From: a virus
DNA length: 64,000 nucleotides
Reading direction: 5' to 3' (one strand)
Virus record (IMG/VR): IMGVR_UViG_3300027896_000014
Coordinates: 62,001-126,000 of that record
The notes under the pieces are model-generated. The model saw only the letters and a program-made list of their open reading frames with translations, was not told where the DNA came from and did not search any database. This document shows positions 1 through 64,000 of this stretch, one piece after another. Both the position numbers and the translations under genes were made by a program. Numbering within the stretch: position 1 is the stretch's first letter; every line of letters starts with the position of its first letter.

Positions 1-253
1 CGTCTCTCTCAAAATCCCCTTTTGGCCATCTTGCAACCTCATCCCACTTGAATGTTTGATAGCAGTCTAAAGCTCTTTCTTTTGGATAGATCGTCAGCAT
101 GATCGCCAGGGCAAGTTGAGCGGGCCCAGATCCGCCATATCCCCAATTAAAACCATCGGGAGAATGATTTCTCACTTTCTGACTCGCTTCTGGACGTAGG
201 AGAACCCCATCAATCCAAATCTCTCCTGTACTCCACTTCCCCTTAACTTTCAT
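1..253 (-). CDS. DUF6166-like protein, C-terminally cut by window edge
   Basis: The visible 84 residues begin at an ATG at 251-253 and run off the left edge without a stop. The stretch GFNWGYGGSGPAQLALAI, at roughly residues 35-52, is the recognisable core of the DUF6166 family, small proteins of unknown function common in phages and plasmids. It is the gene immediately downstream of recT in the leftward early operon, with a 12-nt gap, so it is probably co-transcribed with the recombination genes. The reaction is unknown. The family call rests on this one motif. Confidence 0.75.
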   Translation of the reverse strand, partial: MKVKGKWSTGEIWIDGVLLRPEASQKVRNHSPDGFNWGYGGSGPAQLALAIMLTIYPKERALDCYQTFKWDEVARWPKGDFERD

Positions 254-265
254 AATTGTCTCCCT

Positions 266-1252
266 TCAAAACCCGGGTGCCCTTTTTTCTCCCAAAACCA
301 TCCCTTTTTTCAGGAGAGCCGTCTGCTCTTCCTCTGGAGAAGGCAAATCATTGTCTGGTGGGGCTTCCGGCTTCTTCGTCTCTTCTGGTTCTCCCTGTGC
401 CACCTTCCCCGATTCCTCCGGTATCATGATTACTGATCCCTTGTTTGCCTTATCCTCGATCTCCATCTGAACCGCAGCCTCATCTGCCAATTCCTCCATC
501 CGGTTGATTCTCTCCAAGAGCAGGGCATTATCACTACTTGCGTTGATAATGAATTTGGCGACCTTGTTGATGATGGTCCTCAGAGCCATGTCCCGGGCAA
601 ACCTTCCATGCGTGCTTTCTGGCTTGAGCTCGCCCTTGTCGTCAAAAGGTTTCATCTTCGACATCTTCCAGGCCTGGTGAATCTCTTCAATGGTCATGAT
701 CTCGGTCTTGATCGGGTCTCCATCCTTGTCTAATGCCATGGCGTAGGCTGCTATAATTTTCAGTTTATCCATGTTCTCAAGGCTCTGAACATGTTCGATG
801 ACGGCTTTCTTGCCGTTGTGGATTCCAAACGAGAATTTATCTCCCTCGTAAACCACATCATAGCCCCAATCCTTAATGGTGGGGTTGACCATCTCTGCCA
901 CGGCCATTGATCCAAAATAGGAGCGCTGGCAGGAAAGGGTCTTACCATATACGATAAAGTAACATTGTTTCTTGCCGGGGTTCAGCCCTTGGACGACCAT
1001 GTCAAGGACGGCGTTGGCAATGCTGGCCTTCGTACAAACCCCTGTGAGTTTCCCGTCCTCCATAACCTTCTTTTTCTCCTTATCCTCGACGGTGTTCAGG
1101 GTCAGGTAGGCAGATTTCAAGGCATTATCCACTGAATAATTCTTGGGAAGGTCGAGTTGCCCGGATTTCAGGAACTCGGAAACCTTCTCGCTCACAATGT
1201 CCACTACGGACTTCTCTACTGCTGGGGTATTCTTCTTTTCTACTGTTGCCAT
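266..1252 (-). CDS. recT: RecT-family single-strand annealing protein
   Basis: A 328-aa protein with the RecT core: the segment KKQCYFIVYGKTLSCQRSYF and the following GSMAVAE strand near residues 95-120, then the EIHQAWKMSKMKPF and RFARDMALRTIINK helices near residues 195-240. The last 80 residues are acidic and low in complexity, as is usual in the family. RecT proteins coat single-stranded DNA and anneal it to complementary strands during phage recombination and replication. A GGAG Shine-Dalgarno lies before the ATG. No RecE-type exonuclease is visible. The neighbouring split SMC/RecF-like ATPase could be the partner, which is inference. Confidence 0.93.
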   Translation of the reverse strand: MATVEKKNTPAVEKSVVDIVSEKVSEFLKSGQLDLPKNYSVDNALKSAYLTLNTVEDKEKKKVMEDGKLTGVCTKASIANAVLDMVVQGLNPGKKQCYFIVYGKTLSCQRSYFGSMAVAEMVNPTIKDWGYDVVYEGDKFSFGIHNGKKAVIEHVQSLENMDKLKIIAAYAMALDKDGDPIKTEIMTIEEIHQAWKMSKMKPFDDKGELKPESTHGRFARDMALRTIINKVAKFIINASSDNALLLERINRMEELADEAAVQMEIEDKANKGSVIMIPEESGKVAQGEPEETKKPEAPPDNDLPSPEEEQTALLKKGMVLGEKRAPGF

Positions 1253-1268
1253 GATTGTTATCTCCTTT

Positions 1269-1823
1269 CTATTTGAATAGTTTTGATTGCTCTAATTCTT
1301 TAATTCTCTTTTGTAATTGCTGTATTTGTTTCAATCTACCATCGTGCAACCCCTTTGCATAACCAGCCCTATAGCCTTTCCCATGTTCAAGGCTATGAGA
1401 ACCAGCTTTGGTAAGTTCAAGGTTTTCAATTCTATTGTCGTCCTTAATGCCATTTTTGTGATGAACAATCTCTTTTGGTTTTAAGCAGCGACCAATATGT
1501 TTAGCCATAACCAAGCGATGTTCAAGGACGTAACCTCTGACAGCCATTGGATAATAGAAATCGCCTGAATAAACTTTCGTTTTTATGTAGCCATCCAGTT
1601 CTTTAAGACGACCGCCTTTCCAATTTGGGTGCGCTATCCCAACAGGATTTTTATATTTTTTGTTCTTCCCAGCGCAACTACAACATAAAGTTTTGTTTGG
1701 TTTCTGTCTTATTAAATTAACCCATCTTTCTTTTCCGCAATCTTCGCAGGCGTGCCAGATATAACCATTTCCGTAATTTCGCCCTATCTCTCGACCTCTT
1801 TTTATCTCACCGAGTATTGGCAT
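1269..1823 (-). CDS. HNH homing endonuclease
   Basis: A basic protein of about 184 aa. It has a CxxC pair near residue 30 and a second CxxC (CCSCAG) near residue 47, a GHPNWKGGR-like segment, and the HNH core LEHRLVMAKHIGR...EIVHHKNGIKDDNRIENLEL, whose His-His and Asn residues form the expected beta-beta-alpha metal site. Homing endonucleases of this type nick DNA and spread their own genes. It sits between the ATPase 3' fragment, whose stop it overlaps by 17 nt, and recT. I start it at the ATG at 1823, nine bases after GGAGG, rather than at an upstream TTG. Confidence 0.88.
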   Translation of the reverse strand: MPILGEIKRGREIGRNYGNGYIWHACEDCGKERWVNLIRQKPNKTLCCSCAGKNKKYKNPVGIAHPNWKGGRLKELDGYIKTKVYSGDFYYPMAVRGYVLEHRLVMAKHIGRCLKPKEIVHHKNGIKDDNRIENLELTKAGSHSLEHGKGYRAGYAKGLHDGRLKQIQQLQKRIKELEQSKLFK

Positions 1824-3558
1824 GCTTACCAACCTCCGTTTCGACTCTAAGGGTGGTGTCCTTTGGGGACACGTAGAGAGAAATCACCTGCCCTGGCATT
1901 TCGGGAATTTCAGTACAACTTTCCCGATTATCAATGAAAATCGGAGCACGTAATCCATAAAATTGTTGTAGAGTCTTTATAATATCCATTCCAGATTGCG
2001 TTCTGGCCGCCGAATTTAAACCCGAGTTGTAGCCTACTCCTCCAACAGTAATTTCACAGCAGTCAGAAATTCCGCCATTTACTTGGACGTCAAATAATTT
2101 GAATTTTGTAAACTCGAATTTTGTGTTGATGCGATCGGTGAGCATGGAGACTTTCGTTTTTATGAATTGGTCCATAAGATAAAGTTCGCTTTCCAGTTTC
2201 TCGAACTCGGCAGAGAGTTTCTTTTCGGAATCTTTCAATTCCTCTATGCGCTTCTCCCCATGCTCTCTTTGGGTAAACATAGCAAGCATTGACTTTGCAT
2301 CAGAAAGTTCACGCTGAAACATATCAAGTTCCTTTTTAATTTTCTCGATATCCTGCGCCTTCCCTTCTCTTTCGGTCTTGATTTGAGACTCTAAATCTTC
2401 GATCTCGTCCAAGAGGTCGACGTGGTGGGGGAGGCCCGAAAACTCTTCGGAGGAGGCCTTGAGCGCATCGCGCTCCTCTTCAGCCTTGTGGAAATGGGTT
2501 TCTGTATCGTGAAACACTCCTTCCAACTCAACCTGCTCCGTCGAAAAATGGGTTATGTCCTTTTCAATCTGCTCTTTCTGATCTTTTATTGAGTGGCCCC
2601 TTCTGTCCACATCCCCCAACCGATCGGCCTTATTCTGGTTGAATGAAGCAAGGGCCTTTTCTCGCGCTTCTTGGACCCTTTCTGGAGGGAGAGCTTGACA
2701 GCAGGCCGGACAGGTATCAACCGTGGTATCCTTGAATGTCTCTGCGTCAATCGCTGTCCATCTGTCCCGCAATTTGGCAAGGTCAGCATTCATGATCTGG
2801 ATCTGACCGTCTTTCCGCTTAAGGTCTGCATGAATAGCGACAAGCCTGCGCTGGGAAGACTGAACTTTCTCGAATAACTCCGAAATCTGTTGATTAAGAC
2901 GATTCAGGGTAGAGAGCGATCCGGACCGATGGGCATCCTCCATCTTTCGTAGATCGGCATTAAGGCCCGATAGCTTCTTTGTAAGGTCCGCGATATTACC
3001 TCCGGTATTGACCCCTTGGAGCCTTAATTTGGCATCGTTCAGGGCAGTTTCAAGCCTCTGAGCCTCCGTTTCTGATGCCTGTCGGTCAATGCCGGTGATA
3101 TCCGGGAGTCCACGGCGTACCTCGTCGATCCGGACGGGGATCTTCTCTATCTCCCTGTTGATCTCAGATCGTCTGGCAGCGACTATCTTACGGTGGTCAT
3201 CGAGAGTATGCTTCCCGAGGATAGCCGTGAGTGGGGTAAGCTTCTCGTTGGAGAGAATAACATCAATATCGGAAATATCGCCGCAGACCTCGAGGAGGAT
3301 TGAGCGTTGATTGCGCTTAGGGTCCTTAAGAGTGGGGAGTGGTGGTAGCGACGGGAAGACCATGGGCGAAGTCAATAGCCTAAACCTGGACTCGTCACCT
3401 GCAATATCGGCAATTCTGGAAATATAGTCCTTTTCCTGCACCGGAACACCATCAACAAAGTAAGAAGTTGTGTGCCCCGTAAACTCCCTGTTTGCGCTCC
3501 CGCGTTTTTTGGACCAGACTTCACGATATACTTTTTTTAGCGTTATCGTTCTCTTCAT
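1807..3558 (-). CDS. SMC/RecF-like ATPase, C-terminal part of a split gene
   Basis: About 583 aa, starting MKRTITLKKVYREVWSKKRG. This is the internal strand that normally follows the N-terminal Walker A lobe in phage SbcC/RecF-type ATPases. A long coiled coil fills residues ~110-520, broken by a zinc-hook-like CPACCQ near residue 290. The C-terminal lobe has a signature-like segment (NSAARTQSGMDI) and a Walker B-like strand (APIFIDNRESC). The Walker A lobe is encoded separately at 4178-4540, and an HNH-like gene lies between the two. This half has its own AAGGAGG and an ATG that overlaps the endonuclease stop, so it can be translated as a separate subunit. The likely role is DNA end processing or recombination with RecT. 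Confidence 0.85.
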   Translation of the reverse strand: MKRTITLKKVYREVWSKKRGSANREFTGHTTSYFVDGVPVQEKDYISRIADIAGDESRFRLLTSPMVFPSLPPLPTLKDPKRNQRSILLEVCGDISDIDVILSNEKLTPLTAILGKHTLDDHRKIVAARRSEINREIEKIPVRIDEVRRGLPDITGIDRQASETEAQRLETALNDAKLRLQGVNTGGNIADLTKKLSGLNADLRKMEDAHRSGSLSTLNRLNQQISELFEKVQSSQRRLVAIHADLKRKDGQIQIMNADLAKLRDRWTAIDAETFKDTTVDTCPACCQALPPERVQEAREKALASFNQNKADRLGDVDRRGHSIKDQKEQIEKDITHFSTEQVELEGVFHDTETHFHKAEEERDALKASSEEFSGLPHHVDLLDEIEDLESQIKTEREGKAQDIEKIKKELDMFQRELSDAKSMLAMFTQREHGEKRIEELKDSEKKLSAEFEKLESELYLMDQFIKTKVSMLTDRINTKFEFTKFKLFDVQVNGGISDCCEITVGGVGYNSGLNSAARTQSGMDIIKTLQQFYGLRAPIFIDNRESCTEIPEMPGQVISLYVSPKDTTLRVETEVGKHANTR

Positions 3559-4175
3559 ACAGCTACCCTCCTTGTTAAGGTATCTTTTATACTCCATCCC
3601 ATTCTCAACCGCCCCCGGATAGTCTGCTTATTCATTCCAGTGAGGTTGCTCCACTCTCTCATACTGTGTGTTTCCCCGTTCAGCGTAAGATATTTCACCT
3701 TACAGGTATTACATGGCTGTTTTGACTGAGGGACCCATGTGCAGTTATCGGGGGAGTAACCGAAATCATTATTTATTCTTTCGATGGTAAACCCCTCTTT
3801 ATATCCATTTGAAATGGCCCACCTGTAAAAAGGTGGGTACTCTCCCCAAGCCTCACAAATAAATATTCCCCTGCCTCCATATCTCGAAAAGTGCTTATTT
3901 CGAGGGTTGTTGCAACGGTCTCGCATTGCTGACCAAACAGAATATAATTTTGTTTTGTTCCCACCTATCCTTGATAATCCATGGGTGAATTTTCCTTGGC
4001 CGCATCCGCAACTTTTAGTTTTTCCAGAAATAAGATCATTCCTCCTGACAAGGGTATGATTTCCGCAATCGCAGATACATAGGTATAGATACTGGTATTT
4101 TTTTGTACTCTCATGACGCTCGACACATATAAGCGACCCATACCTATTCCCATCTATATTTTTTCCTGGCGGCAT
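3555..4175 (-). CDS. Free-standing homing endonuclease-like protein splitting the ATPase gene
   Basis: A 206-aa protein of a family often found as phage mobile genes: a Cys cluster (CICDCGN then KSCGCG), TKLYSVWSAMRDRCNNP, YGGRGIFICEAW, then TIERINNDFGYSPDNCTWV. Conserved His, Asn and Cys residues suggest an HNH/AP2-type nuclease with zinc-binding ends, and the C-terminus (MREWSNLTGMNKQTIRGRL) looks like a DNA-binding helix-turn-helix. It begins two bases after the stop of the ATPase N-terminal fragment and ends overlapping the ATG of the C-terminal fragment. The gene therefore sits exactly between two parts of one protein. I chose the ATG at 4175; a TTG at 4181 is also in frame. Confidence 0.8.
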   Translation of the reverse strand: MPPGKNIDGNRYGSLICVERHESTKKYQYLYLCICDCGNHTLVRRNDLISGKTKSCGCGQGKFTHGLSRIGGNKTKLYSVWSAMRDRCNNPRNKHFSRYGGRGIFICEAWGEYPPFYRWAISNGYKEGFTIERINNDFGYSPDNCTWVPQSKQPCNTCKVKYLTLNGETHSMREWSNLTGMNKQTIRGRLRMGWSIKDTLTRRVAV

Positions 4176-4177
4176 AA

Positions 4178-4540
4178 TCAATCCCCTTCTATTTCTAATT
4201 CGGCCTCGACAGTATGCTCCAATCCGTGGACGGCCTGGCCTGTGGCATCCAAATTCTTTAGTTCAAAGTCAGACCTTCCGAGAGCGTCCTTGTTAAAAAG
4301 TAACCAGGTAAAGGCACTCAGAAGACGGGTTTTCCCGCTTGTGTTCATACCGTATACATCCGCATCCTTCCCTTTCGGTTCAAATGTTACGGTCCCTCCC
4401 TGAAAATCTCTAAGCGATAATCGATTCAGTTTTATTTCGTTCACAGATAGACTCCTTTCTATGGGTTTTTTTGAATCTTTCCGCCTTTCCTCATCCCTCC
4501 TATCGAGATCGTCTAAGAACCTTGCCAGCGATCGATTCAT
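4178..4540 (-). CDS. SMC/RecF-like ATPase, N-terminal (Walker A) part of a split gene
   Basis: A 120-aa fragment carrying the N-terminal nucleotide-binding lobe: IKLNRLSLRDFQGG, then the P-loop YGMNTSGKTRLLSAFTW (GxNxSGKT), then LLFNKDALGRSDFELKNL. It ends VEAELEIEGD followed by TGA. Full-length homologues continue straight into the sequence that opens the gene at 1807-3558. The ATG at 4540 has a GGAG upstream. A GTG at 4444 has a better Shine-Dalgarno (AAAGGAG) and matches the usual family N-terminus MNEIKLNRL, so the first 32 residues may be untranslated. Confidence 0.82.
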   Translation of the reverse strand: MNRSLARFLDDLDRRDEERRKDSKKPIERSLSVNEIKLNRLSLRDFQGGTVTFEPKGKDADVYGMNTSGKTRLLSAFTWLLFNKDALGRSDFELKNLDATGQAVHGLEHTVEAELEIEGD

Positions 4541-4809
4541 CGGGTTTCTCCTTCCCTCTTATTGTTTCCATTCTTCTTTGTATTAACCTTCTTGATTGAT
4601 TCAGGATGGAAGACAATCTTCCCAACCTTCTTCAACACTTTGACTGCACAATCCTCACCACATATCTCATAGAGAGTTGAATCCTCCACGGGGATGGATT
4701 GAACCTTATCTCCAACAGCAACCTTCTTAATGATCCTTGGTTGAAACTCAAATATCTTTGGAGTAAGTTCCGAACACACATCACATCTGAAAGTCTGAAT
4801 CTTAGCCAT
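4537..4809 (-). CDS. Small zinc-ribbon protein, function unknown
   Basis: A 90-aa protein. CDVC near residue 10 and CGEDCAVK near residues 50-55 give four cysteines suited to one zinc site, followed by a Lys/Asn-rich tail. The stop overlaps the ATPase start (ATGA), so the two are translationally coupled in the early operon. A strong GGAGG precedes the ATG. No specific family recognised. Confidence 0.7.
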   Translation of the reverse strand: MAKIQTFRCDVCSELTPKIFEFQPRIIKKVAVGDKVQSIPVEDSTLYEICGEDCAVKVLKKVGKIVFHPESIKKVNTKKNGNNKREGETR

Positions 4810-4840
4810 CTTTATTCCCTCCTTTCATCTTTTTGGTTTC

Positions 4841-4942
4841 CTACTTTAAACTCTTCATCCAAAATAATTGAAAGATTGCTCCAACAAGCATCCCAAGAAT
4901 AAATATCAGAATGGCTATATAGATTCTTTCTACTTTTCTCAT
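4841..4942 (-). CDS. 33-aa single-pass membrane microprotein
   Basis: A short ORF reading MRKVERIYIAILIFILGM and so on. A positively charged N-terminus is followed by one hydrophobic helix of about 18 residues (IYIAILIFILGMLVGAIF) and a short basic tail. GAGG lies seven bases before the ATG. It fits the leftward small-gene cluster without overlap. Function unknown. Confidence 0.6.
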   Translation of the reverse strand: MRKVERIYIAILIFILGMLVGAIFQLFWMKSLK

Positions 4943-4961
4943 TTAATTTCCTCTTTTTGCA

Positions 4962-5189
4962 TTAGTAATCTATCCCCTTTCTTGGCGGAGGAGATTTTCT
5001 TATTTCTTCCTTCAGTTCATGGTTACTTTTTTCGAGATAGTTTAATTTATCCCGGAATACAGGATTTACCTGCCATGAGTAGAAGAGCTGTCCGGCAATG
5101 AAACCAATAATGATGCCAAGTAAAGCCCAAGCGAAAATATTCTTTAGGTCTGTCTTTTCGCTTCCGCCACAAACAGGGCACTTCGTCAT
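4962..5189 (-). CDS. Zinc-knuckle plus transmembrane small protein
   Basis: A 75-aa protein starting MTKCPVCGGSEK, a single CxxC knuckle. A predicted membrane helix follows (NIFAWALLGIIIGFIAGQLFYSW, about residues 15-37), then a charged helix with coiled-coil character (LNYLEKSNHELKEEIRK). The ATG at 5189 overlaps the upstream gene's stop. Role unknown; the topology suggests a cytoplasmic helical tail, possibly interacting with host envelope proteins. Confidence 0.6.
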   Translation of the reverse strand: MTKCPVCGGSEKTDLKNIFAWALLGIIIGFIAGQLFYSWQVNPVFRDKLNYLEKSNHELKEEIRKSPPPRKGIDY

Positions 5190-5425
5190 CTTTGTTGCCT
5201 CTTTCCGATAGTTGCAATCGAATTGCAACATTCGATTCCCTGCTGTTCAGTCTCTTTCCTCGAATACCCCCTGGCCGAATCAATGGCATCATAGACATCT
5301 ACTCCATGTAAAACATAGAGCAGGACGACCCTTAACTCTTGCTCATCCATGTCCTGGACTATGGGGTAAAGAGTTTTTCGAACATTAACCCTATCAAGTT
5401 CTGCTAAATAGTGTATGGCTGGCAT
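5186..5425 (-). CDS. Small hypothetical protein
   Basis: A 79-aa, probably helical protein (LAELDRVNVRKTLYPIVQDMDEQELRVVLLYVLHGVDVYDAI) without metal or membrane motifs. A GGGAGG precedes the ATG, and the stop overlaps the next gene by four bases (ATGA). It is the first gene after the terminator at 5442-5472, so it probably has its own promoter or relies on read-through. Family not recognised. Confidence 0.6.
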   Translation of the reverse strand: MPAIHYLAELDRVNVRKTLYPIVQDMDEQELRVVLLYVLHGVDVYDAIDSARGYSRKETEQQGIECCNSIATIGKRQQR

Positions 5426-5441
5426 GTCATTACCCTCCCAT

Positions 5442-5472
5442 AAAATTGGAAGGGAGCTACTGGCCCCCCTCC
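5442..5472 (-). terminator. Rho-independent terminator after the 227-aa secreted protein gene
   Basis: On the minus strand a 10-bp stem (GGAGGGGGGC pairing with GCTCCCTTCC, two G-U pairs) with a 5-nt loop is followed by AATTTT. It lies eight bases past the stop of the gene at 5481. Confidence 0.75.
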
Positions 5473-5480
5473 AGTAAACT

Positions 5481-6164
5481 TTATTTTGTCTCTACTTTAT
5501 TCCAGCCTTGTTCTTTATACTCCGACTCAGAAACCTTCTGATCGGCTGGCTTGATAAGATAGAATTTAATGATAACTTTTGGGTCTGCGGTATTCACAAC
5601 AGCCGCCGCCAAGCCGGTTCCGTTAGCCCCATAAGCCATTGGATTAGCACCACCACCGAAACCTGCTGTAGCCCCACCACCACCAAGGTTAGCACCGATA
5701 GTTTTAGAAGACATCTTAAACAAGACATCAACTCTTATATTTGAAGTGTCAGTCTGTTTAAAAATCTTCACTGCTTCGGGGATAAGATTGATCACGTCTG
5801 AATCATAGTCCTCAAGTCTTGAAAACCCCATAATCCTTCCACCTCTCGTGTAGTAAATAGTTTTTACAACCTTGTCGGCTTCCTGAATAACCACACCTGT
5901 ATTGGGATTAATCTTTTTCATTTTCAACCGTTGAATACCGACAAATTCAGGAACTGAATCTTCAGGCATTCTCCCAACTACTCCAGGGATCAATTGTAAG
6001 AGATATGGGTACATTGGCTGTGGCTGAAGATAGGAATTTTGACTTCCGCCCATCCCTATGCCATAGGCATTTACGGTGGAAGTAACGGTATTCTCTTCAG
6101 CAAAAGCTATTACTGGAAGAATCAAATTCACAATCATGGCTATAAACAACACCTTATTTTTCAT
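5481..6164 (-). CDS. Secreted glycine-rich protein of unknown function
   Basis: 227 aa. A clear Sec signal peptide (MKNKVLFIAMIVNLILPVIAFA, cleavage likely after AFA) precedes a mature domain with a repeated structural theme (VVKTIYYTRGGRIMGFSRL) and a Gly/Ala-rich segment near residues 155-185. It has its own downstream terminator and an AT-rich leader, so it looks like an independently expressed unit. That would fit lysogenic conversion or envelope modification, but this is inference. Confidence 0.7.
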   Translation of the reverse strand: MKNKVLFIAMIVNLILPVIAFAEENTVTSTVNAYGIGMGGSQNSYLQPQPMYPYLLQLIPGVVGRMPEDSVPEFVGIQRLKMKKINPNTGVVIQEADKVVKTIYYTRGGRIMGFSRLEDYDSDVINLIPEAVKIFKQTDTSNIRVDVLFKMSSKTIGANLGGGGATAGFGGGANPMAYGANGTGLAAAVVNTADPKVIIKFYLIKPADQKVSESEYKEQGWNKVETK

Positions 6165-6197
6165 TGCCTTTTAACCTCCTTAATTAATTTTTAAGGT

Positions 6198-6225
6198 TAA
6201 AGGGGAGAAGATTTCTCTCCTCCCC
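6198..6225 (-). terminator. Terminator after the 130-aa secreted protein gene
   Basis: On the minus strand GGGGAGGAGA pairs with TCTTCTCCCC (one G-U pair) around a GAAA tetraloop, followed by TTT. It isolates the secreted-protein gene at 6265-6657 from the next one. Confidence 0.65.
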
Positions 6226-6264
6226 ATCACCTTTTTTAGAACCCACTCCATTGGCTTCTATCCC

Positions 6265-6657
6265 TTACTTTGGAAAGTGGAAGCCTTCGCAGAAGGAGCA
6301 CTGGAATTCAGTCCCGCTAAGATAAAAATTGCCACCACCGATTTGTCCAAAACCATAACCATCAATGGTGATACTGCCTTTCGTAACATATAACGTAGGA
6401 TCAATAGTTACTGACCCACCAGCCACATTTATATCACCAGAGATTTTTCCACCATTGGTCAAGTCAAGATTATAGCCGTAGAATCCCATTCCAGAAACAG
6501 CACCTGAAATGGAGCCAGTTCCACAGATAGTTCCCGTAATCACTGCTCCACCTGCAGCACCAGTCCCGTTAAAGTTGCCCCCGAGATTCCATGCAAATGC
6601 GGGAACTGCCATCGCTATAGCCAACACTACTAAACTAACAATCAACATCTTTTTCAT
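6265..6657 (-). CDS. Secreted glycine-rich small protein
   Basis: 130 aa with a signal peptide (MKKMLIVSLVVLAIAMAVPAFA) and a short-period Gly/Ser/Thr-rich mature part (NFNGTGAAGGAV, GTICGTGSISGAVSG, then GGKISGDINVAGGSVTIDP). The alternation suggests a beta-helical or adhesin-like surface fold. The three cysteines (one in GTICG, two in CSFC) could pair after export. It sits between its own terminator and an AT-rich upstream gap. No family recognised. Confidence 0.65.
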   Translation of the reverse strand: MKKMLIVSLVVLAIAMAVPAFAWNLGGNFNGTGAAGGAVITGTICGTGSISGAVSGMGFYGYNLDLTNGGKISGDINVAGGSVTIDPTLYVTKGSITIDGYGFGQIGGGNFYLSGTEFQCSFCEGFHFPK

Positions 6658-6787
6658 AATTCATTTTCTCCTTGTTTAGATTTGTTAAATTGTTTAAAAG
6701 TTAGTAACCTTTAGCCTATACCAAATATTTATCTCCTTTCTCTAAATTTCACCCACACGACGGGGCTGATGTCTTTGTCGGAGCATT

Positions 6788-6997
6788 TCACTCCACTCCT
6801 GACCTTTTTAATGTTTGTCTTAACTCTCCGATTGAAGCTTTCCTTCGGAGAAATCGGTCAACGACTTCTGGAAGACCACTGTTAGTCTCAAACCGGATCG
6901 TACATTTTAGTCCAGGGGCCAGTTCAAACTCTTCCCATCGGTCATGACCGGAATTGGTTTTGTTGCATACCGTTCGCATTCTTGAGATGAAATTCAT
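6788..6997 (-). CDS. Small hypothetical protein
   Basis: A 69-aa mixed alpha/beta protein (GLKCTIRFETNSGLPEVVDRFLRRKASIGELRQTL) with an AAGGAGG Shine-Dalgarno. The start abuts the stop of the upstream gene, marking an operon with the next two genes. Function unknown. Confidence 0.6.
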   Translation of the reverse strand: MNFISRMRTVCNKTNSGHDRWEEFELAPGLKCTIRFETNSGLPEVVDRFLRRKASIGELRQTLKRSGVE

Positions 6998-7201
6998 TTA
7001 CCCTCCTTTTTTTCCCACATATATTCTAAAACCTATACATCCCGCGTTAGGGTTTCGCTCAAGTTCAACCTTTGAACACGCTATGATTCTTGAATCGGGG
7101 CACTGAAGACAGGGGAGATCCTTCTCGCCAGAAAAAAACCTTCGATACCAAGCAACAAAATCTTTTTGTCGTAGACTCGACTTTTCGAGTTGTTGTGTCA
7201 T
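6998..7201 (-). CDS. Small cysteine-containing hypothetical protein
   Basis: About 67 aa starting MTQQLEKSSLRQKDFVAWYRRFF. A CLQCPDSRIIAC segment and a C-terminal C.GF strand give four cysteines that could bind zinc. The ATG at 7201 overlaps the preceding stop (ATGA). The longer frame from 7237 is not needed. Confidence 0.6.
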   Translation of the reverse strand: MTQQLEKSSLRQKDFVAWYRRFFSGEKDLPCLQCPDSRIIACSKVELERNPNAGCIGFRIYVGKKGG

Positions 7202-7386
7202 GATTTTCTCTCTATCTCCCCATTTATCTTTCCCCATCCCGCATCTCTCAGCTTTTTCAGGGCACGCTGGATCTCGACAATCTCGAACTCAAAACAGGGA
7301 TCGCAGAGACCGTGCGTTTCGGATTTATCGTCCAGCGGTTCTTTCTCGCCCATCACGGTTTTACAGCGGTAACAGATGCGTATCAT
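7198..7386 (-). CDS. DksA/TraR-like small zinc-finger protein
   Basis: A 62-aa protein with CYRCKTVMGEKEPLDD near residue 5 and GLCDPCFEFE near residue 27, a four-cysteine finger followed by an amphipathic helix. The spacing resembles small phage TraR/DksA-type or plain zinc-ribbon proteins. TraR proteins bind RNA polymerase, but the acidic tip motif is not evident, so the generic zinc-finger call is safer. Confidence 0.6.
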   Translation of the reverse strand: MIRICYRCKTVMGEKEPLDDKSETHGLCDPCFEFEIVEIQRALKKLRDAGWGKINGEIERKS

Positions 7387-7413
7387 TTTCGTTTACCCTC
7401 CCTACCCGATCCC

Positions 7414-7518
7414 TTAACCAGTGGATGAAAGTATTACGATTGCCAAAAATGTAAAACAAGCCAGTAGAAACAATAAATATAGAATGAAATCTCGGTATTC
7501 TTTTTTCATTTTACCCAT
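7414..7518 (-). CDS. 34-aa single-pass membrane microprotein
   Basis: A short ORF starting MGKMKKEYRDFILYLLFLLA, with a basic N-terminus followed by one hydrophobic helix of about 23 residues. AGGAGA lies seven bases upstream of the ATG. It sits between the HTH gene and the zinc-finger gene in the same orientation. Function unknown. Confidence 0.55.
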   Translation of the reverse strand: MGKMKKEYRDFILYLLFLLACFTFLAIVILSSTG

Positions 7519-7531
7519 CGTCTTTCTCCTA

Positions 7532-7720
7532 TTAGACTTTCAGCACCCCTTTGTTTGCTTGGGCCCTGATCCACTCATCTATTTGCCTCTCCGAAAATCT
7601 GATGATCCCCCCGACACGGAAACAAGGGATAATTTTGCACTTGGCTTTTTTCAACACCCAGGACGGGGAGACCCCAAGTTTATTGGCCACATCTTTTGCC
7701 TTCAACAAACTCTCTATCAT
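7532..7720 (-). CDS. Excisionase-like MerR-type HTH protein
   Basis: A 62-aa protein of the HTH_17/excisionase type: LLKAKDVANKLGVSPSWVLKKAK, then IIPCFRVGGIIRFSERQIDEWIRA, which is the winged-helix wing and recognition pattern. Such proteins bind and bend DNA, either as Xis factors with a tyrosine integrase or as small regulators. An integrase and attP are present at 10.5-11.8 kb, so an Xis role is plausible, although this gene is about 3 kb away and on the other strand. Confidence 0.75.
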   Translation of the reverse strand: MIESLLKAKDVANKLGVSPSWVLKKAKCKIIPCFRVGGIIRFSERQIDEWIRAQANKGVLKV

Positions 7721-7774
7721 TCGCCTACCCCTCCTGTTTTGTACTTATCCATTTCTACATAAGCGTTGGTTATT

Positions 7775-7927
7775 CTATCTCTTCATATTTTTTAGTCTGT
7801 AAATCTCTTTTTCCAGCAGGCGGACGATGGCACCGTTAGCCCGACACGCCAGCAGAAACCAAGCGTTGTTTTCCCGCAAAACAGCATTCTCCTCGATGAG
7901 TTGGTCATAGGTCTTTTGCTTTTTCAT
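7775..7927 (-). CDS. Small coiled-coil hypothetical protein
   Basis: 50 aa starting MKKQKTYDQLIEENAVLRENNAWF. Heptad-like leucines (LIEENAVLREN and IVRLLEKEIYRLKN) flank a short hydrophobic middle. GGAGG precedes the ATG at 7927. Function unknown. Confidence 0.5.
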   Translation of the reverse strand: MKKQKTYDQLIEENAVLRENNAWFLLACRANGAIVRLLEKEIYRLKNMKR

Positions 7928-7959
7928 GACTGAACCTCCTTCTTGACTTTCGTTTCCCA

Positions 7960-8337
7960 TTATTTCCGCTTTCCAGTCTGTTCTTTTGTCCCCTTCAGAA
8001 TTTCCACCAACATTTCCAAGTCTGGAAGCTTTTCTCTCAGATCATTCAGAATCCTCTTTTCTCGTTCATCCTTCTTTTGGTCGAACTTCTTGTTCAAAAA
8101 ATCCTTCGGCCTGAGATCGCCGATCCGCTCCATGTAGACTTCCATGTCTGAGACCGTAAACCTGGGACTATTTTCCTGCGGGGAGAGATTCATTCTTTTG
8201 GAGAGACCTTCAGGCGAGTGACCCATCTCAGCGGCAACATACTTTAGGGGTTTCCCGCAAGTTTGAAGGCAATAGACAAAGAATGTGTAAAGGTCATCAG
8301 TTTCCATAGCCAACTCGTCCAGAACGTCGATTTCCAC
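7960..8337 (-). CDS. Putative phage CII/CP76-like regulator
   Basis: A 125-aa protein with a GTG start after GGGAGG. The segment KPLKYVAAEMGHSPEGLSKRMNL followed by FTVSDMEVYMERIGDLRPKDFL resembles the CP76-type phage regulatory protein family, which has an HTH and then the conserved 'ME..GDL.PL..L' helix. A charged coiled tail follows. Its position in the regulatory cluster next to the Ner-like gene supports a transcription-control role. The family call is from motif memory only. Confidence 0.5.
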   Translation of the reverse strand: MEIDVLDELAMETDDLYTFFVYCLQTCGKPLKYVAAEMGHSPEGLSKRMNLSPQENSPRFTVSDMEVYMERIGDLRPKDFLNKKFDQKKDEREKRILNDLREKLPDLEMLVEILKGTKEQTGKRK

Positions 8338-8432
8338 TATTTACCTCCCTTGGTGCATCCAATTGGTTGCAATTCTCTTTCCTTGAATTTCCCAAATCCA
8401 TAGGGTCTAATATTCCCATGGCATTACATTTT

Positions 8433-8714
8433 TTATCCAATTGTCTTTCCTCGTTTTTTCGCTTGCAGGGGTTTAGATTTTTTGGTATTATGGTGCAAAT
8501 CTTTATCATTATTAATAGGGGGTTTTTCGGGAGGCCAAATCTGGTGAACCGGTCGACCCACGGCGTCGGCGATAGCTTGTCGAATACGTGGGTTTTTACG
8601 GAGGCCTTTGATAACAGAGTTGACGGCGGGAACTGTCATCTTCAATTTGTTGGCAACCGACGTTTGGGTAACATCCAGAAGTTTCATAAGGATGAAAATT
8701 TCTTTAGGAGTCAT
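8433..8714 (-). CDS. Ner/Nlp-like HTH transcription regulator
   Basis: 93 aa. An HTH (LLDVTQTSVANKLKMTVPAVNSVIKG) is followed by the Ner signature RIRQAIADAVGRPVHQIWP. Ner proteins of Mu-like phages are small Cro-type repressors that damp early transcription. The gene is the first in the leftward direction, divergent from the repressor-type gene at 8838, with a shared operator region between them. The basic tail (residues 65-93) is longer than in Mu Ner. Confidence 0.75.
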   Translation of the reverse strand: MTPKEIFILMKLLDVTQTSVANKLKMTVPAVNSVIKGLRKNPRIRQAIADAVGRPVHQIWPPEKPPINNDKDLHHNTKKSKPLQAKKRGKTIG

Positions 8715-8771
8715 AAGTTTTCCCCTCTGATAAACGGTTAATATTTAAAGCGGTGATATCCATGATTTAAG

Positions 8772-8820
8772 TATTTATCATTTTAGTTGTAATTTGTCAA
8801 GAAAAAAATGCAACTAAAAT
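8772..8820. promoter_or_regulatory. Divergent promoter/operator between Ner-like and repressor-type genes
   Basis: A perfect 10-bp inverted repeat, ATTTTAGTTG at 8780-8789 and CAACTAAAAT at 8811-8820, lies in an AT-rich gap. A leftward -35 TTGACA (8795-8800, minus strand) with a 17-bp spacer and a weak -10 (TAAATA, 8772-8777) has one repeat arm inside its spacer. Rightward, TTGTCA (8794-8799) and TAAAAT (8815-8820) are 15 bp apart. A repressor bound to the arms would cover both promoters. Confidence 0.6.
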
Positions 8821-8837
8821 CATTTTTCTTGTAATAT

Positions 8838-9299
8838 ATGAAAACTAAAGAAGAAATACGCTCACTTTTTTCAGCAAGATTACGTGAAATTGCCCAAAAA
8901 AGATTTGGTTATCAACCCGGAAAAGATCACGGAATGCGAACAGATATCGCAAATGAATTGAAGATTAGTGTCGGAACGGTACAGCAGTGGTTCGATGAGG
9001 AAAAAGAAACTATGCCCGATGTTATGCAATTCCTTAAAATTCATGATGCCTTTGGAATTACCCCGAATGAACTTTTGGGGATTGAAGAGATACAACCCAA
9101 AGAATTCATTCCTCCTGTAGAAATTACAGAGGATTTTGTATCATTCCCAATACAAATATTTGACTCAACCATTCAAACCGGTGGCCAATTCTTAGGGCAG
9201 GTCATCATTCACAAAAGGGTGTTTGGAAGAAGAAAAAACCTTGCTGCCGTTTACCTAAATGGGGGGAAAGAAATAAAAGTAGTGATTGTTGGAAAATGA
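8838..9299 (+). CDS. HTH repressor-type protein
   Basis: 153 aa. An N-terminal HTH (GMRTDIANELKISVGTVQQWFDEEKETMPDVMQFLKI) is followed by FGITPNELLGIEE and a C-terminal domain of beta strands without the Ser-Lys pair of self-cleaving CI repressors. It is the first rightward gene of the lysogeny module, divergent from the Ner-like gene, the usual place for the phage repressor. There is almost no leader and no clear Shine-Dalgarno, so the mRNA may be leaderless or nearly so. It is probably not RecA-cleavable, judged from the missing peptidase motif. Confidence 0.7.
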   Translation: MKTKEEIRSLFSARLREIAQKRFGYQPGKDHGMRTDIANELKISVGTVQQWFDEEKETMPDVMQFLKIHDAFGITPNELLGIEEIQPKEFIPPVEITEDFVSFPIQIFDSTIQTGGQFLGQVIIHKRVFGRRKNLAAVYLNGGKEIKVVIVGK

Positions 9300-9320
9300 A
9301 ATCAATTAGGAGAATAATCC

Positions 9321-9599
9321 ATGAGAAAACCAAATGCTACTCAACGGATGTTCCAAGACAGGTTTATTGCGGAGGCAGAGCGGCGACTCAGCATGGGACG
9401 GTACTCCCGAGGGTTCATGACCGAAGTGACAAAATCCCTCCGATTGCGTCAGGTCTCCGTGGTCCAGCGATGGCTTGAGGGATGGATGCCACGGCTGCCC
9501 CATCTGTTAAAAATCTACAGGGAGTGGGGGGTCACACCCAATAAACTCCTGGGGATTGAAGACCCTCCATCACCTAAAAAGAGACCAAAGAAGAAATAA
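9321..9599 (+). CDS. Second HTH protein, paralogue of the upstream repressor
   Basis: A 92-aa protein with an HTH-like core (YSRGFMTEVTKSLRLRQVSVVQRWLEGWMPRLPHLLKIYREW) ending GVTPNKLLGIEDPP. The upstream protein carries GITPNELLGIEE at the equivalent place, so the two DNA-binding domains are related. This one lacks the C-terminal domain and ends in a Lys/Pro-rich tail. An AGGAG precedes the ATG. It could compete with or modulate the longer repressor. Confidence 0.65.
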   Translation: MRKPNATQRMFQDRFIAEAERRLSMGRYSRGFMTEVTKSLRLRQVSVVQRWLEGWMPRLPHLLKIYREWGVTPNKLLGIEDPPSPKKRPKKK

Positions 9600-9869
9600 A
9601 TGGAAACTACAATCTGGATCTGCACTGGAATTATAGTGATTTCAATTGTTGCTGGATTCCACGCAATCGGGAAAGATATTGTTAACTTACATATTATTCT
9701 CGACAACTATTTTAACCATATAGAGAAAATATTGGAAGAAATTCGTAAAAGCAAAAAGGAAGTATTAAACGTTCCCCCTGAAACGATTGGTGAAATTGTC
9801 CAAGAAGACTACAGAAGGGAAAAACTCCTTAAAGAGTCAGAAGAAATCCGTAAACAAGAGTTGAAGTAA
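9600..9869 (+). CDS. Membrane-anchored coiled-coil protein
   Basis: 89 aa starting METTIWICTGIIVISIVAGF, one N-terminal membrane helix followed by a charged helix (DNYFNHIEKILEEIRKSKKEV). It starts directly after the stop of the HTH gene. A diverged copy of its N-terminal half, lacking the ATG, is found at 54743-54901. Function unknown; the position in the immunity region suggests superinfection exclusion, as inference only. Confidence 0.65.
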   Translation: METTIWICTGIIVISIVAGFHAIGKDIVNLHIILDNYFNHIEKILEEIRKSKKEVLNVPPETIGEIVQEDYRREKLLKESEEIRKQELK

Positions 9870-9879
9870 AAGGGTTGAT

Positions 9880-9938
9880 GTAGACACTTGTAGACACCGT
9901 AGACACCATGTAGACGATTTGTGGACGTTTTGTAGACA
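9880..9938 (+). repeat. Phased array of six GTAGACA-type iterons
   Basis: GTAGACA or one-base variants start at 9880, 9890, 9899, 9910, 9921 and 9932, that is every 9-11 bp or about one helical turn. The array opens the 362-nt gene-free stretch between the membrane protein and the secreted protein. Such phasing suits cooperative binding of one protein to one DNA face (repressor, integrase arm-type sites or a replication initiator). The rest of the gap holds a G-rich run, a small palindrome and a sigma-54-type promoter. Confidence 0.75.
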
Positions 9939-10108
9939 AAACACCCCCTTTTTGACGTTTGAGAGCACATAAAGACTATAAGGTATTTAATAAAAAAGAA
10001 CCAATGCAAGATCTTTTAAAAACCAAAAAGCGCGCAGGGTGGTCCCATAATGGTGCTGGTGGGTCATGGGGGTGGGTGAGGATTAACTGCCGGAAATTAT
10101 GTCACTAT

Positions 10109-10125
10109 ATGACGTTTTTCGTCAT
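10109..10125. promoter_or_regulatory. Small palindrome, possible operator
   Basis: ATGACG-TTTTT-CGTCAT is a perfect 6-bp inverted repeat with a T5 spacer, in the gene-free region before the secreted-protein gene. No uridine run follows, so it is more like a protein site than a terminator. Confidence 0.35.
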
Positions 10126-10185
10126 TTTATATAATATCCTTGTAAAAAATCCTAAATCATTCCAATGGCTTAAGTTTTGTAATTT

Positions 10186-10200
10186 TGGCACATATATTGC
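10186..10200 (+). promoter_or_regulatory. Sigma-54-type (-24/-12) promoter
   Basis: TGGCAC-ATATA-TTGC matches the sigma-54 consensus TGGCAC-N5-TTGC exactly in both elements and spacing. The predicted transcription start is near 10211, ahead of the AAAAGGAGG of the gene at 10232. Sigma-54 promoters need an enhancer-binding activator, and the palindrome and iterons upstream could serve as such sites. The match is seen; the use is inferred. Confidence 0.55.
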
Positions 10201-10231
10201 GTGATATTCTTCAGAAAAGGAGGTCCCTCAA

Positions 10232-10504
10232 ATGAAAACTTGTTTTTTGATATTGTTACTCGTTCTTTTCGCACAAATCGCAACTGCCGATGAACAGATC
10301 GTGATGACTAACGGCATGACCTGTTGGAGAAATGATAACGGAGTGATTTACGGTTGTTCTGGTGGGGTTTACATTGGCGGTTCAGGATTCAACGATGCTC
10401 GGACCGGGACAAGGTATGAGTACATAAATAATCACCAGGCGGTCAATACCGTAACCGGCCAAGTTGTCAACGCACCACGCAGACAGAGCCAAAACAAAGA
10501 ATAA
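10232..10504 (+). CDS. Small secreted protein, candidate lysogenic-conversion gene
   Basis: 90 aa with a signal peptide (MKTCFLILLLVLFAQIATA) and a short mature part holding two cysteines (TCWRNDNGVIYGC) and a GGVYIGGSG turn, then a basic tail. An excellent AAAAGGAGG lies upstream. It is expressed in the lysogeny direction just before the integrase, behind a sigma-54-like promoter. This resembles morons that alter the lysogen's envelope. No named family recognised. Confidence 0.7.
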   Translation: MKTCFLILLLVLFAQIATADEQIVMTNGMTCWRNDNGVIYGCSGGVYIGGSGFNDARTGTRYEYINNHQAVNTVTGQVVNAPRRQSQNKE

Positions 10505-10516
10505 TCATGTGTCCCT

Positions 10517-11632
10517 ATGGCCTCAATCCAAAAGATATCCAGGCTCGGCCACCGGATTTACTGGCGACTTTATTTTCTTGAGGGTGGATACAAGGAAAAA
10601 TATAAGGCATCCAAATCAAAGGCCTTCTTAAGAGAAATCCTTCCAGACGTGATGAAAATCGAATCTCTATCACGCCGCTGTGAGCTCACACGCCAAGATC
10701 TCATGAGGGCCTTAAACCTTGGCATCGTCAACAGGGAAGAAATCAGTCATTTCTCCGACCAGGTGGGGTCCGTCGAGGACCATTACCTCTCCGAATTGCG
10801 GATCGATTTTGAAACACAATCAAAAGCCCAATCTCCCTCGATGCACAGTCACATGATTAATCTTTATAAGGGTGATATCCTGGAGAAGCACTTCAAGGAT
10901 GTTCCCATATCCCGGATCACGCCGGAAACGATCAATGCCTTCCGGGCCGAGAGGAAAAGAACCGTTACCAGCACCACGATCAACCAGGACCTGAAGGCCC
11001 TAAGAAAATATCTCGACGCAGCGGTCAGTAAGAGTTGGATCAGGGAAAATCCGGCCCGCAAACTTAAACTCTTGAGAGAAGTAAAATCAAGGATCCCGAG
11101 GTGCCTTTATCCCGATGAATTGAAGGCTTTCTTTGAGGAAATGCCCAAGTACCGTCATTGGCTCTACGGGGAATTTGAATTCATCATACGCTGCCTAATC
11201 TATACCGGCCTGCGCCGCTCCGAATTGTGTAGCCTCAACCCCGAAAACATAAAACTCCATCTCCGTCAGATCCATCTGATGGGCAAGGGACAGAAACATA
11301 GAATCGTGGGGGTCCATCAATCCTTGGTCTCTGAGTTCAAGAATCGGGTCAAGCGGGGCCATATCATTGATCCGAGAATTAGGCCCGAATCTATTTCCCG
11401 GGCATTTAAAAAGGTCGTCCGTGCCCTGAAACTTTCGGAAGTGTTGACCCTCCATTCACTCCGCCACACCTACATTTCTTATATGCTCGAAAAAGGAATC
11501 CCCGCCAAACGGGTCAAGGAAAAGGCGGGTCATTTCAGCCTCGCCATTACCGACCGTTACACCCATGCTATTCCCAGCGATATCATTGAAGAGGATGCCC
11601 TCGACTTCGAGCAAACTATAGCCGAAGTATAG
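10517..11632 (+). CDS. int: Tyrosine-recombinase integrase
   Basis: 371 aa. The N-terminal half holds a SAM-like core-binding domain (HMINLYKGDILEKHFKDVPI through INQDLKALRKYLDAAVSK). The catalytic domain shows YTGLRRSELCSL (Arg near 232), HSLRHTYISYML (H-x-x-R near 312-315), KAGHFSLAITDRYTH (second His near 338, nucleophile Tyr near 347). All expected residues are present, so it should be active. It lies 130 bp from a tRNA-Glu half-gene, the predicted attP core. It starts at the ATG at 10517 without a clear Shine-Dalgarno. Confidence 0.95.
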   Translation: MASIQKISRLGHRIYWRLYFLEGGYKEKYKASKSKAFLREILPDVMKIESLSRRCELTRQDLMRALNLGIVNREEISHFSDQVGSVEDHYLSELRIDFETQSKAQSPSMHSHMINLYKGDILEKHFKDVPISRITPETINAFRAERKRTVTSTTINQDLKALRKYLDAAVSKSWIRENPARKLKLLREVKSRIPRCLYPDELKAFFEEMPKYRHWLYGEFEFIIRCLIYTGLRRSELCSLNPENIKLHLRQIHLMGKGQKHRIVGVHQSLVSEFKNRVKRGHIIDPRIRPESISRAFKKVVRALKLSEVLTLHSLRHTYISYMLEKGIPAKRVKEKAGHFSLAITDRYTHAIPSDIIEEDALDFEQTIAEV

Positions 11633-11761
11633 CCACGAATATCCTTTTCTGCCATTTTTCGACTAATTGTCCAGAATTTACCATTTCCAATTTTTGGGTT
11701 TAGGAAGTCTTCAGGCAGGCCACAGTATTGGAGTTTCTTGAGATTATTATGGTATTTTAGT

Positions 11762-11810
11762 TGGTGGTCCCAAGGGGATTCGAACCCCTGTTACCGACGT
11801 GAGAGGTCGG
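11762..11810 (-). other. attP core: 3' half of a tRNA-Glu(CUC) gene
   Basis: On the minus strand the segment reads as the anticodon stem-loop (CCGAC-CTCTCAC-GTCGG, anticodon CTC), variable loop, T arm (AGGGG-TTCGAAT-CCCCT), acceptor 3' strand TGGGACC, A and CCA of a tRNA-Glu. The 5' half, D arm and acceptor partner are absent. Integrases commonly use the 3' half of a tRNA gene as the core so that the host tRNA is restored on insertion. Phage structural genes lie on one side and integrase on the other, so this is attP rather than a prophage end. Confidence 0.82.
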
Positions 11811-11866
11811 AAGATTCCACATGATTTCAAACAATTAAAACAACTGGTATAGCCAAAGTTCCTATC

Positions 11867-12352
11867 TCATCCTCCTTTATGACCCTCATCAATGTGATGG
11901 TCTATCCTCGATACGACTGCTTCCTGCCTTTTAATTACGAGGTCGAGCTTCCCTGCATTTGCATCAATAGTGTCCCTAATTCCCTGAAGGTTTGCCTCAG
12001 ATCGCTTATCGTGTTCCGAAAATAACCGCTCAATTGATCCGAGAATGTCTTGGCTGATCTTGCTGAAACCATCATGGGCCTCATCTTTTGTCATAACACC
12101 ACCTTTTAAGAGAATGCTATCCCTCCAGTTCCCAATTCCAACTACAGCACAACCCGCACGAACCTTCCCGCAGAAATCAAAGAATCTATCTCTCGTAACA
12201 AGGTTTCCTTCCACGGCATAATCCGCTATGCGCTGATCATGTGCCTCTTCCCACTTTTCCCTCTTGGTTATCCATCTCTTAATCCAAAAAATATTATCGG
12301 CAACCAAAAGTGTTAAACCAGCCCTCCAGATCCAGTCTAAAATTGAGTTCAT
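11867..12352 (-). CDS. Membrane-anchored coiled-coil protein, possibly lysis-related
   Basis: 161 aa. One N-terminal hydrophobic segment (ILDWIWRAGLTLLVADNIFWI) is followed by a helical, charged domain with heptads (KISQDILGSIERLF and IRDTIDANAGKLDLVIKRQE). It is the last gene of the leftward late module, next to attP. N-terminally anchored helical proteins at the end of late operons often act in lysis or membrane targeting, but no specific match is seen. Confidence 0.55.
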   Translation of the reverse strand: MNSILDWIWRAGLTLLVADNIFWIKRWITKREKWEEAHDQRIADYAVEGNLVTRDRFFDFCGKVRAGCAVVGIGNWRDSILLKGGVMTKDEAHDGFSKISQDILGSIERLFSEHDKRSEANLQGIRDTIDANAGKLDLVIKRQEAVVSRIDHHIDEGHKGG

Positions 12353-12367
12353 TGGAAAATCCTTTCA

Positions 12368-12637
12368 TCACAGACCCACCATTTTGAGAAAAGCTAAAGC
12401 CTTCTCAATCTCTTTATGGAAATGCGAAAGCTCTGTAATTGTTTCGACCAATCTCTTAAAAGATAACTTGGTGTTAATTGTTTTAAAGGAATACTCCATG
12501 GCCGTAGAAGCTTCCCTTATGCTGGCTATACATTCATAAATCAGCCCGAGGGAACGATAGAACTTAAACGGGAAGGTGATTTTTAAATAAATTATTTTTA
12601 ATGCTTTCCCAAGTTGTTTACGATTCATCAGTTTCAT
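12368..12637 (-). CDS. Small helical hypothetical protein
   Basis: 89 aa, basic N-terminus (MKLMNRKQLGKALKIIYLKI), then amphipathic helices (LVETITELSHFHKEIEKALAFL). It follows the giant polyvalent protein after five bases and precedes the coiled-coil membrane protein, so it belongs to the same late transcript. Family unknown. Confidence 0.5.
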   Translation of the reverse strand: MKLMNRKQLGKALKIIYLKITFPFKFYRSLGLIYECIASIREASTAMEYSFKTINTKLSFKRLVETITELSHFHKEIEKALAFLKMVGL

Positions 12638-12641
12638 CTTC

Positions 12642-15600
12642 CTACCTTCCCAATCCCGGAGGGAGATAGGATGGTGCCTCCGGCCTTAAAGGATACTTCC
12701 TCTGTTTATTTTCTTCGCCTTTACCCATCAAAAACGGGAGAGCCAAAGGGATGGCAGAATAAAGAGCCTTACCACCTTCTCCCTTCGTTTTTAAAGATTC
12801 CTTCCACTTCTTGAAGGCATTATTTATCGCAACCCTGTCCTTCCCCTGCGGATATATTGCTCCCCATGGAGACGTAGGGCTTTCATGGGTGGAATGGACA
12901 AGGTAGTCACTTTTGTTCCCGGTTTCATTGATCATATCTTCTACGAAGCTCTCAAAGGCCCTGGCAAACAGTTCATGTTTTCGCTGCCAATAATTGTCGC
13001 CCTTTCCCTTCCCCTTGGCGAGAGCATTCTTTAGGAAATCCGTCTTTTCGGTACGAACAAGTTCTCCGGCTTCTGCCTTCGCAAGATTAACTTGAGCCTT
13101 TTCAAGATGCCATGCGTTGTTTCCAATATGTCCAGCATCTTCTTTAGACATCTTATAGCCTGTCCCAGCCAATTCCTTTCTCAGGACTTCGGCCAGTTCC
13201 CGGGGTCCCACGTTCTCACCATTCCATTGCTTCGGTTTTGAACCCTTGAGCATGGAAAGAATGTCCTTAATGGTGTCGGTATTGGCTTTGGGATTCTCCT
13301 TCATGAAGGCATCGACCGGTTTGAGCCACGAGTTGATATATGAAGTTATCTGCTTGACCCCTTTTTCTTCCGTGGCAATATTTGCTTCCTTATCGGCAAC
13401 TCGGTCTGAAATGGACTTCATCACTTCGCCCCAGGCATCAACCATCTCTTTTCGGGCCTCCCCCGCCTTAGAGACGCCATGCGAAACGTACTTTCCGGGG
13501 AGTCCACCCGTAACCTGTCTTCCAAAGTAATCATCAACGGCATGAGCCCATTCATGGGCCAAGGAGCCTGCCCCACGGGTCTTGGTCAGGTTGATAACTA
13601 CTCTCCCCGGTTCATAATGGGCCGATGCAGATCCACCACCCCGAGCTCCAAAAGCTATTTCAAGTTCTCCGTTTAAAGAAAGTGCCTTGGGAGGAACTTT
13701 CAGGGTATCTGCAAGGTCCATCAGACCATCGTAGGCCTCATTCAGGGATTGCTGCCGATCACCTTGGTTGGTCCAGTTTCCAAACTCTCCCCCGCGGAAT
13801 CCAAATTCAGAAAGAATCTCATCACCGGTCTTGTTCTTACCCTTCCGGTAGTCCGGTCCGGTGCGTTCTATGTTCTCTCGGTATGGCCTTATTAATATTT
13901 CTCCCTTAGATTTAGTTTGGTCCTTTGCCCATGCCTCGGCTTCTTCTCGGGAAGGAAAACCAGACTGTTCAACGTGATATTTTCCTTTCTTCGTAACAAA
14001 CCATTCCCCCTTGTCAAGAACGATTTCTTTGCCTTCACGTGTGATTTTAGCTCCCTGTTCAATCATCCAAATATCGTACTGCTTCTGCCAAGCCTCCTGT
14101 TTTACTGGGAATCCGGTCTGTTCGGCCTTCTGTTCGGCCCTTGAAAGATCGTATGTCCGGGGTTGGAAAGCAGAGGAAAGAGTCCTGCCCCCAAGAAGTA
14201 ATAGGTCTTTATTGGCCTGATCGGTATAGTGGGAAGAATATTCGCTCACCTTGTCTGCCGGGAAAAGCTCTTTCCCTAAATTTCTGATATCCTCAAGGGT
14301 TCTGACTTTCGGCAATTTCTCTCGGATCGCAGAAACCAGTTCGATGTACCGCTTGAAGTTCTCTTCTCTGAGTTTAGGGTCTGTGCTTGCAATACGTGAG
14401 ATTTCAGGTAATACCGAGATTGAATCCTTGATCTTTTTGACAAGGAGTGCCATTCCTGGCGACATTCCTTCTTCTACAAACTTCTCGTAGGGGGTATTCG
14501 GCCAAACATGGGCCTTCTTGGTATAGGTCTCCCGTTCCTGTAGGGTCATGCCTTTGACATCTTCCAGGGAAAGTCCACGTTCTTTCCAGAGATCCTTACG
14601 TGCCCCTCCAATCTTCTTCCCGAAGTCCGAGATGGGAACTTCTCCCTCTTTTGCCTTAACATCCTGGTAAAGTTCCTTTAAATTGGAAAATTCTGTTGAT
14701 TTTCTCAAGTGTTCATTAAAAATATCAACGGGACTCCGTGCCCTTGTTGCCTCATTGGTTTGTAACTCACGGGCCAAATTTGATACTCTTGTGTCAACTC
14801 CCTTAAATGGTTCCTTTCCTTCCAAAACGAACCATTGCTTAAATTCGTCATAAGTATTAAAATTTTTCGCCTTCTCCCTTAAAGTACGGAGCATTTCTGG
14901 TTCTTTAGTCTTTTCTATCCCCCTTTTTGGTGCGACTTCCTCTATAGCTCCTTCGGTCTTCGGTTTACCCCCAAAGAATTCAAATCTTCCCTTATTCTCT
15001 TCCCACCACTGAATTGCCTTATCTTCGGGCATTACAGACTTGTCAAATCGGATCGCCTGTACAACTTCCTTCCCACTGGCCTTGTCCTTGCCCATTAGGT
15101 AGGCAACCCCAGGAGTAGAGGATTTCCGTCTAAAGTAAGAGTCCTTTTTGACACTCTCTATAGGTAGGAGTCTGAATCGGCCTTCGTTTGCCGTGGAGTT
15201 CGGATCAAAAGCAAAGGGACGGGATTCGCCTTTAGACCAGTTACCGGGGGTTTCAGGAGAGGGTTCTTTTGCGGAGAGGGCAGGCTTCTCCGCAGGGGCG
15301 GAAAGCTCTGCTTGTCTTGCTCGAATAGACCATGCCTTATCAATGGGAACCCAATTCCCTTCAGGATCAAGCCATCCATTCTCTACCTTTTTATTCCACC
15401 AGCCTTCGGGTAATTTTTGTTCCAACTGAAAGTGTGCTTCATTTGGCTCTCCACTGTAAATTTTCCCTTCCAATTTCAATGCTGGTCTAAAAAAGACCTT
15501 CTGAGATTCCGGCTGCTCACCCTTTGGCCCTGTTTCGGCAGGGGTAGATTCTTGCAGGTTCTTTTGAAAAAGTCCTCTTATCTCTTCTGGACTGAATTCT

Positions 15601-18600
15601 AAAAATTTTTCTTGACCGTAATCAACAACTGGTAATCTCTTTTCGATGGCTTTTTGCCAAAGAGTTTTTGATGTTCCAGGAATTATTCTGCTTCTGATAT
15701 TATTCCAAACATCAGCCTGTTTTACTGCTATATCATTTGCCTTATCAATTGCCGTTCCGAAAGTTGGATATGGCTGACCCAATGGCTGTATTTGAGCTAT
15801 GCTATCTGCTTCATCAAGGTACTTTTTCTTTTCAATGGCTAATTTCTCTATTCTTTGGATGCTTTTTTCAATATCTTTAGGAATTAAAATGGCAGAAGTA
15901 GGAGTCTCTAATTTTACCCCCTCATACTTCTTGCTGGCCTCAAACTTGGCGGGATCTTCCCGGTATTCGTGCTCAAATTCACTGGCTAAGGTATGCGCTT
16001 TATCATAAGGCATACCCGTTGACATCTTATCCCGTTCATGTAATTCGTGAGCAATGACGAATTTCTGTCCTTCCGGGGCTATTTGGTCGTCAACGATAAC
16101 GGTATTCTTAGGAACCCACTTGTAGATTTGATCATTTCCCCCCTCGGTGAAGCTTGAGTCAATATTCTCCCGAATCATATCTCCGTCAACAAGAAAAACT
16201 TGAATCTTCTCATTTTCAGCAGTTCCGAGTAATCCTTTCTTTGAATCTTCGACAATCTGTGATTTGGGTTCACCTTTCTTCGGCGGTTCATTCCTTACCC
16301 GTTCTCGCTGTTCGGTTAAGTTACCTCTTTTGAGGGCTTCGGCAAAGGGTCTTCCTTGAGACATTATACGCCTTTGCGTAAGAGCATTATCAAAAAGGTA
16401 TGGATACTCGTTCTTTCCATACTCTTTATCAAGCCAGATTTCGTTTTCGGGGACGTAGGGTTTATCGAAATGTTGACCGAAATTCGTAAACTCCTCATCA
16501 ATGTTCTTTCGGATTAAATCACCGTCCACGATGAAGGCCGTAACGGGACCCCGAGTTTCGTATGGTTTGGCGGAGATTTGGGTGTGGAGGTCAGGGGAAG
16601 TAAGTTCTTTTACGACGGGGGTAGTTTCGGATTTGGTGAGAGCTTTCTTGATTCCTTCAAGATCTGGAGGTCTCGCTTCAGTCTCAATAGTTTTTTGAGC
16701 CTCTCCAAGTCTTCTGGTAATATCTTCTTCGGGGATTCCTTTTCCACGTTGTTCCTCCTTCCAACCCATTATCTCATCATCGATATTATTTGTCAAGGAA
16801 TCAAAAGTTTCATCTTTTAGAAAATTGGGATCAGAATCGAAGATGGCTTTTCTATCTTCCCAATATGCCACTTCTTGCTCTCTACGAAATTCTTCTCGTT
16901 CCGTAGCATTCATCTTTTCCCAAGAGAGAGGCTTGCCTTTTCCTTCCGTTAATCTAACTTCTAATTGTGCAAGGGCATCATCAATTGTTCCCGTATATCC
17001 TTCTCCCTGCAATTCCTGAAACAGATTATCAAAAGTTTGACCTTTACCTGATCCGGCCTTTGCAAATGGATTATATTTCCCCCAAGCCTTAGTTGCACCT
17101 TCCCTTCGAGAAAGAGCTTGCATGTCAATCCCGGGAGACTCCAATCTACCAGTTTTGGGATTCTTCCTTGTTAGTATCTTTCCGTGTTCGTTAAACCAGA
17201 GAGCAATATCAAATTCTGGAGTTTCTGGAATATTCTCTTTCTTCCCCATCGGGAGTTTCGGTTGTCCCTTCTCAATTTCTACTTTTCTTGCAGCTTCACC
17301 TAATGGAGTCCCTTCGAGGGTAGGTGCAGCTCCCTCTTTGGCTCCCTTCATTTCGAGACCTTGCTTAATTCCAGGAAGAGCATATTGATCTTTAGCGGTG
17401 GGGGAGAGGGACGGCTCCGGAGCTTCGGCTAATTTTTTCTCAATTTCTTCTGGAGTAAACGCACCTGAAAATTTATCTTCACCAAGATGGCCGGCCACCG
17501 TTTCTCGATACAGTTGATCTATAAAACTCTTGTCTCCCCATTTCTGAAGCTCTTCTCCGCTAAGATCTTCTGGCTGTGGCCCCTTTGTCCTCTCCTTATA
17601 TTCTTTCCATATGTTTTTAGCCTGATCTCTTGTCAGAGTTTTTCCGATATCGTAAGCCTGGGTTGTTGCATTTTTCTCAGGAGTACCTTTTATTGATTCT
17701 ATTTTTTTAAGAATGTCTTCTTGAGACTTGGGATATTGCTCTACAAACTTCCCCTCTTTCGTCACAAAACCTGGGATAGCCTTTTTAGGATCTAAATTAT
17801 TGGTGGCAATAATTTCTCCATGGACATGATCAGTATAGATCTTCCCATCTTGCTTAACCGCTACAGACTCTATGTTGGGATACTCTTCAGGCATGAGCTC
17901 AAGGTGCTGAGCGGTGGGGGGAATCGCCTGAGTTGCAGACATCTGCAAACCGGGGGGTTCAATTACCCTTTTCCCCTTGGGTTTATTAACTTTAATAAAA
18001 GACTTTTCACCAACAGTAATATTTGCTTCCTCTCCATTTGGAAGCCTGACTTTATATGCAGGACTGAAACCCCCTTTGGGAATCCCTAAATCTTCGATAA
18101 TTGGAACTGTCGTATTGGAAGGTAATTCAAATCTTCTTAATCCCTTTTCAAATGTTAAAGTACCCAATCCTACCCCTTCCTCCTTCACTGGTATGGCCTC
18201 TGGCACGACTTTCTGCTCTGGCGGTATCACAGCCCCTACCTTCCCCTCTAAAATCGGGAACTCTTCGGGCGGTAACTTGGCCGCTTCCTCCATATCTTTA
18301 CGGGCTATTTCAGTAATAATATTCTCTTTTGTTTTTGCAATGCCCCTTTGCGCTGGTTTTGCGGGTTCAGGCGCTGCCGCTGGCATCTCCTGACCTATCC
18401 CCATCATCTGGGGAATCGGAGTCGTGGGAGCTTCAGCCAGTGTCGGCTGTGAAGGTGGAGCAATTGGTCCAACTCCCATCGGTGGAATTGGCTGAGGTGT
18501 TTCAACCGGAGGTGCCTCAACTGGTGGTGCCTGTGGCCGTGGAGCGATAGGCGATATTCCCGCCGGCATGGTCGTTCCGATGGGTTCAGGTGCTTCGGTC

Positions 18601-19871
18601 CCAATTCCAGGAGGTCTTACCAGTTCTGGTTCTCCCGTAATGGGGTTAATTTTAAACTCTATTCCAACGGGAGCTTTTGGCCGCAAGATCGTCTTGGGTT
18701 TGGGTTCCATTAGCTGAAAACCTTGGCCTGGAGGCAATGCCAATTGAGCTCCTGCCTTTATTTCTGTAGCCGGTTGAACTGCTGGAGTCCCGGGGGCCGG
18801 AATCGTCGAGCCGACAACTTCTGGAACTTCCGGCGCCATCCCAGGAGGAGTAATTTTCGGACCCGTGGGCTCTGCGGGCTTGCCTGCCTCTGCAAAGGGA
18901 GGATATTCTTCCCCCTTGTTCCTTCGTCTCAGAGCTTCTTCCCTCCACGATGGATTGTTCCAACGCCTTAGAACATCGCCTTCGAAATATCCCTTGTTCA
19001 TCATGTCCTCAAGAGACTGTGTAACAAGAGCACGTTCCTTATTTGTAAGGCTTCTAAGCCAAGGACCTATTGGCGTTTTTAAAAATCTGGTTAATACCGC
19101 TGGTAGCACTTCCTCCGCAATGGTACCAGCCGCCCTCATAGCAGTTGGGAAAGCTGCCCATTCCGCAGCACTCATTGTTTCCTTTGCCAAGGATTCATAG
19201 GGAGAAATCTTCTTTTTCCCAGTAACCAATTCCTTCTCGATCTCTTTCAATTTCTCTGGATCAGTTGTTGTTCCAGGAGGGAAAAAGTCTCCCTTCAATT
19301 CTTTTCGGCCTTCCTCACCTATATATTTTCCGAACGGAAGCTGAGATTCTACCATTTCCAATGCGGTAGCTGGAATAGCAGCCAGATAGGGATGACGAGC
19401 AGCAAATGGAGAAGTGACAACTTTGGGTTCAACAACGGGAGGCACCTTGAGAGTCGGCCTTACTGGCTCATGAGAAGGGATGGGTTCCTCTTTCGGAAAC
19501 CCCGACAAATCAACTCCTGGTTGTGCAGGTGTTTCACGTGCCACTTCAGCTGGCACTGGAGAAGGCTTCGGTCTCTCCATCGGTCTCATGAGATTCGGGT
19601 TAATCAGACCGGGAGGGGTGATGGGTGACACTGTTCGTTCCGGGACAAGAGGGGTAGGGGACTTCTCAACAATCGGTTTAGGCAAGGCTTCCTGTACGGT
19701 AGGCTTTGCTTCGACACTCTTTTGAGGAGCGAGGTAGTTAATGATATCCTTGTGTGAGAATCCTGCTTTTATATGTTTTTGGAGGTCAAAATTTCTCGTC
19801 GAAGCAAGGTATTCTGCTATCTGCTCATCGGTTGCACCTTTATCTCGTGCCCACTGTATATCGTATGGCAT
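12642..19871 (-). CDS. Giant multidomain (polyvalent-type) internal virion protein
   Basis: 2409 aa. Residues 1-50 carry two copies of a short helical motif (GATDEQIAEYLA and AGFSHKDIINYLA). Residues ~55-640 are proline-rich linkers with PPGL/PPGM/PPGI motifs. Two related segments with FIVDGDLIRKNID and FLVDGDMIRENID follow, near residues 1110 and 1230; the second has IAHELHE at 1274-1279. Mixed segments follow, then a C-terminal metallopeptidase-like domain with HEWAHAVDDYFG (His2106, Glu2107, His2110), matching the polyvalent-protein LPD1 type. Such proteins are packaged and delivered with phage DNA. It overlaps the upstream gene by one base. Individual enzymatic roles are inferred. Confidence 0.8.
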   Translation of the reverse strand: MPYDIQWARDKGATDEQIAEYLASTRNFDLQKHIKAGFSHKDIINYLAPQKSVEAKPTVQEALPKPIVEKSPTPLVPERTVSPITPPGLINPNLMRPMERPKPSPVPAEVARETPAQPGVDLSGFPKEEPIPSHEPVRPTLKVPPVVEPKVVTSPFAARHPYLAAIPATALEMVESQLPFGKYIGEEGRKELKGDFFPPGTTTDPEKLKEIEKELVTGKKKISPYESLAKETMSAAEWAAFPTAMRAAGTIAEEVLPAVLTRFLKTPIGPWLRSLTNKERALVTQSLEDMMNKGYFEGDVLRRWNNPSWREEALRRRNKGEEYPPFAEAGKPAEPTGPKITPPGMAPEVPEVVGSTIPAPGTPAVQPATEIKAGAQLALPPGQGFQLMEPKPKTILRPKAPVGIEFKINPITGEPELVRPPGIGTEAPEPIGTTMPAGISPIAPRPQAPPVEAPPVETPQPIPPMGVGPIAPPSQPTLAEAPTTPIPQMMGIGQEMPAAAPEPAKPAQRGIAKTKENIITEIARKDMEEAAKLPPEEFPILEGKVGAVIPPEQKVVPEAIPVKEEGVGLGTLTFEKGLRRFELPSNTTVPIIEDLGIPKGGFSPAYKVRLPNGEEANITVGEKSFIKVNKPKGKRVIEPPGLQMSATQAIPPTAQHLELMPEEYPNIESVAVKQDGKIYTDHVHGEIIATNNLDPKKAIPGFVTKEGKFVEQYPKSQEDILKKIESIKGTPEKNATTQAYDIGKTLTRDQAKNIWKEYKERTKGPQPEDLSGEELQKWGDKSFIDQLYRETVAGHLGEDKFSGAFTPEEIEKKLAEAPEPSLSPTAKDQYALPGIKQGLEMKGAKEGAAPTLEGTPLGEAARKVEIEKGQPKLPMGKKENIPETPEFDIALWFNEHGKILTRKNPKTGRLESPGIDMQALSRREGATKAWGKYNPFAKAGSGKGQTFDNLFQELQGEGYTGTIDDALAQLEVRLTEGKGKPLSWEKMNATEREEFRREQEVAYWEDRKAIFDSDPNFLKDETFDSLTNNIDDEIMGWKEEQRGKGIPEEDITRRLGEAQKTIETEARPPDLEGIKKALTKSETTPVVKELTSPDLHTQISAKPYETRGPVTAFIVDGDLIRKNIDEEFTNFGQHFDKPYVPENEIWLDKEYGKNEYPYLFDNALTQRRIMSQGRPFAEALKRGNLTEQRERVRNEPPKKGEPKSQIVEDSKKGLLGTAENEKIQVFLVDGDMIRENIDSSFTEGGNDQIYKWVPKNTVIVDDQIAPEGQKFVIAHELHERDKMSTGMPYDKAHTLASEFEHEYREDPAKFEASKKYEGVKLETPTSAILIPKDIEKSIQRIEKLAIEKKKYLDEADSIAQIQPLGQPYPTFGTAIDKANDIAVKQADVWNNIRSRIIPGTSKTLWQKAIEKRLPVVDYGQEKFLEFSPEEIRGLFQKNLQESTPAETGPKGEQPESQKVFFRPALKLEGKIYSGEPNEAHFQLEQKLPEGWWNKKVENGWLDPEGNWVPIDKAWSIRARQAELSAPAEKPALSAKEPSPETPGNWSKGESRPFAFDPNSTANEGRFRLLPIESVKKDSYFRRKSSTPGVAYLMGKDKASGKEVVQAIRFDKSVMPEDKAIQWWEENKGRFEFFGGKPKTEGAIEEVAPKRGIEKTKEPEMLRTLREKAKNFNTYDEFKQWFVLEGKEPFKGVDTRVSNLARELQTNEATRARSPVDIFNEHLRKSTEFSNLKELYQDVKAKEGEVPISDFGKKIGGARKDLWKERGLSLEDVKGMTLQERETYTKKAHVWPNTPYEKFVEEGMSPGMALLVKKIKDSISVLPEISRIASTDPKLREENFKRYIELVSAIREKLPKVRTLEDIRNLGKELFPADKVSEYSSHYTDQANKDLLLLGGRTLSSAFQPRTYDLSRAEQKAEQTGFPVKQEAWQKQYDIWMIEQGAKITREGKEIVLDKGEWFVTKKGKYHVEQSGFPSREEAEAWAKDQTKSKGEILIRPYRENIERTGPDYRKGKNKTGDEILSEFGFRGGEFGNWTNQGDRQQSLNEAYDGLMDLADTLKVPPKALSLNGELEIAFGARGGGSASAHYEPGRVVINLTKTRGAGSLAHEWAHAVDDYFGRQVTGGLPGKYVSHGVSKAGEARKEMVDAWGEVMKSISDRVADKEANIATEEKGVKQITSYINSWLKPVDAFMKENPKANTDTIKDILSMLKGSKPKQWNGENVGPRELAEVLRKELAGTGYKMSKEDAGHIGNNAWHLEKAQVNLAKAEAGELVRTEKTDFLKNALAKGKGKGDNYWQRKHELFARAFESFVEDMINETGNKSDYLVHSTHESPTSPWGAIYPQGKDRVAINNAFKKWKESLKTKGEGGKALYSAIPLALPFLMGKGEENKQRKYPLRPEAPSYLPPGLGR
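16367..16380. promoter_or_regulatory. TACGCC-type palindrome inside the 2409-aa gene
   Basis: TACGCCTTTGCGTA, identical to the copies at 54239 and 58699. It lies within coding sequence, so it may be coincidental selection on TQRR or a genuine protein-binding site. Confidence 0.45.
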
Positions 19872-21958
19872 TACCGTTCTCCACCAGAAAGATCGAGCGA
19901 AGACCGTTCCCGCTGTATTGCTCCAGGCATCGTGGGTTCAGTCGTTCCTAACCCAAGACCAGGAGGCAATATCTTTCTTGTTTCGGTTGGGACATTGCCT
20001 TTCCTATTTAGTAAATCTACATTTGCATGTGTTCCCGCTATAGCGGCAGATTTTATGGCATTGGTAAGAATATCCTTAATCAGAGGAGATTTTTGAATTC
20101 CCGTTGTCATATATCTGAATCCAGAAGGAGAAGTCATAAATTTAGCAACGGCATAAGGACCTCCAAACAAAAAAACAACCCCCATTGCCGTAGAAGCAGG
20201 ACGGTTCTTCCATGCTCCATAACTGACCAGCCCTCCTCCGGTAATTATTTGGATCGTATGAAGTGTTTGAGCTGTGCCGGATGGATTCCCTGCTATCTTC
20301 TCAGCCATTCCAATATGTCGAGATAACTTTCTAAAGTCATCAATCATTTTAAATTCTTTTTCATTAAATAAAGTTTTTAGGTATTTATCCCCAAATTTGT
20401 CTAACTCTATTCCCGTGGATGGGGCATCAAGAATTTTTACGATACCCGCCGGTGTTGTTAAATTTCTTTGGTGGCGGCTAAATAAATCAGTCAACCAAGC
20501 CTGCTTAACGCTCTGGAGTGTCGATTCCGGCAATACCTTTTTGATGTCTTGTAATTCCGTAAGATTGCCCTTTGATATGATGTTTAAAAAATCCTCATTT
20601 TGAACCGTTGAAATTCTGCTACCTATGGAAGGTTTGCCTAAAGGTGTTTTCCCTTTAAATACCCCGAATATCTCTTCCCTCTGCCATTTCCGTGCATCAT
20701 CAAGTGCAGATTTGGCAAGTGTTCCCGCTTGAGTGGCCGCTAAGTCCATATCTTTATCTATTGCTTTAAGCACTTGAGCAGCAATCCTATTCCCTACATC
20801 CCCAGATATTTCTTTATGGAAAGATAATTTAGATATAGCCCTTCTGATAGACTCAAGCTCAGAGAAATCCATTGTTTTTGCTATGCCCTGGCCTTGTAAT
20901 TTGGCCAGAACATCTATGGGCATTCCTCCATATCTCGTGCCTGCCGTAACATTTGGAATCGGGCTAATATCTGAGAAAATCTTTTTCAGGACTGACTTTA
21001 TTGGGGCTGGCAAATATTGAAAGTCTTTAGAATTTCTAATTTCATTTACCAACTTGCTGGTGCTGGTTACCGTTGTCGGAGTCCCCGTCGCTTCCTTAGC
21101 GGCAATGTCATAGAGGTTATTTCCAAACTTTTCTATTGGGTCAAATTTTACTGCCATTCCTTCTCTCGCCACCTCACCCATAACGGTCTTGTCAAATGGA
21201 CCTCCAAGACCAGCCAAAACTCTTTCACTATAAGCATTCATGTCTTGAATAGTTTTTGCTGCGGCTTTTTGGGTCACTCCTGCCCCCCCTATTGCCTTAT
21301 CAGCCGCATTAAAAAGTAGAGCCTGTGTCTTATTCCCCGTGATATCTGGAGCAAGAACCGATACGTTCTCTCTCTTCGCCAAATCAATGATTCCTTGCAT
21401 CTCCTTGGTCGTAGCTTTTGCGGTTCCAGGCAAAAGCTTATTAATAAAACTTTGTCCAGCCTCTATTGCCATAGGAGCTGCTTTTTCTACAGGGATAGTT
21501 TTTTCTAAGGTCTTGGCTCCAAAACCAGGAATTATATTTGAAACGCCCTTGTAAACACTTTTGGCAAGAGTAGGGACATTATAAGTTGCCCAATCCAATG
21601 CTTCTTTCCCTACGGCGGGTGTCAATTTACCTCCCGTTTTCAATAATCCAAGAGTTCCCCCGGTCAAAACATTTTGTGCTGTTTCTACTGGATTAAATAA
21701 ATATCCTTGAGGAAACCCTGGAGGTTCAAGACCAGGTTCCTTCTTTGGCCCCTCTACCGGAGGAGGAGTGATATATTGTTTCTCTTTGACTCCTAATTTT
21801 CCAAGGAGACCGAAAATACCACCAGCGGGTTCCTCTCCAACCTGAATAGGTGCTTCGGTGGCGGATGTTTTCTTCTCCTCTATCGCTCCACCGGATTTAA
21901 TATGCTGAGATATCTCGTCCTCAGAAAATCCCGCTTGTCTTAGCTGTTCAGCATTCAT
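19871..21958 (-). CDS. Internal virion / ejection-type protein (695 aa)
   Basis: It begins MNAEQLRQAGFSEDEISQHI, the same short motif found at the N-terminus of the 2409-aa neighbour. Residues ~50-250 are a Pro/Gly-rich linker and helices. Near residues 590-650 there is a hydrophobic stretch (HTIQIITGGGLVSYGAWKN and GVVFLFGGPYAVAKF) that could insert into the host membrane. KILPPGLGLG recurs near the C-terminus. Large helical proteins with a membrane-active C-terminal region, placed after the tail genes, are typical podovirus ejection proteins. No peptidoglycan hydrolase motif is seen. Confidence 0.65.
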   Translation of the reverse strand: MNAEQLRQAGFSEDEISQHIKSGGAIEEKKTSATEAPIQVGEEPAGGIFGLLGKLGVKEKQYITPPPVEGPKKEPGLEPPGFPQGYLFNPVETAQNVLTGGTLGLLKTGGKLTPAVGKEALDWATYNVPTLAKSVYKGVSNIIPGFGAKTLEKTIPVEKAAPMAIEAGQSFINKLLPGTAKATTKEMQGIIDLAKRENVSVLAPDITGNKTQALLFNAADKAIGGAGVTQKAAAKTIQDMNAYSERVLAGLGGPFDKTVMGEVAREGMAVKFDPIEKFGNNLYDIAAKEATGTPTTVTSTSKLVNEIRNSKDFQYLPAPIKSVLKKIFSDISPIPNVTAGTRYGGMPIDVLAKLQGQGIAKTMDFSELESIRRAISKLSFHKEISGDVGNRIAAQVLKAIDKDMDLAATQAGTLAKSALDDARKWQREEIFGVFKGKTPLGKPSIGSRISTVQNEDFLNIISKGNLTELQDIKKVLPESTLQSVKQAWLTDLFSRHQRNLTTPAGIVKILDAPSTGIELDKFGDKYLKTLFNEKEFKMIDDFRKLSRHIGMAEKIAGNPSGTAQTLHTIQIITGGGLVSYGAWKNRPASTAMGVVFLFGGPYAVAKFMTSPSGFRYMTTGIQKSPLIKDILTNAIKSAAIAGTHANVDLLNRKGNVPTETRKILPPGLGLGTTEPTMPGAIQRERSSLDLSGGER

Positions 21959-21961
21959 TTT

Positions 21962-24832
21962 TTACCCTCCAGTCCTTTTCAGATACTGCTGGATGGTTTC
22001 TCCGGGTAAACGTGACGCAACTTCTCCCGCCTGCCCTTGCTCTCCCACTGGATCAATTTTGTTCGCATCAATTCCAATGCCTTTGAGAATTTCACGGGAT
22101 TTTTGGGATAAAAGTCTAAAATCTTTTGGCTTTCCCATTCCTGTCTCATATTGTGACTGTAAGGCTCCCAATCTTGATCCCATAAGTTCAATCGAACCGT
22201 CAATAAAAGCCTTCCACATTGTAGGAGTTGCAGTCGAGGGGTCGGTAATGGTATCGGCCCACGCCTTTATTGCCGGATCTGTAGCTCCACTTCTTTTGAA
22301 TATACCTGCCATTTCATCCTTAACTGCATTAAACTTTGTCTTCACACCCGCCACTGTTCCTTGTCTTGCAACCAATCCAGGGGTTACAGGAAAATATTTA
22401 GCCAATAAATTTACTGCAGCATTGCCTGTTACCCAATTACTATTGGCAAGATCTTTCTGGGCATTAACTAAAGAATTAATATGTCCAACCGCAGTATTTA
22501 GGCCCAATATATTTTTTGCAGCAGTCCCAGAAGTAAAATCAATCCTCAATCTCTGACGGACCGGATATTGAGTAGAATCGAAACTTGGATCATACAAGGC
22601 CGCCCTTGCAATAATATTTTTCCATTGTGGCGACCGTAAGGCGAACGAACTTGGATATGGGATTTTATAATCCACTAAATTTTTAATCACTGCTGCATCA
22701 CTGGAGCTAAGCCCTTCCAATGCTGCTTCATTCCTTTGTCCGGGAAGACCAGGCGGAATTTCTCCAATTTCTGGTACTGCTACTCCTCCGCTTTGAATAT
22801 CTATCTTCCTTTTTTTCTCGGCATCCAGTGTTCTCTGCGCCACAATGGCCTCCGCAGTTGGTTTTCCATCCGGCCCCTTCTCTCCAGCTTTTGCAATAAG
22901 ACCTAATTCGGTAGGAGATGGAACTGGCCTTTCTGCTCTCTTTATTTCTGCTTGTTTGTCTAAAATTTCCTGATAGGTAGGTCTTCTATCAATCCCCTGC
23001 CTTTTAAGATCTTCCACGACTGCTCCTTTTGCTAATTCAAATTCGGTTGGAGATACCGCTCTTCCTTGACCTCTAGCCTCAACCGCAGCAACTCTCTCTT
23101 CTGATCCAAAGATTTTTTCTGGTATTCCCGCACTAATCCCGGTTAGGCGTGCTAACTGTTCCGTGAGCATTGGAATGTTTTTTAATGCCTCATCTCGCTG
23201 TATCCTTGCTGTCTTGGGGTTCTGAGACAACCCAAACCCCTGGGCTATATTTTTGTATTGGTCAAGCGATTTCTGGATTGCATCTATCGAAGGTTTAGTC
23301 TCTTCTCTGGCAACATCCATGATGCGCTCTTCAGGATGGACATCGTAGTAGGTTGGTTTTGGACCCAATGAAGCCAGAGCTTGCTCTCGTCTGGTTTTTG
23401 CCCCCCCCTCTAACGTTGGCCTTAATGTCTCCAATGCCTCTTCCTGGGTAGGACGAACCCATCCTTTAGGAGTTGTAATTCCACCTTGACCTTCTGCACC
23501 GCGTATGGAATAACGGGTTTCTCCAGAGGGAAGAACTTCTTTATTAATATCAGAAAGATTTCCCGATATACCGCCCTCTACCGGTTTGGTGGGTTCAGTC
23601 CCTGCGATCGGTGTCTGTTCCACCTTTTGAGCCTTGGGAACAGTCACAGTTGGCACACGAGAAGAAGCAAGAGATTCTATCGGAAACGCTGTTTTTAGCA
23701 GTTCCGCACGTCTTTTGCGCTCCTCTTCCGAAAGACCTTCAAGAGGATCAGGAGAAACTGCTCCTCCCTCTTGCCTTGACAATAGTGGTGTCATGCCAGG
23801 AGCCCCCGATGCCGCTTTTAAACGCTCGTATAAATCTGGCTCCTGAGCAATTCCATACTTCTTATTGTAAGCAGCCAACTGATCGGAACGAAACACGGGG
23901 GATCTCGTATTCTCCCTAAATGGAGGAGGATTTAATCCCTCCGTAACAGCAGGGGGTGGCGGAGGTGGTGGCGTTGCCGTATCGGTATCCGCCTGATCCG
24001 CATTACGCTGAGGAGCGTATGAGGCTAAAGAAAGTGTGGATGTCAGTGGTAGAGGCTTCGGTTCTAACGACTCCAAATTAGAAACCCATGGCGAGACATG
24101 GATAGGAGTAGACTTTAATAATGATGTGTTACGTCCCGCTTCAATTCCTTGTTGGGTGGAAGCTCCCAAATTTTCATAAGAGGTCTCTTTAAAAAGGCTT
24201 GGATTAACTTCTCCACCCTCTTGCTTCGGGACAAGTGGAATTGTTGATCCAGCTTCCGTAGGGGTTGTCGTTAATGTTTGCTTCCCTTCCGGGGCAAAAG
24301 AACTCAACCCTCCCTCCGATGGGATATATTTACCCCCCTCCCACCTACCAGCTTTCATTCCGGGTCTATAGTATATTGATTGATCGCTGAAAGACGGGTG
24401 CCCTGGTAACTTATAGGTATCTGGTAAATGTTCCGTTATACTCCTATGCCCTTTTAGCCAAGCTCCTCGGGTGTCATAAAAGTGTCTCGGATCATCTGGG
24501 TTTGGATTAAGTCCCATATTCTTTGCACGCTCTGCATACCATCCCTGGAAATTCTGCTCCATTTCAGGTGTAAACAAAGATTTCCAGTCCGGGGGTTGCC
24601 CTCCAGGGCTTACTTCTCCCCCGTCTTGTCTTGATTCCAACGGTATGACATTACCTTTTTTTGCAGGGAAGTATACTCCAGGGGCCGTCACTACTTCCGG
24701 CGCCCTCTCGGCTATCGTATAACCATGTGTCGGCTTCTGCACTTTCGGAGATCTTGGCTCCTTCAGGATATCCGAGAGGATATCAACCAGCCTCACATTC
24801 GTCCGTTTGTGCCAATCCTGTGATAGTTCCAT
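21962..24832 (-). CDS. Large internal virion-type protein (956 aa)
   Basis: The first 400 residues are low-complexity linkers holding three copies of a 13-14-residue motif (SRQDGGEVSP, PKQEGGEVNP, SRQEGGAVSP, near residues 60, 200 and 350). The middle is helical and charged. The C-terminal 250 residues (ARAALYDPSFDSTQYPVRQRL, then AAKNILGLNTAVGHINSL, ending GETIQQYLKR) match the helical end domain found in many phage ejection proteins. It follows the 573-aa tail protein by 18 bases and precedes the 695-aa protein by three. Confidence 0.65.
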   Translation of the reverse strand: MELSQDWHKRTNVRLVDILSDILKEPRSPKVQKPTHGYTIAERAPEVVTAPGVYFPAKKGNVIPLESRQDGGEVSPGGQPPDWKSLFTPEMEQNFQGWYAERAKNMGLNPNPDDPRHFYDTRGAWLKGHRSITEHLPDTYKLPGHPSFSDQSIYYRPGMKAGRWEGGKYIPSEGGLSSFAPEGKQTLTTTPTEAGSTIPLVPKQEGGEVNPSLFKETSYENLGASTQQGIEAGRNTSLLKSTPIHVSPWVSNLESLEPKPLPLTSTLSLASYAPQRNADQADTDTATPPPPPPPAVTEGLNPPPFRENTRSPVFRSDQLAAYNKKYGIAQEPDLYERLKAASGAPGMTPLLSRQEGGAVSPDPLEGLSEEERKRRAELLKTAFPIESLASSRVPTVTVPKAQKVEQTPIAGTEPTKPVEGGISGNLSDINKEVLPSGETRYSIRGAEGQGGITTPKGWVRPTQEEALETLRPTLEGGAKTRREQALASLGPKPTYYDVHPEERIMDVAREETKPSIDAIQKSLDQYKNIAQGFGLSQNPKTARIQRDEALKNIPMLTEQLARLTGISAGIPEKIFGSEERVAAVEARGQGRAVSPTEFELAKGAVVEDLKRQGIDRRPTYQEILDKQAEIKRAERPVPSPTELGLIAKAGEKGPDGKPTAEAIVAQRTLDAEKKRKIDIQSGGVAVPEIGEIPPGLPGQRNEAALEGLSSSDAAVIKNLVDYKIPYPSSFALRSPQWKNIIARAALYDPSFDSTQYPVRQRLRIDFTSGTAAKNILGLNTAVGHINSLVNAQKDLANSNWVTGNAAVNLLAKYFPVTPGLVARQGTVAGVKTKFNAVKDEMAGIFKRSGATDPAIKAWADTITDPSTATPTMWKAFIDGSIELMGSRLGALQSQYETGMGKPKDFRLLSQKSREILKGIGIDANKIDPVGEQGQAGEVASRLPGETIQQYLKRTGG

Positions 24833-24849
24833 GATTTTCTCCTTTAACC

Positions 24850-26571
24850 CTATGTGCTGGATATGGTCTCAGTCGCACTCGCACTGTCGCTACGGCTCAT
24901 TGATGCAGCCGCATGGATACTCGACAATGCACCGGCCACTTCTTGGGCAACGATGGCTCCCATAGCCTTGACAACCTCAATCCTTAATCCGGTGAGAGCT
25001 TCGTACTCGTTGATCTGGATTTCAGCATTTTTTTGATAGAGCCCTGCCCTCGAAATGGCAAGATTCGTTTGCGTCTTCAAGATCTCAATCGCAACGCTAC
25101 TTAATGCCTGATATGCCTGAATATTAGCCCTGTATGCATCAACTTCCGCATTAAAGGTCTTAACCAAGGCATCAATTCTGGCCGATTCTGCCTCAACCCC
25201 TACTCTAAACGCCGTTACTTCAGCCACATATGAATCCACAAGGGTTCTGGCTTCAGCTATCTTTACGTTTGAAACGGCTTGATACACTTTTATGGGAGCG
25301 TCTACCCTCGCTATCTCTGCATCGACCCCTACTCTGTACGCTCCCACCTCAGCTACGTATGTATCCACAAGGGTTCTGGCTTCAGCTATCTTTACGTTTG
25401 AAACGGCTTGATACACTTTTATGGGAGCGTCTACCCTCGCTATCTCTGCATCGACCCCTACTCTGTACGCTCCCACCTCAGCTGTATAAATATCGACAGA
25501 ATTCTTTGCTTCAGCTATCTTCACGTTTGAAACCACTTGATAAATATCGGTCATAATTCGATATTTTCCGATTTCAATATTATAAACTTGAATTTTGGCC
25601 TCAACGGTCGCTCTCGAGGCCTCAAAAAGTCTCTGCTGAGTCGTTTGAAGGAAGTTCATCAAAATGCTTTCGAGTTGGGTAGCCTGAGCGATTGCTGACT
25701 GCCGAACCTGGATGGCAAGGTTTGACTCTTCAATTGCAATTTGGCCGCTTCTGTCATCATACGCATTTGCATATCTGATGTCCTCAGATTCAACTGCTGC
25801 CGATAAAGCTCCATCCGGCAAAGGTAAACCGCTCTTGGACCACTCGGCACGTTTCTGGGCCAACATATCCTGATGGAGCAGTAAATCCCTTGCTCTCGCC
25901 CTATTCCACTTTGCGGTTTCGACAGATGGTCTATCTATGTCCGTCTGGACATCAGCTAATAAACGTGCCTTGAGAGCTGTCAGCAATGGTGATTCATACG
26001 TTACCGCAGCAGGATTGATGGGATCGGTTTGAACAACAAGGCCACTGATGTCTGGAATGGCTAAGCCGCTGAGATCAATGGTTTTAAGATTACCTTTATC
26101 CGGGGGCAATCCAATGTTAAAAGTTATATCAGGAGCAGGCAGATCAAGACTAAAAGTTTGTCTGACCGGAGGCGATCCAAAATTCATCGTGCTGTCAGGA
26201 ACAGACAGATCAAGACTAATGGCTTGTCTGACCGGAGGCGATCCAATGTTCATCGCGCTATCAGGAACAGGCAGATCAAGACTAAAGGTTTGTATGACCG
26301 GAGGCGATCCAATGTTCATTGAGGTATCAGGTTTTGTAGGTGTCGTCTCGGTGAATGGAGTAATGGAATAATCGGCACCCTCAAGCGCGACGTTTGTATC
26401 AATTTGCTTGATTTGACCGGAGATGGTCGCAAGATTATTCAAGAGTCCTTCAGCCAAATTTCTTGCCTGCGTCACATAGTCTCGGGCCAGATCGAATTGT
26501 TTTTCAACCTCGACCATCGCCACTTCATAAATAGGGACACCGCCAACGGTGCCAGGGGTGCCATTAGACAT
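24850..26571 (-). CDS. Repeat-rich helical tail-associated protein
   Basis: 573 aa. Residues ~70-165 are four short Pro/Ser/Asp repeats (SLDLPVPDSAMNIGSPPVRQ type, about 27 aa each). Residues ~310-480 are three to four 43-aa helical repeats (VYQAVSNVKIAEARTLVD, then AEVGAYRVGVDAEIARVD), two of them nearly identical in DNA. A long alanine-rich helical end follows. The two kinds of repeats suggest an extended shaft plus coiled bundle, such as a tail needle, fibre connector or ejection-channel subunit. No named family. Confidence 0.6.
   Translation of the reverse strand: MSNGTPGTVGGVPIYEVAMVEVEKQFDLARDYVTQARNLAEGLLNNLATISGQIKQIDTNVALEGADYSITPFTETTPTKPDTSMNIGSPPVIQTFSLDLPVPDSAMNIGSPPVRQAISLDLSVPDSTMNFGSPPVRQTFSLDLPAPDITFNIGLPPDKGNLKTIDLSGLAIPDISGLVVQTDPINPAAVTYESPLLTALKARLLADVQTDIDRPSVETAKWNRARARDLLLHQDMLAQKRAEWSKSGLPLPDGALSAAVESEDIRYANAYDDRSGQIAIEESNLAIQVRQSAIAQATQLESILMNFLQTTQQRLFEASRATVEAKIQVYNIEIGKYRIMTDIYQVVSNVKIAEAKNSVDIYTAEVGAYRVGVDAEIARVDAPIKVYQAVSNVKIAEARTLVDTYVAEVGAYRVGVDAEIARVDAPIKVYQAVSNVKIAEARTLVDSYVAEVTAFRVGVEAESARIDALVKTFNAEVDAYRANIQAYQALSSVAIEILKTQTNLAISRAGLYQKNAEIQINEYEALTGLRIEVVKAMGAIVAQEVAGALSSIHAAASMSRSDSASATETISST
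25236..25493 (-). repeat. Tandem 129-bp direct repeats within the 573-aa gene
   Basis: Two adjacent 129-bp units (25236-25364 and 25365-25493) are almost identical, and a third, more diverged unit follows to the right. The period is 43 codons, so the reading frame is kept. Recent in-frame duplication best explains it. Confidence 0.8.
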
Positions 26572-26581
26572 TGTAGCCTCC

Positions 26582-27082
26582 TTATTTTAAACCCGTATCG
26601 GTTATTGTTTTTATTCCCATATCGGCCTTCATTCCACCTTGCCAATCTGGATTCGCTTCAGACATTCGCTGTACCATAAACATTTCTGATTTCTCCGTTT
26701 TAAACCCACATCCCATCGGTTTTCCTGTAAAAGGCCCAAATTCTTCGCATGAATACATCGTATGATACTTTCCTCCTTCTGAATCAGTACAAGATGGACA
26801 TATAGATTTAAGTGATAATCCACCCTTACGTCCACATTGAGGACAGTCCTTACGAGGGATAATAAATTCCCCAGTCTTTTCGTTCACCATTTCATGAGGT
26901 GCCGGCAATCTGGCCGTTTGCGCAGAATTTATCTGTTTTACGAAAACACCCAAAATCGGTGCGGTTTCATTAAAAAGAATCGTAATATTCTTTTCCTCTG
27001 GCAGTCCCTTAGCCTTTCGGATTTCTTTCGCCGCTTCAATCACAATCTGTCTAATTTGATGATCACAAGCATCAAAAACCAT
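26582..27082 (-). CDS. Zinc-ribbon hypothetical protein
   Basis: 166 aa. After a helical N-terminus there is a treble of cysteine pairs: CPQCGRKGG, CPSCTD and a later C.EFG..TGKPMGCGF, consistent with two zinc sites. It lies between the fibre/tail genes and the repeat-rich protein, in the late module. Such ribbons occur in phage tail and assembly factors, but the role is unknown. Confidence 0.55.
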   Translation of the reverse strand: MVFDACDHQIRQIVIEAAKEIRKAKGLPEEKNITILFNETAPILGVFVKQINSAQTARLPAPHEMVNEKTGEFIIPRKDCPQCGRKGGLSLKSICPSCTDSEGGKYHTMYSCEEFGPFTGKPMGCGFKTEKSEMFMVQRMSEANPDWQGGMKADMGIKTITDTGLK

Positions 27083-27093
27083 TTCTTCTTCCT

Positions 27094-29061
27094 TTAAGAA
27101 TAGGGTAATCCAGTTAACGGATTAAGTGGACAGCACCCGTTTTGTTTCATAGCATCCGTCCGTGCATCAACTATTGAACCGCATGGAATTGCACAGTCTG
27201 AACCTGAATTACAACCCCCTCCCTCCGCCCTGCAACCAATCCAAGGGCTACTCCCAGTTCCAGGCTCATCACACAACTTGCACGGACATCCAGAATCACA
27301 TCCCTGACCATCACCAGAATAGAAACAAGTCATCTGTTTTGTTCCACAATCTTGGTTAAAGCTGGAAAGAAGTGTTCCATCACAACTCCACTCTTTTCCG
27401 TTATATATTATTTTACAATAATTTGCATAACCACACTCAGGAACCCATCCAGTGCTTACAGTACATGGTATACATAAGGTCCAATCACCCCACCCAAGAG
27501 CATATGCGGTTGAAGGAGGATAACAATTAATCGCCAAACTTATTGAGGCGCTATTTCCGCAACAATCTGTAACCGTAATGGTCGGGTTATCTACACAATT
27601 TACATTTGTGGCTGGAGCCGTATATATTACCGGATTACCACGTGCGTTTTCTACCGTTAATGTACCTCCCCCACTGGTTATTGCCCATGTATAGGGACCA
27701 CATCCTTGTTCCGCCATTAATTCCTGGCTTGTGCCACACCCCATAAGAAGGGAGGTATATAGAATATACATTCCCGATACTATCCCGCAACATGGGGCAG
27801 CATGAACCGTAGCAACTGTCCCACACCGATCCGTAACGTCGATAGTAATCTCACTGTGACAGTCCGCCTCCGCACAGTTATAATACCCAATTTCAGAAAA
27901 ATTTCCCCCAGTTGTCCACCTTCCAGGACCAATTAGCTCCCACTTATACGGAAGACAGCTTCCGTTAATTTGGGGAAGAACATAAAATCCAACTGGCTTC
28001 ACTGGAGTACACGCCATTGTGAGCAAGTCGTCAAGTGATATTTCAGACGGAACCTCACACATCTTCATGGCTCCGTAATTCATAAAAGGCTGATTAAAAC
28101 AATTTTGAGGAAAAGAACCTGATTCTGATTCCCACCACAATCCAGACATACCTGGTCTATCTGGTTGCTTTATACTTCTTCGACTTATATCCTTTTTACA
28201 GCAATCTACCTTTACAATAGATTCAAACTTACAAAGGTCTCTTCCTTGAAATTGAACGAATGCCTTTAAAAAAAGATATCCTAATCCAGTCCTTGAAAAG
28301 GTGATAGATGTAGGAGGATATACCCCCCACTCTGTATAGGCTTTCCATAGAAAATACGAACCTTGGGAATCTGAACCAAACCTTATAATCTCCGCCTGAC
28401 CAGAATCATATAAACTATAGATAAGATGATTCTTGGGATCAGGGAGTACCGGAGGAACCTTTAATGGAAATCCCTGAAAATAGGGAACAGGCTCGCCCAG
28501 GTAAAGAAGTTTCGTAGCATCGTAGGTATACGGATGGCATATAGGTAAGGCTAATTCATCTGATTTACAAATTGAAAAATCAATAGGGGCACAATCATTG
28601 CAATCCCTTAAATTCAATCTATAATAAGTCTTGATATAGTCAACACCCTCTACCTCAGGTTTCCCATCGGGTGCCGTTATTACCCATCCACCTCCAACTT
28701 TTGTAAACGTTTCTTTTCCGAGAGCGTACCATTTCATTGGTGGAATAGCATCAGGAAGATCAAGGATTGTAATCGAACAGGAAGGGAGTCCTGCCCTACC
28801 TGCATCAATTTCAATAAAGTCCTGACCAAATATTGAACTCACAATGATAGTTGTTCCAGGTACGGGCGAACGTTTGTCTTGAAGCGATTTCAATTTTGGA
28901 ACAGCTATGTTCATCCTGTTTTTCAACTGATAGAGCATATTCTTGGCTTCCCCAACAAACTGTTGGCAATAGGCCGGATCTCCGGTAAGGTTCCACGAGA
29001 CTTCTGCGGAAGGGTATCTGTATCTCCAATCATCTAACTGCGTATCGTCTTTCTTTGCCAT
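27094..29061 (-). CDS. Cysteine-rich Ig-like tail protein (655 aa)
   Basis: The N-terminal third (residues 1-200) has a mixed fold. From residue ~350 a series of Ig-like domains shows a repeated strand pattern with paired cysteines (GYYNCAEADCHSEITIDVTDRC, cut here in reading to that unit, then VTDCCGNSASISLAIN). The last 130 residues are very Cys/Gly-rich. Such disulfide- or metal-stabilised Ig modules are used by phages for surface binding. It overlaps the His-repeat fibre gene by one base, suggesting they assemble together. Confidence 0.55.
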   Translation of the reverse strand: MAKKDDTQLDDWRYRYPSAEVSWNLTGDPAYCQQFVGEAKNMLYQLKNRMNIAVPKLKSLQDKRSPVPGTTIIVSSIFGQDFIEIDAGRAGLPSCSITILDLPDAIPPMKWYALGKETFTKVGGGWVITAPDGKPEVEGVDYIKTYYRLNLRDCNDCAPIDFSICKSDELALPICHPYTYDATKLLYLGEPVPYFQGFPLKVPPVLPDPKNHLIYSLYDSGQAEIIRFGSDSQGSYFLWKAYTEWGVYPPTSITFSRTGLGYLFLKAFVQFQGRDLCKFESIVKVDCCKKDISRRSIKQPDRPGMSGLWWESESGSFPQNCFNQPFMNYGAMKMCEVPSEISLDDLLTMACTPVKPVGFYVLPQINGSCLPYKWELIGPGRWTTGGNFSEIGYYNCAEADCHSEITIDVTDRCGTVATVHAAPCCGIVSGMYILYTSLLMGCGTSQELMAEQGCGPYTWAITSGGGTLTVENARGNPVIYTAPATNVNCVDNPTITVTDCCGNSASISLAINCYPPSTAYALGWGDWTLCIPCTVSTGWVPECGYANYCKIIYNGKEWSCDGTLLSSFNQDCGTKQMTCFYSGDGQGCDSGCPCKLCDEPGTGSSPWIGCRAEGGGCNSGSDCAIPCGSIVDARTDAMKQNGCCPLNPLTGLPYS

Positions 29062-29999
29062 TACGATTCCTCTGTCACATTCTTAAGGCGGACCCTTTGA
29101 TAAGCAAAACTTCCCTCTGGCGCTTGATCTGGCATCTTTAAGGAGGTTTTCTCATAAGCAAAATCTCCTTCTTTTCCAGGTTCACCAGGTCTCAATTTTA
29201 AAAATTGATATCCGAATTTCTCTAGAACTTTCGCTTTGACCTGAAATACGCTAATTGCATCAATTCTATGAAGGTGTTGAAGTGCCTGGACGATAAGAAA
29301 ATGGTTTTGAGATAAATCTACTGTCCCCAAAGAATGGCTATGGATTAGATCCTCTACCACCAAAATGAATGAAATAAGAAGAGCAACATTCCCTATCCCG
29401 TGAGCGTGTGCTAAACTATCCACAAGAAGGTTATGAACCTGGGAAAGGCTAACTCCACCCAAGGCGTGTGAATGATTTATGGCTTGGACGACAAGCTGAT
29501 GGATCTGTGTCAGCGTAGGTGCATCGATAGAGTGGGTGTGGGAGAGAACTTGGACAATCAGATTATGGATCTGCGTAAGCGCAATATTATCGATCGTATT
29601 CGCGTGGGCAAGGTTCGCCACCGCAAGGTTATGAACCTGGGAAAGGCTAACTCCACCCAAGGCGTGTGAATGATTTATGGCTTGGACGACAAGCTGATGG
29701 ATCTGAAATAAGGTCAGTCCACCATCAATGGCATGCGCATGGGAAAGAGCCTCCACTACCAAGAGATGAATCTGGGTTAGAACAATATTGTCAATGGCGT
29801 TGGCGTGGCTTAGAGCATCAACCGTAAGATTATGGACCTGCGTGAGCGCAACACCATCAATAGCGTTGGCATGGGCTAAATTGTCCACGGCCAACTGAAA
29901 CTCTCCGCAAATAATAGGAACTATCCAATTAGGAAGCATCAGATTGGCTCCACATATATCGTAACGGTTCCAGAAGAAATACTTTGTACCAGAGGCCAA
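29061..29999 (-). CDS. Histidine-repeat fibre protein
   Basis: 312 aa, of which residues ~32-250 are ten 22-residue repeats of the form L-H-A-N/H-x-I-D-x-x-x-L-T-Q-x-H-x-L-x-V. Examples are LAHANAIDGVALTQVHNL and INHSHALGGVSLSQVHNL. Each repeat brings an HxN/HxH pair and a further His. The regularity predicts a solenoid or trimeric fibre, with the histidines lined up to bind metal, as in HxH motifs of known tail fibres. The C-terminus carries two FAY..-type strands. It overlaps the upstream gene by 61 bases. Confidence 0.65.
   Translation of the reverse strand: MASGTKYFFWNRYDICGANLMLPNWIVPIICGEFQLAVDNLAHANAIDGVALTQVHNLTVDALSHANAIDNIVLTQIHLLVVEALSHAHAIDGGLTLFQIHQLVVQAINHSHALGGVSLSQVHNLAVANLAHANTIDNIALTQIHNLIVQVLSHTHSIDAPTLTQIHQLVVQAINHSHALGGVSLSQVHNLLVDSLAHAHGIGNVALLISFILVVEDLIHSHSLGTVDLSQNHFLIVQALQHLHRIDAISVFQVKAKVLEKFGYQFLKLRPGEPGKEGDFAYEKTSLKMPDQAPEGSFAYQRVRLKNVTEES
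29427..29705 (-). repeat. Exact 81-bp duplication, offset 198 bp, in the His-repeat gene
   Basis: 29427-29507 is repeated exactly at 29625-29705. The 198-bp offset equals three 22-codon protein repeats, showing recent expansion or gene conversion in units of whole repeats. Confidence 0.75.
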
Positions 30000-30424
30000 A
30001 CCCAGTTCGCCTTGCCGCAGTCAAAAATGTATCGGGCCGAATAATATCGAGTTCCGTCTGTAAGTGCTGAATCTCCAATAAATGTAATTGATTCAGTTAA
30101 GCCAAGGGCAATCGGAGTACCAGCCGCATCATGCATAACCAAGCAGATTTTAGCATTTGCTGAGGCCACCGAGAAGGTCGCATAAACCTCAACTAAACTT
30201 GAATTTCCGAGAGCCTTTGCCGAACCATTTTTGGTATGAACGTCTCCACTATCTGCCGAAGCAACAGCGGATCGGAGGGCAGCACCATAATTGGCCTTCT
30301 TGCTAACCATGTACCCTGCGGGGGAAATATTGGCAGTCGCTGATACCAGATTATTTTGGATTGCCAAAATATCTACCCCAGCATCAGCCGCAAGCGTGTG
30401 AAGTACCTCATCTCCTACTGCCAT
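29939..30424 (-). CDS. Tail-associated structural protein, unknown
   Basis: 161 aa, mostly beta (SLVEVYATFSVASANAKICLVMHDAAGTPIAL, quoted as two strands, then TVTIYVEPI). No signal or membrane segment. It lies between the beta-propeller receptor-binding protein and the His-repeat fibre, with short gaps on one side and overlap on the other, so a fibre accessory or adaptor is likely. No family recognised. Confidence 0.5.
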   Translation of the reverse strand: MAVGDEVLHTLAADAGVDILAIQNNLVSATANISPAGYMVSKKANYGAALRSAVASADSGDVHTKNGSAKALGNSSLVEVYATFSVASANAKICLVMHDAAGTPIALGLTESITFIGDSALTDGTRYYSARYIFDCGKANWVWPLVQSISSGTVTIYVEPI

Positions 30425-30426
30425 AA

Positions 30427-32253
30427 CTACCTCCTTCTGCCATACGCATGAACAGGTTGTGTTCTTGCAAGAACTCCCCTCCTATTCATTGCCGAAATGT
30501 TTGGATAGTGAATCAGCTTAAAGTTTTCAGATGAATATTTATCCTCATATGCCCCAAGGCCCAGTGGGAGTGATTTCGTAGGGTCCCATGACGCACTCAA
30601 GGCTGCTCCAGGCTTATAGGCCCAAGCCCCCGTATATTCCCAACGAGTAGCAAATTCCGTCTGGAGAGTTGTATCAAGGAATGCACTGATATAAGCCACA
30701 TTCCCAGAAACTCCCCCACCCGATATCGCTCCATAGAGCGGAGTCCTAACTGTCGGGGTTGTATACGCAAAGGCAGTCGGATAGACCAAATTTATATGAG
30801 TACCATCTGGAATGGAGAAAATTCTGTTTAGCTCCCTATGGGCGGCATCTCCGATGCAAACTATTTCCCATTGTACAAATGGAGCACTGCTTGTTACCGG
30901 AATTGATGTTACTCCGGCGGCAACGCTGCTCGCCGCAGTCGTCTTGGTTGCATCATTTGCAATTATTGGGTTGGATGGATCTGGCGTAAAATTTTTCCAA
31001 TCTCTTGATCTATATATTCCCGTTTGATAAACCCCTCCAGATTTCTCCCCTTGACCATAGAGGGTAATTTCTCCTCTCTGAACAAAAATATCTCCTGGTG
31101 CTACTACTGTATCGTTCCACGATCCACCTGCACCAACTAAAATTATCGGGTTAGCTGGATCTGCAACCCAGGGACCAGAGACAGAGCCCGATGTAAAATG
31201 TCCAATTTGCCATACCGATGATACATTGACCCCCCCAACATACATATGCCATGTTCTTGAGGCCAAATCATAGGTAACGGCAGAAAATCCATGTCCATTA
31301 ACATCCCATGTCCCCGCAGCTCCCGGGGTATCCATATAGCCCACATCGGTAAATGTCGCCCCAAGATCTGCCGAGTAAGCAAGGCGAATTCTATATTTTG
31401 CATCACCGTTCCGGTAGGCTGTGTAAAAAAGATAAATCTTTCCATTGAACCAAATAGGATTAGGAGCATAGACCGTATTTTCTCCACTCAGGGCAGCAAT
31501 CGAAGCATTATATCCATCCCATCGGTGAAATTTAACTCCGCTATCATAAGAAAGCGCTCTAAAAATATATTGAGTTGTGCTCACCTGCCCGTTGTAAAAA
31601 GCAATCATCACGGGGTCATTCGAAAATTTGCAAAAGTCGGTTTTCATTGAAGTAATATAATAATAATCCGTCCATGGTTCACCCCAGTAAAGATAAAGGG
31701 TTGTATAGGCTTTTATACCTGAAAAGGCAACGGGGAGAGTTTCAGCTATTGACATGGTATCCCCAAATGCCCTAATAGAAATTCTAAAGGAGCCTCCCTT
31801 GACAATTAATGAAATGTCTATCCAATAAGCCTGTCCTATGGAAAAACCGGTAGAAGATGTGCTCCAAGTACTACCGGTCCAATAATAAACCGTACCGGTA
31901 GTTACCTGTTTATATTCTATGTAAACTTTCCCAGCGCTCTGAACGTAGTAAACCACAACGGGAGTTTTTGCGTTTTGATTAGTAAATGTGTCACATGCCG
32001 GGGTTCCATCTTCGAGACAGAGCAAATGGACATAGCCATTAACCGTGCCATCCATCAAATGCCGCATCGTGTAGACAAAATCCTTTGTCGTGTCTATGGC
32101 GGACTTGACATAAACCAATGCCCCGTTAGCTGCTGCAGCGGACATTGTAATATTACACGAACCCCCAGCATTGGAGACAGCTCCATCTCCGGCTACGGAT
32201 GTTCCGAAGACATTGGTATCGAGTGTGCTATCAAAATTATCAAGCCAACTCAT
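30427..32253 (-). CDS. Tailspike-like protein with lectin and beta-propeller glycosidase folds
   Basis: 608 aa. The N-terminal ~200 residues resemble a concanavalin/LamG-type domain (FDSTLDTNVFG, then GGSFRISIRAFGDTMSIAET). Residues ~220-600 show a blade-like repeat of strands with Asp/Trp motifs (FNGKIYLFYTAYRNGDAKY, LAYSADLGATFTDVGY, ASRTWHMYVGG, YRSRDWKNFTPDP), typical of five-bladed beta-propeller glycosidases (GH32/43-like) or sialidases. It is the best candidate for the receptor-degrading or receptor-binding protein. Catalytic residues cannot be assigned with confidence. Confidence 0.65.
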   Translation of the reverse strand: MSWLDNFDSTLDTNVFGTSVAGDGAVSNAGGSCNITMSAAAANGALVYVKSAIDTTKDFVYTMRHLMDGTVNGYVHLLCLEDGTPACDTFTNQNAKTPVVVYYVQSAGKVYIEYKQVTTGTVYYWTGSTWSTSSTGFSIGQAYWIDISLIVKGGSFRISIRAFGDTMSIAETLPVAFSGIKAYTTLYLYWGEPWTDYYYITSMKTDFCKFSNDPVMIAFYNGQVSTTQYIFRALSYDSGVKFHRWDGYNASIAALSGENTVYAPNPIWFNGKIYLFYTAYRNGDAKYRIRLAYSADLGATFTDVGYMDTPGAAGTWDVNGHGFSAVTYDLASRTWHMYVGGVNVSSVWQIGHFTSGSVSGPWVADPANPIILVGAGGSWNDTVVAPGDIFVQRGEITLYGQGEKSGGVYQTGIYRSRDWKNFTPDPSNPIIANDATKTTAASSVAAGVTSIPVTSSAPFVQWEIVCIGDAAHRELNRIFSIPDGTHINLVYPTAFAYTTPTVRTPLYGAISGGGVSGNVAYISAFLDTTLQTEFATRWEYTGAWAYKPGAALSASWDPTKSLPLGLGAYEDKYSSENFKLIHYPNISAMNRRGVLARTQPVHAYGRRR

Positions 32254-32606
32254 GTCGGGTCCGCTATTTCTTCTTTAAAGGCCGGGATTGTGACGGTATT
32301 GCCGGCTGTTAAGACTTGGGATGTGCAGGTGGTTGTAAGTTTGATCACACCGCCCAAACTTAAAACAATGTGCAGAGCAGTTCCGCTCCCCGTCACAGAT
32401 ACGCCAGCCTTTTGTGCCGTAGTTATTTTACGGCCAGATGAATCCCCTTCTGCGATTGCATAATCCCCAGGGGCCATCGCAACATAAGCGAGGGTATTAG
32501 TTAAGTCGGTTGGAGTAGTTACATCACTGGTTACATCCACACGAGTGCAGGCTTGGACTACGCCAAGAGCTGCATCCAATACAGCATCTGCTACCGATTT
32601 ACCCAT
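32250..32606 (-). CDS. Small beta-rich structural protein
   Basis: 118 aa starting MGKSVADAVLDAALGVVQAC, then strands (DYAIAEGDSSGRKITTAQKA, LSLGGVIKLTTTC, TVTIPAFKEEI). The AGGAGG before the ATG at 32606 fixes the start. It resembles the small 'DUF4062-independent' tail accessory proteins placed before receptor-binding genes, but no family can be named. Confidence 0.5.
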   Translation of the reverse strand: MGKSVADAVLDAALGVVQACTRVDVTSDVTTPTDLTNTLAYVAMAPGDYAIAEGDSSGRKITTAQKAGVSVTGSGTALHIVLSLGGVIKLTTTCTSQVLTAGNTVTIPAFKEEIADPT

Positions 32607-32700
32607 TTTCTTCCTCCTCAATTTTTATTCCGTGACTGATGATTACGTCCTGGACCTCAAGGACGATATCCTTTTTCTCCTCTTTCTTTTCCTCTTCCAT
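32599..32700 (-). CDS. 33-aa highly charged microprotein
   Basis: A short ORF starting MEEEKKEEKKDIVLEVQDVI, with strong AGGAGG five bases before the ATG. It overlaps the next gene's start by eight bases, indicating translational coupling. Acidic and helical. Function unknown. Confidence 0.5.
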   Translation of the reverse strand: MEEEKKEEKKDIVLEVQDVIISHGIKIEEEENG

Positions 32701-32709
32701 CGAATCCTC

Positions 32710-33852
32710 CTATCGTTTTCTATGTGTTATTGGATCAACCATTGCCCTGAATGATTCTAGGTCAAAGTCGGCTCCATCAAGGTTTCTTATCACGAAGGAC
32801 ATAAATCTGTTCTTCAATCCCCGTGGAAATTTGACCCTTTCTTCCCCGGAAAAAGTCCCATTTGTATTCAGGACCCTTGTTATCGGATCTATTCTTCCCT
32901 CATCAAGGATAAGTTGTATGGAAATTGGCCCCCCTCTTTTTACGATCCATCCTTCTCGAAGTCGCTTTATGACATCCCTCCACAAATCCTCAGTCCCAGT
33001 TTGGATTGCGCTATCAATCCTGACCCCAGCATCATCATCTCCATCTAAAAGAAAAATCCCTTGCTCAGAGGCTCCAATGTACATACCGAGTCCATGATAG
33101 TCGCAAAAGGAGTTAAAAGAATATCCAGAGTAGTCTGTAACCCCAAAATGGCTCAAATTCATCACAAATCCCTTTCGAGTCGAAACAAATGCCGGGATGT
33201 CAAGTGCGACATTGAATGCCTGAAACTCCTTTATTTCAAGCCATGGGTCAATAAATGGGATATCCAGGGCAAATACCAGTTGATTCTGGTGAACAAAGGT
33301 AGCAGAAAGCGTTAGGGCAGGAATTTCAATCGCCCCACTGAGAATACCACCAGATATTAAGGTTCCTGATAATTCTAAAGTTGGAACCTTAATCGCTCCA
33401 CTGACTAAACTCCCCGATATAACGGTTCCAGATAATTTCAGGGCCGGGATGTCAATCTCTCCCCTGAATATATTTCCAGATTTAATGCCCCCAGATAATC
33501 TCAGGGCTGGAATGACAAGTGCGGCATCAATCTTAGTATGAATAATCTGAAGAGAAACCTCTATTGCCGGAATGTCAAGCGAGGCATCCATCTCGTTACG
33601 AGGAGCAATCCTAAAAGAAAGCTTTACTGCCGGCATGGGGAGAGAAGCAGATAGCTTCTCCCCGCTTTTTATGGTAGCAGAGACTTCCAGAACAGGGACT
33701 TCAAGTGGAAAGTTGAGTACCGCTCCCTGCGAGATACTGGCACCCAATTCTATGGCAGGGATATCTAGATTAACCGAAATGACACTCCCACTAATATCAA
33801 GTTCGGTCTCTATGGCAGGTAAATTAAGTGCAAACCACAGGGTATTGGCCAT
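32710..33852 (-). CDS. Tail fibre protein with IPAxELSG beta repeats
   Basis: 380 aa. Residues 1-230 hold about nine repeats of 24-25 residues built on L-D-I-P-A-I/L-x-L-S-G-x-I/V-x-S-G (for example GEIDIPALKLSGTVISGS and GAIEIPALTLSATFVH). They form regular strands that predict a beta-solenoid or trimeric shaft. The C-terminal 150 residues (SFNSFCDYHGLGMYIGASEQGIFLL onward) form a globular domain seen in phage tail proteins. The same repeat unit occurs once at the C-terminus of the gene at 34685, hinting at shared ancestry or docking. Confidence 0.65.
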   Translation of the reverse strand: MANTLWFALNLPAIETELDISGSVISVNLDIPAIELGASISQGAVLNFPLEVPVLEVSATIKSGEKLSASLPMPAVKLSFRIAPRNEMDASLDIPAIEVSLQIIHTKIDAALVIPALRLSGGIKSGNIFRGEIDIPALKLSGTVISGSLVSGAIKVPTLELSGTLISGGILSGAIEIPALTLSATFVHQNQLVFALDIPFIDPWLEIKEFQAFNVALDIPAFVSTRKGFVMNLSHFGVTDYSGYSFNSFCDYHGLGMYIGASEQGIFLLDGDDDAGVRIDSAIQTGTEDLWRDVIKRLREGWIVKRGGPISIQLILDEGRIDPITRVLNTNGTFSGEERVKFPRGLKNRFMSFVIRNLDGADFDLESFRAMVDPITHRKR

Positions 33853-33861
33853 TCACCCACC

Positions 33862-34653
33862 TTATGTCTTGGAAGTGGGTAACGTCAGTGAGAACGTATT
33901 GACGGTTGAGACGGCCGCAGCGGTAATCGTCGATGGATCAATCGTTGCGTCTCCACCCACGGTAGCAAGTGTTCCCTGAACCCGTTTGAGAACGTAGGTT
34001 GAGTCAAGAGCTCCGGTATCGTCTGGCGTACAGACGGTGAAGTAGCCAGCGACGCCAGTGGCCAGATTGCTTGAGCACTGCCAGGTATCTCCGGTAGGTT
34101 TGGAAATCACGCCCGCAACCGGTGCGCCGAACTGAAGAGTATTCACTCTTGCGGCACTGACCTTCGCTGTCACGGTGATGGCGTAACTGTTACCTCCCAA
34201 TGTTGCATCAGCAATCGTTAGGGCAAGTCCAGCGATCCGACATTGTGCCCAGATATTTACGGAGTCACCTTCACAAATAGCTTGAATCTGAGGAATGTCG
34301 TTGAGCATTCGAGCAACCCCGACTGCAACTGTCTGATCCGATTCAGCTGCCCCACATGTGTAGGTGTGAAGCGTAAGCACACTCTCCACCGTTACGTTGA
34401 TATTGATGGTATAGCCTACCGCGTGACCAGTCGCAGGAACAAGCTTGTAGACTCTTGGGGTACTTCGGTCAGTTACGGCAACAGTACCCCCCGAGAGGGT
34501 GTATCGTGCCAGTTTTGTCCCGGTCCGTGCGTCCTCGGGATTCGTTGGACAAACCCCCTCATAAGCATCAAGCACGAAGTCCTCGAGGTTCCCTCTTACC
34601 CCTCTTCCTCCCATGATTGCATTCAAAAAAGCCTGCGAATATTTTACTGTCAT
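33862..34653 (-). CDS. Structural protein, unknown (263 aa)
   Basis: The N-terminal segment MTVKYSQAFLNAIMGGRGVRG followed by a long beta-rich domain (YTININVTVESVLTLHTYTC, SYAITVTAKVSAARVNTLQFG) fits a tail or decoration protein. It is preceded by GGAGG and by a TACGCA-type palindrome at 34669-34682. No family recognised. Confidence 0.5.
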   Translation of the reverse strand: MTVKYSQAFLNAIMGGRGVRGNLEDFVLDAYEGVCPTNPEDARTGTKLARYTLSGGTVAVTDRSTPRVYKLVPATGHAVGYTININVTVESVLTLHTYTCGAAESDQTVAVGVARMLNDIPQIQAICEGDSVNIWAQCRIAGLALTIADATLGGNSYAITVTAKVSAARVNTLQFGAPVAGVISKPTGDTWQCSSNLATGVAGYFTVCTPDDTGALDSTYVLKRVQGTLATVGGDATIDPSTITAAAVSTVNTFSLTLPTSKT

Positions 34654-34668
34654 CTTCCTGTCCTCCTT

Positions 34669-34682
34669 TACGCAAATGCGTG
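34669..34682. promoter_or_regulatory. TACGCA-NN-TGCGTA palindrome, copy 1 of the intergenic set
   Basis: TACGCAAATGCGTG, one mismatch from perfect symmetry. It fills the 31-bp gap between the genes at 34685 and 33862, directly before the Shine-Dalgarno of the latter. Confidence 0.6.
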
Positions 34683-34684
34683 AT

Positions 34685-35686
34685 TTAAGTTGTGGTTATA
34701 CGCCCACTGACCTCTATTGCCGGAATTTCTAATGCTATCTCTGTTCCACCATAGCCAGGTATTAGGTCATAGGTCCCTAGAAATTGCCGGATCTTTACCT
34801 GATTCTTAAGGATCCGGTAAAGAACTATCGCTCTTCCTCTAGCCGCTCCATCTATCCAGAAATGATCTCCCGTAACTCGATTGACTTGCCCACCCGGAAG
34901 TCCCATGTAGCAACCGTCTTGCGTAGCCCAGAGCACGATCTTCTCTGTCCGCCCACCGACGAGGGCCGTTCCAGATGTCTGGTGTACGATTGAGATGGCC
35001 ATTCCCTCGATGGCCGGAAAATCGCACACTTCGGTATAATTGAATTTAGGTGGATCTCCCGCACCTCCCTGAAGGAATCCGCATCGCTTGGTATCACTTA
35101 CATAAAGGCCATCTTTAACCGCCTTCAACATCCTTCCCCTTCCTACGAACGAGACAAAATTATGCCTTTCGTCCCTGACCCATGGTTCCGTAGCATCGGA
35201 ATAAATAAGAAGACCGTTCTGAAACACCCAGAGTCGGGAATCCCAATATTCCATCAGGTGTCCGGCTACCATTCTTTTTTTGAATTCCTGATCAACTTCT
35301 GGAATACCATGAGCCACGTGTTCTCTGATGTATCCAAATTTCTCGACGTTTGAGAAAAATACCATGTCCCCAACATCCTGGAAGATCATCTCTGTATCAC
35401 CCACATTTGAAAGAATGGTGGTGTAGGTGAAGGTCATGGTGTTAAAATTTAGAGTCGCTTCTTTAAGATCTCCCGCCTGTACGCAAAGGCAAATGGAGGC
35501 GTTTGACCACATGCTGTGGGTGCTTTCGTCATCAAGTAGCGTCCTTCCTCTGCGCCGATGCAATTTCTTGTCATTATCGGAATCGATGTTCATGGCATAA
35601 GGCACATAGCCAGCTGGGATCCTGGTTGGATCCCGCTTCTTCGAAACACCCACAATATTTTTATATTCAAAATTTGGCTGAGGCAT
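34685..35686 (-). CDS. Beta-propeller tail hub/stabilisation protein
   Basis: 333 aa. Blade-like segments (GDMVFFSNVEKFGYI, DSRLWVFQNGLLIYSDATEPW, RGRMLKAVKDGLYVSDTKRCGFL, EKIVLWATQDGCYMGL) follow the sequence style of P22 gp10 / T7 gp12-type tail hub propellers. The N-terminus MPQPNFEYKNIVGVSKKRDP is also typical of that class. The C-terminus ends with a single IALEIPAIEVSGRI unit, identical in style to the fibre repeats of the gene at 32710. It follows the adaptor gene in the late direction. Confidence 0.65.
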   Translation of the reverse strand: MPQPNFEYKNIVGVSKKRDPTRIPAGYVPYAMNIDSDNDKKLHRRRGRTLLDDESTHSMWSNASICLCVQAGDLKEATLNFNTMTFTYTTILSNVGDTEMIFQDVGDMVFFSNVEKFGYIREHVAHGIPEVDQEFKKRMVAGHLMEYWDSRLWVFQNGLLIYSDATEPWVRDERHNFVSFVGRGRMLKAVKDGLYVSDTKRCGFLQGGAGDPPKFNYTEVCDFPAIEGMAISIVHQTSGTALVGGRTEKIVLWATQDGCYMGLPGGQVNRVTGDHFWIDGAARGRAIVLYRILKNQVKIRQFLGTYDLIPGYGGTEIALEIPAIEVSGRITTT

Positions 35687-35695
35687 CGTTTATCC

Positions 35696-36676
35696 CTAAT
35701 AACTCTTCCAGATTCCAGATCTACCGGATCGAACCTGCCTTTCCGATCGATCCAAGAAGATCAGGTCTTTCTTGACCTTCGCCTTAAGCAATTCGAACCG
35801 TTTCCCGTTTTTATCTGACGATGCTGGGTCGAGAGTCTGTGTATCTTCTTTCAGAAAGGCCTCCCTGCCTATTCCATAGATCAATTCCCGGTGATATATT
35901 GTCTTGATTTCCGGGGCTACAGGAGGATTCGCAGTGATATCAGCAGTGGTGAATGGAGCCAGGGGTAAGCGATTGACCACCGTAATGAGAGTGTTACAGA
36001 CCTTCCGAAGCGTAGCGCTCGTCAGGAATTCATCGAACAAAGTTTGGTTGATGGTGATCTCGGATGCGGTGAGCGAAGCGACCGTTACATAACCATTGTT
36101 TTTGACCGTCCCGGAAATATTGATCTCGTCCCCTACATCATAGTGGGTCGTGAAGTTCCATGGATTTCCGTCTTCATCCACTCCAGTTATTGAAATCTGA
36201 CTCGTTGCTGCCGTAAATGAAATACTCAAAACCCCTACTACCTCTCCCTTTCTGTGGTATTTTGGGTATATGTAGAAGTACCCCCTACCACATTCCGGGA
36301 TATACCGTTCCGGGGTGTGCCATTCCCCTCCATGATGATGCTCTTCTCTCCAACCCCTTCGGAGTTGATCCATATAAGCCTCAGATGTTCTTATCAAAGT
36401 TCTATGACGATGATTTTCATGATGATGCAAGAGGTAGGCACCTTCTTTGATGTTGAGTATTCGATCATCAATGGTGTACAGGCCCATATTACTGAGCAAT
36501 TTAAACTGAGTAAGAGAAACCGTAGATCGATCTTCTACCAGTAATGTTTCCCGGTAGAGTTCTTCGGTAATAATATTCAGATAATGGATAATCTCATCGT
36601 TTCCCCACAAAAAGGGCTCAATTGTATCGTCAAGGACCGTGCTTCGCGTAAGGTTAATTATTTCACCGACATTCAT
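35696..36676 (-). CDS. Head-tail adaptor / tail tubular protein A-like
   Basis: 326 aa. The N-terminus (IINLTRSTVLDDTIEPFLWGNDEIIHYLNIITEELYRET, read as two helices) is the standard opening of podovirus adaptor proteins (P22 gp4 / T7 gp11 class), where 'D....P..W.d.e...yln.a..e' binds the portal. A beta-rich insertion fills residues ~150-220. The C-terminal helix (GREAFLKEDTQTLDPASSDK onward) is also typical. It lies between head and tail genes, as expected. Confidence 0.75.
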   Translation of the reverse strand: MNVGEIINLTRSTVLDDTIEPFLWGNDEIIHYLNIITEELYRETLLVEDRSTVSLTQFKLLSNMGLYTIDDRILNIKEGAYLLHHHENHRHRTLIRTSEAYMDQLRRGWREEHHHGGEWHTPERYIPECGRGYFYIYPKYHRKGEVVGVLSISFTAATSQISITGVDEDGNPWNFTTHYDVGDEINISGTVKNNGYVTVASLTASEITINQTLFDEFLTSATLRKVCNTLITVVNRLPLAPFTTADITANPPVAPEIKTIYHRELIYGIGREAFLKEDTQTLDPASSDKNGKRFELLKAKVKKDLIFLDRSERQVRSGRSGIWKSY

Positions 36677-36685
36677 GACTTTCCC

Positions 36686-37036
36686 CTACTTCAGACCCTT
36701 TTTTGACTTCTCGATCACGCCAATGAGAGTATCTTTTTTGCCCGAAGGTTCCTGAATCCCAACTTTCTTCAATTGAAACTCCACCGTGTACCTCTTCTTG
36801 CCTTCCTTCTGTTCGTTCATCCGAATTTCGGTAACTTCCCCTACTCCCTGAATGGTGAGCTCTTCACCGATTTTCACCTTTTCAAGCTGAGGTAGCTTCG
36901 CAACCTGTTCGGATTCAAACCGAATTTGAAGGCCATACGGATATTTCGGGCCTTCGCCTCCAATAGGGGTAGGCATCGTTTCGGCCTTTAGTTCCTTTTT
37001 CGTTTTCTTTGGAAGTTCGAGACTGACCATTTCCAT
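36686..37036 (-). CDS. Conserved phage structural/assembly protein, unknown
   Basis: 116 aa. Lys-rich N-terminus, then beta segment (LQIRFESEQVAKLPQLEKVKIGEELTI, in two strands) and RYTVEFQLKKV. It lies between head and adaptor genes and is preceded by a plus-strand homing gene. Proteins of this kind, with a single OB-like beta fold, are common beside podovirus adaptors, but the function is unassigned. Confidence 0.5.
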   Translation of the reverse strand: MEMVSLELPKKTKKELKAETMPTPIGGEGPKYPYGLQIRFESEQVAKLPQLEKVKIGEELTIQGVGEVTEIRMNEQKEGKKRYTVEFQLKKVGIQEPSGKKDTLIGVIEKSKKGLK

Positions 37037-37093
37037 TTGATTTATCTCCTTTCTTTCTTGACAATCAAATTACGCAAATGTATACTTATAAGT

Positions 37094-37240
37094 ATGAAAA
37101 TCAAACTACCTCCTCGGCTAAAGTGCAAACGTTGCGGATACACATGGACTCCGCGACAAACCGACGTAAGAATCTGCCCACGGTGCAAATCGGCTTTGTG
37201 GGACAAAGTGAAGAAGGAGAAGCATGAAAACATGGACTGA
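37094..37240 (+). CDS. Small zinc-ribbon protein next to homing endonuclease
   Basis: A 48-aa ORF starting MKIKLPPRLKCKRCGYTWTP, with two CxxC pairs (CKRC, CPRC) giving one zinc ribbon. It is on the plus strand, against the late genes, and its 3' end overlaps the HNH gene by 17 bases, so the two form one inserted unit. TATACTTATAAGT precedes the ATG and may be a promoter. Homing endonuclease companions with zinc ribbons are known, but the partnership here is inferred. Confidence 0.6.
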   Translation: MKIKLPPRLKCKRCGYTWTPRQTDVRICPRCKSALWDKVKKEKHENMD

Positions 37241-37988
37241 ATCTGAGTTGGAGATTCTTCGCAAATATTTCCCCACCGATTCCAAGGAGTCCCTTTCTGC
37301 TATGTTCAACAGAACCTTTGACACAATCCGCACCAAAGCCACAAGGATGGGGATTCGTAGAATTCTCGGGGCTCAGTGGACGAAGGAAGAATTTGACATT
37401 CTTCGCAAATTTTATCCAACTGGTTCCGAGGATGAACTTGTTACATTGCTTCACAGATCGTTCAACACAATCAGTTGTCAGGCTCAGAGATTGGGTATTC
37501 GTAGGCTTGGAATCTGGTGCAGACAAAAACTTGAGGATAGATTTGAAAATTTTGTTATACCCGAACCTAACAGTGGGTGTTGGCTCTGGATGGGAGGAGA
37601 AAATAGACAAGGGTATGGACAAATTGGGAATGGTAACGGAAAAGATGTTCGTGCCCATCGTGTTTCTTGGGAAATTCATAATGGTCCTATTCCACAGGGC
37701 TTTTGGGTACTTCATTCCTGTGACAACCCATCTTGCGTAAATCCTCAGCACCTCTTTCTTGGAACACCTCAGGATAATATGGACGACTGTTGCAAGAAAA
37801 AGAGGCAAACTTATGGATCTCGCAATTGTAAGGCCAAACTTACTGATGCTGACGTAATCAAAATCAGGCAAGATCCTCGATCCCCAAAAGAAATAGGTAT
37901 ATCCTTTGGTATATCCAGGGCTACGATATACAACATTAAAGACAGTAGAACTTGGAAACATATTCCAAGTAACTCCACAATCTCCTAG
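37224..37988 (+). CDS. HNH homing endonuclease with two N-terminal HTH domains
   Basis: 254 aa. Two Myb/SANT-like helical repeats (WTESELEILRKYFPTDSKES and WTKEEFDILRKFYPTGSEDE) occupy residues 1-95. An HNH_3-type nuclease core follows: RAHRVSWEIHNGPIPQGFWV, then LHSCDNPSCVNPQHLFLG near residues 150-195. A C-terminal HTH (KEIGISFGISRATIYNIK) completes the protein. Paired DNA-recognition modules around an HNH core are typical of phage homing endonucleases. The gene opposes the surrounding late genes and marks an insertion between adaptor-side and capsid-side genes. Confidence 0.85.
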   Translation: MKTWTESELEILRKYFPTDSKESLSAMFNRTFDTIRTKATRMGIRRILGAQWTKEEFDILRKFYPTGSEDELVTLLHRSFNTISCQAQRLGIRRLGIWCRQKLEDRFENFVIPEPNSGCWLWMGGENRQGYGQIGNGNGKDVRAHRVSWEIHNGPIPQGFWVLHSCDNPSCVNPQHLFLGTPQDNMDDCCKKKRQTYGSRNCKAKLTDADVIKIRQDPRSPKEIGISFGISRATIYNIKDSRTWKHIPSNSTIS

Positions 37989-37998
37989 GCTCTTCCTT

Positions 37999-38154
37999 CT
38001 AATTCTCATCTTCCCACCTAAATCCACAAAAGGGGCAGCATCCCGCCCAATCTGGGTCATCGAGGAAGATCTGTCCACACTTTTTACAGTGAATTACATA
38101 AGTATTTCCTGGGTTGGGATCAATAGACCCTTCGCTTACGGTTTGATCGGCCAT
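37999..38154 (-). CDS. 51-aa zinc-ribbon microprotein
   Basis: Starts MADQTVSEGSIDPNPGN. It has CKKCGQIF and CPFCGF, a complete two-knuckle ribbon. GGAGG lies seven bases upstream of the ATG, and the next gene's stop is two bases away. Acidic ends. Function unknown. Confidence 0.6.
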   Translation of the reverse strand: MADQTVSEGSIDPNPGNTYVIHCKKCGQIFLDDPDWAGCCPFCGFRWEDEN

Positions 38155-38156
38155 AC

Positions 38157-38270
38157 CTAATCCTCCTTAATGTGCCCACAGACCTTACACACCTTAAAGG
38201 TTCTCCGGCCCTTCTTCACCTTTTTCCAACTGCATTCTCCACAGGATGGGCATTTATCTGGGGACCCCAT
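38157..38270 (-). CDS. 37-aa zinc-ribbon microprotein
   Basis: Starts MGSPDKCPSCGECSWKKVKK. CPSC and CKVCGH give one zinc site. The ATG overlaps the stop of the upstream 160-aa gene (TAATG), so it is translationally coupled, and it is followed two bases later by the 51-aa ribbon gene. This is a tandem pair of zinc microproteins. Confidence 0.6.
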   Translation of the reverse strand: MGSPDKCPSCGECSWKKVKKGRRTFKVCKVCGHIKED

Positions 38271-38752
38271 TAAACGTTAATACCCATCTCTTTTAGCACG
38301 CTTGGTCCCTTGTCTATTTTAGGTCTCCCAGAGGTGCGTTTCGACTCCTTAATATCCTTCGGCTTCTCTGCCTTTCCGGTTACCGCCTCAGCCGCTTCCT
38401 CTGGCCCCGTGGGCTCCTCATCTTCCATCAATTCGGCTTGTGCCTGCAGGAACTGAATCTGGACCAGCAATTCCGCCTTTGTCATCTTCTTGCCAGCGGG
38501 CGGTGCTTCTTCCTCTTTCCCCACCCCTCCGAATTTCTGATCCCACCACGCCAGCGCCTTCTGCTTGTGGTAGTCAGGAATAAGCTCAAGAAGTGATCTG
38601 TCCTCTACCAGTTCACCGTTCAGAAGAATGTAGTCCCCACCCGTCGTCTCGAGGACATTGCCTTGTTCCGTCGTGAAATTGTGAATCGTCCAAAACTCCT
38701 TTCCGTTCAACACCATTCTCGATCCTTCCGGTACTGCTGGTTTTGGTAACAT
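38270..38752 (-). CDS. Head-region hypothetical protein
   Basis: 160 aa. The N-terminal half is beta-rich (SRMVLNGKEFWTIHNFTT, GDYILLNGELVEDRSLLELIP). The C-terminal half is Glu/Lys/Pro-rich and helical (TKAELLVQIQFLQAQAELMEDE). Position between the adaptor and beta-helix genes suggests a head-completion or assembly role. No family recognised. Confidence 0.5.
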   Translation of the reverse strand: MLPKPAVPEGSRMVLNGKEFWTIHNFTTEQGNVLETTGGDYILLNGELVEDRSLLELIPDYHKQKALAWWDQKFGGVGKEEEAPPAGKKMTKAELLVQIQFLQAQAELMEDEEPTGPEEAAEAVTGKAEKPKDIKESKRTSGRPKIDKGPSVLKEMGINV

Positions 38753-38796
38753 AAAGACTCTCCTTTCTAATTTAGTTTTGTGTAAATCCTTCTGCT

Positions 38797-39174
38797 CTAT
38801 CTAAACATAGCAATGAGAGCCGCCCTGGTTTTGCTGCCATCAGCAAAAATTCCCCAAAGAGATACTCTCGCCCATTCTCCCTGCCCCATGTCAACAAAAC
38901 CACATGACATAATTCTGTTAACACCGGCCACTTGGTCGGCAGTCAAAGCCCCCCATTCTCCCCCATCAATACAATTTCCTATTTTACAGGTTGGGATGAG
39001 GTTGGCGAATACGGCATCATACGCTTTAATCGAATCCGCCACTATCTTGTTTTGAGCCGCATAATACTGAATCACTTCTAATATGTCTGAAGTAACCTTT
39101 TTCCCCTCACATAAAGTACAGATTTTTTCTCCAATCAGTCCGCTTCCTCCACACAATGGGCAAGTTATTTCCAT
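38797..39174 (-). CDS. DnaJ-type zinc finger fused to structural-like domain
   Basis: 125 aa. The first 26 residues contain CPLCGGSGLIGEKICTLCEGKK, a single DnaJ-type CxxCxGxG finger (two CxxC knuckles). The remainder (NKIVADSIKAYDAVFANLIP onward, ending TRAALIAMF) resembles small phage structural proteins. The fusion is unusual: the finger may help folding or zinc-dependent oligomerisation. Confidence 0.5.
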   Translation of the reverse strand: MEITCPLCGGSGLIGEKICTLCEGKKVTSDILEVIQYYAAQNKIVADSIKAYDAVFANLIPTCKIGNCIDGGEWGALTADQVAGVNRIMSCGFVDMGQGEWARVSLWGIFADGSKTRAALIAMFR

Positions 39175-39190
39175 CTAATCCTCCCTACAA

Positions 39191-39222
39191 AAATAAAACG
39201 GAGGGGACAAAGCCCCCCCGTT
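39191..39222 (-). terminator. Rho-independent terminator after beta-helix gene
   Basis: AACGGGGGGG pairs with CCCCTCCGTT on the minus strand (one G-U), loop CTTTGT, followed by TTATTTTT. Strong hairpin and U-run, six bases past the stop at 39228. Confidence 0.85.
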
Positions 39223-39227
39223 AGACG

Positions 39228-40244
39228 TTAACTGCCAACTGCAGCCGTAGGTATCCTTCCCAATCCACCGCCAGTAGCAGTAATTGGCATGGCAGTAACT
39301 ACACACTCCCCAGTACCTGCTGCTTGCCAATAAGTATAGCCAACTCCAGTACAATTTTCGAGAACGTGACTTTGGGTGGCAATAGAGCTACCCCATTTAA
39401 AAACTGATGTGCACTTGTTTCCCCAGTTTGTCCAGAAATTGTAGAACAGACAATCTTTATATCTTTCCAAATGGTCCGCTCCCCATGTATTGGGTATATA
39501 AATCATTGGTACACCAGCCGTTTCAGCCCAGGACTTAAAAATACAGTTGCGGAACTCAACCTCTGAAGGACCATTGCCCCCAGCGCCACTGTACAATAAG
39601 TGTCCCTGTGTAATAGATGTCCTTGCCCCCCACGCCATCTGTCCGATTGTGCAATCCTCGAAGATAGAGTAAGCACCATTGGCACCAATTTCGAGTGAAG
39701 AACAACCAGCAGTAGCAATCTGGGTAGAGTTCATAATTCCGAGGAAAGCAGTTTTAAAGAAACTGTTCCCATAGCTGTTTACCTTGACTGGCGATAAACA
39801 GGCTGCATTGGCCCCATAATTATTGATACAGAGATTATGGAACGTGTTGCGCTTGCCCGTCAGGTTAATGACATAATCAATGGCTATTCCCGTGGTATAG
39901 ATTGTAGTCCCTAACAGACTCCAATCGCTGAAGAAATTTGATCCACCAACCCCAACAAGATGGACAAAATTCTTTGTCCAGAGGAGTGTAGCTGTTTCAA
40001 GATAATTTCCAGGGAACACACAAATCACATCATTCCTGTAATCGGTCACGGCAGCATAGGCATCTGCCAAAGTAGCAAAGATGTGAGCCCCATCAACTCC
40101 CTGGTTTACCAACCACTGCCGATAATTGCTCGTAGCCGAGGCAGCCGGGCAGAGATAGAACACATCTCCTATTCCCGGTCCCAACTGAAGGGTACTCATG
40201 AGCCACATTTTAAGATCCCTTGCAAGATTTCCTCTTTTTATCAT
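39228..40244 (-). CDS. Right-handed beta-helix protein
   Basis: 338 aa. After the N-terminal GPGIGDVFYLCPAASATSNY and an ATLADAYAAVTDYRNDVICV opening typical of pectate-lyase-like solenoids, regular turns appear (NFVHLVGVGG, NTFHNLCINNYG, NSFFKTAFLGIMN, SIFEDCTIGQMAWG, VEFRNCIFKSW, HLERYKDCLFYNFW). Beta-helices of this sort in head operons are capsid-decoration or head-fibre proteins. The gene lies between the capsid-side decoration-like protein and head-region genes and has its own terminator. Confidence 0.7.
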   Translation of the reverse strand: MIKRGNLARDLKMWLMSTLQLGPGIGDVFYLCPAASATSNYRQWLVNQGVDGAHIFATLADAYAAVTDYRNDVICVFPGNYLETATLLWTKNFVHLVGVGGSNFFSDWSLLGTTIYTTGIAIDYVINLTGKRNTFHNLCINNYGANAACLSPVKVNSYGNSFFKTAFLGIMNSTQIATAGCSSLEIGANGAYSIFEDCTIGQMAWGARTSITQGHLLYSGAGGNGPSEVEFRNCIFKSWAETAGVPMIYIPNTWGADHLERYKDCLFYNFWTNWGNKCTSVFKWGSSIATQSHVLENCTGVGYTYWQAAGTGECVVTAMPITATGGGLGRIPTAAVGS

Positions 40245-40388
40245 GGTTTTTTCCTCCCATAGTTTTCCCCTACAGAAGTAGGATACTGGTTAAATTGTTA
40301 AAGGAATGAAGCGTGTTGCTTCGCCAATTAGCCTCCTTTCTCGACCACCCTAAGAGGACACAATTGTCCCGATGAGCATCGGAGATAT

Positions 40389-40411
40389 GGGGAGAGGAAA
40401 ATCCCCTCCCC
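40389..40411 (-). terminator. Hairpin after the decoration-like gene
   Basis: On the minus strand a 9-bp stem (GGGGAGGGG with CCTCTCCCC, one G-U) closes a 5-nt loop, nine bases after the stop at 40420. No U-run follows, so it may be an mRNA 3'-end stabiliser or a weak terminator. Confidence 0.5.
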
Positions 40412-40419
40412 AGTTTAGT

Positions 40420-40878
40420 TTATGCACTCTGGAGGAAGTTGCTGTTGTTAGCCTTGACTTCCGGCCTTGGATATGCCTCGAACCAGGGTCTCCACATCAT
40501 GGAGCCTCCACCACTATTAGCGGTGAACACCAATTCATCGCCAGCATTGAGCTTTACGGGAGCAACGACTACTACTCCGGCAACTGTGGAGTGACAATTC
40601 TTCCAGACAATCTTCCCTAATGGAGTCAGGGTCGGAATGGTGATTACAGCCACCGCCGTTGCCGTTGCATCACCACCGGTGCCTGGAATCAATCTCCTGG
40701 TGACGGTAATGATAGCAGCAGCTGTATCAAGTGTAACCAGGATCTTGGCCCCGACTGCAAAAAGATCGCAGGCCTGATTTACCCTGCAAAGAACCACTGC
40801 GCTTGCGGCAAAAGTGCCAACATCAGCTGATACCACTGCTTCGTTAATCGCCTGAATTTTTGAATCGGTATAAGCCAT
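40420..40878 (-). CDS. Head decoration-like protein
   Basis: 152 aa, mostly beta (ACDLFAVGAKILVTLDTAAA, IITVTRRLIPGTGGDATATAV, IVWKNCHSTVAGVVVVAPVK, NAGDELVFTANSGGGSM). It follows the major capsid gene with about 100 bp between, separated by a hairpin and a TACGCA palindrome. A small beta-rich gene right after an N4-gp56-like capsid gene is normally a decoration or head-stabilising protein. Confidence 0.6.
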   Translation of the reverse strand: MAYTDSKIQAINEAVVSADVGTFAASAVVLCRVNQACDLFAVGAKILVTLDTAAAIITVTRRLIPGTGGDATATAVAVITIPTLTPLGKIVWKNCHSTVAGVVVVAPVKLNAGDELVFTANSGGGSMMWRPWFEAYPRPEVKANNSNFLQSA

Positions 40879-40929
40879 TTTTTGTTACCTCCTTGTTTTT
40901 GAACTACATTAAATTCATGTTGGGAAATA

Positions 40930-40953
40930 GGATGGGCCATATTCGACCCATCC
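40930..40953 (-). terminator. Hairpin between capsid gene and decoration-like gene
   Basis: GGATGGG pairs with CCCATCC (7 bp, 10-nt loop), followed on the minus strand by TATTTCC. It may reduce read-through after the capsid gene or define the capsid mRNA end. Confidence 0.5.
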
Positions 40954-40967
40954 CTATAACTAATCGC

Positions 40968-40981
40968 TACGCAGATGCGTA
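40968..40981. promoter_or_regulatory. TACGCA-NN-TGCGTA palindrome, after the capsid gene
   Basis: TACGCAGATGCGTA: perfect 6-bp arms with a GA spacer. It abuts the capsid stop codon (40982) and lies 15 bp from the hairpin at 40930-40953. Confidence 0.7.
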
Positions 40982-41941
40982 TTACGAGCTGGAAATATAG
41001 CAACCTTTTACCTTACCAGCTGTCGCTGTAAGGGGCCAAACGAGTCCGAGGCCAATGACTCCGTACCAGGCCGCTGAATTTAATCGCCCATGATCCTGTC
41101 CGAAGTTGACCTGCACTCTGACCTCCGGCGTTTCCGCCTCGATCATGGCTGCGAAGTCGTCTCCGAAGATGATCCCCTCACCAAGAACCGATCCTGTCCC
41201 CTTGTTGTTGGCGAGACAGATCGTATCCTTGATCTCGATACACCGGATGCTCTCAATCTTTCCAACCTCGGAGTTGTGGAAGACATCCCCTTCACGGAGA
41301 TATTGCTTCCAGGTTTCAAAGTTATCGTCATTCTTGACCCCCCTCATCGCCTTTGTGGCGAGCAACCCAATATAGTCATCACCCTCATAGGGATCGACGA
41401 TATAGGTGTCAGAAAAGGCATCCCTAATTGCTCCCAGGTGAGCGATGTTTACGTTCACAAGAGCCGGTGTGTCGGGTGCTGCAACTGCCGAGAAGGCTCC
41501 ACCAGTCAGAGATGTCGGTTGATAGACGAGGTAGGTGGTCTTCATAACGGTTGCCGCAAGTCGGTCCAGAGCCTTTGTCATCTGCTTTCTGAGGGCCTTC
41601 TGAATCGGGTCCTGCGGGTCGAATTTTCCAAGTAACTGGCTCATGTGGCTAAACGTCACCGCACGGCCATACTCTGCCACGGTAATCGCCGTGGTGGACA
41701 AAGCAAAGTCATCCACGGGGATCCGATCGTGCTCCGAAAGAGCAGCACTTGTGGGCTGGGTCAAAAGATCAGCCCGGGTAAGGGTTTGTGACTCGCCGCG
41801 TTTCTTCCCGAAGCCAGGTTCGGTCCTGACGAAATCCATGAACTTGGACTCGACAATAGACTGTTCCCGAAGCTTCGCGCTCAAAGCATTATTCTTGTAG
41901 ACGCCTGTGGGAGCACTGAACTCCCAGGTGAAGTCTGCCAT
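40982..41941 (-). CDS. Major capsid protein, N4-gp56-like HK97 fold
   Basis: 319 aa. The N-terminal arm (TGVYKNNALSAKLREQSIVE) leads to an E-loop/A-domain pattern. Diagnostic segments are ITVAEYGRAVTFSHMSQLL near residue 85, DPYEGDDYIGLLATKAMRGV and TWKQYLREGDVFHNSEVGKI-ESIRCIEI near residues 180-240, and QVNFGQDHGRLNSAAWYGVI near 280. These match the N4 gp56 family of capsid proteins. It follows the scaffold-like gene by 13 bp and is followed by a decoration-like gene, the usual capsid cluster. No N-terminal cleavage propeptide is obvious. Confidence 0.88.
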   Translation of the reverse strand: MADFTWEFSAPTGVYKNNALSAKLREQSIVESKFMDFVRTEPGFGKKRGESQTLTRADLLTQPTSAALSEHDRIPVDDFALSTTAITVAEYGRAVTFSHMSQLLGKFDPQDPIQKALRKQMTKALDRLAATVMKTTYLVYQPTSLTGGAFSAVAAPDTPALVNVNIAHLGAIRDAFSDTYIVDPYEGDDYIGLLATKAMRGVKNDDNFETWKQYLREGDVFHNSEVGKIESIRCIEIKDTICLANNKGTGSVLGEGIIFGDDFAAMIEAETPEVRVQVNFGQDHGRLNSAAWYGVIGLGLVWPLTATAGKVKGCYISSS

Positions 41942-41954
41942 GGTTTATTCCTCC

Positions 41955-42989
41955 TTATGGTGAGTGACGGAGTTTCCTCCTTTCCAGAGCTGCTCGTTGA
42001 GCATCGCCCATCGTATGAGAGGCCTCCGGTTCTTTTTTGGTTGTTACCTTCGCACCGCGCCCGATAACTTCGAGATTCTCTTGATTCTCCTTTTCCTTAC
42101 GGGCACGTTCCCTTTCCTCGCCTCTGAGTTCATCAACGAAGTCTTTGCATAACTTGGCGGTTTCTTTGATCTGGTCTTCCATAGGAAGTGATTTTGAGAC
42201 GTCCGTCGAGAAGTCCCAGAACAGTCGAAGAATACGTTCCTTCTCCTTCGGACTGGTCTTGTCAGAAATCAATCCAGCCTCTTCCAGGGCAGTGTCAACA
42301 GCGGATATAACGGCCTCCTTGTTTCTCTTGGCTTCTTCACGCTCCTCGAATGCGAGATTGGCAATCTCGGTTTGTGCATCGGCCCAAACAAGGGCTACCT
42401 TTCCGTTATATTCCCCCATCTTCTTCTGGTAGTCGGCCCACTTGGTATCAAACTCCGGATCCTCTCGATCCTGTGGCGGTACGGGAGATGGTATGGCTGC
42501 GGCCTTGGCAATGGTATCATCGGCAATCTTCTGACGTTTCACATCCCATGGGTTTTCGGCAGCGGCTGTGACCGGGGCTTTACTGGCGGCTTCGTCCACG
42601 CGCTTTTGAAGATCTGAAACAACGGTTTCCAGCTTCTTAGCCTTTGTGGTAGCCTCCGTCATCTTCTTTTTGGCTTCTTTGACAGCCTTCTCGGCGGCTG
42701 CTTGGTCCTTGTACTCGAGCTGGGTTTCTTCGTCTGTCTTTCCCTTGTCTTCACCTTCCACCTTCGCCAGCTCTTCAGCCGCTCGATCCTCCTCAGCCTT
42801 TTTCTGCCTTGCCTTTTTTTCCTCCACTTCCTTTTCGACCGCTTCTGCGCCTATTTCTCCGTGTTCGGGAGATCCCTTAAACTTGGCTTCGGACGAATCC
42901 TCACCGGGGCCCTTGCCAGTCGTGATCTCCTCCTCTTCCTCGTACCCGTCGTCCAGATTCAAATCTTTTGCCGTCAATTGCTTTCCCAT
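41955..42989 (-). CDS. Capsid scaffolding protein
   Basis: About 344 aa from MGKQLTAKDLNLDDGYEEEE. It is strongly acidic with long Lys/Glu/Ala-rich coiled coils (residues ~60-150 and 230-320), a proline break near residue 170 (SPVPPQDREDPEFD), and a basic C-terminus (AALERRKLRH). Charge, coiled coils and location just upstream of the capsid gene identify a scaffold. I take the ATG at 42989 because the longer frame from 43139 crosses the tRNA-terminator region and a regulatory palindrome. Confidence 0.8.
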   Translation of the reverse strand: MGKQLTAKDLNLDDGYEEEEEITTGKGPGEDSSEAKFKGSPEHGEIGAEAVEKEVEEKKARQKKAEEDRAAEELAKVEGEDKGKTDEETQLEYKDQAAAEKAVKEAKKKMTEATTKAKKLETVVSDLQKRVDEAASKAPVTAAAENPWDVKRQKIADDTIAKAAAIPSPVPPQDREDPEFDTKWADYQKKMGEYNGKVALVWADAQTEIANLAFEEREEAKRNKEAVISAVDTALEEAGLISDKTSPKEKERILRLFWDFSTDVSKSLPMEDQIKETAKLCKDFVDELRGEERERARKEKENQENLEVIGRGAKVTTKKEPEASHTMGDAQRAALERRKLRHSP

Positions 42990-43060
42990 CGTTTTCACCC
43001 TCTCCAAGAATCCCTTTAAGGGGTTGGAGCCTTTCTTGTATTTCCAAGTGCGAATCCTTA

Positions 43061-43074
43061 TACGCATTTGCGTA
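43061..43074. promoter_or_regulatory. TACGCA-NN-TGCGTA palindrome, upstream of the scaffold gene
   Basis: TACGCATTTGCGTA, perfectly symmetric arms, 72 bp before the scaffold start and 33 bp after the terminator at 43107-43158, where the head-gene promoter would be expected. Confidence 0.7.
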
Positions 43075-43106
43075 TTCAGGGGCACTGTGGATGCTGTGTG
43101 GGCAAC

Positions 43107-43158
43107 AAAAAAGGCGGTCAAACATGAGTGTCGTGGCACCCACGAATGCCGCCTTTTT
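43107..43158 (-). terminator. Large bidirectional terminator-like structure after tRNA-Met
   Basis: AAAAAGGCGG pairs with CCGCCTTTTT around a 31-nt loop that itself holds a CGTGG-CCACG hairpin. A U-run follows on the minus strand (CCGCCTTTTTTG) and also on the plus strand. It would end the tRNA transcript before the head operon. Confidence 0.7.
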
Positions 43159-43227
43159 CCAGTATGTCTGCCCGCTAAGTGATCAGCTTAGGGGGTTGCC
43201 TTTTTATTTCCTATCCAAATCTATATA

Positions 43228-43306
43228 TGGTAGCGGGGGTTAGATTTGAACTAACGAATTTTCTGGGTATGAGCCAGACGCCCTAACCAGACTGGGCCAC
43301 CCCGCA
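43228..43306 (-). tRNA. tRNA-Met (CAU)
   Basis: A full cloverleaf with CCA encoded: acceptor (T)GCGGGG / CCCCGC(T), D stem GCCC/GGGC, anticodon stem TCTGG/CCAGA with loop CTCATAC (anticodon CAT), T arm GTTAG-TTCAAAT-CTAAC, discriminator A, CCA. Position 1-72 is an unpaired U-U, a feature reminiscent of initiator tRNAs. The anticodon stem lacks the three G-C pairs of an initiator. It could be elongator Met, or Ile if C34 is modified to lysidine. Confidence 0.85.
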
Positions 43307-43379
43307 TTTTTCTAAATACTTTGTTGACACGTCCCTTCATTACTGATATATTTAATAAAATCCATAACAAGGAGAATTT

Positions 43380-43973
43380 ATGCTTACACTTAAAGGAAGG
43401 CAGCTCGGCGGCAGGGCCGCCAATAAAGTTTGTTACGAACGTGCCAAAGTACTGTATTACGCCTCTCCAAATCACTGCCAATACTGCGGTAAAATAATTC
43501 AAATAGTGAGAGTAATTCAAGAAGCTCGAAGAAAGAAATTTTGTAATAAGTCTTGTGTGGCTTCCTTTCAGCATGAGAAGTTTAGGAACCGCCCGATTGC
43601 CCCTAACCGCATTTGTCCAGATTGCGGAGGTAAAAAGGAAAAAGCGAGTAACAAAAGATGCTTGGCTTGTTACCGTCTCAGCCACCGTATGAGTCCAGAA
43701 AGAACCAAGGCATCTTTGATTTCTGGAAGGAAGACTTGGCAATCCTTTAGAAACGCCATCTCCAAACACGCCCGATTGGTATTTCTTGAAGCCAATATTA
43801 AAAAGTCTTGCTATGTGTGCGACTATGACAAACATACGGACGTTGCCCATAATAAACGTGTCTCGGAGTTTCCGGACAGTGCTACGATAGCCGAAATAAA
43901 TTCCTTGGATAACCTTTTTGCACTTTGCCCGAACCACCATTTCGAACATGATCATGGTCTCCTAAAACTTTAA
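43380..43973 (+). CDS. HNH homing endonuclease (zinc-finger type)
   Basis: 197 aa on the plus strand against the late genes. Zinc knuckles (CQYCGK, KKFCNKSC, CPDCGG, RCLACY) precede a C-terminal HNH core: CYVCDYDKHTDVAHNKRV, then NLFALCPNHHFEHDHGL near residues 145-195. It starts 74 bp from the tRNA-Met gene and ends 10 bp from the stop of the facing gene, a typical homing insertion between genes. AAGGAG lies before the ATG. Confidence 0.85.
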   Translation: MLTLKGRQLGGRAANKVCYERAKVLYYASPNHCQYCGKIIQIVRVIQEARRKKFCNKSCVASFQHEKFRNRPIAPNRICPDCGGKKEKASNKRCLACYRLSHRMSPERTKASLISGRKTWQSFRNAISKHARLVFLEANIKKSCYVCDYDKHTDVAHNKRVSEFPDSATIAEINSLDNLFALCPNHHFEHDHGLLKL

Positions 43974-43982
43974 TCCCGCAAT

Positions 43983-44339
43983 CTATTCTATATTTGGTAT
44001 TTCCCTTGCCTGCCTTCCCAATCTTATCCGCGTCAACCTTTTGGCTGCCGCCTCTCCAATCTGGATATCTCGTCCAAGTTTATCAAGCATTCGAATGCAT
44101 GTCTGAGTTCGAGGATTAGTATTCACAAATTCCTCTATTAGTTGCTGGAGTTCCTCTTCGACCATAGCCACAAAAAACTTTCCGGCCCTCGTCTTTAGCT
44201 TCTGTTCGGCCTCTATGCCAGCAGAGGCATCCGCTTCAAGCTGGCCCTCCAATAGTTTTTCTCTCTCTGTAGGACTACGATCTCTTGGCCTTCCACTTCT
44301 AATATCAACCGCCATCCCGCCAATGATGATATCGCTCAT
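43983..44339 (-). CDS. Head-region helical protein, unknown
   Basis: 118 aa. After GGMAVDIRSGRPRDRSPTER the remainder is a long charged helix (AGIEAEQKLKTRAGKFFVAM, then EELQQLIEEFVNTNPRTQTC). It overlaps the next gene's start by four bases. Position upstream of the tRNA and scaffold suggests a packaging or assembly helper. No family recognised. Confidence 0.5.
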   Translation of the reverse strand: MSDIIIGGMAVDIRSGRPRDRSPTEREKLLEGQLEADASAGIEAEQKLKTRAGKFFVAMVEEELQQLIEEFVNTNPRTQTCIRMLDKLGRDIQIGEAAAKRLTRIRLGRQAREIPNIE

Positions 44340-44581
44340 TTCTTCCTCTTCTTGGTCGGTGCATACGAACTCAGAGACGATCCCTGACCGATTGATGGAA
44401 ATTTGGCCTTTACCGCAGCTCTAACCCTACCCGCAACCGGTTTACCAGAGGCGCGAGCCAATGCGTTCTTACCATGTGCAATATCAGGAATCGGATAGGA
44501 CCCTGCCCCTGGAGCCTTGCTCGGTATTGCGAATTGACTCTTGGAAAGTCTTTTTCTTTCGGAATAACTTAGCTTTGCCAT
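44336..44581 (-). CDS. Basic DUF6582-like protein with C-terminal SLSSYAP motif
   Basis: 81 aa. KSQFAIPSKAPGAGSYPIPDIAHGKNALAR, read in two parts, matches the 'SQFAIPgkr.YPI.D.aHArnAl' signature of small basic phage proteins (DUF6582-like), thought to be DNA- or capsid-associated. It ends GQGSSLSSYAPTKKRKK, the most diverged member of the C-terminal motif shared with the next three genes. Confidence 0.6.
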   Translation of the reverse strand: MAKLSYSERKRLSKSQFAIPSKAPGAGSYPIPDIAHGKNALARASGKPVAGRVRAAVKAKFPSIGQGSSLSSYAPTKKRKK

Positions 44582-44607
44582 TTCATTCCTCCTGAGGAAT
44601 ATTGAAA

Positions 44608-44901
44608 TTAAACAGGAACTCGCCTCATCCTTTTTTTCGCCCTCTTTGCCTTCTTGCCTCCCGCCGGCATAAATCCCGCCAAAGGCGTACCCTTCATTTT
44701 CATAACCTTTGATCTCCCGGGAGAGACAGGCCCCCCTTTAGCCCTTGGAGTTAATGGAACATCTCTCCACGGACGTGGACCTATCCATGGACGAGCAACC
44801 CCGCCTTGTGCAACACGTTCTCCCTTGCCGTAGGGCACCTTTGGCTTAGGAGCGGTAATGCCTGCGGCCTCTTCCATTTTTTCAATATAGCTTTTCGCCA
44901 T
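44608..44901 (-). CDS. Small basic virion-type protein with C-terminal PLAGFMP motif
   Basis: 97 aa, strongly basic and rich in Pro/Gly (RPWIGPRPWRDVPLTPRAKG). The C-terminus reads MKGTPLAGFMPAGGKKAKR and so on, the same plan as the neighbours: M-K-G-x-P-L-x-x-F-M-P followed by Lys/Arg. Probably a minor capsid or DNA-binding protein. Function unknown. Confidence 0.55.
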   Translation of the reverse strand: MAKSYIEKMEEAAGITAPKPKVPYGKGERVAQGGVARPWIGPRPWRDVPLTPRAKGGPVSPGRSKVMKMKGTPLAGFMPAGGKKAKRAKKRMRRVPV

Positions 44902-44923
44902 CGTCTTTTCCCTTCACTTAAAA

Positions 44924-45172
44924 TTAGACTGCAAGCCTCTTCTGGCCCTTCTTCCCCCGCTTAGACTTGGGTGAAGGCATGAACGCAGAAAGCGGCCTTC
45001 CCTTCATCTTCAATGGAGACGTGGTTGCTCTCCTGGTTCCGGGTGGAGGTCCCATCCCGGGTGCCACAGGTGCCACGGGTGGAATTCCAGTCCTCGGTCC
45101 AGGTCCAACCATCTGTTTTGGCATTGACTTCATTTTCTTAGTATCAAAAGGATCTCCTTTTCCTCTAGCCAT
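44924..45172 (-). CDS. Small basic virion-type protein with C-terminal PLSAFMP motif
   Basis: 82 aa from MARGKGDPFDTKKM, with GGGAGG before the ATG at 45172. The middle is Pro/Gly-rich (VGPGPRTGIPPVAPVAPGMG). It ends LKMKGRPLSAFMPSPKSKRG and a basic tail. The C-terminal motif is nearly identical to that of the downstream 97-aa protein, so the two are paralogues or share a functional tag. Confidence 0.55.
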   Translation of the reverse strand: MARGKGDPFDTKKMKSMPKQMVGPGPRTGIPPVAPVAPGMGPPPGTRRATTSPLKMKGRPLSAFMPSPKSKRGKKGQKRLAV

Positions 45173-45174
45173 AA

Positions 45175-45387
45175 TTACCTCCCTTTCTTTTTTTTTGGTG
45201 TGAACGAGCTTAATGGAACTCCCCTTTGTTTTCGCCATCCACCTTTGGGAGTAATTCCATGCTCCTTCATGTTTAAAAGTCTCTCTTGTGCAAGAGCTTT
45301 TTTCTTGGTTGTACTCTTGCTTTTTACGCCCGAAGGCGTACTGACTCTATACCCATCAATCTTTTTGACTCTAACTGGGCTCATCAA
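45175..45387 (-). CDS. Small basic virion-type protein with C-terminal PLSSFTP motif
   Basis: 70 aa, very basic (VKSKSTTKKKALAQERLLNM), ending QRGVPLSSFTPKKKKGR. It is the third close member of the C-terminal motif family. Its start overlaps the 3' end of the broken LAGLIDADG gene, implying that the homing gene was inserted just upstream. Confidence 0.55.
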   Translation of the reverse strand: MMSPVRVKKIDGYRVSTPSGVKSKSTTKKKALAQERLLNMKEHGITPKGGWRKQRGVPLSSFTPKKKKGR

Positions 45388-45879
45388 AAATCCTCCCTGT
45401 TTGATTTAGTTCCTTTACTTGTTGCCATAATTTTTCTTCAATGCCAGTATAGGTATTTTTGCTACTACCCTTCATAAATTTACCCTGACCATCTTTTAAA
45501 ATAACTTTATTTTCAATCGCTTTTTTTCTAATATCGCAAAATTCTATAACCAATTGTGCCTGCTTTTTCTTTATCTTTAAATGGGGTTGTATCACTCTTA
45601 AAAAGTTCGATACTGTTTTATTCCCGTAAAATCCCCATCTATATACAGGCTTATGATTATTATTTTGTGCTTACTTATTCCGTTACTTCCACCGAAAAAA
45701 ATTCTAATAAAATCAACCGCCTCTGGTTGGGCTTGGGTAACTACGACCATCGGCTTATAATTTTCAGTTATACTACCTCTACGTCTATTCTCTTTTTGCC
45801 TTCCCAATCCAACATATCCATCACTATCAATAACCCCAGCGATGTATCCTAAGTCTTCAGGATTGATCTTTACTGGCAT
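45371..45879 (-). pseudogene. LAGLIDADG homing endonuclease with a -1 base frameshift
   Basis: The first frame (45598-45879) encodes INPEDLGYIAGVIDSDGYVG and FIRIFFGGS, a one-motif LAGLIDADG enzyme, then drifts into nonsense. A second frame (from about 45660 down to 45371) continues the family sequence: NHKPVYRWGFYGNKTVSNFL, then VIQPHLKIKKKQAQLVIEF. Adding one A to the A-run at 45663-45666 (T on the plus strand) restores HKNNNHKPVYRW in one frame. It is therefore a single gene broken by one deleted base, by decay, assembly error or slippage. Confidence 0.85.
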
Positions 45880-45882
45880 ATC

Positions 45883-46188
45883 TCACCTCGCTTGAAAATT
45901 CCTCACTCCAATATTTCCACGACTCACCAACCTCATCGGTCTCCAGATAGGTAATGACCGCACTTGCCCATCGGTGTTTCGCATCTTCATCACCCGGTCA
46001 AATTTTGGTTTCTCTTTGGACAGATTAGATAAATCCTCTTTTTCCTTTTCCCTTTGGAGCTGAGTAAGAGTAAGAAGCAAACGGTCCAGTTGATTATTGT
46101 TCGCCCCGTCCGTGCTTGTCGTGGAGCCGGCGCTCGGCAAATAAGTGGCCGTGGTCCGGTCCGATGTTACTATGTATAGAGGCACCAT
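45883..46188 (-). CDS. Head-region hypothetical protein
   Basis: About 101 aa from MVPLYIVTSDRTTATYLPSA. A Thr/Ser-rich opening is followed by a helical segment (NNQLDRLLLTLTQLQREKEK) and a basic end (PIWRPMRLVSRGNIGVRNF). GAGG lies before the ATG. It is adjacent to the LAGLIDADG insertion and a structural gene. Unknown. Confidence 0.5.
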   Translation of the reverse strand: MVPLYIVTSDRTTATYLPSAGSTTSTDGANNNQLDRLLLTLTQLQREKEKEDLSNLSKEKPKFDRVMKMRNTDGQVRSLPIWRPMRLVSRGNIGVRNFQAR

Positions 46189-46229
46189 CTTCTTCCTCCC
46201 CTCCATTGGAGTATATTACTTGAAATACC

Positions 46230-46994
46230 TCACTTATAATAAATCGTGACGTAGGCCGTGCCACCAATTGGGTAATAATGTGCTGTCACACCCCCGTCGT
46301 TCAAATTGGATGTGCCTTCTACAAACCCTCCAGATACCGTTGACATCACGGTGACGTATCCCATGTCTGCCGATGATGCCGGGAGAGCTGATAGGGCTGC
46401 GATAGCAAGAGCTTCGGAGTCATAACCGGTCCCGTTGGCCGATCCAGGGGTTACAGTTATTGTTCCGGCAGCAACGATTGAAAATCTGTAGATACCCCAT
46501 TTGTTTTGAGGGATAGTCCCTACTGCCAGAGCAGTTCCGGCTGCCGCACCTTTCGAATATCCCGTTCCTGCAATATTGAAGTTAAAAGCACCATTCGCTA
46601 CAGTCGTTGTCGGGCTCCCGATAGCCAGAGCGGTCCCTCCTGGTGCCCCAGCCAAGGTTAGAGTAACCACGCACCCCTCGAAGATTGGATAGTCAGCATC
46701 ATTCGTCTCACCAGCTTCCCTATCCTTTAGCAAAGCAGGAGGTGAAATCTGATTTTGCGTTAAAGATGACTTAACATACATCGTGTTACCGTTTGGGTCG
46801 GCAACTTTGAATTCTGTCGCAACCGTATTTGCCCAGTTTGGGATCTCGATCAGAGTTACGACCGCTTTCCCAGGAGATACCGAATAACTGGGAGGACCGA
46901 CTCCCCCTTTGATGATAAAGTTTTTTGTGGTGTCAGTCGGAACAAACACCAATGCGTGCCTTGGAATATCCCGAAGTCTTTTATTGGCGCCCAT
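46230..46994 (-). CDS. Beta-rich structural protein
   Basis: 254 aa. MGANKRLRDIPRHALVFVPT, then a beta-rich N-terminal half (KAVVTLIEIPNWANTVATEF). The middle has two short repeats (GTALAIGSPTTTVANGAFNF and GTALAVGTIPQNKWGIYRFS) seen in other phage head-fibre or decoration genes. It lies in the head gene cluster between portal and scaffold. No family recognised. Confidence 0.5.
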   Translation of the reverse strand: MGANKRLRDIPRHALVFVPTDTTKNFIIKGGVGPPSYSVSPGKAVVTLIEIPNWANTVATEFKVADPNGNTMYVKSSLTQNQISPPALLKDREAGETNDADYPIFEGCVVTLTLAGAPGGTALAIGSPTTTVANGAFNFNIAGTGYSKGAAAGTALAVGTIPQNKWGIYRFSIVAAGTITVTPGSANGTGYDSEALAIAALSALPASSADMGYVTVMSTVSGGFVEGTSNLNDGGVTAHYYPIGGTAYVTIYYK

Positions 46995-47003
46995 TTTTGC
47001 CTC

Positions 47004-47363
47004 CTATTTTATTGAAGCCATACCCTGATTCTTCCCACCATACCAATCTTGTTTTCCCCAAAATTGGTCGGCCCTTCCGCAACTAACTATGAACTCTAAA
47101 ACGTTGGCGATATTGTGAGTAGCATCGGAGAGAAATTTAAACAGGATACAATGTGTTTTCTTCAAGTCTCCGAGAATCCTACAGATAATAAACCACTCGA
47201 ACATCTCGTGGACCGCCACACCAATCTGTTTCAATTTCTCCTGGCCAGGAGTCCATATGTAAATGTCGCCTCCGGATGTCCACCAGCCCATTTCCTCACT
47301 GAGCCATGCCTCCTGATATTCGTCCTTGAAGTATTGATCTTGATCGGTAAAGATGAATTTCAA
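47004..47363 (-). CDS. Hypothetical protein with HExxE motif
   Basis: 119 aa. The segment IGVAVHEMFEWFIICRIL has a His-Glu pair in a helix, as in small zinc-binding phage proteins, and a C-terminal His (SDATHNIANVLEF) could complete a site. It follows the ATP-grasp gene by nine bases. The call of metal binding is tentative. Confidence 0.5.
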   Translation of the reverse strand: MKFIFTDQDQYFKDEYQEAWLSEEMGWWTSGGDIYIWTPGQEKLKQIGVAVHEMFEWFIICRILGDLKKTHCILFKFLSDATHNIANVLEFIVSCGRADQFWGKQDWYGGKNQGMASIK

Positions 47364-47372
47364 GTTTCCCCC

Positions 47373-48791
47373 CTAAAACCTAAAGTCGTCTCCCTTCATG
47401 GCATTCACTTCTTTGATAATTTGAAGCACGTCCGTCTCGAACTTTGCAGGAAAGGAGCTATTGGCCATTTCGATCTGGGAAGCAATCTTACTGGCCGCAT
47501 CTACTGCGGCTTTCGGAGTTTTCCCGTATCCCATCGCCGTCGCTACGACGTGATCACCCGGATCGAACCAATGGTCTCCTGCCTTTTGTACGATACGCCT
47601 GAATCCCATGTCTTTTCTTATTTCTTTCGGGAAATGAATCACTTCCCACGTCTTAATGTCATCGGTATAAACTCCGACCTGGGTGACATAGCCGGGCTCC
47701 ACTTCCGCTCGGACGTTCTGACCGGCCGCAATCTTATAGGTATATTCTGGAAAGTTCTTTATGTATCTTGACTGAATCGCACCGCAGGGCCAGGCATCAC
47801 GAGACGTTGGATCGTGGACTCTAACTTTCTTTCCGTCCCAAAAGAACTCAAAGCTGATATTGCCGTGATAACCGGATTTGATGAGAGAAGGCTTTATTTT
47901 GTTTAGGATATGCTCATCGATCCCATTCTCCTCCACCCAAACTCCGATTGTTCCCTCTCCTTTCACTTCTATCGTGTAGAGGAAAGGCCGGATATAATCC
48001 CTTCCATTGAAACCGACATCGACACCCAATTCTTTGCCTGGGCATGATCGCTGAATCAAAATCTCAAGGTCCTCACGGAATGGCCCAAAACCGGCCTGTT
48101 CGAGCGCCACGGCCATCTGTACTCGATTTTTCACGCCCTTCCCTGTCTCTTTATTGCCTCTATACTCTCCAACTTTTGGGAAGAAGAGAGTCTTGCCATC
48201 GGTGTGTTTATCCATGTACTCAAAAGCCTCATCAAAACCATGGACAACATCTCCATCGGGGACGCCGACGCCCATCTCTTGAAGCCGCTGCCATCCCTTC
48301 ACACGGTTATTTTCATTCTCGGTCCACCAGAAGGAAGGACCATAAACGATTTTCCCCTCATCACGCCAGATATCGGCATCCTTCCCGAAACAACAATCCG
48401 AGATATAAATAAAATCCTTTTGGGCAGCTTCCATCATGCTGTGGATCTTGTGAAGCCCCTTAAAGCCATATCCCGAGATTTGGTTCTCGATCGACGGGTA
48501 GGCTGCGGCACCGGCAATAAAGTAATACACTTCAAACTCCCTCATGAGTGCCAGGGCGTGATCAATCCCTAAATTGGTGTCGATGAAGCCAACGGTCCGT
48601 GGCATTCCATGTTCCCGCTTAGGCATAGAAATAGCCTTGGTCGCTTTTGCCGTCTGATAATTGGCGATTTCTGCATAGGAATATCCCTCTTTGTGTGCCT
48701 CTTCGACCTTAAAACCCGTAAATCCAGCGAGATAAAAGGCTATCTCCCGGTATGAATGACCCTCTTTTCTTTGGGCCTCGACATCGTACAT
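47373..48791 (-). CDS. ATP-grasp (PurD/GARS-like) protein in the head operon
   Basis: 472 aa. Residues 1-45 hold two copies of the short motif EGHSYREIAFYLAGF / EGYSYAEIANYQ. Residues ~65-470 follow the ATP-grasp order: nucleotide-fold N-terminus (TVGFIDTNLGIDHALALMRE), ATP-binding lobe (KTLFFPKVGEYRGNKETGKG), Glu/Asn metal ligand region (NISFEFFWDGKKVRVHDPTS), and a GARS-type C-domain (VVATAMGYGKTPKAAVDAA). ATP-grasp enzymes join a carboxylate to an amine with ATP. Overlap with the portal gene by one base ties it to head assembly, possibly modifying a virion component. Substrate unknown. Confidence 0.7.
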   Translation of the reverse strand: MYDVEAQRKEGHSYREIAFYLAGFTGFKVEEAHKEGYSYAEIANYQTAKATKAISMPKREHGMPRTVGFIDTNLGIDHALALMREFEVYYFIAGAAAYPSIENQISGYGFKGLHKIHSMMEAAQKDFIYISDCCFGKDADIWRDEGKIVYGPSFWWTENENNRVKGWQRLQEMGVGVPDGDVVHGFDEAFEYMDKHTDGKTLFFPKVGEYRGNKETGKGVKNRVQMAVALEQAGFGPFREDLEILIQRSCPGKELGVDVGFNGRDYIRPFLYTIEVKGEGTIGVWVEENGIDEHILNKIKPSLIKSGYHGNISFEFFWDGKKVRVHDPTSRDAWPCGAIQSRYIKNFPEYTYKIAAGQNVRAEVEPGYVTQVGVYTDDIKTWEVIHFPKEIRKDMGFRRIVQKAGDHWFDPGDHVVATAMGYGKTPKAAVDAASKIASQIEMANSSFPAKFETDVLQIIKEVNAMKGDDFRF

Positions 48792-50599
48792 TATTGTCCC
48801 TCAAATGCGGAAAGGGGTCTACGCGTAGGTTCCCCTTCACCGGGGGCCAAAGCCCCGGGAACCAAACCAGCTCCACCGGCAGTCGGCGGAGGCGCCTGAT
48901 CAAGTGCCTCTGCCTGGTCATCCGTCATAATGAAGTCCGGGTCATGAAACCCGAACGCATTAACTTCGTGTTTTAGAAGCTTATACGGCTTAAAATACTT
49001 ACCGAATGTGGAGCTTTCTGCCTGCTTAAGAAAGGCTTGATACATTTGAATAAGCTGACTATTCTTGATTGCGGCAGATATCCCCATGATCTTAATATCG
49101 CAATTGGCCTTCAACATCTCCTTGCGTTGTTCAATGGACATCTGAGCGAACTTTTGAGCATTCGGATTGTTTTTCATAACACGGGAAATACTGGGATCTG
49201 AGTATTCATTCCAGTTCAGGACCACTACCTCTAAAGCAGCTCTAATCGTATTGACCGCACCTTCTTCTATATCCTCACCTATTGAATCGAAGACTGTCAT
49301 GGACTGACCGAGCAATATCTCAGCCTCTCCCTTTGTTTTTTGGCTTTTAGTTCCACGTTGGCCAGCTGCTAATTGAGTAAGCATTGAGGAAGCTTCCCGG
49401 CGTTGGTCCCAGTGTTGAAGCGTGGCCAGCGTTTCGTTGCTTGAGGGACTCGTGTAAACCTCCTTAACCACCGGTTGGCCAGGTGGCGCATCTTGCCTAC
49501 GAAAGACCGTCTTACCAGGAAACATGGCAACATCCGTAGGGTCCTCGAGATCCATCCGGTTTAGTTCTCGAAGTTTATTGACCCGCCACGAGAGATCGTC
49601 GATATGGAGGCTCATTAAGTTGCAGCTATTAAGCCACAGAAGAAGAGAGGTCTCAATAACTCCGTGTCCCTCAAACGTAAATAAATCTGGAAGGGGGGAA
49701 AAAGATATGCCTGGCCATCGCATCGTCACGAAAGGATTTGGTTCAGGATTTCGGATCAAAACATCTCCTGCCACGGTAAACCTGGCATTATCGAGGAGAA
49801 GTTCTCCCGATTTATCCAAAATAACGCCCCAATGCTCGATCAACCTCACGGCTTTTCTAAAACTGCTTCGTTGATAATATTGACCTTTCCTGCGGGCCCG
49901 TTTTTCCGCAGTTTCCTGGCCCCAGCTCGATTCATTGGCCGTGACCTCATTCAACCTCACATACCGTCCACCGAGTTTTTTGACCTTCCATAAATCAAGC
50001 CACTCCACATGATCCCAGTAATCTCCCGACCATGGCTCCCGTGGCGATGCATCCGAATCCCGATAGATCTGCCATGGAGGAACGAGAGAAAAAACCAACC
50101 CCTTTCCTGGAACCCACCTCGGAATCATCTCATGGGATTGACCGATCGCAAAACCGAGTTCTGTTCCATCAGAAAACGCAGTATCTAGGTGGGCGTGTTG
50201 AGGATTGAACCAAAACTCAGAAGCATCTCTAAGGAAAGAGGCAATCCATTTTTCATTCTCATCATCTGGATTCACCGCCTCGATTTTATACCAATCTGGC
50301 TGGCGAAGTGCTTTTCGGATAATCGCCACTCCCTGTTTAACCGTGGAGGTCATATCCCCAGTTGTCATTTTGGCCTGCCAATCTTCTTTCTCCGAATAAT
50401 CAATATCTGCCTTGTAAGCCCTATAGCACTGATCCCAGAGATATCTAACTTCTAAGTTGGCTTGCTCTGACTCCGTAATGCAGCTATGAGCGAAGTCAAC
50501 AAATGTGTCAGGATCTTCGACACCATAAGCCGATGCTGCCTCTTCACGTTCCGCCAGCTCTTGATCATCCCACCCCTGGGTCCCTGCATCATTCGCCAT
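48791..50599 (-). CDS. Portal protein
   Basis: 602 aa. Acidic N-terminus, then the crown/wing core (KADIDYSEKEDWQAKMTTGD, SLVPPWQIYRDSDASPREPW) and the stem/clip helices (RREASSMLTQLAAGQRGTKS, KGEAEILLGQSMTVFDSIGE) of podovirus-type head-tail connectors. The C-terminus is low-complexity and ends RRPLSAFEGQ, matching the PLSAF motif of the small basic proteins at 44-45 kb. A TACGCA palindrome (50610-50623) and terminator (50632-50679) lie just upstream. Confidence 0.88.
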   Translation of the reverse strand: MANDAGTQGWDDQELAEREEAASAYGVEDPDTFVDFAHSCITESEQANLEVRYLWDQCYRAYKADIDYSEKEDWQAKMTTGDMTSTVKQGVAIIRKALRQPDWYKIEAVNPDDENEKWIASFLRDASEFWFNPQHAHLDTAFSDGTELGFAIGQSHEMIPRWVPGKGLVFSLVPPWQIYRDSDASPREPWSGDYWDHVEWLDLWKVKKLGGRYVRLNEVTANESSWGQETAEKRARRKGQYYQRSSFRKAVRLIEHWGVILDKSGELLLDNARFTVAGDVLIRNPEPNPFVTMRWPGISFSPLPDLFTFEGHGVIETSLLLWLNSCNLMSLHIDDLSWRVNKLRELNRMDLEDPTDVAMFPGKTVFRRQDAPPGQPVVKEVYTSPSSNETLATLQHWDQRREASSMLTQLAAGQRGTKSQKTKGEAEILLGQSMTVFDSIGEDIEEGAVNTIRAALEVVVLNWNEYSDPSISRVMKNNPNAQKFAQMSIEQRKEMLKANCDIKIMGISAAIKNSQLIQMYQAFLKQAESSTFGKYFKPYKLLKHEVNAFGFHDPDFIMTDDQAEALDQAPPPTAGGAGLVPGALAPGEGEPTRRPLSAFEGQ

Positions 50600-50609
50600 A
50601 AATCGTCCC

Positions 50610-50623
50610 TACGCATTTGCGTA
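50610..50623. promoter_or_regulatory. TACGCA-NN-TGCGTA palindrome before the portal gene
   Basis: TACGCATTTGCGTA, perfectly symmetric arms, ending 11 bp before the portal ATG and 9 bp after the terminator U-run, so any leader would start inside or just after it. Confidence 0.75.
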
Positions 50624-50631
50624 TGTTCAGA

Positions 50632-50679
50632 AATAAAAAAACCCCTTGCTCAAGGACTTTCGATCCTCAAACAAGGGGT
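50632..50679 (-). terminator. Rho-independent terminator before the portal gene
   Basis: On the minus strand ACCCCTTG pairs with CAAGGGGT around a loop that holds a smaller AGGA-TCCT hairpin, and TTTTTT follows immediately. It closes the packaging-region transcript. Confidence 0.85.
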
Positions 50680-50710
50680 CTCAAATATCTCATTGAAATG
50701 AGGTTGGAGA

Positions 50711-50953
50711 CTATCCTTTCAGATTAATTCTCTTCCTCAGTCCCTTTTCGTTTTTCTCGTAATCACTGATCCCTCCCTGATTTAGGTGAATGGTTACTGA
50801 TCCCGTAAAACTACTTCCGATGATTCCGAGCATTGAGAGAGAATTTACGATGTTCTGTTCGTATTCATCTCTCCCATTTTGAATTCTGTGATTTGTATAC
50901 TCTAAACCAATTGGTTTGTCAAGCCTTTTTTTAATTGGGGTGGATTTTACCAT
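50711..50953 (-). CDS. Small conserved phage protein
   Basis: 80 aa, ending VTIHLNQGGISDYEKNEKGL, a stretch I have seen as a small conserved segment in phage proteins of unknown function. Basic N-terminus (KSTPIKKRLDKPIG). It precedes the terminator at 50632-50679. Weak start context. Confidence 0.5.
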   Translation of the reverse strand: MVKSTPIKKRLDKPIGLEYTNHRIQNGRDEYEQNIVNSLSMLGIIGSSFTGSVTIHLNQGGISDYEKNEKGLRKRINLKG

Positions 50954-50960
50954 CGGGGTT

Positions 50961-51164
50961 CTATCCTATTTCAATGGATCTAATTGATTCTATCCTTCCA
51001 ACTTCGCCATTAAAAGGTGACATGCTTCTTAAATATTTAGCATCGGCAGTCTGTTCATATCTTCGCTTTGACTGCTCATAATAATATTTCACTTTAGCAT
51101 AGCTTTGTCCTTTCGTAGCTCTCCAAATCTTTCTCGATACCACCCATAGCTTGATCCAGCTCAT
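50961..51164 (-). CDS. Small protein ending in a capsid-like GEVGRIESIR motif
   Basis: 67 aa from MSWIKLWVVSRKIWRATKG, with AAAGGGGG before the ATG at 51164. Basic helical N-terminus. The C-terminus PFNGEVGRIESIRSIEI closely matches the major capsid segment HNSEVGKIESIRCIEI. It may derive from a capsid-gene fragment or share an assembly contact. In-frame sequence upstream of the start looks like another gene's remnant (51167-51266). Confidence 0.55.
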   Translation of the reverse strand: MSWIKLWVVSRKIWRATKGQSYAKVKYYYEQSKRRYEQTADAKYLRSMSPFNGEVGRIESIRSIEIG

Positions 51165-51166
51165 GT

Positions 51167-51266
51167 TACCCCCTTTCAAACAGCATCCCTTCATCACCGG
51201 CATCCGGTTCATGGTTTGAAAGCTGAAAGTCTTTTCGTAACGTTTAATCCGATCTGCGAGTGACAT
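51167..51266 (-). pseudogene. Possible Thg1-like (tRNA-His guanylyltransferase) 5' remnant
   Basis: The frame before the 67-aa gene reads MSLADRIKRYEKTFSFQTMN then RMPVM, which resembles the N-terminus of Thg1-like proteins ('M.L.DR.K.YE....... RMPV'). Everything after the first ~27 residues is lost. Too short for certainty. Confidence 0.3.
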
Positions 51267-51399
51267 CTTTGTGCCTAAACCTCCTGCCCTTGTAGGCCTT
51301 GCGGTCCCGTAACCGTCTCTCACGCATTAACTTCGTGAATGTTTTGGCCTCGGAGAGGCAACGACCCACATACTTTTCAGTCTCTCTTTGATTAGACAT
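51244..51399 (-). CDS. 51-aa basic hypothetical protein
   Basis: Starts MSNQRETEKYVGRCLSEAKT and becomes very Arg/Lys-rich (KLMRERRLRDRKAYKGRRF). GAGG lies upstream of the ATG. It overlaps the start of the Thg1-like remnant in another frame. Possibly nucleic-acid binding. Function unknown. Confidence 0.5.
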   Translation of the reverse strand: MSNQRETEKYVGRCLSEAKTFTKLMRERRLRDRKAYKGRRFRHKDVTRRSD

Positions 51400-51413
51400 T
51401 TTGCCTCACTCTT

Positions 51414-51620
51414 TTACAACTTTACAATATTCATTGCGATAAAGGTCAACCCCGTGAACCGAAAAGTCAAGGTATTCGGATCAACCTGGAAGTTCGGAAC
51501 GTAGGCACACGAATATTTCTTAACCATAGCTTCAAATTCTTCCTTACAGGCTTGAGACCGCTGCATATCCGAGAGCGCCCCTTCCACTCCCCGGCCTTCG
51601 ACATTGATAATACCTTCCAT
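51414..51620 (-). CDS. Small hypothetical protein
   Basis: 68 aa from MEGIINVEGRGVEGALSDMQ, preceded by AAGGAGGG. Two beta strands near the end (FRFTGLTFIAMNIVKL). The longer frame from 51770 adds unrelated basic sequence and is not used. Function unknown. Confidence 0.5.
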   Translation of the reverse strand: MEGIINVEGRGVEGALSDMQRSQACKEEFEAMVKKYSCAYVPNFQVDPNTLTFRFTGLTFIAMNIVKL

Positions 51621-51636
51621 GTTCTTACCCTCCTTT

Positions 51637-51942
51637 TTAATTAATTTTAGATGCTTTTTCATTCTCGCATGTTTTCGCCTCTGCGCATTCCTTCCCATTT
51701 TCCTTTGCCTCTCCAAAAATGTAAGCCCCACCGGTGGGACAGTCAGGATCAATTCTAACCACCATTCCATGTACTTCGAGCACCATTTTGTGGTTCCTTC
51801 CTTCGGCTCGGTTGACCTCGTTCAATAGGGTCTCATTAGCCAGAGGAGACAGATATACCCATTTGGGCGTAAGGCCCAAATCTTCCAGCTTTCGTTTCGC
51901 TGTTAGGATCGTGTCACGAATTGAAGTTGTCACCTTATGCAC
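51637..51942 (-). CDS. Hypothetical protein with beta-hairpin core
   Basis: 101 aa. TTSIRDTILTAKRKLEDLGL opens a helical N-terminus. LSPLANETLLNEVNRAEGRN and KMVLEVHGMVVRIDPDCP form a hairpin. The layout (helix, then a short antiparallel sheet ending in a Cys-Pro turn) resembles small proteins found next to capsid genes, and it precedes the capsid-like gene at 52173. A structural role is possible. Not assigned. Confidence 0.45.
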   Translation of the reverse strand: MHKVTTSIRDTILTAKRKLEDLGLTPKWVYLSPLANETLLNEVNRAEGRNHKMVLEVHGMVVRIDPDCPTGGAYIFGEAKENGKECAEAKTCENEKASKIN

Positions 51943-51972
51943 CGATCACACCTTTTCATGCGTCCTCCATTT

Positions 51973-52176
51973 TTAGTCGGCCGTTAATGGAATAATTACT
52001 TTCATATGACTCGGCCATCCAAAAATAAGCCTCTTCCTAGAATTGTACTCCCAAATACAGTCAGAATCTTCTATACGCTCCCATCCTTCAATCCTACGGG
52101 CATCTGCGTAAACCTCATCGAGGGAGCGCTTTCTCCTGCATAGACGACCAAAGGAAATTCCGAGTCCGAAACTCAT
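51973..52176 (-). CDS. Small basic hypothetical protein
   Basis: 67 aa, starting MSFGLGISFGRLCRRKRSLD. Overlaps the capsid-like gene's stop (ATGA), so it is translated with it. Ends in hydrophobic strand VIIPLTAD. Unknown. Confidence 0.5.
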   Translation of the reverse strand: MSFGLGISFGRLCRRKRSLDEVYADARRIEGWERIEDSDCIWEYNSRKRLIFGWPSHMKVIIPLTAD

Positions 52177-52955
52177 TCTTTCCTCTCCGGGATGTGAAGG
52201 ACGTTCTGGCCACCAAATGCCAGTACGCCAAACCAGGCGATCATCGGCATCAATAATCGGAGCTTCGGAGTTTGGACCTCCCTGAATATCAAGCCCTGAT
52301 CACCGAAAACCACGCCATCACCTGAGAAACAACTTGGATCGGTACACTTGATCCAACGAATATTATTATTGGTCTGTCCAACCTCTCCTTGGTACAAAAC
52401 ATCCCCTTCTTTTAGATATTTGCTCCAATTGAAAATCTTGGCAAACTGCTTGATCCTGCGTATCAGTCTTGAGCCACCGATACCGATGTAACTCATCCCA
52501 TCGTAGGGTTCTGTTACGGAGTCCATATATCCGGAGACGATAGCCAGAGTCGCTTCCATCTCGGACCATTTAGCTCGAGGAATCAATCTCTTTATTAAAA
52601 CTCTGGATCTGGTAATGTCCACGGAACCTAATCTCAAGGCATGGGCGCAACAACGGTCAAGAACAGTTCTTAGTTGTCGGATCAAGCGCTTTTGTATTGG
52701 ATTTGCTGAATCAAATACTATAAACGGTGTGAAATTGGCCGGCAGGTTAAGGCCACGCCCTACCTCAGCTACTTTAATAGGAATCTTTCTTATCCTTCTC
52801 GTCGTCTTGTCAAATCGCTTTACCACTTCCTTTTTAGGATCGACGGCGGCCGCAAACTGGACTATTTCGGCCTGCCTAATAGCCGCATACCTTAACGCTG
52901 AAGATGCAGGATTACACTCAAAATAGCCTTCTCCATATTCCCATCTCCAAGTCAT
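52173..52955 (-). CDS. Second capsid-like protein (divergent N4-gp56 paralogue)
   Basis: 260 aa. It keeps the order of capsid motifs of the gene at 40982: IPIKVAEVGRGLNLP (capsid: ITVAEYGRAVTF), EPYDGMSYIGIGGSRLIRRI (capsid: DPYEGDDYIGLLATKAMRGV), WSKYLKEGDVLYQGEVGQ (capsid: WKQYLREGDVFHNSEVGK), and GDGVVFGDQGLIF near residue 215. The N-terminal arm is shorter and the rest is diverged, so it is probably a minor capsid protein or a retired copy. It lies in the small-gene region between portal and terminase, away from the main capsid cluster. Confidence 0.7.
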   Translation of the reverse strand: MTWRWEYGEGYFECNPASSALRYAAIRQAEIVQFAAAVDPKKEVVKRFDKTTRRIRKIPIKVAEVGRGLNLPANFTPFIVFDSANPIQKRLIRQLRTVLDRCCAHALRLGSVDITRSRVLIKRLIPRAKWSEMEATLAIVSGYMDSVTEPYDGMSYIGIGGSRLIRRIKQFAKIFNWSKYLKEGDVLYQGEVGQTNNNIRWIKCTDPSCFSGDGVVFGDQGLIFREVQTPKLRLLMPMIAWFGVLAFGGQNVLHIPERKE

Positions 52956-52982
52956 TTCTTCACCCTCCTCGCACTCCCATCC

Positions 52983-53372
52983 TCAGCTATGCGATCCCTG
53001 CGCCCGATATCCAAAGATAAAATTTGGCTTCTCATCAGCACGATCACAAAAGGTCTTCCAAAAAGTTATTCTCCAAATCTTTTCGCCCGGAACACCACTT
53101 TTATTAACTTGCCAAAGCAATGACACATCACGAACCGGAAGACCATAATCATGCAAAGCTGCCAGTGCCCCAAATCCATTCGCATCGTCAGCCGTTGCGA
53201 TAAGGTCTATCGTCGGCCTATCATAGCTGTGTCCCTTACCTCCCTGACAAGATTGACATGTCTCAAAACACTTTGCATGGAGAACCCGCACGGCAAATCT
53301 AATCCCTTGATCAAGCTCCTGATACCAAGCCTCTGACGCCATATGGTCTCTAATCGGAACCTTATTTTCCAT
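52983..53372 (-). CDS. Conserved hypothetical protein with Cys cluster
   Basis: 129 aa. FAVRVLHAKCFETCQSCQGG, then KGHSYDRPTIDLIATADDAN. Three cysteines and two histidines near residues 33-50 may bind metal, and the C-terminus is beta-rich (IWRITFWKTFCDRADEKPNF). It matches the style of small conserved proteins found in many phage genomes. Function unknown. Confidence 0.55.
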   Translation of the reverse strand: MENKVPIRDHMASEAWYQELDQGIRFAVRVLHAKCFETCQSCQGGKGHSYDRPTIDLIATADDANGFGALAALHDYGLPVRDVSLLWQVNKSGVPGEKIWRITFWKTFCDRADEKPNFIFGYRAQGSHS

Positions 53373-53547
53373 CTTTCACTCTTCTTAAGCTCCCATCCTC
53401 AGCCACATAGTATTCCTGACCGTTCATATCAGTCCAGGTTTCTCCCGGCTTTAAGAACTTACATTTATCCCTGAAGTCCAAGGTGCAACCCTTCTCATGT
53501 GGGTCGTGGCTATGGGGATGGAATGGCTTTTTGTCCCGTGGTAGCAT
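53362..53547 (-). CDS. Small hypothetical protein
   Basis: 61 aa, opening MLPRDKKPFHPHSHDPHEKG with several His residues, then GCTLDFRDKCKFLKPGETWT. Overlaps both neighbours. Likely metal-binding. Unknown. Confidence 0.5.
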   Translation of the reverse strand: MLPRDKKPFHPHSHDPHEKGCTLDFRDKCKFLKPGETWTDMNGQEYYVAEDGSLRRVKDGK

Positions 53548-53770
53548 GGTTATCCTTCCCTTCGTCCTCTTGTTTAACGATCCTCAGTATTTTTTCTTCG
53601 GCAATTCGCATAAATAGGTGAAATTTGGATTCGAAGTCATCTGCCGGCACTCTCATTTCAAAGTTGTGTTCTATCTTCCCACCAACCTTGGCTTTAACAG
53701 AGCAACGTATGTGCCCTGCAGGAAATTCTTCCGGTCTGACTCTCACGATAATATCATCAAGAATTCTCAT
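53510..53770 (-). CDS. Small beta-rich hypothetical protein
   Basis: 86 aa with alternating strands (IIVRVRPEEFPAGHIRCSVK, IEHNFEMRVPADDFESKF) and a helix, then a charged tail. Overlaps the next gene by 38 bases. No family recognised. Confidence 0.5.
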   Translation of the reverse strand: MRILDDIIVRVRPEEFPAGHIRCSVKAKVGGKIEHNFEMRVPADDFESKFHLFMRIAEEKILRIVKQEDEGKDNHATTGQKAIPSP

Positions 53771-53779
53771 TTCATCTCC

Positions 53780-54097
53780 TTATAGTAAGACGTTCGCCAA
53801 ATAGACCAGAATGCTAAGATGGATCGCCTGATCAAAGCCAATGAGAACAAAGAACCAATGCATCTCTCCTTTTTGCCAGAGGTATGCAGTTCCCCTGGAA
53901 GTAATTCCGTCCACGATGAGATGCGTGGCTCCAATGATGATTGCAAAGAGGACCCCACACCACACAAAGCACGAGGTGTAGACCAACGCATGAAAGCTCA
54001 ACCACTTAAGGCTCTTGCTTTTGTTCATAGCCATTGTGTGGCTTTGGAACAGTAGATCTCCCACGAAATGTACCCAAATGAATAGAAGAATAATCAT
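53780..54097 (-). CDS. DUF3307 membrane protein
   Basis: 105 aa from MIILLFIWVHFVGDLLFQSH, with AGGAGG before the ATG at 54097. The GDLLFQSHTMAMNKSKS segment and three to four hydrophobic helices (LLFIWVHFVGDLLF, LVYTSCFVWCGVLFAIII, HWFFVLIGFDQAIHLSILVY) are the DUF3307 pattern. Such proteins occur widely in phages and prophages as small inner-membrane proteins of unknown role, perhaps in lysis timing or exclusion. Confidence 0.75.
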   Translation of the reverse strand: MIILLFIWVHFVGDLLFQSHTMAMNKSKSLKWLSFHALVYTSCFVWCGVLFAIIIGATHLIVDGITSRGTAYLWQKGEMHWFFVLIGFDQAIHLSILVYLANVLL

Positions 54098-54098
54098 G

Positions 54099-54236
54099 TT
54101 ATTGCCTCCTGGCATTCACGATCTCTTCAAGCGTCCCGATCGGTGGACCGAGCCTTTCTGATACAACCTTGGAAATGTGCTCTACGAACCTAGCATACCA
54201 CTTATCCCCAAACTTCTCCTTGAATCGTTTAATCAT
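54099..54236 (-). CDS. 45-aa hypothetical protein
   Basis: Starts MIKRFKEKFGDKWYARFVEH, amphipathic and basic, and ends EEIVNARRQ. The ATG at 54236 is only two bases from the TACGCC palindrome, whose AAAGG may double as Shine-Dalgarno. Coupled to the DUF3307 gene. Confidence 0.5.
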   Translation of the reverse strand: MIKRFKEKFGDKWYARFVEHISKVVSERLGPPIGTLEEIVNARRQ

Positions 54237-54238
54237 TT

Positions 54239-54252
54239 TACGCCTTTGCGTA
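54239..54252. promoter_or_regulatory. TACGCC-type palindrome before a small gene
   Basis: TACGCCTTTGCGTA, one arm base changed, directly upstream of the ATG of the 45-aa gene at 54236 and 15 bases from the end of the endonuclease VII remnant. Confidence 0.65.
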
Positions 54253-54267
54253 TTACTGTATGACAAA

Positions 54268-54447
54268 CTACTCCTCCAAATATTTTAATGCTCTATCAAT
54301 TTTATTTCTTTGATTTTCAACATATCCAACAATCCTATTGCATTGTGCATGTAAAAGCCCCCTGACTCTTCCAGTTATATGGTCATGATCTATGTGAGTC
54401 GAACGGTCTGTCGTAAGTTCTTTATCGCAGATAGGACATAAATTCTT
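54268..54447 (-). pseudogene. Endonuclease VII-like gene, 3' fragment
   Basis: A 59-residue open frame without start codon, reading KNLCPICDKELTTDRSTHID, then HDHITGRVRGLLHAQCNRIV. It has the CxxC, DHDH and RGLLxxxCN motifs of recombination endonuclease VII (Holliday-junction-cleaving or homing-type nuclease). A TGA lies just upstream. The missing 5' part is found about 1.3 kb away at 55779-55973; joined, they make one ~122-aa enzyme. Confidence 0.8.
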
Positions 54448-54539
54448 TCAGAAATCCATCGATGCCCTTGCCAAAGCGATAAGAGATTTGAGAAGTATCT
54501 TAGAGGTTATTTCAACCAACCTCCAGCACGTCTCTGGGG

Positions 54540-54704
54540 CTATCGATCGCTCTTCTGGTTCAAAGAAAGAGTAAGGCGCAAAAAAACCGCATCTATCAGA
54601 TCTAATGTCCCATGAAGGATCTCATATGCATCTTTGGCGTTCATCCCATCGAAAAGGGGGGCCAGCTTGTTCTTGATGAAAGCAATTCTTTGTTTGTCTG
54701 TCAT
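54540..54704 (-). CDS. 54-aa helical hypothetical protein within the insertion
   Basis: Starts MTDKQRIAFIKNKLAPLFDG, with AAAGGAG before the ATG. Two helices (AYEILHGTLDLIDAVFLRLT). It lies between the two parts of the endonuclease VII gene, so it belongs to the inserted segment. A headless plus-strand frame (54446-54575, QKSIDALAKAIRDLRSILEV) overlaps its 3' end and is probably a remnant. Confidence 0.55.
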   Translation of the reverse strand: MTDKQRIAFIKNKLAPLFDGMNAKDAYEILHGTLDLIDAVFLRLTLSLNQKSDR

Positions 54705-54742
54705 AATTTTTCTCCTTTCAGAAGATTGAGAAGGTGTAAAAC

Positions 54743-54901
54743 ATAGAAACTACAATCTGGATCTGCACGGCAATTATTTGCACTGTCATTGGCTTTTTAG
54801 CTTACGCAGTAGTCGGTGATATCACTAAAGCCCTGCGTCGTATCGAAATAGTGTTGGACGAAATCCTCAAAAATATGATGGATAAGAGATCTCGCATATG
54901 A
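54743..54901 (+). pseudogene. Diverged copy of the 9600 membrane protein, lacking an ATG
   Basis: The frame reads ETTIWICTAIICTVIGFLAY and so on for 52 codons, closely matching METTIWICTGIIVISIVAGF at 9600. DNA identity is high over GAAACTACAATCTGGATCTG. The start codon is ATA and a stop lies two codons before it, so it is either inactive or uses a rare ATA start. It opposes its neighbours inside the insertion. Confidence 0.7.
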
Positions 54902-54917
54902 AGATCCTACACACTTT

Positions 54918-55655
54918 CTATCTCCTTTTTTTAAGTCTGGCTATAAATTGATTTAAAAATTTTCGATCAATTTCAAGAGTTCTTGATTTAATGTTTGAGA
55001 GATAAATGTCCGCCGCATTCCACATCTGAATTCTGGAAGAGGCTCCACGGCGAATCCATGAAGCATACATATCGGCGGCTTGTAACGGAGGAAATTGTTT
55101 GTCATCCCAATGATCACATTTTCCAAGTCTTGGGAGGTCTGGTAGTTGCGATTTTATATAGTCATCAAAGATAATCCTAAACCGTCTTCCAACTTTTCCC
55201 TGTTCATCGAAAATAAAATCTATCGGATTGGCTCTCTTACCTATTCCTGGAAATAAAAACACACATTGAAAACACACCCAAGCAACAACCAAAGCTGCAC
55301 ATATAAAATAAGGATCATTGGACGGGAAGAGAGAATTAAAAGAGTAAAATTCCTTGATTATCTTAAGATCACTTTTTGAGAGATATGCCGCAATACCATA
55401 GCAGTTTTCAGTTGGAATAACGCTTGCCAGCTTAGCAATTTTTTGATTTCTAACATCCCGGTCAAAATTTGAAAAGCATCGTTTTAGTCCAATCGCATCA
55501 TTGGTTCTATAGTATCCAATAACTGGAGGCTCCTTACATACATTAACCCAATCAGAAGAAAACTTGTCCCATACTATAATCGGTGCTATGAAACCACCCA
55601 AGACGAAGGTGCTTTCGTCTCCGCTATCATCTATGACAGCTTTGAGGGTTATCAT
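54918..55655 (-). CDS. DUF3800 protein (RNase H-like predicted nuclease) in the insertion
   Basis: 246 aa from MITLKAVIDDSGDESTFVLG, with GGGAGA five bases before the ATG. DUF3800 signatures: the IDDSGDES opening, a W..F..DW segment, FIFDEQGKVG near residue 170, and PPLQAADMYASWIRR near 210. The family is predicted to have an RNase H-like fold and often occurs in phage and defence islands. The reading frame continues upstream into the endonuclease VII 5' part, so a longer fusion could be made, but the internal start fits the family. Confidence 0.75.
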   Translation of the reverse strand: MITLKAVIDDSGDESTFVLGGFIAPIIVWDKFSSDWVNVCKEPPVIGYYRTNDAIGLKRCFSNFDRDVRNQKIAKLASVIPTENCYGIAAYLSKSDLKIIKEFYSFNSLFPSNDPYFICAALVVAWVCFQCVFLFPGIGKRANPIDFIFDEQGKVGRRFRIIFDDYIKSQLPDLPRLGKCDHWDDKQFPPLQAADMYASWIRRGASSRIQMWNAADIYLSNIKSRTLEIDRKFLNQFIARLKKRR

Positions 55656-55778
55656 TAATCTCCCATTTTTATATTCGGGAGCCAGTCCGCAATAATACCG
55701 TTGTATGCAGATCGCAGCAAGCTCTAACTGATCGAGTATACTCCTTTTCTTGCTGCTTTGTAAAGTTAATAATTCCGA

Positions 55779-55973
55779 ATTCTTTTGTGAAAGTCTAAGC
55801 TCTCCCAAACTTTCGAAGGTCAGCCCATATCTTTTTTTGAGTATATGTCTTCTCCGTAAAAGACGCCATCGGTCTGGATTCTTTTCTCTCCACTTTTTCT
55901 CCGCTAAGTACGCTTGAGCTTTATGGTTTTGTTTATACTTACGAGATGCTCTGCGAGCTGATTCCTTGCTCAT
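55779..55973 (-). pseudogene. Endonuclease VII-like gene, 5' fragment
   Basis: The first 65 codons of the open frame, MSKESARRASRKYKQNHKAQ, then WREKNPDRWRLLRRRHILKK, then RYGLTFESLGELRLSQKN, are the usual Lys/Arg-rich N-terminus of endonuclease VII homologues ('kk..R..NP.......KYGlt.e'). Downstream the frame enters unrelated DUF3800-side sequence. It shares the 8 bp AATTCTTT (55778-55785) with the other end of the break at 54441-54448. Confidence 0.75.
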
Positions 55974-55988
55974 TCCAAAAGTCGCCTC

Positions 55989-56192
55989 TCAATCATGCCC
56001 AAAAATAGCTCGATAATTCTCCCGATACGCCTCGGAGGCGGTCTTCCCTGTGCAGGCTGGACACTTACAGAGAGAGTTGGGAGGGCCTTCACTATGGCTG
56101 CCGTCGTATTGTGCTCCACAGCCAGTACAGGCAAAAGCCTCAGATTCTTTGGTCCGTCTCTTACTTCGGTAAACCGCTTTCCACTTGGACAT
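55989..56192 (-). CDS. Zinc-ribbon protein (WKAVYR N-terminus)
   Basis: 67 aa starting MSKWKAVYRSKRRTKESEAF. CTGCGAQY and CKCPACTG give a four-cysteine ribbon. The opening WKAVYR is shared with the next gene. A longer overlapping frame (55970-56236) is rejected. Unknown role. Confidence 0.6.
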   Translation of the reverse strand: MSKWKAVYRSKRRTKESEAFACTGCGAQYDGSHSEGPPNSLCKCPACTGKTASEAYRENYRAIFGHD

Positions 56193-56202
56193 CTCGTACT
56201 CC

Positions 56203-56517
56203 TTAGACTATTAAGCCTGTTTTCCGATATACCCACTCTGAAAACTTATGCAACCAGTTATTAAGTGGACAATCCCGACCCCCAATTTCGTAAGCTATCC
56301 AATGAATGAGTTCATGTAGTACACCATACCAGCAACTTCTCTGAAGCCAAATCTCCTTTTTCGGATAATAGTAAAGACCGCGATAACGGCCCCTGATCTC
56401 CATAGGTGTACTATAATTAAGTTCTGGAAATTCCCAAACATGGTCTGGGAACTTGTCACAAAAGAATATTTTAGGGAAAAACCTTCTCCGATAAACTGCC
56501 TTCCACCCCTCGCTCAC
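56203..56517 (-). CDS. Small metallopeptidase-like protein
   Basis: 104 aa, GTG start overlapping the upstream stop. WYGVLHELIHWIAYEIGGRD contains HELIH, an HExxH zinc-peptidase helix, and a later His (NNWLHKFSEW) could be the third ligand. It opens MSEGWKAVYRRR, echoing the N-terminus of the zinc-ribbon neighbour. Proteolytic activity is inferred from the motif only. Confidence 0.6.
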   Translation of the reverse strand: MSEGWKAVYRRRFFPKIFFCDKFPDHVWEFPELNYSTPMEIRGRYRGLYYYPKKEIWLQRSCWYGVLHELIHWIAYEIGGRDCPLNNWLHKFSEWVYRKTGLIV

Positions 56518-56675
56518 TTGTTATCCCCTTTCACGTCCGATACCCATTCCCATACCTTCTTTGCCTCGTTCAGAATATCTTTCGTGGTCGGTCTCGGTCG
56601 TTTCTCCCTCATAATGTTAACAGCTACGTAGAAACAGTTAAGTCTCTGCTCTGCCCTTTCCTTTGCCGTCATCAT
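56514..56675 (-). CDS. 53-aa hypothetical protein
   Basis: Starts MMTAKERAEQRLNCFYVAVN, then REKRPRPTTKDILNEAKKVW. GGAGGTGAT precedes the ATG pair. The stop overlaps the GTG start of the HExxH gene. Helical. Unknown. Confidence 0.55.
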   Translation of the reverse strand: MMTAKERAEQRLNCFYVAVNIMREKRPRPTTKDILNEAKKVWEWVSDVKGDNK

Positions 56676-56731
56676 TGGTTATCACCTCCTCCCCTCACCT
56701 CTGGCCTATAATTCCAACCCGCCCCATACCT

Positions 56732-57028
56732 CTAAACTTTGACACTTACGTTAACCGTATGAAGTGTTACCATGCCCGGTTCAGAGGGATTTGGCACTAC
56801 GAACTGTCCGCCGGCGACCATTTCGGCCTCTTTCAGGGTCATTTTCCGGTAGGCTCGCTCAAAGGTCTCCTTGGGGGACCAAGAGACATATCCGTCTTCG
56901 TACCGAACCCGATAACCGACTCGGTTTGGCTGAGTTTCATCCCAAGCTTGGCCTTTCGAGAATACGAAATCTCTCTCGTCCAGAGGCTCAGCTGCTATGA
57001 TCTTGGTGCCAATATAGATTTCTTCCAT
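56732..57028 (-). CDS. Conserved phage protein (VRYEDGYVSWSPKE type)
   Basis: 98 aa with the recognisable core NRVGYRVRYEDGYVSWSPKE, then FERAYRKMTLKEAEMV, which recurs in many phage genomes as a small protein of unknown function. An AGGAGG lies upstream. It is one of a run of small genes before TerL. Confidence 0.65.
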   Translation of the reverse strand: MEEIYIGTKIIAAEPLDERDFVFSKGQAWDETQPNRVGYRVRYEDGYVSWSPKETFERAYRKMTLKEAEMVAGGQFVVPNPSEPGMVTLHTVNVSVKV

Positions 57029-57040
57029 CAGATCCTCCTT

Positions 57041-57301
57041 TCACAATTTTTTCACGGTTCGTTCACAGTCAAAGCAATAAGACCTCTTCTTTCCATTATC
57101 GTCATCAATTACCTGCACATTCCCATGCCTCCCAAGCCGGCAACCTGTCTGTCTATACCAATATTTACCAAACGAATCATGCCAGAGGTAGGAATTCTTC
57201 CAAAATCTTCGATGGAAGAGCCTCCAGCCACACCAATTACCCGCGGGGTAACGATGAAACAAACTCCACCAGATATCAGCATTTTCACGACAAGCACCCA
57301 T
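57041..57301 (-). CDS. Trp/Tyr-rich zinc-finger-like protein
   Basis: 86 aa. The first half is aromatic (WWSLFHRYPAGNWCGWRLFH). The second half, GCRLGRHGNVQVIDDDNGKK then SYCFDCERTVKKL, has C, H and CxxC residues suitable for zinc. The overlapping frame at 57109-57324 is less convincing. Function unknown. Confidence 0.55.
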   Translation of the reverse strand: MGACRENADIWWSLFHRYPAGNWCGWRLFHRRFWKNSYLWHDSFGKYWYRQTGCRLGRHGNVQVIDDDNGKKRSYCFDCERTVKKL

Positions 57302-57512
57302 GGCCTATCCTCCTCTTGATCCATTCCTTCACCCGGATCAAAGCAACCCCAACTTTCCTTGTCCAGAATAGCCTAAAAAGCTGCCGATAGGTCGGAGTTG
57401 GTCTCTGCATCTGGTAAAGCCGAATCTCATTCTTAATCTTATTAAACTCCTGCTTTTTTAGTTTGACCCTGACCCGCCTTCCACTCGGGAGAACCAGCTC
57501 CATTGATAACAT
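57285..57512 (-). CDS. Small basic hypothetical protein
   Basis: 75 aa. LVLPSGRRVRVKLKKQEFNK, then RLYQMQRPTPTYRQLFRLFW. Very basic, possibly nucleic-acid binding. GGAGG lies before the ATG at 57512; an internal ATG at 57503 is possible. Overlaps the next gene by 17 bases. Confidence 0.5.
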   Translation of the reverse strand: MLSMELVLPSGRRVRVKLKKQEFNKIKNEIRLYQMQRPTPTYRQLFRLFWTRKVGVALIRVKEWIKRRIGHGCLS

Positions 57513-57525
57513 CTTCCCTCCTCAA

Positions 57526-57693
57526 TTATTTTTCAAACCTACAATTCTCGAATTTAATGACCTTTATATCCGAGCCAATCCAAAATCCACATTCGCTAAA
57601 ACAATGTGGACATCTCATAATCTGAGAAATCAATGTATCGAATTCCCAACTTTTATTGCAATAACGACAAATCATATGTTGCATTTTTACCAT
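57526..57693 (-). CDS. Zinc-ribbon microprotein
   Basis: About 55 aa from MVKMQHMICRYCNKSWEFD. CRYC and CPHC form a ribbon, followed by CGFWIGSDIKVI. Its start overlaps the stop of the 90-aa gene. Unknown function. Confidence 0.55.
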   Translation of the reverse strand: MVKMQHMICRYCNKSWEFDTLISQIMRCPHCFSECGFWIGSDIKVIKFENCRFEK

Positions 57694-57959
57694 TTTGGAA
57701 GTTTCGCCCTCCTCTTCGCCTCCGGTACGACCCGATGCACCAGTAGGCACTCTATGTCAAGGATCGACCAACCAGAAAGCATCTTCAGGATGCGTACCTC
57801 CATCTTGTCGAGTTTGGTAGGTGCCAACCGTTTCTGTTCACTTGCCGTTGAAATGCTCCGCAAAGCCCCTGCTGTCAATTCGGCTGAGACAGATCCAAGA
57901 TGTTTCAATGTTCCAGCATTTAGCCTTTTCACTTCACGAGCATATTTAGTAAGCTTCAT
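57687..57959 (-). CDS. Helical hypothetical protein
   Basis: 90 aa from MKLTKYAREVKRLNAGTLKH, with GGGGAGAAG before the ATG at 57959. Helical throughout (DKMEVRILKMLSGWSILDIE). The first part of the longer frame (to 58061) is shadow. Overlaps both neighbours. Unknown. Confidence 0.5.
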   Translation of the reverse strand: MKLTKYAREVKRLNAGTLKHLGSVSAELTAGALRSISTASEQKRLAPTKLDKMEVRILKMLSGWSILDIECLLVHRVVPEAKRRAKLPKW

Positions 57960-58150
57960 TTTCTTCTCCCCTGGTAATCCAGATTCACCACATACGACTT
58001 TGCCAAATTCTGGGGTTCTACTCGGTCCACCGAGGATGGTACTTGCCCACACTTCGAACACTTGTAGGGGAATGGATTCTTCTTATCCACCACCAGAGCC
58101 TCGAGCTGACCGCCACAATAATTACAGAAGGCTTGAACCTCATCGTCCAC
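57956..58150 (-). CDS. Zinc-ribbon protein with TerL-like C-terminal tail
   Basis: 64 aa with a GTG start seven bases after AGGAG. FCNYCGGQLEAL and YKCSKCGQ form a ribbon. The C-terminus VEPQNLAKSYVVNLDYQGRR is strikingly like the end of the terminase large subunit (PPPQKLAQSYAVNIG... QGRR). The shared tail may be a common interaction peptide or a copied 3' end of terL. Confidence 0.6.
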   Translation of the reverse strand: MDDEVQAFCNYCGGQLEALVVDKKNPFPYKCSKCGQVPSSVDRVEPQNLAKSYVVNLDYQGRRK

Positions 58151-58152
58151 TC

Positions 58153-58215
58153 TCAAACTCCTATTTCTCTCCCACAACGCTTGCAGACTAAATAATAATT
58201 TTCTGTATCCAACAT
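58153..58215 (-). CDS. 20-aa CxxC peptide (tentative)
   Basis: MLDTENYYLVCKRCGREIGV, one zinc knuckle, ending three bases before the next GTG start. No clear Shine-Dalgarno. Possibly a leader ORF coupled to the ribbon gene. Confidence 0.3.
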   Translation of the reverse strand: MLDTENYYLVCKRCGREIGV

Positions 58216-58218
58216 AGC

Positions 58219-58392
58219 TTAGATCACAGAGCTACACTTACACTTCTTAAGCTCCTTCTCTTTAAAAGCATGGCAGTCTTCGATGGGGAGCGCTATAAAA
58301 GTTTTTCCAATCTCTGGATTCCATTCACGAATATGTCCTTGAGCACAATTCACTCTGTTTTTGTCAAACTTGCATGTCGTGCAATCTCTCAT
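58219..58392 (-). CDS. 57-aa cysteine-rich microprotein
   Basis: Starts MRDCTTCKFDKNRVNCAQGH and ends KKCKCSSVI. Seven cysteines and two histidines can hold one or two zinc ions. It starts just after the stop of the 71-aa gene. Function unknown. Confidence 0.55.
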   Translation of the reverse strand: MRDCTTCKFDKNRVNCAQGHIREWNPEIGKTFIALPIEDCHAFKEKELKKCKCSSVI

Positions 58393-58608
58393 TTAACCCC
58401 CCGCTATCTTTCGCCACCTCTTGACCATTTCTAAAACTTTCAAAACTTCATCATTCCATTCCTTTCTAATGGCTTCTTCACGCCCCCACATTTTAAAGAG
58501 CCAGGTAAAGCTAAGATAGTCTTCCTGGTCCTGAATTGGTATTAATCTCCCAAATAATTGATTGAACCATCGATACGGTGTTCTCCATTTTTTAACGAGA
58601 ATAACCAT
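58393..58608 (-). CDS. Small hypothetical protein after TerL
   Basis: 71 aa, aromatic and basic (MVILVKKWRTPYRWFNQLFG, then FTWLFKMWGREEAIRKEW). It abuts terL and precedes the Cys-rich gene, so it is in the packaging operon. No family recognised. Confidence 0.5.
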   Translation of the reverse strand: MVILVKKWRTPYRWFNQLFGRLIPIQDQEDYLSFTWLFKMWGREEAIRKEWNDEVLKVLEMVKRWRKIAGG

Positions 58609-58609
58609 C

Positions 58610-60220
58610 TCATCGTCTCCCTTGGCTTTTATGCAATCCGATATTGACAGCGTAGGATTGAGCTAATTTTTGGGGCGGCGGCATATCCGCGGGCTTTGTA
58701 CGCCTTTGCGTAACCATTGAACAATAAACGACCGCCTCACCTTTGTCGGGGGATCTTCCCAGCCTCCTCTTGAGTCCGGCAATCTTCACCCCATCAGCCC
58801 CGATCTTATCCTCTTTTGACTCGATCAGAATCCCCCCAGGAGTCAACATCCAGAGTGGAGCACATAGATCAGCTTTCAGTTCAGGGTCTGAAGGTAGAGC
58901 CACTTTGTCACCCATCAAAGGGTCCAAACTCTCCCGAAATCTCCACCACATATAGGACCGCATATTACGGAAACGATACTTCTGGGTGGCCTTGTCGGTC
59001 TTTCCCTCGAGTCCCTTTGTCCCGCCAGAATCTATTGCAATTACTTGTACTTTAACGTTTGTCTTTAGAAAGTCTACCACGGCTCCGCCTACTCCAATTC
59101 CATCAACATGGATCGGTGCCCCATCACGCATAGCTTCAATAACCTTACCGGCCGCTGATTGGCCATCGGGCGTCTGTACTCCGGGATAGCAGATTAAAGG
59201 AGAGTACCAAGTGCCATATCTCGTGGAGATCACGGTTCGGTCAGTCCCACCTCGAGCCACATCAACCCCTATAGAATCCATGGCCCCCTTCTTCCCATCC
59301 TCTTTCCAGCGAGCCTGGGCTGCCTCAACCCATAATGTGGGGATGACCTGCCACTCTGAGTCTTTAATACCGGCCTGAAAGTTCCCCTCACGCATTTGGG
59401 AACGGAGGGGCTCAGGAGATGCATTGAGCACCACTTCATAGTTCGTGCCCAGCAAGAAAGGATTATCTTCTAACTTTGAGGGGATAAAGGTTCGAGACAT
59501 CGGCTTAACCATGACGCCTTTGACCCGGATCGGATTCCCACTTGGAAGCTCTACGTCCTTCCCATCGATGGTGGTATACCAACGGAGCTCGCCAGGTTTG
59601 GCAGGGTGTGGATGCTTTGAATCGATCCAGGGACCCCAAAACTGGATAACCCACCTTCCTTGTTCGTCCACAGGAGGGTTACCCGTACAAACGATTCGGC
59701 AGCGTTGGCCCTGGACGGTTGTTCTAAGCCAAAGGGAAAGGAAGCGGAACTGATGCTCAATGAAGTTACAAATTTCGTCAAAGCCGAGGAAGTCATGAGG
59801 GCGCCCTTGCCATCGTGTCTCATCACCAGGGTCCTTACAGCTACCAAATTCTATCTGCCGGTCCGGAAGTCTCCAGATCAGTTGCTGAGAATTCCAACCA
59901 TCCCGGGTGGCCAAGATCTCTGCCAATCGATCAACCAGTGCCACCGTCTGCGTTGCCTCACGCCTAAAGATAATCGACCGCCTATGTTCGGTGAGGCTAA
60001 GGCCAAGAAGAAGATCGCTCTTGGACCCGCCGGCAGCTCCCCCAAAGAATAGGATATCTGCGGGGTTCTCCAGAGCATCCATCTGCGTCCCAGGAATCGG
60101 CGTCCACAATGGATGCTTCAGGCTTACCAAAACCTCCCGTTGCAGATCCTGGAGTTCGTCGGAATTCAACCGCTCTAAAATATGCGAGAGTTCAATTATT
60201 TGTTTGGCTGAGGATTGCAA
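58610..60220 (-). CDS. terL: Terminase large subunit
   Basis: 536 aa. ATPase domain: Walker A GGAAGGSKSD at residues 60-69, Walker B FLGFDEI with Asp148-Glu149, and a C-motif-like VCTGNPP near 185. Nuclease domain: the first acidic residue in GVDVARGGTD near 325, with further Asp residues near 385 (HVDGIGVGG) and 470. It packages DNA into proheads with TerS and portal. The last 25 residues share a tail with the small zinc-ribbon protein at 57956. A TACGCC palindrome lies inside the gene at 58699-58712. Confidence 0.95.
   Translation of the reverse strand: MQSSAKQIIELSHILERLNSDELQDLQREVLVSLKHPLWTPIPGTQMDALENPADILFFGGAAGGSKSDLLLGLSLTEHRRSIIFRREATQTVALVDRLAEILATRDGWNSQQLIWRLPDRQIEFGSCKDPGDETRWQGRPHDFLGFDEICNFIEHQFRFLSLWLRTTVQGQRCRIVCTGNPPVDEQGRWVIQFWGPWIDSKHPHPAKPGELRWYTTIDGKDVELPSGNPIRVKGVMVKPMSRTFIPSKLEDNPFLLGTNYEVVLNASPEPLRSQMREGNFQAGIKDSEWQVIPTLWVEAAQARWKEDGKKGAMDSIGVDVARGGTDRTVISTRYGTWYSPLICYPGVQTPDGQSAAGKVIEAMRDGAPIHVDGIGVGGAVVDFLKTNVKVQVIAIDSGGTKGLEGKTDKATQKYRFRNMRSYMWWRFRESLDPLMGDKVALPSDPELKADLCAPLWMLTPGGILIESKEDKIGADGVKIAGLKRRLGRSPDKGEAVVYCSMVTQRRTKPADMPPPQKLAQSYAVNIGLHKSQGRR
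58699..58712. promoter_or_regulatory. TACGCC-type palindrome inside terL
   Basis: TACGCCTTTGCGTA in the last 110 bases of terL, read as TQRR in the protein. The same 14 bases occur in the 2409-aa gene at 16367, also coding TQRR. Function, if any, is unproven. Confidence 0.5.
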
Positions 60221-60368
60221 TAGATATCCCCTATAAGTTGACGGCCAACAGGAACGATCTCAGAACTCATCTCACTTTGGGTACTATGTCCGGCTTGCAT
60301 CAGCAGAGGCTATATTTCCCTACTCGGTAATTGATCATTCTTATCGACCACTCGACCATTGGCCACCC

Positions 60369-60382
60369 TACGCATTTGCGTA
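60369..60382. promoter_or_regulatory. TACGCA-NN-TGCGTA palindrome upstream of terL
   Basis: TACGCATTTGCGTA, perfect arms, in the 198-bp gap between the 70-aa gene and terL. The gap holds no gene and is otherwise AT-rich (AAATTATTTTATTTTTAG), suitable for a promoter. Confidence 0.75.
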
Positions 60383-60418
60383 ATACTTGTCTAAAATTAT
60401 TTTATTTTTAGTTTTACG

Positions 60419-60631
60419 TTAGGCCACTTCCACATTCCAAGCCCAACCTTCAATTTCGCCAAAATCAAATTTTGCTCGGTGATAAGTGAGTGAATCATCT
60501 TTACCGCTCAACTCTTTATCCCATCCGAGGAATGTCCCTGTCATTTCTCCACTCACGCAACAGTCTTCAAATTTGATTAAATATCTTATCCCTATTTGCA
60601 AATCTTTAAGTTCCATGATGGTTCTACCCAT
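60419..60631 (-). CDS. Small beta-rich protein between terS and terL
   Basis: 70 aa from MGRTIMELKDLQIGIRYLIK, then GEMTGTFLGWDKELSGKDD and an aromatic end. GGGGGAAG precedes the ATG, which overlaps the terS stop. Small, single-domain, SH3-like in pattern. It sits between the two terminase genes, so it may help packaging. Confidence 0.55.
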   Translation of the reverse strand: MGRTIMELKDLQIGIRYLIKFEDCCVSGEMTGTFLGWDKELSGKDDSLTYHRAKFDFGEIEGWAWNVEVA

Positions 60632-61250
60632 CTTCCCCCTTTTCCCCCTCAATTTCCTTCTTCCTCTCAACCGCCAGTTTTACCAAATACACTATTTTTG
60701 CAGAAAGTTCAAGCGTTGTTAGTACCCTGCCGATCCCCTCCTCCTCCTCATCCTCGTCCCGGTGCTTCCCGTTGCCGATGATCCCGAGGTGTTTACTGAG
60801 AAGTTCGAGGGCTCTAACCTTATCATAGGTACGGACCTTCTTGGTGTGCCCAATGAGAGTCCGTTTCTTCCCCTTGCCAGTATATTCCTCAAGAACCTCC
60901 ACACCTGCAACTGCGGCAGCTGCTTCATCTGACCACTCATGAGGAAGCTTCAAGCTTCCATCTTCATTGTAAAGATTCCGAAGGTCTGAGAGAGCAACTC
61001 TGGCAACTTCAGTTAAAACTCTTTCAGAATGGACGCCAATTTTCTGAAGATGGTGCTCAGTAAGTCTTTCAACCGCAGCCTTCACTTGAGGAACCTTGAG
61101 AAGCTGTGACGCCATTTCCCATGCGCTTTGGTCGTCCTTGACACGATAGCCAGCTCCCTTTACGGCTTCACCGGCAACCCATCTAACTTTTGGAAGTAAA
61201 GCCACAAAAGTCTTCTGTTTTATCGTGAGTTTACGAACTTTGGTTTTCAT
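60624..61250 (-). CDS. terS: Terminase small subunit
   Basis: About 208 aa from MKTKVRKLTIKQKTFVALLP. The N-terminus (LTIKQKTFVALLPKVRWVAG, then EAVKGAGYRVKDDQSAWEMA) is the Terminase_2 type DNA-binding helix-turn-helix. KVRTYDKVRALELLSKHLGI near residue 145 is the oligomerisation core seen in the family. It recognises the packaging site and loads TerL. It is the first of the packaging genes in the leftward order. Confidence 0.88.
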   Translation of the reverse strand: MKTKVRKLTIKQKTFVALLPKVRWVAGEAVKGAGYRVKDDQSAWEMASQLLKVPQVKAAVERLTEHHLQKIGVHSERVLTEVARVALSDLRNLYNEDGSLKLPHEWSDEAAAAVAGVEVLEEYTGKGKKRTLIGHTKKVRTYDKVRALELLSKHLGIIGNGKHRDEDEEEEGIGRVLTTLELSAKIVYLVKLAVERKKEIEGEKGEDG

Positions 61251-61379
61251 ATAAGATATCCTTGTAATCACAATTGGGGAAACAGGGAGTTCTGGTCGGT
61301 GAGGTATCGTTGGTAGAACCGCCAGTTGCTTTGCTTCCCTTAAATAATATCAATATACTCCAAATTGTTTTACTTTAAG

Positions 61380-62003
61380 CTAAATCTGTATCTTCCACTC
61401 TTTATCATATCCTGCAATCTTAAAAACCAAAGTGCCAAATTGTTTATTCACTTTTGCCTGTAAAAGCTCGATGTCACTAAGTTCTTTGTTCGGGCAAATC
61501 CAACTACGAAAGATCTGATCCTTATCAACGTGGATCTGAGTAGATTCGTCTGACCACTTTTTCGATTTAACCTCTTGAGTTCGCCATTTTAATTCAGTTG
61601 GATGGCCTTGCTGCAAGGGAATGCCTGGTTCTATTATAGCGGTGGATTGTATATCAAGGTTTTGTTGCGTGTCATTTCGAAAGATAATTCTGATTTTAGG
61701 CTTGAATGTAACATCTTGTCTTGTAGTATACTCTGGGCGTATCTCCAATATTGTTAAAAGGATTTTAAACAACGGCTCAGGAATATGCCTTTTGAAAATG
61801 TCGTGTAGATATCTTATAAATCCATAAAGAGTGATTCCAAATGAAACAATAAAAATAACCTGTATTGAGTTCGAGATATAATTCATAATGCTCCCAATTT
61901 TAAATTTTTCAATTAGAGTTATTATTCCCGATATCAAATCCCTGCTCCATAGAAAATCAACCAGTTGCAGTTGATTGCAACTCCACGAGATCTCCGACTG
62001 CAT
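61380..62003 (-). CDS. Membrane protein, unknown
   Basis: 207 aa. A helical N-terminus, a hydrophobic segment (IQVIFIVSFGITLYGFIRYL) near residue 45-65, then a soluble domain with beta strands (KIRIIFRNDTQQNLDIQSTA). The ATG start has no strong Shine-Dalgarno. Codon and base composition are more AT-rich than in the surrounding late genes, suggesting recent acquisition. Exclusion or signalling roles are possible. Confidence 0.5.
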   Translation of the reverse strand: MQSEISWSCNQLQLVDFLWSRDLISGIITLIEKFKIGSIMNYISNSIQVIFIVSFGITLYGFIRYLHDIFKRHIPEPLFKILLTILEIRPEYTTRQDVTFKPKIRIIFRNDTQQNLDIQSTAIIEPGIPLQQGHPTELKWRTQEVKSKKWSDESTQIHVDKDQIFRSWICPNKELSDIELLQAKVNKQFGTLVFKIAGYDKEWKIQI

Positions 62004-62017
62004 TATTTAAAGGAGAA

Positions 62018-62039
62018 GGCAGGGATTTTTAGCCCTGCC
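62018..62039. terminator. Bidirectional terminator
   Basis: GGCAGGG pairs with CCCTGCC around an 8-base loop. CTTTTTG follows on the plus strand and TTCTCCTTT on the minus strand. It separates the lipoprotein group from the membrane protein gene. Confidence 0.75.
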
Positions 62040-62168
62040 CTTTTTGTTAATGGTCTTGCTGAACAAATCAGTGTGGACGATTAAGCACCCCCTTAAACGT
62101 CCATTACAAGTTAGAAAAAAAATAATTAGAATTGACCTCTTCCCCTCTGATTGCTTTTGCCCCATTTG

Positions 62169-62612
62169 TTACAAACCCAAAGCCGTAACATATGGCAATA
62201 TCTTAGCCATTACAGCAGGGAAGAACGTTTGCATGATCTGAGACACCCCACTCTTTACCATGCTACCCCAAATCCATCCCCACAGAATAACTGTTTGTCC
62301 CATGTCTTGATCTGTAAGCTCCTCGCAAGTAGGAATCCCATTCACATCCTTTTTGATACATTTAGCCGCAATGGTGTCAAGAGTTTTAATGTCCGTATCA
62401 CAGTCACACGGCAGAAGACCCTTAAACTTAACCAGTACGACCGAAAGAGCACTTGAATTAAGTGGCCATGTAGAGGCAATCTCTCTGGCCGCAATGCGGG
62501 TCGTGGCAGCATTTTGCTGATCCATTTGTGCGACATCAATGACGGTTTTCTGCCATGCCGCACAGCCCACCAAAAGAAACAGAGCGAGTAAAGAAATCAG
62601 GAATAGTTTCAT
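62169..62612 (-). CDS. Lipoprotein, possibly spanin or lysis-associated
   Basis: 147 aa from MKLFLISLLALFLLVGC, a lipoprotein signal with lipobox LVGC (Cys17). Helical, charged middle, then LPCDCDTDIKTLDTIAAKCI with cysteines, and a hydrophobic C-terminal stretch (FFPAVMAKILPYV). Outer-membrane lipoproteins in late operons can act as o-spanins, but the length and C-terminal hydrophobic part are unusual. Confidence 0.6.
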   Translation of the reverse strand: MKLFLISLLALFLLVGCAAWQKTVIDVAQMDQQNAATTRIAAREIASTWPLNSSALSVVLVKFKGLLPCDCDTDIKTLDTIAAKCIKKDVNGIPTCEELTDQDMGQTVILWGWIWGSMVKSGVSQIMQTFFPAVMAKILPYVTALGL

Positions 62613-62616
62613 ATTT

Positions 62617-63321
62617 TCACCTCCTTTCAAATGGAATGATGTTCCCCTCCTCAATCAAAAATCCCTTCAATGGAGATTCATAACCTGCACCGGAATTGTG
62701 ATTATTTCCAACGTCTTTGAAAGCGTGGGTGTGTCCGTAGAGAAAATCCCATCCTGGATTTGCGTCTGCAAGTTCCTGTCGCATCTGTTTAACTGCCAGA
62801 TGTCTATTTGGATTTGAAGGATGAGGAGAGGTTTCTGGGTCAATTCCAAGTTTGTCGGCTGCCCTGACAGCGAATCTTCCTATCTTCCAACCCTCGCAAT
62901 TTGGCCAATCGTAAAGCCAACCATGATCCAGAAATATCTTTTTACCAAAACCCTCAAAGACGTAGGCAACCGGACGATCAATTTCTGGAAGATCAAGTCC
63001 ATCCTTTTCATGGTTTCCAAGAACCCAACAAAGCTCTCCATAAGAACAGATTGCACTTACTAAATTGGGATGAGCCTTTTCTATGGCTATGGCATCAAAG
63101 CCTCTCCAAAGATCGTAGAACTCGCTTCCCAAGAGTGCATATCCTCTATCCCGATGATCTCTTAAAGTGTCAATAAGTAGTTTTTCATTACCGCTCGACT
63201 TGAGAGGGTCATGGTCGTCCCCAGCAGCAGCGTGAAGATCGGAGAGATTAAGGCATTTCGGAGGTAATGGGAGATGTGGAAGCGTTTTGATTAGATACTC
63301 AAACTTTTCTTGAAGGCTCAT
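62617..63321 (-). CDS. Calcineurin-like metallophosphoesterase
   Basis: 234 aa. Ordered motifs: NLSDLHAAAGDD near residue 25, GSEFYDLW near 62, WVLGNHE near 98, LDHGWLYDW near 133, and FLYGHTHAFKDVG near 195. The second block normally reads GD.vD, but here it is GSEFYD, so one metal ligand may differ. It probably hydrolyses phosphoesters, possibly nucleotides or DNA ends. It overlaps the peptidase-like gene by four bases. Confidence 0.8.
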   Translation of the reverse strand: MSLQEKFEYLIKTLPHLPLPPKCLNLSDLHAAAGDDHDPLKSSGNEKLLIDTLRDHRDRGYALLGSEFYDLWRGFDAIAIEKAHPNLVSAICSYGELCWVLGNHEKDGLDLPEIDRPVAYVFEGFGKKIFLDHGWLYDWPNCEGWKIGRFAVRAADKLGIDPETSPHPSNPNRHLAVKQMRQELADANPGWDFLYGHTHAFKDVGNNHNSGAGYESPLKGFLIEEGNIIPFERR

Positions 63322-64000
63322 GATGTCACCTCCTTTAAATATTGCTCCAACTTGGGGATATCAAGCGGAGAATTACTCCCAAGCCACTTATCCTTATTGT
63401 CTACAACAGCATAAATTTCGTCACAATATTTTTCCAAGAAATACCAGCTCATCCACCACTTCATTCCCCATGTCACACATTGAACACCCTCTTTGAAGTA
63501 AGCACACAAATAAACGCAGTGTCCACCCCAAGTACCTGGAACGCCATCTGCCCCACCAATATCATACCAATGGCTCGCAGATTGTAATTGAGAGTAAGCT
63601 GAGAGGGGAAGCTGAAGACCGATATAAAGGCCGTTCAGGAGATACATTGCAGCCTTTACCATTTTCAGGTCTTGAACATTTATTGAACCATAGGCATCAA
63701 TCGTATAGTTCTTTCTGGCCGCCGTCCATCCCTTTTGTCTCCACTCATTCAAAGAATCGAGCATGACAAGACCATTATCCTGCCCGCCACTTTCCTTGAA
63801 GTATTCGGCCTCAACTTCTTTATCAGAAATCGGGATCACTTTTCCCTGTTCGTATCCCTCAAATCTCAAGGTCTGATGGGCTCTTCCTGCCATTACACAA
63901 TCCCCATAAACATCATTCCCAAATATAGGCGTAGGAATTTTCAGAGACATCAAAGGTTTATTTGTGTCGATAAACCATTTATCGGGTATTGGAGGAAGTA
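63318..64000 (-). CDS. Papain/C39-like cysteine peptidase-type protein, 5' end beyond window
   Basis: The frame stays open past the start Met to the right edge (reading IPDKWFIDTNKPLMSLKIPT), so the true start lies outside. FGNDVYGDCVMAGRAHQTL holds a likely catalytic Cys, and GTWGGHCVYLCAYFKEGVQC a likely His, the order of papain-like or C39-type peptidases. Related phage proteins often act on peptidoglycan cross-links or virion proteins. It precedes the phosphoesterase in the same operon. Confidence 0.6.
   Translation of the reverse strand, partial: LPPIPDKWFIDTNKPLMSLKIPTPIFGNDVYGDCVMAGRAHQTLRFEGYEQGKVIPISDKEVEAEYFKESGGQDNGLVMLDSLNEWRQKGWTAARKNYTIDAYGSINVQDLKMVKAAMYLLNGLYIGLQLPLSAYSQLQSASHWYDIGGADGVPGTWGGHCVYLCAYFKEGVQCVTWGMKWWMSWYFLEKYCDEIYAVVDNKDKWLGSNSPLDIPKLEQYLKEVTS

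Follow-up and report, generated by a model that had tools for sequence, protein, structure and literature searches.

Comparison with the uninterrupted site in a sister phage shows that an intact phage endonuclease VII gene received a 1,329-bp insertion with a DUF3800 gene on it, and that 8 bp of the target were duplicated. We explain this segment best as a non-autonomous or one-ended derivative of an IS1595-family transposon with DUF3800 as its passenger, a reading to which we give slightly better than even odds (probability roughly 0.55). Better supported than the placement of this particular copy is the broader result that DUF3800 is a recurrent passenger of IS1595-family transposons. This link appears to be new, as no paper naming both DUF3800 and IS1595 was found in the literature searched, mostly non-subscription journals and without ISfinder.

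The interrupted endonuclease VII gene and its empty site

The features of the disrupted locus in the window (the whole 64,000-nt stretch of DNA analysed here) are:

55779..55973, minus strand: 5' third of endonuclease VII, 65 codons, in frame with DUF3800; 92% identical to L002 residues 1-65
54268..54447, minus strand: 3' part of endonuclease VII, zinc/HNH catalytic region; Pfam PF02945, E 7e-16
55778..55785: copy 1 of the 8-bp direct repeat (AATTCTTT on the plus strand), target duplication
54441..54448: copy 2 of the 8-bp direct repeat, target duplication
54449..55777: insert, 1,329 bp from repeat to repeat; missing from the syntenic L027 site, single-copy in the 145-kb record

The sister phage, represented by contig IMGVR_UViG_3300038426_000075 (loci L002, L004, L007 and L027), is 93% identical to the window phage across the 602-aa protein encoded at window 48791-50599. 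Its site is intact, with an uninterrupted 125-aa endonuclease VII lying between the same neighbours as in the window, a 67-aa gene before it and a small gene and a DUF3307 gene after it. In DNA alignments, L027 6450-6876 matches window 56204-55778 and L027 6873-7227 matches window 54444-54105, the two blocks being collinear and adjacent; the window thus has 1,337 bp of extra DNA relative to the sister site, consisting of 1,329 bp and one copy of AAAGAATT. The original prediction, that the two pieces fit together into one normal protein between 8-bp repeats and that an intact version might be found at this site in a related phage, is borne out by this comparison, while its suggestion that the same segment be sought elsewhere yielded no second copy in the 145-kb record. 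Both pieces taken together form a normal member of the phage endonuclease VII family (PF02945; PHROG 2914), from which the window gene differs in being interrupted before the catalytic region.

The AATTCTTT copies are exact at both borders of the segment. Matches of at least 8 bp between two random breakpoints in the window occur at a frequency of 1.9e-4, or 4.3e-4 between AT-rich breakpoints, and the 8-bp match therefore exceeds chance (~2-4 in 10,000). An assembly artefact joining two sequences is exceedingly unlikely: the contig is metagenomic and the arrangement a single observation, but such a join would not be expected to give an exact 8-bp duplication with the frame precisely restored, and part of the segment is related in sequence to this phage lineage.

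The blocks flanking the segment are 82.9% (upstream) and 85.5% (downstream) identical to L027, whereas the endonuclease VII pieces differ from the intact sister gene at only 11 of 195 nt in the 5' piece and 8 of 180 nt in the 3' piece. As the pieces have diverged less than the surrounding blocks, the insertion looks recent. These small differences would also suit a self-splicing intron whose removal from the mRNA would leave endonuclease VII intact, as would the last 136 nt of the segment, which fold better than shuffled sequences (z -2.95). However, no Rfam match was obtained at E-values up to 10, under settings like those that gave E 2.4e-8 for the T4 td intron control, and no exact join of the two pieces fits the splice-site rules of group I or group II introns, making this explanation very improbable. 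A group I intron, suggested by CAGAGAC...AAGAUA stretches within these 136 nt that are like R and S of that class, was rejected on these grounds, and neither a catalytic core nor splice sites of a group I or II intron were found in the segment.

The 5' piece comprises the helical N-terminal part of endonuclease VII, without the catalytic residues. The catalytic region is split off from it rather than intact in one frame, and the 3' part that contains it lies right behind an in-frame TGA and contains no start codon, for which reason it is predicted to be untranslatable alone. Judged from its reading frames, the endonuclease VII is broken, and its catalytic half would not be translated in the ordinary way.

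The surroundings of the gene vary among relatives. A different and distant DUF3800-like gene (L002 1217-2200) lies ~0.8 kb upstream of the intact endonuclease VII in the sister phage, where its neighbours include a METTIW and an HNH gene, and no element-like ends were found around it. In another relative, a DNA methylase gene (N6_N4_Mtase; L028 3427-4707) replaces endonuclease VII between the same neighbours.

The DUF3800 gene and its reading frame

The DUF3800 gene lies on the same strand as the endonuclease VII pieces, and the relevant features are:

54918..55655, minus strand: DUF3800 domain, 245 aa from the internal ATG, RNase-H fold; Pfam PF12686, alignments, AlphaFold
55659..55691, minus strand: N-terminal extension motif CGLAPEYKNGR of DUF3800, upstream of the insert's first in-frame ATG; same spacing in 13 homologues
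54918..55973, minus strand: 351-aa open frame running from endonuclease VII into DUF3800; codon 107 is the first canonical start after the junction

The match to PF12686 (E 1.7e-6) scored 29.2 bits, above the curated cut-off of 21, and alignments show that the conserved acidic residues D9/D10, D150 and D195 are kept in the window, which together place the protein in DUF3800. The AlphaFold model has a confident RNase-H core (pLDDT over 90), whose best match among solved structures is class II RNase H (RNase HII; E 1.2e-4) and among viral ones a phage DUF3800 protein (E 1.2e-10). Plasmids, bacterial genomes and a few phage contigs encode relatives at 25-30% identity, and the transposon-borne DUF3800 proteins described below are likewise only 25-30% identical to that of the window; no close relatives were found in viral contigs beyond the sister phage. 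DUF3800 proteins are accessory to CRISPR-Cas types V-A2 and VI-F (PMC10910872, PMC12669027). The window protein shares with these the Pfam domain and the RNase-H fold, but it lacks a TPR domain and no CRISPR genes or arrays were seen beside it. DUF3800-associated Rfam RNAs were absent from the segment and from the surroundings of 20 relatives, and PADLOC gave no match to known anti-phage defence families, leaving the earlier suggestion of a defence-type module without backing.

In most DUF3800 relatives, a motif of the form G-[YLV]-x4-R-x2-[RK] precedes the DDS residues by a constant distance, and the score of its window version, CGLAPEYKNGR, was equalled by only 3 of 73,657 background stretches. 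An untranslated leader was considered for this motif, since two loci have no upstream start, and was rejected in favour of coding sequence because five other loci have strong ribosome-binding sites and ATGs upstream and because synonymous variation is seen. The first in-frame ATG in the insert (55655), which follows directly after the motif, is preceded by a Shine-Dalgarno sequence, as the original prediction had claimed; being inside a stretch that is conserved upstream in homologues, however, this ATG is probably not the native start. No in-frame ATG, GTG or TTG occurs between the junction and this ATG (codon 107). With the motif upstream and no start codon before the ATG, DUF3800 appears to lack its native start, and the frame would now begin at the ATG of endonuclease VII. 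The predicted in-frame fusion was confirmed as a 351-aa open frame, and the candidate products may be a 351-aa protein from the fusion start or a 245-aa protein from the internal ATG.

The linker of the fusion, residues 55-107, has low prediction confidence, such as a disordered stretch would give. It is conceivable, although we consider it doubtful, that the fusion is a working chimeric nuclease, in which the N-terminal part of endonuclease VII would provide the translation start and a DNA-binding arm for a DUF3800 of RNase-H type, and a transposon passenger would have replaced the catalytic domain of a junction resolvase; in the broader form of this proposal, DUF3800 would be a nuclease that is carried as passenger and contributes to IS1595-type movement. 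As for the phage itself, the locus presents an otherwise intact endonuclease VII that appears to have been either destroyed or converted into a fusion recently.

Nuclease genes are known to split phage genes: nrdA of phage Aeh1 is interrupted by mobE and gene 60 of T4 by mobA, both through insertion of homing endonucleases (PMC2988022), and here too a nuclease-fold gene splits a phage enzyme gene. A similar event, in which the DUF3800 nuclease promoted its own insertion as has been proposed for mobE in Aeh1 nrdA, could draw on this precedent, on the predicted RNase-H nuclease fold and on the free-standing DUF3800 genes that adjoin terminase genes in two phage contigs. However, DUF3800 has no known homing activity, its homologues move as passengers of DDE transposons, which requires none, and the split endonuclease VII is not rescued because its 3' half has no start; we find such an event unlikely. 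The window also departs from the mobE and mobA insertions in having an RNase-H fold rather than HNH or GIY-YIG, an 8-bp duplication and an in-frame fusion, and, unlike the split nrdA of Aeh1, its endonuclease VII would yield no second polypeptide in the ordinary way, the 3' half being untranslatable.

DUF3800-carrying IS1595 transposons in bacteria

A 25-bp block recurs upstream of several bacterial DUF3800 genes. A promoter was considered for this block and rejected, as it forms inverted pairs and represents a transposon end. Such a pair surrounds DUF3800 in four genomes, with 2.0-2.35 kb between the two copies, and delimits the following elements:

L048 2881-5249: complete IS1595-family transposon, DUF3800 passenger
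L049 2832-5056: complete IS1595-family transposon, DUF3800 passenger
L051 2868-5009: complete IS1595-family transposon, DUF3800 passenger
L058 2871-4928: complete IS1595-family transposon, DUF3800 passenger

These elements are 2.06-2.37 kb in size and have inverted ends of ~25 bp (GGCGTTATTATACTTGACGTACCCA or CCCAATATTATACTTGACGTACCCA) that score 17-21 against each other, compared with 0-4 for unrelated pairs. In each, DUF3800 is followed by a convergent transposase gene. DDE_Tnp_IS1595 and a zinc ribbon were identified in L049 (E 1.6e-31) and L051 (E 1.3e-33), and the transposases of L048 and L058 are homologues, 55-57% identical. All four elements have exact 8-bp target duplications (TTGCCATC, ATTATTTT, TATTTATT and TTTTTCTT), 8 bp being usual for the IS1595 family (PMC8101967), and the ends, transposase and duplication together identify them as members of that family. 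The distance from the left end to the DDS codon is 141, 145, 154 or 181 nt. In the tree containing the window gene, those DUF3800 genes that have IS1595 ends are dispersed across the branches. That the IS1595 family includes elements with passenger genes is indicated by the title of a paper by Siguier, Gagnevin and Chandler (2009), cited in PMC7986276.

Traces of the association also occur in viral contigs. The right half of the same type of transposon (the end of DUF3800, the IS1595 transposase and the right end; L072 1-1490) adjoins phage genes in IMGVR_UViG_3300031825_000162, and in two phage contigs (L043 275-2368 and L044 3236-4780) a DUF3800 gene is located beside a terminase small-subunit gene, L044 keeping a left IS1595-type end. 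A common RNase-H-fold family of unknown function is thereby tied to a transposon family as its passenger, and carriage by IS1595 elements provides a concrete route for the spread of DUF3800 between bacteria and phages. The association raises the question of what reason a DDE transposon has for carrying a second protein of RNase-H fold.

Ends, contents and origin of the window segment

The remaining features of the insert are:

55756..55777, minus strand: left end CGGAATTATTAACTTTACAAAG, weakly like the IS1595-type end GGCGTTATTATACTTGACGTACCCA; P 0.002 (random positions) and 0.005 (shuffles)
55735..55764, minus strand: TTTACA-18-TATACT, promoter-like, directly adjoining the left end on its inner side; such sites are no more numerous in the region than by chance
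54743..54898, plus strand: start-less version, with ATA for ATG, of the small membrane-protein gene at 9600-9869; about 91-95% identity over the initial ~38 nt, diverged thereafter
54540..54704, minus strand: 54-aa ORF with a strong ribosome-binding site; no relatives found
54446..54574, plus strand: 42-aa open tail (FQKSIDAL...SKKE) running past the right end of the segment; no significant relatives

The segment has the 8-bp target duplication of the IS1595 family (AAAGAATT on both sides). Its two ends do not match each other, their inverted pairing having a score of 3 that is reached by 73% of random pairs, and the terminal inverted repeats for which the original prediction proposed a search are thus absent. 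No DDE_Tnp_IS1595 transposase, nor a recognisable remnant of one, was found in the insert or in the 145-kb record. By a strict test, the segment is not a member of the IS1595 family, but it works like one.

The derivation from an IS1595-family transposon is favoured because of the homologous DUF3800 passenger, the 8-bp duplication, the distance of 143 nt from the left end to the DUF3800 DDS codon (141-181 nt in the complete elements) and the left end itself, which weakly resembles the IS1595-type end (CGGAATTATTAACTTTAC resembles GGCGTTATTATACTTGAC; P 0.002-0.005). Counting against it are the weak match at the left end, with the IS1595 end consensus matched within 7 edits at three other places in the window, a right end that has no similarity to IS1595 ends (P 0.42), the missing transposase, the low identity (25-30%) of DUF3800 to its relatives and the single known copy. 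Compared with the complete elements, the segment is also shorter (1.33 kb versus 2.06-2.37 kb) and carries DNA of the phage lineage. The empty sister site, the duplication and the IS1595-borne homologues nevertheless agree with the small mobile module that had been proposed, and the contents listed for it, namely DUF3800, the 54-aa ORF and a 9600 gene copy without a start, are all present. In the history that we envisage, an IS1595-type element residing in a related phage would first have been stripped of its transposase and right end. What was left, a left end paired with a surrogate right end in phage DNA, would then have been moved into endonuclease VII by an IS1595-type transposase, either supplied in trans or working from a single end. 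Transposition would have duplicated 8 bp of the target and kept the left end and the DUF3800 passenger, with phage-type DNA as the right end, and would have left the first 65 codons of endonuclease VII fused in frame to a DUF3800 without its own start.

Alternatively, a stray piece of the accessory region of another phage may have been captured at a staggered double-strand break or through 8-bp microhomology, with no transposase involved and DUF3800 incidental, an origin that we regard as possible but tentative. The endonuclease VII locus is a hot spot for cargo or accessory genes, with the DUF3800-like and HNH genes of the sister phage nearby and a methylase in a further relative. A captured piece would account for a segment without inverted ends or transposase, for the start-less gene copy known only from this phage and its sister, and for the open tail cut at the right boundary. 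It would, however, leave the exact 8-bp duplication, the IS1595-like distance at the left boundary and the resemblance of the left end to a terminal inverted repeat as coincidences.

The right end of the segment (window 54440-54575, minus strand) forms a long hairpin that folds better than shuffles (z -2.95). The open tail that crosses this end is possibly the 3' end of a truncated gene. Codon usage did not separate coding from non-coding sequence among the small frames of the insert, and no relatives in viral contigs were found for the 54-aa ORF, or, beyond the sister phage, for the small membrane-protein gene. The latter (METTIWICTGII...) is represented by three copies, at window 9600-9640 and 54743-54782 and at L027 4401-4443, that share about 91-95% DNA identity over the first ~38 nt, synonymous sites included; past a sharp boundary at that point, their identity falls to 39-54% at the protein level.
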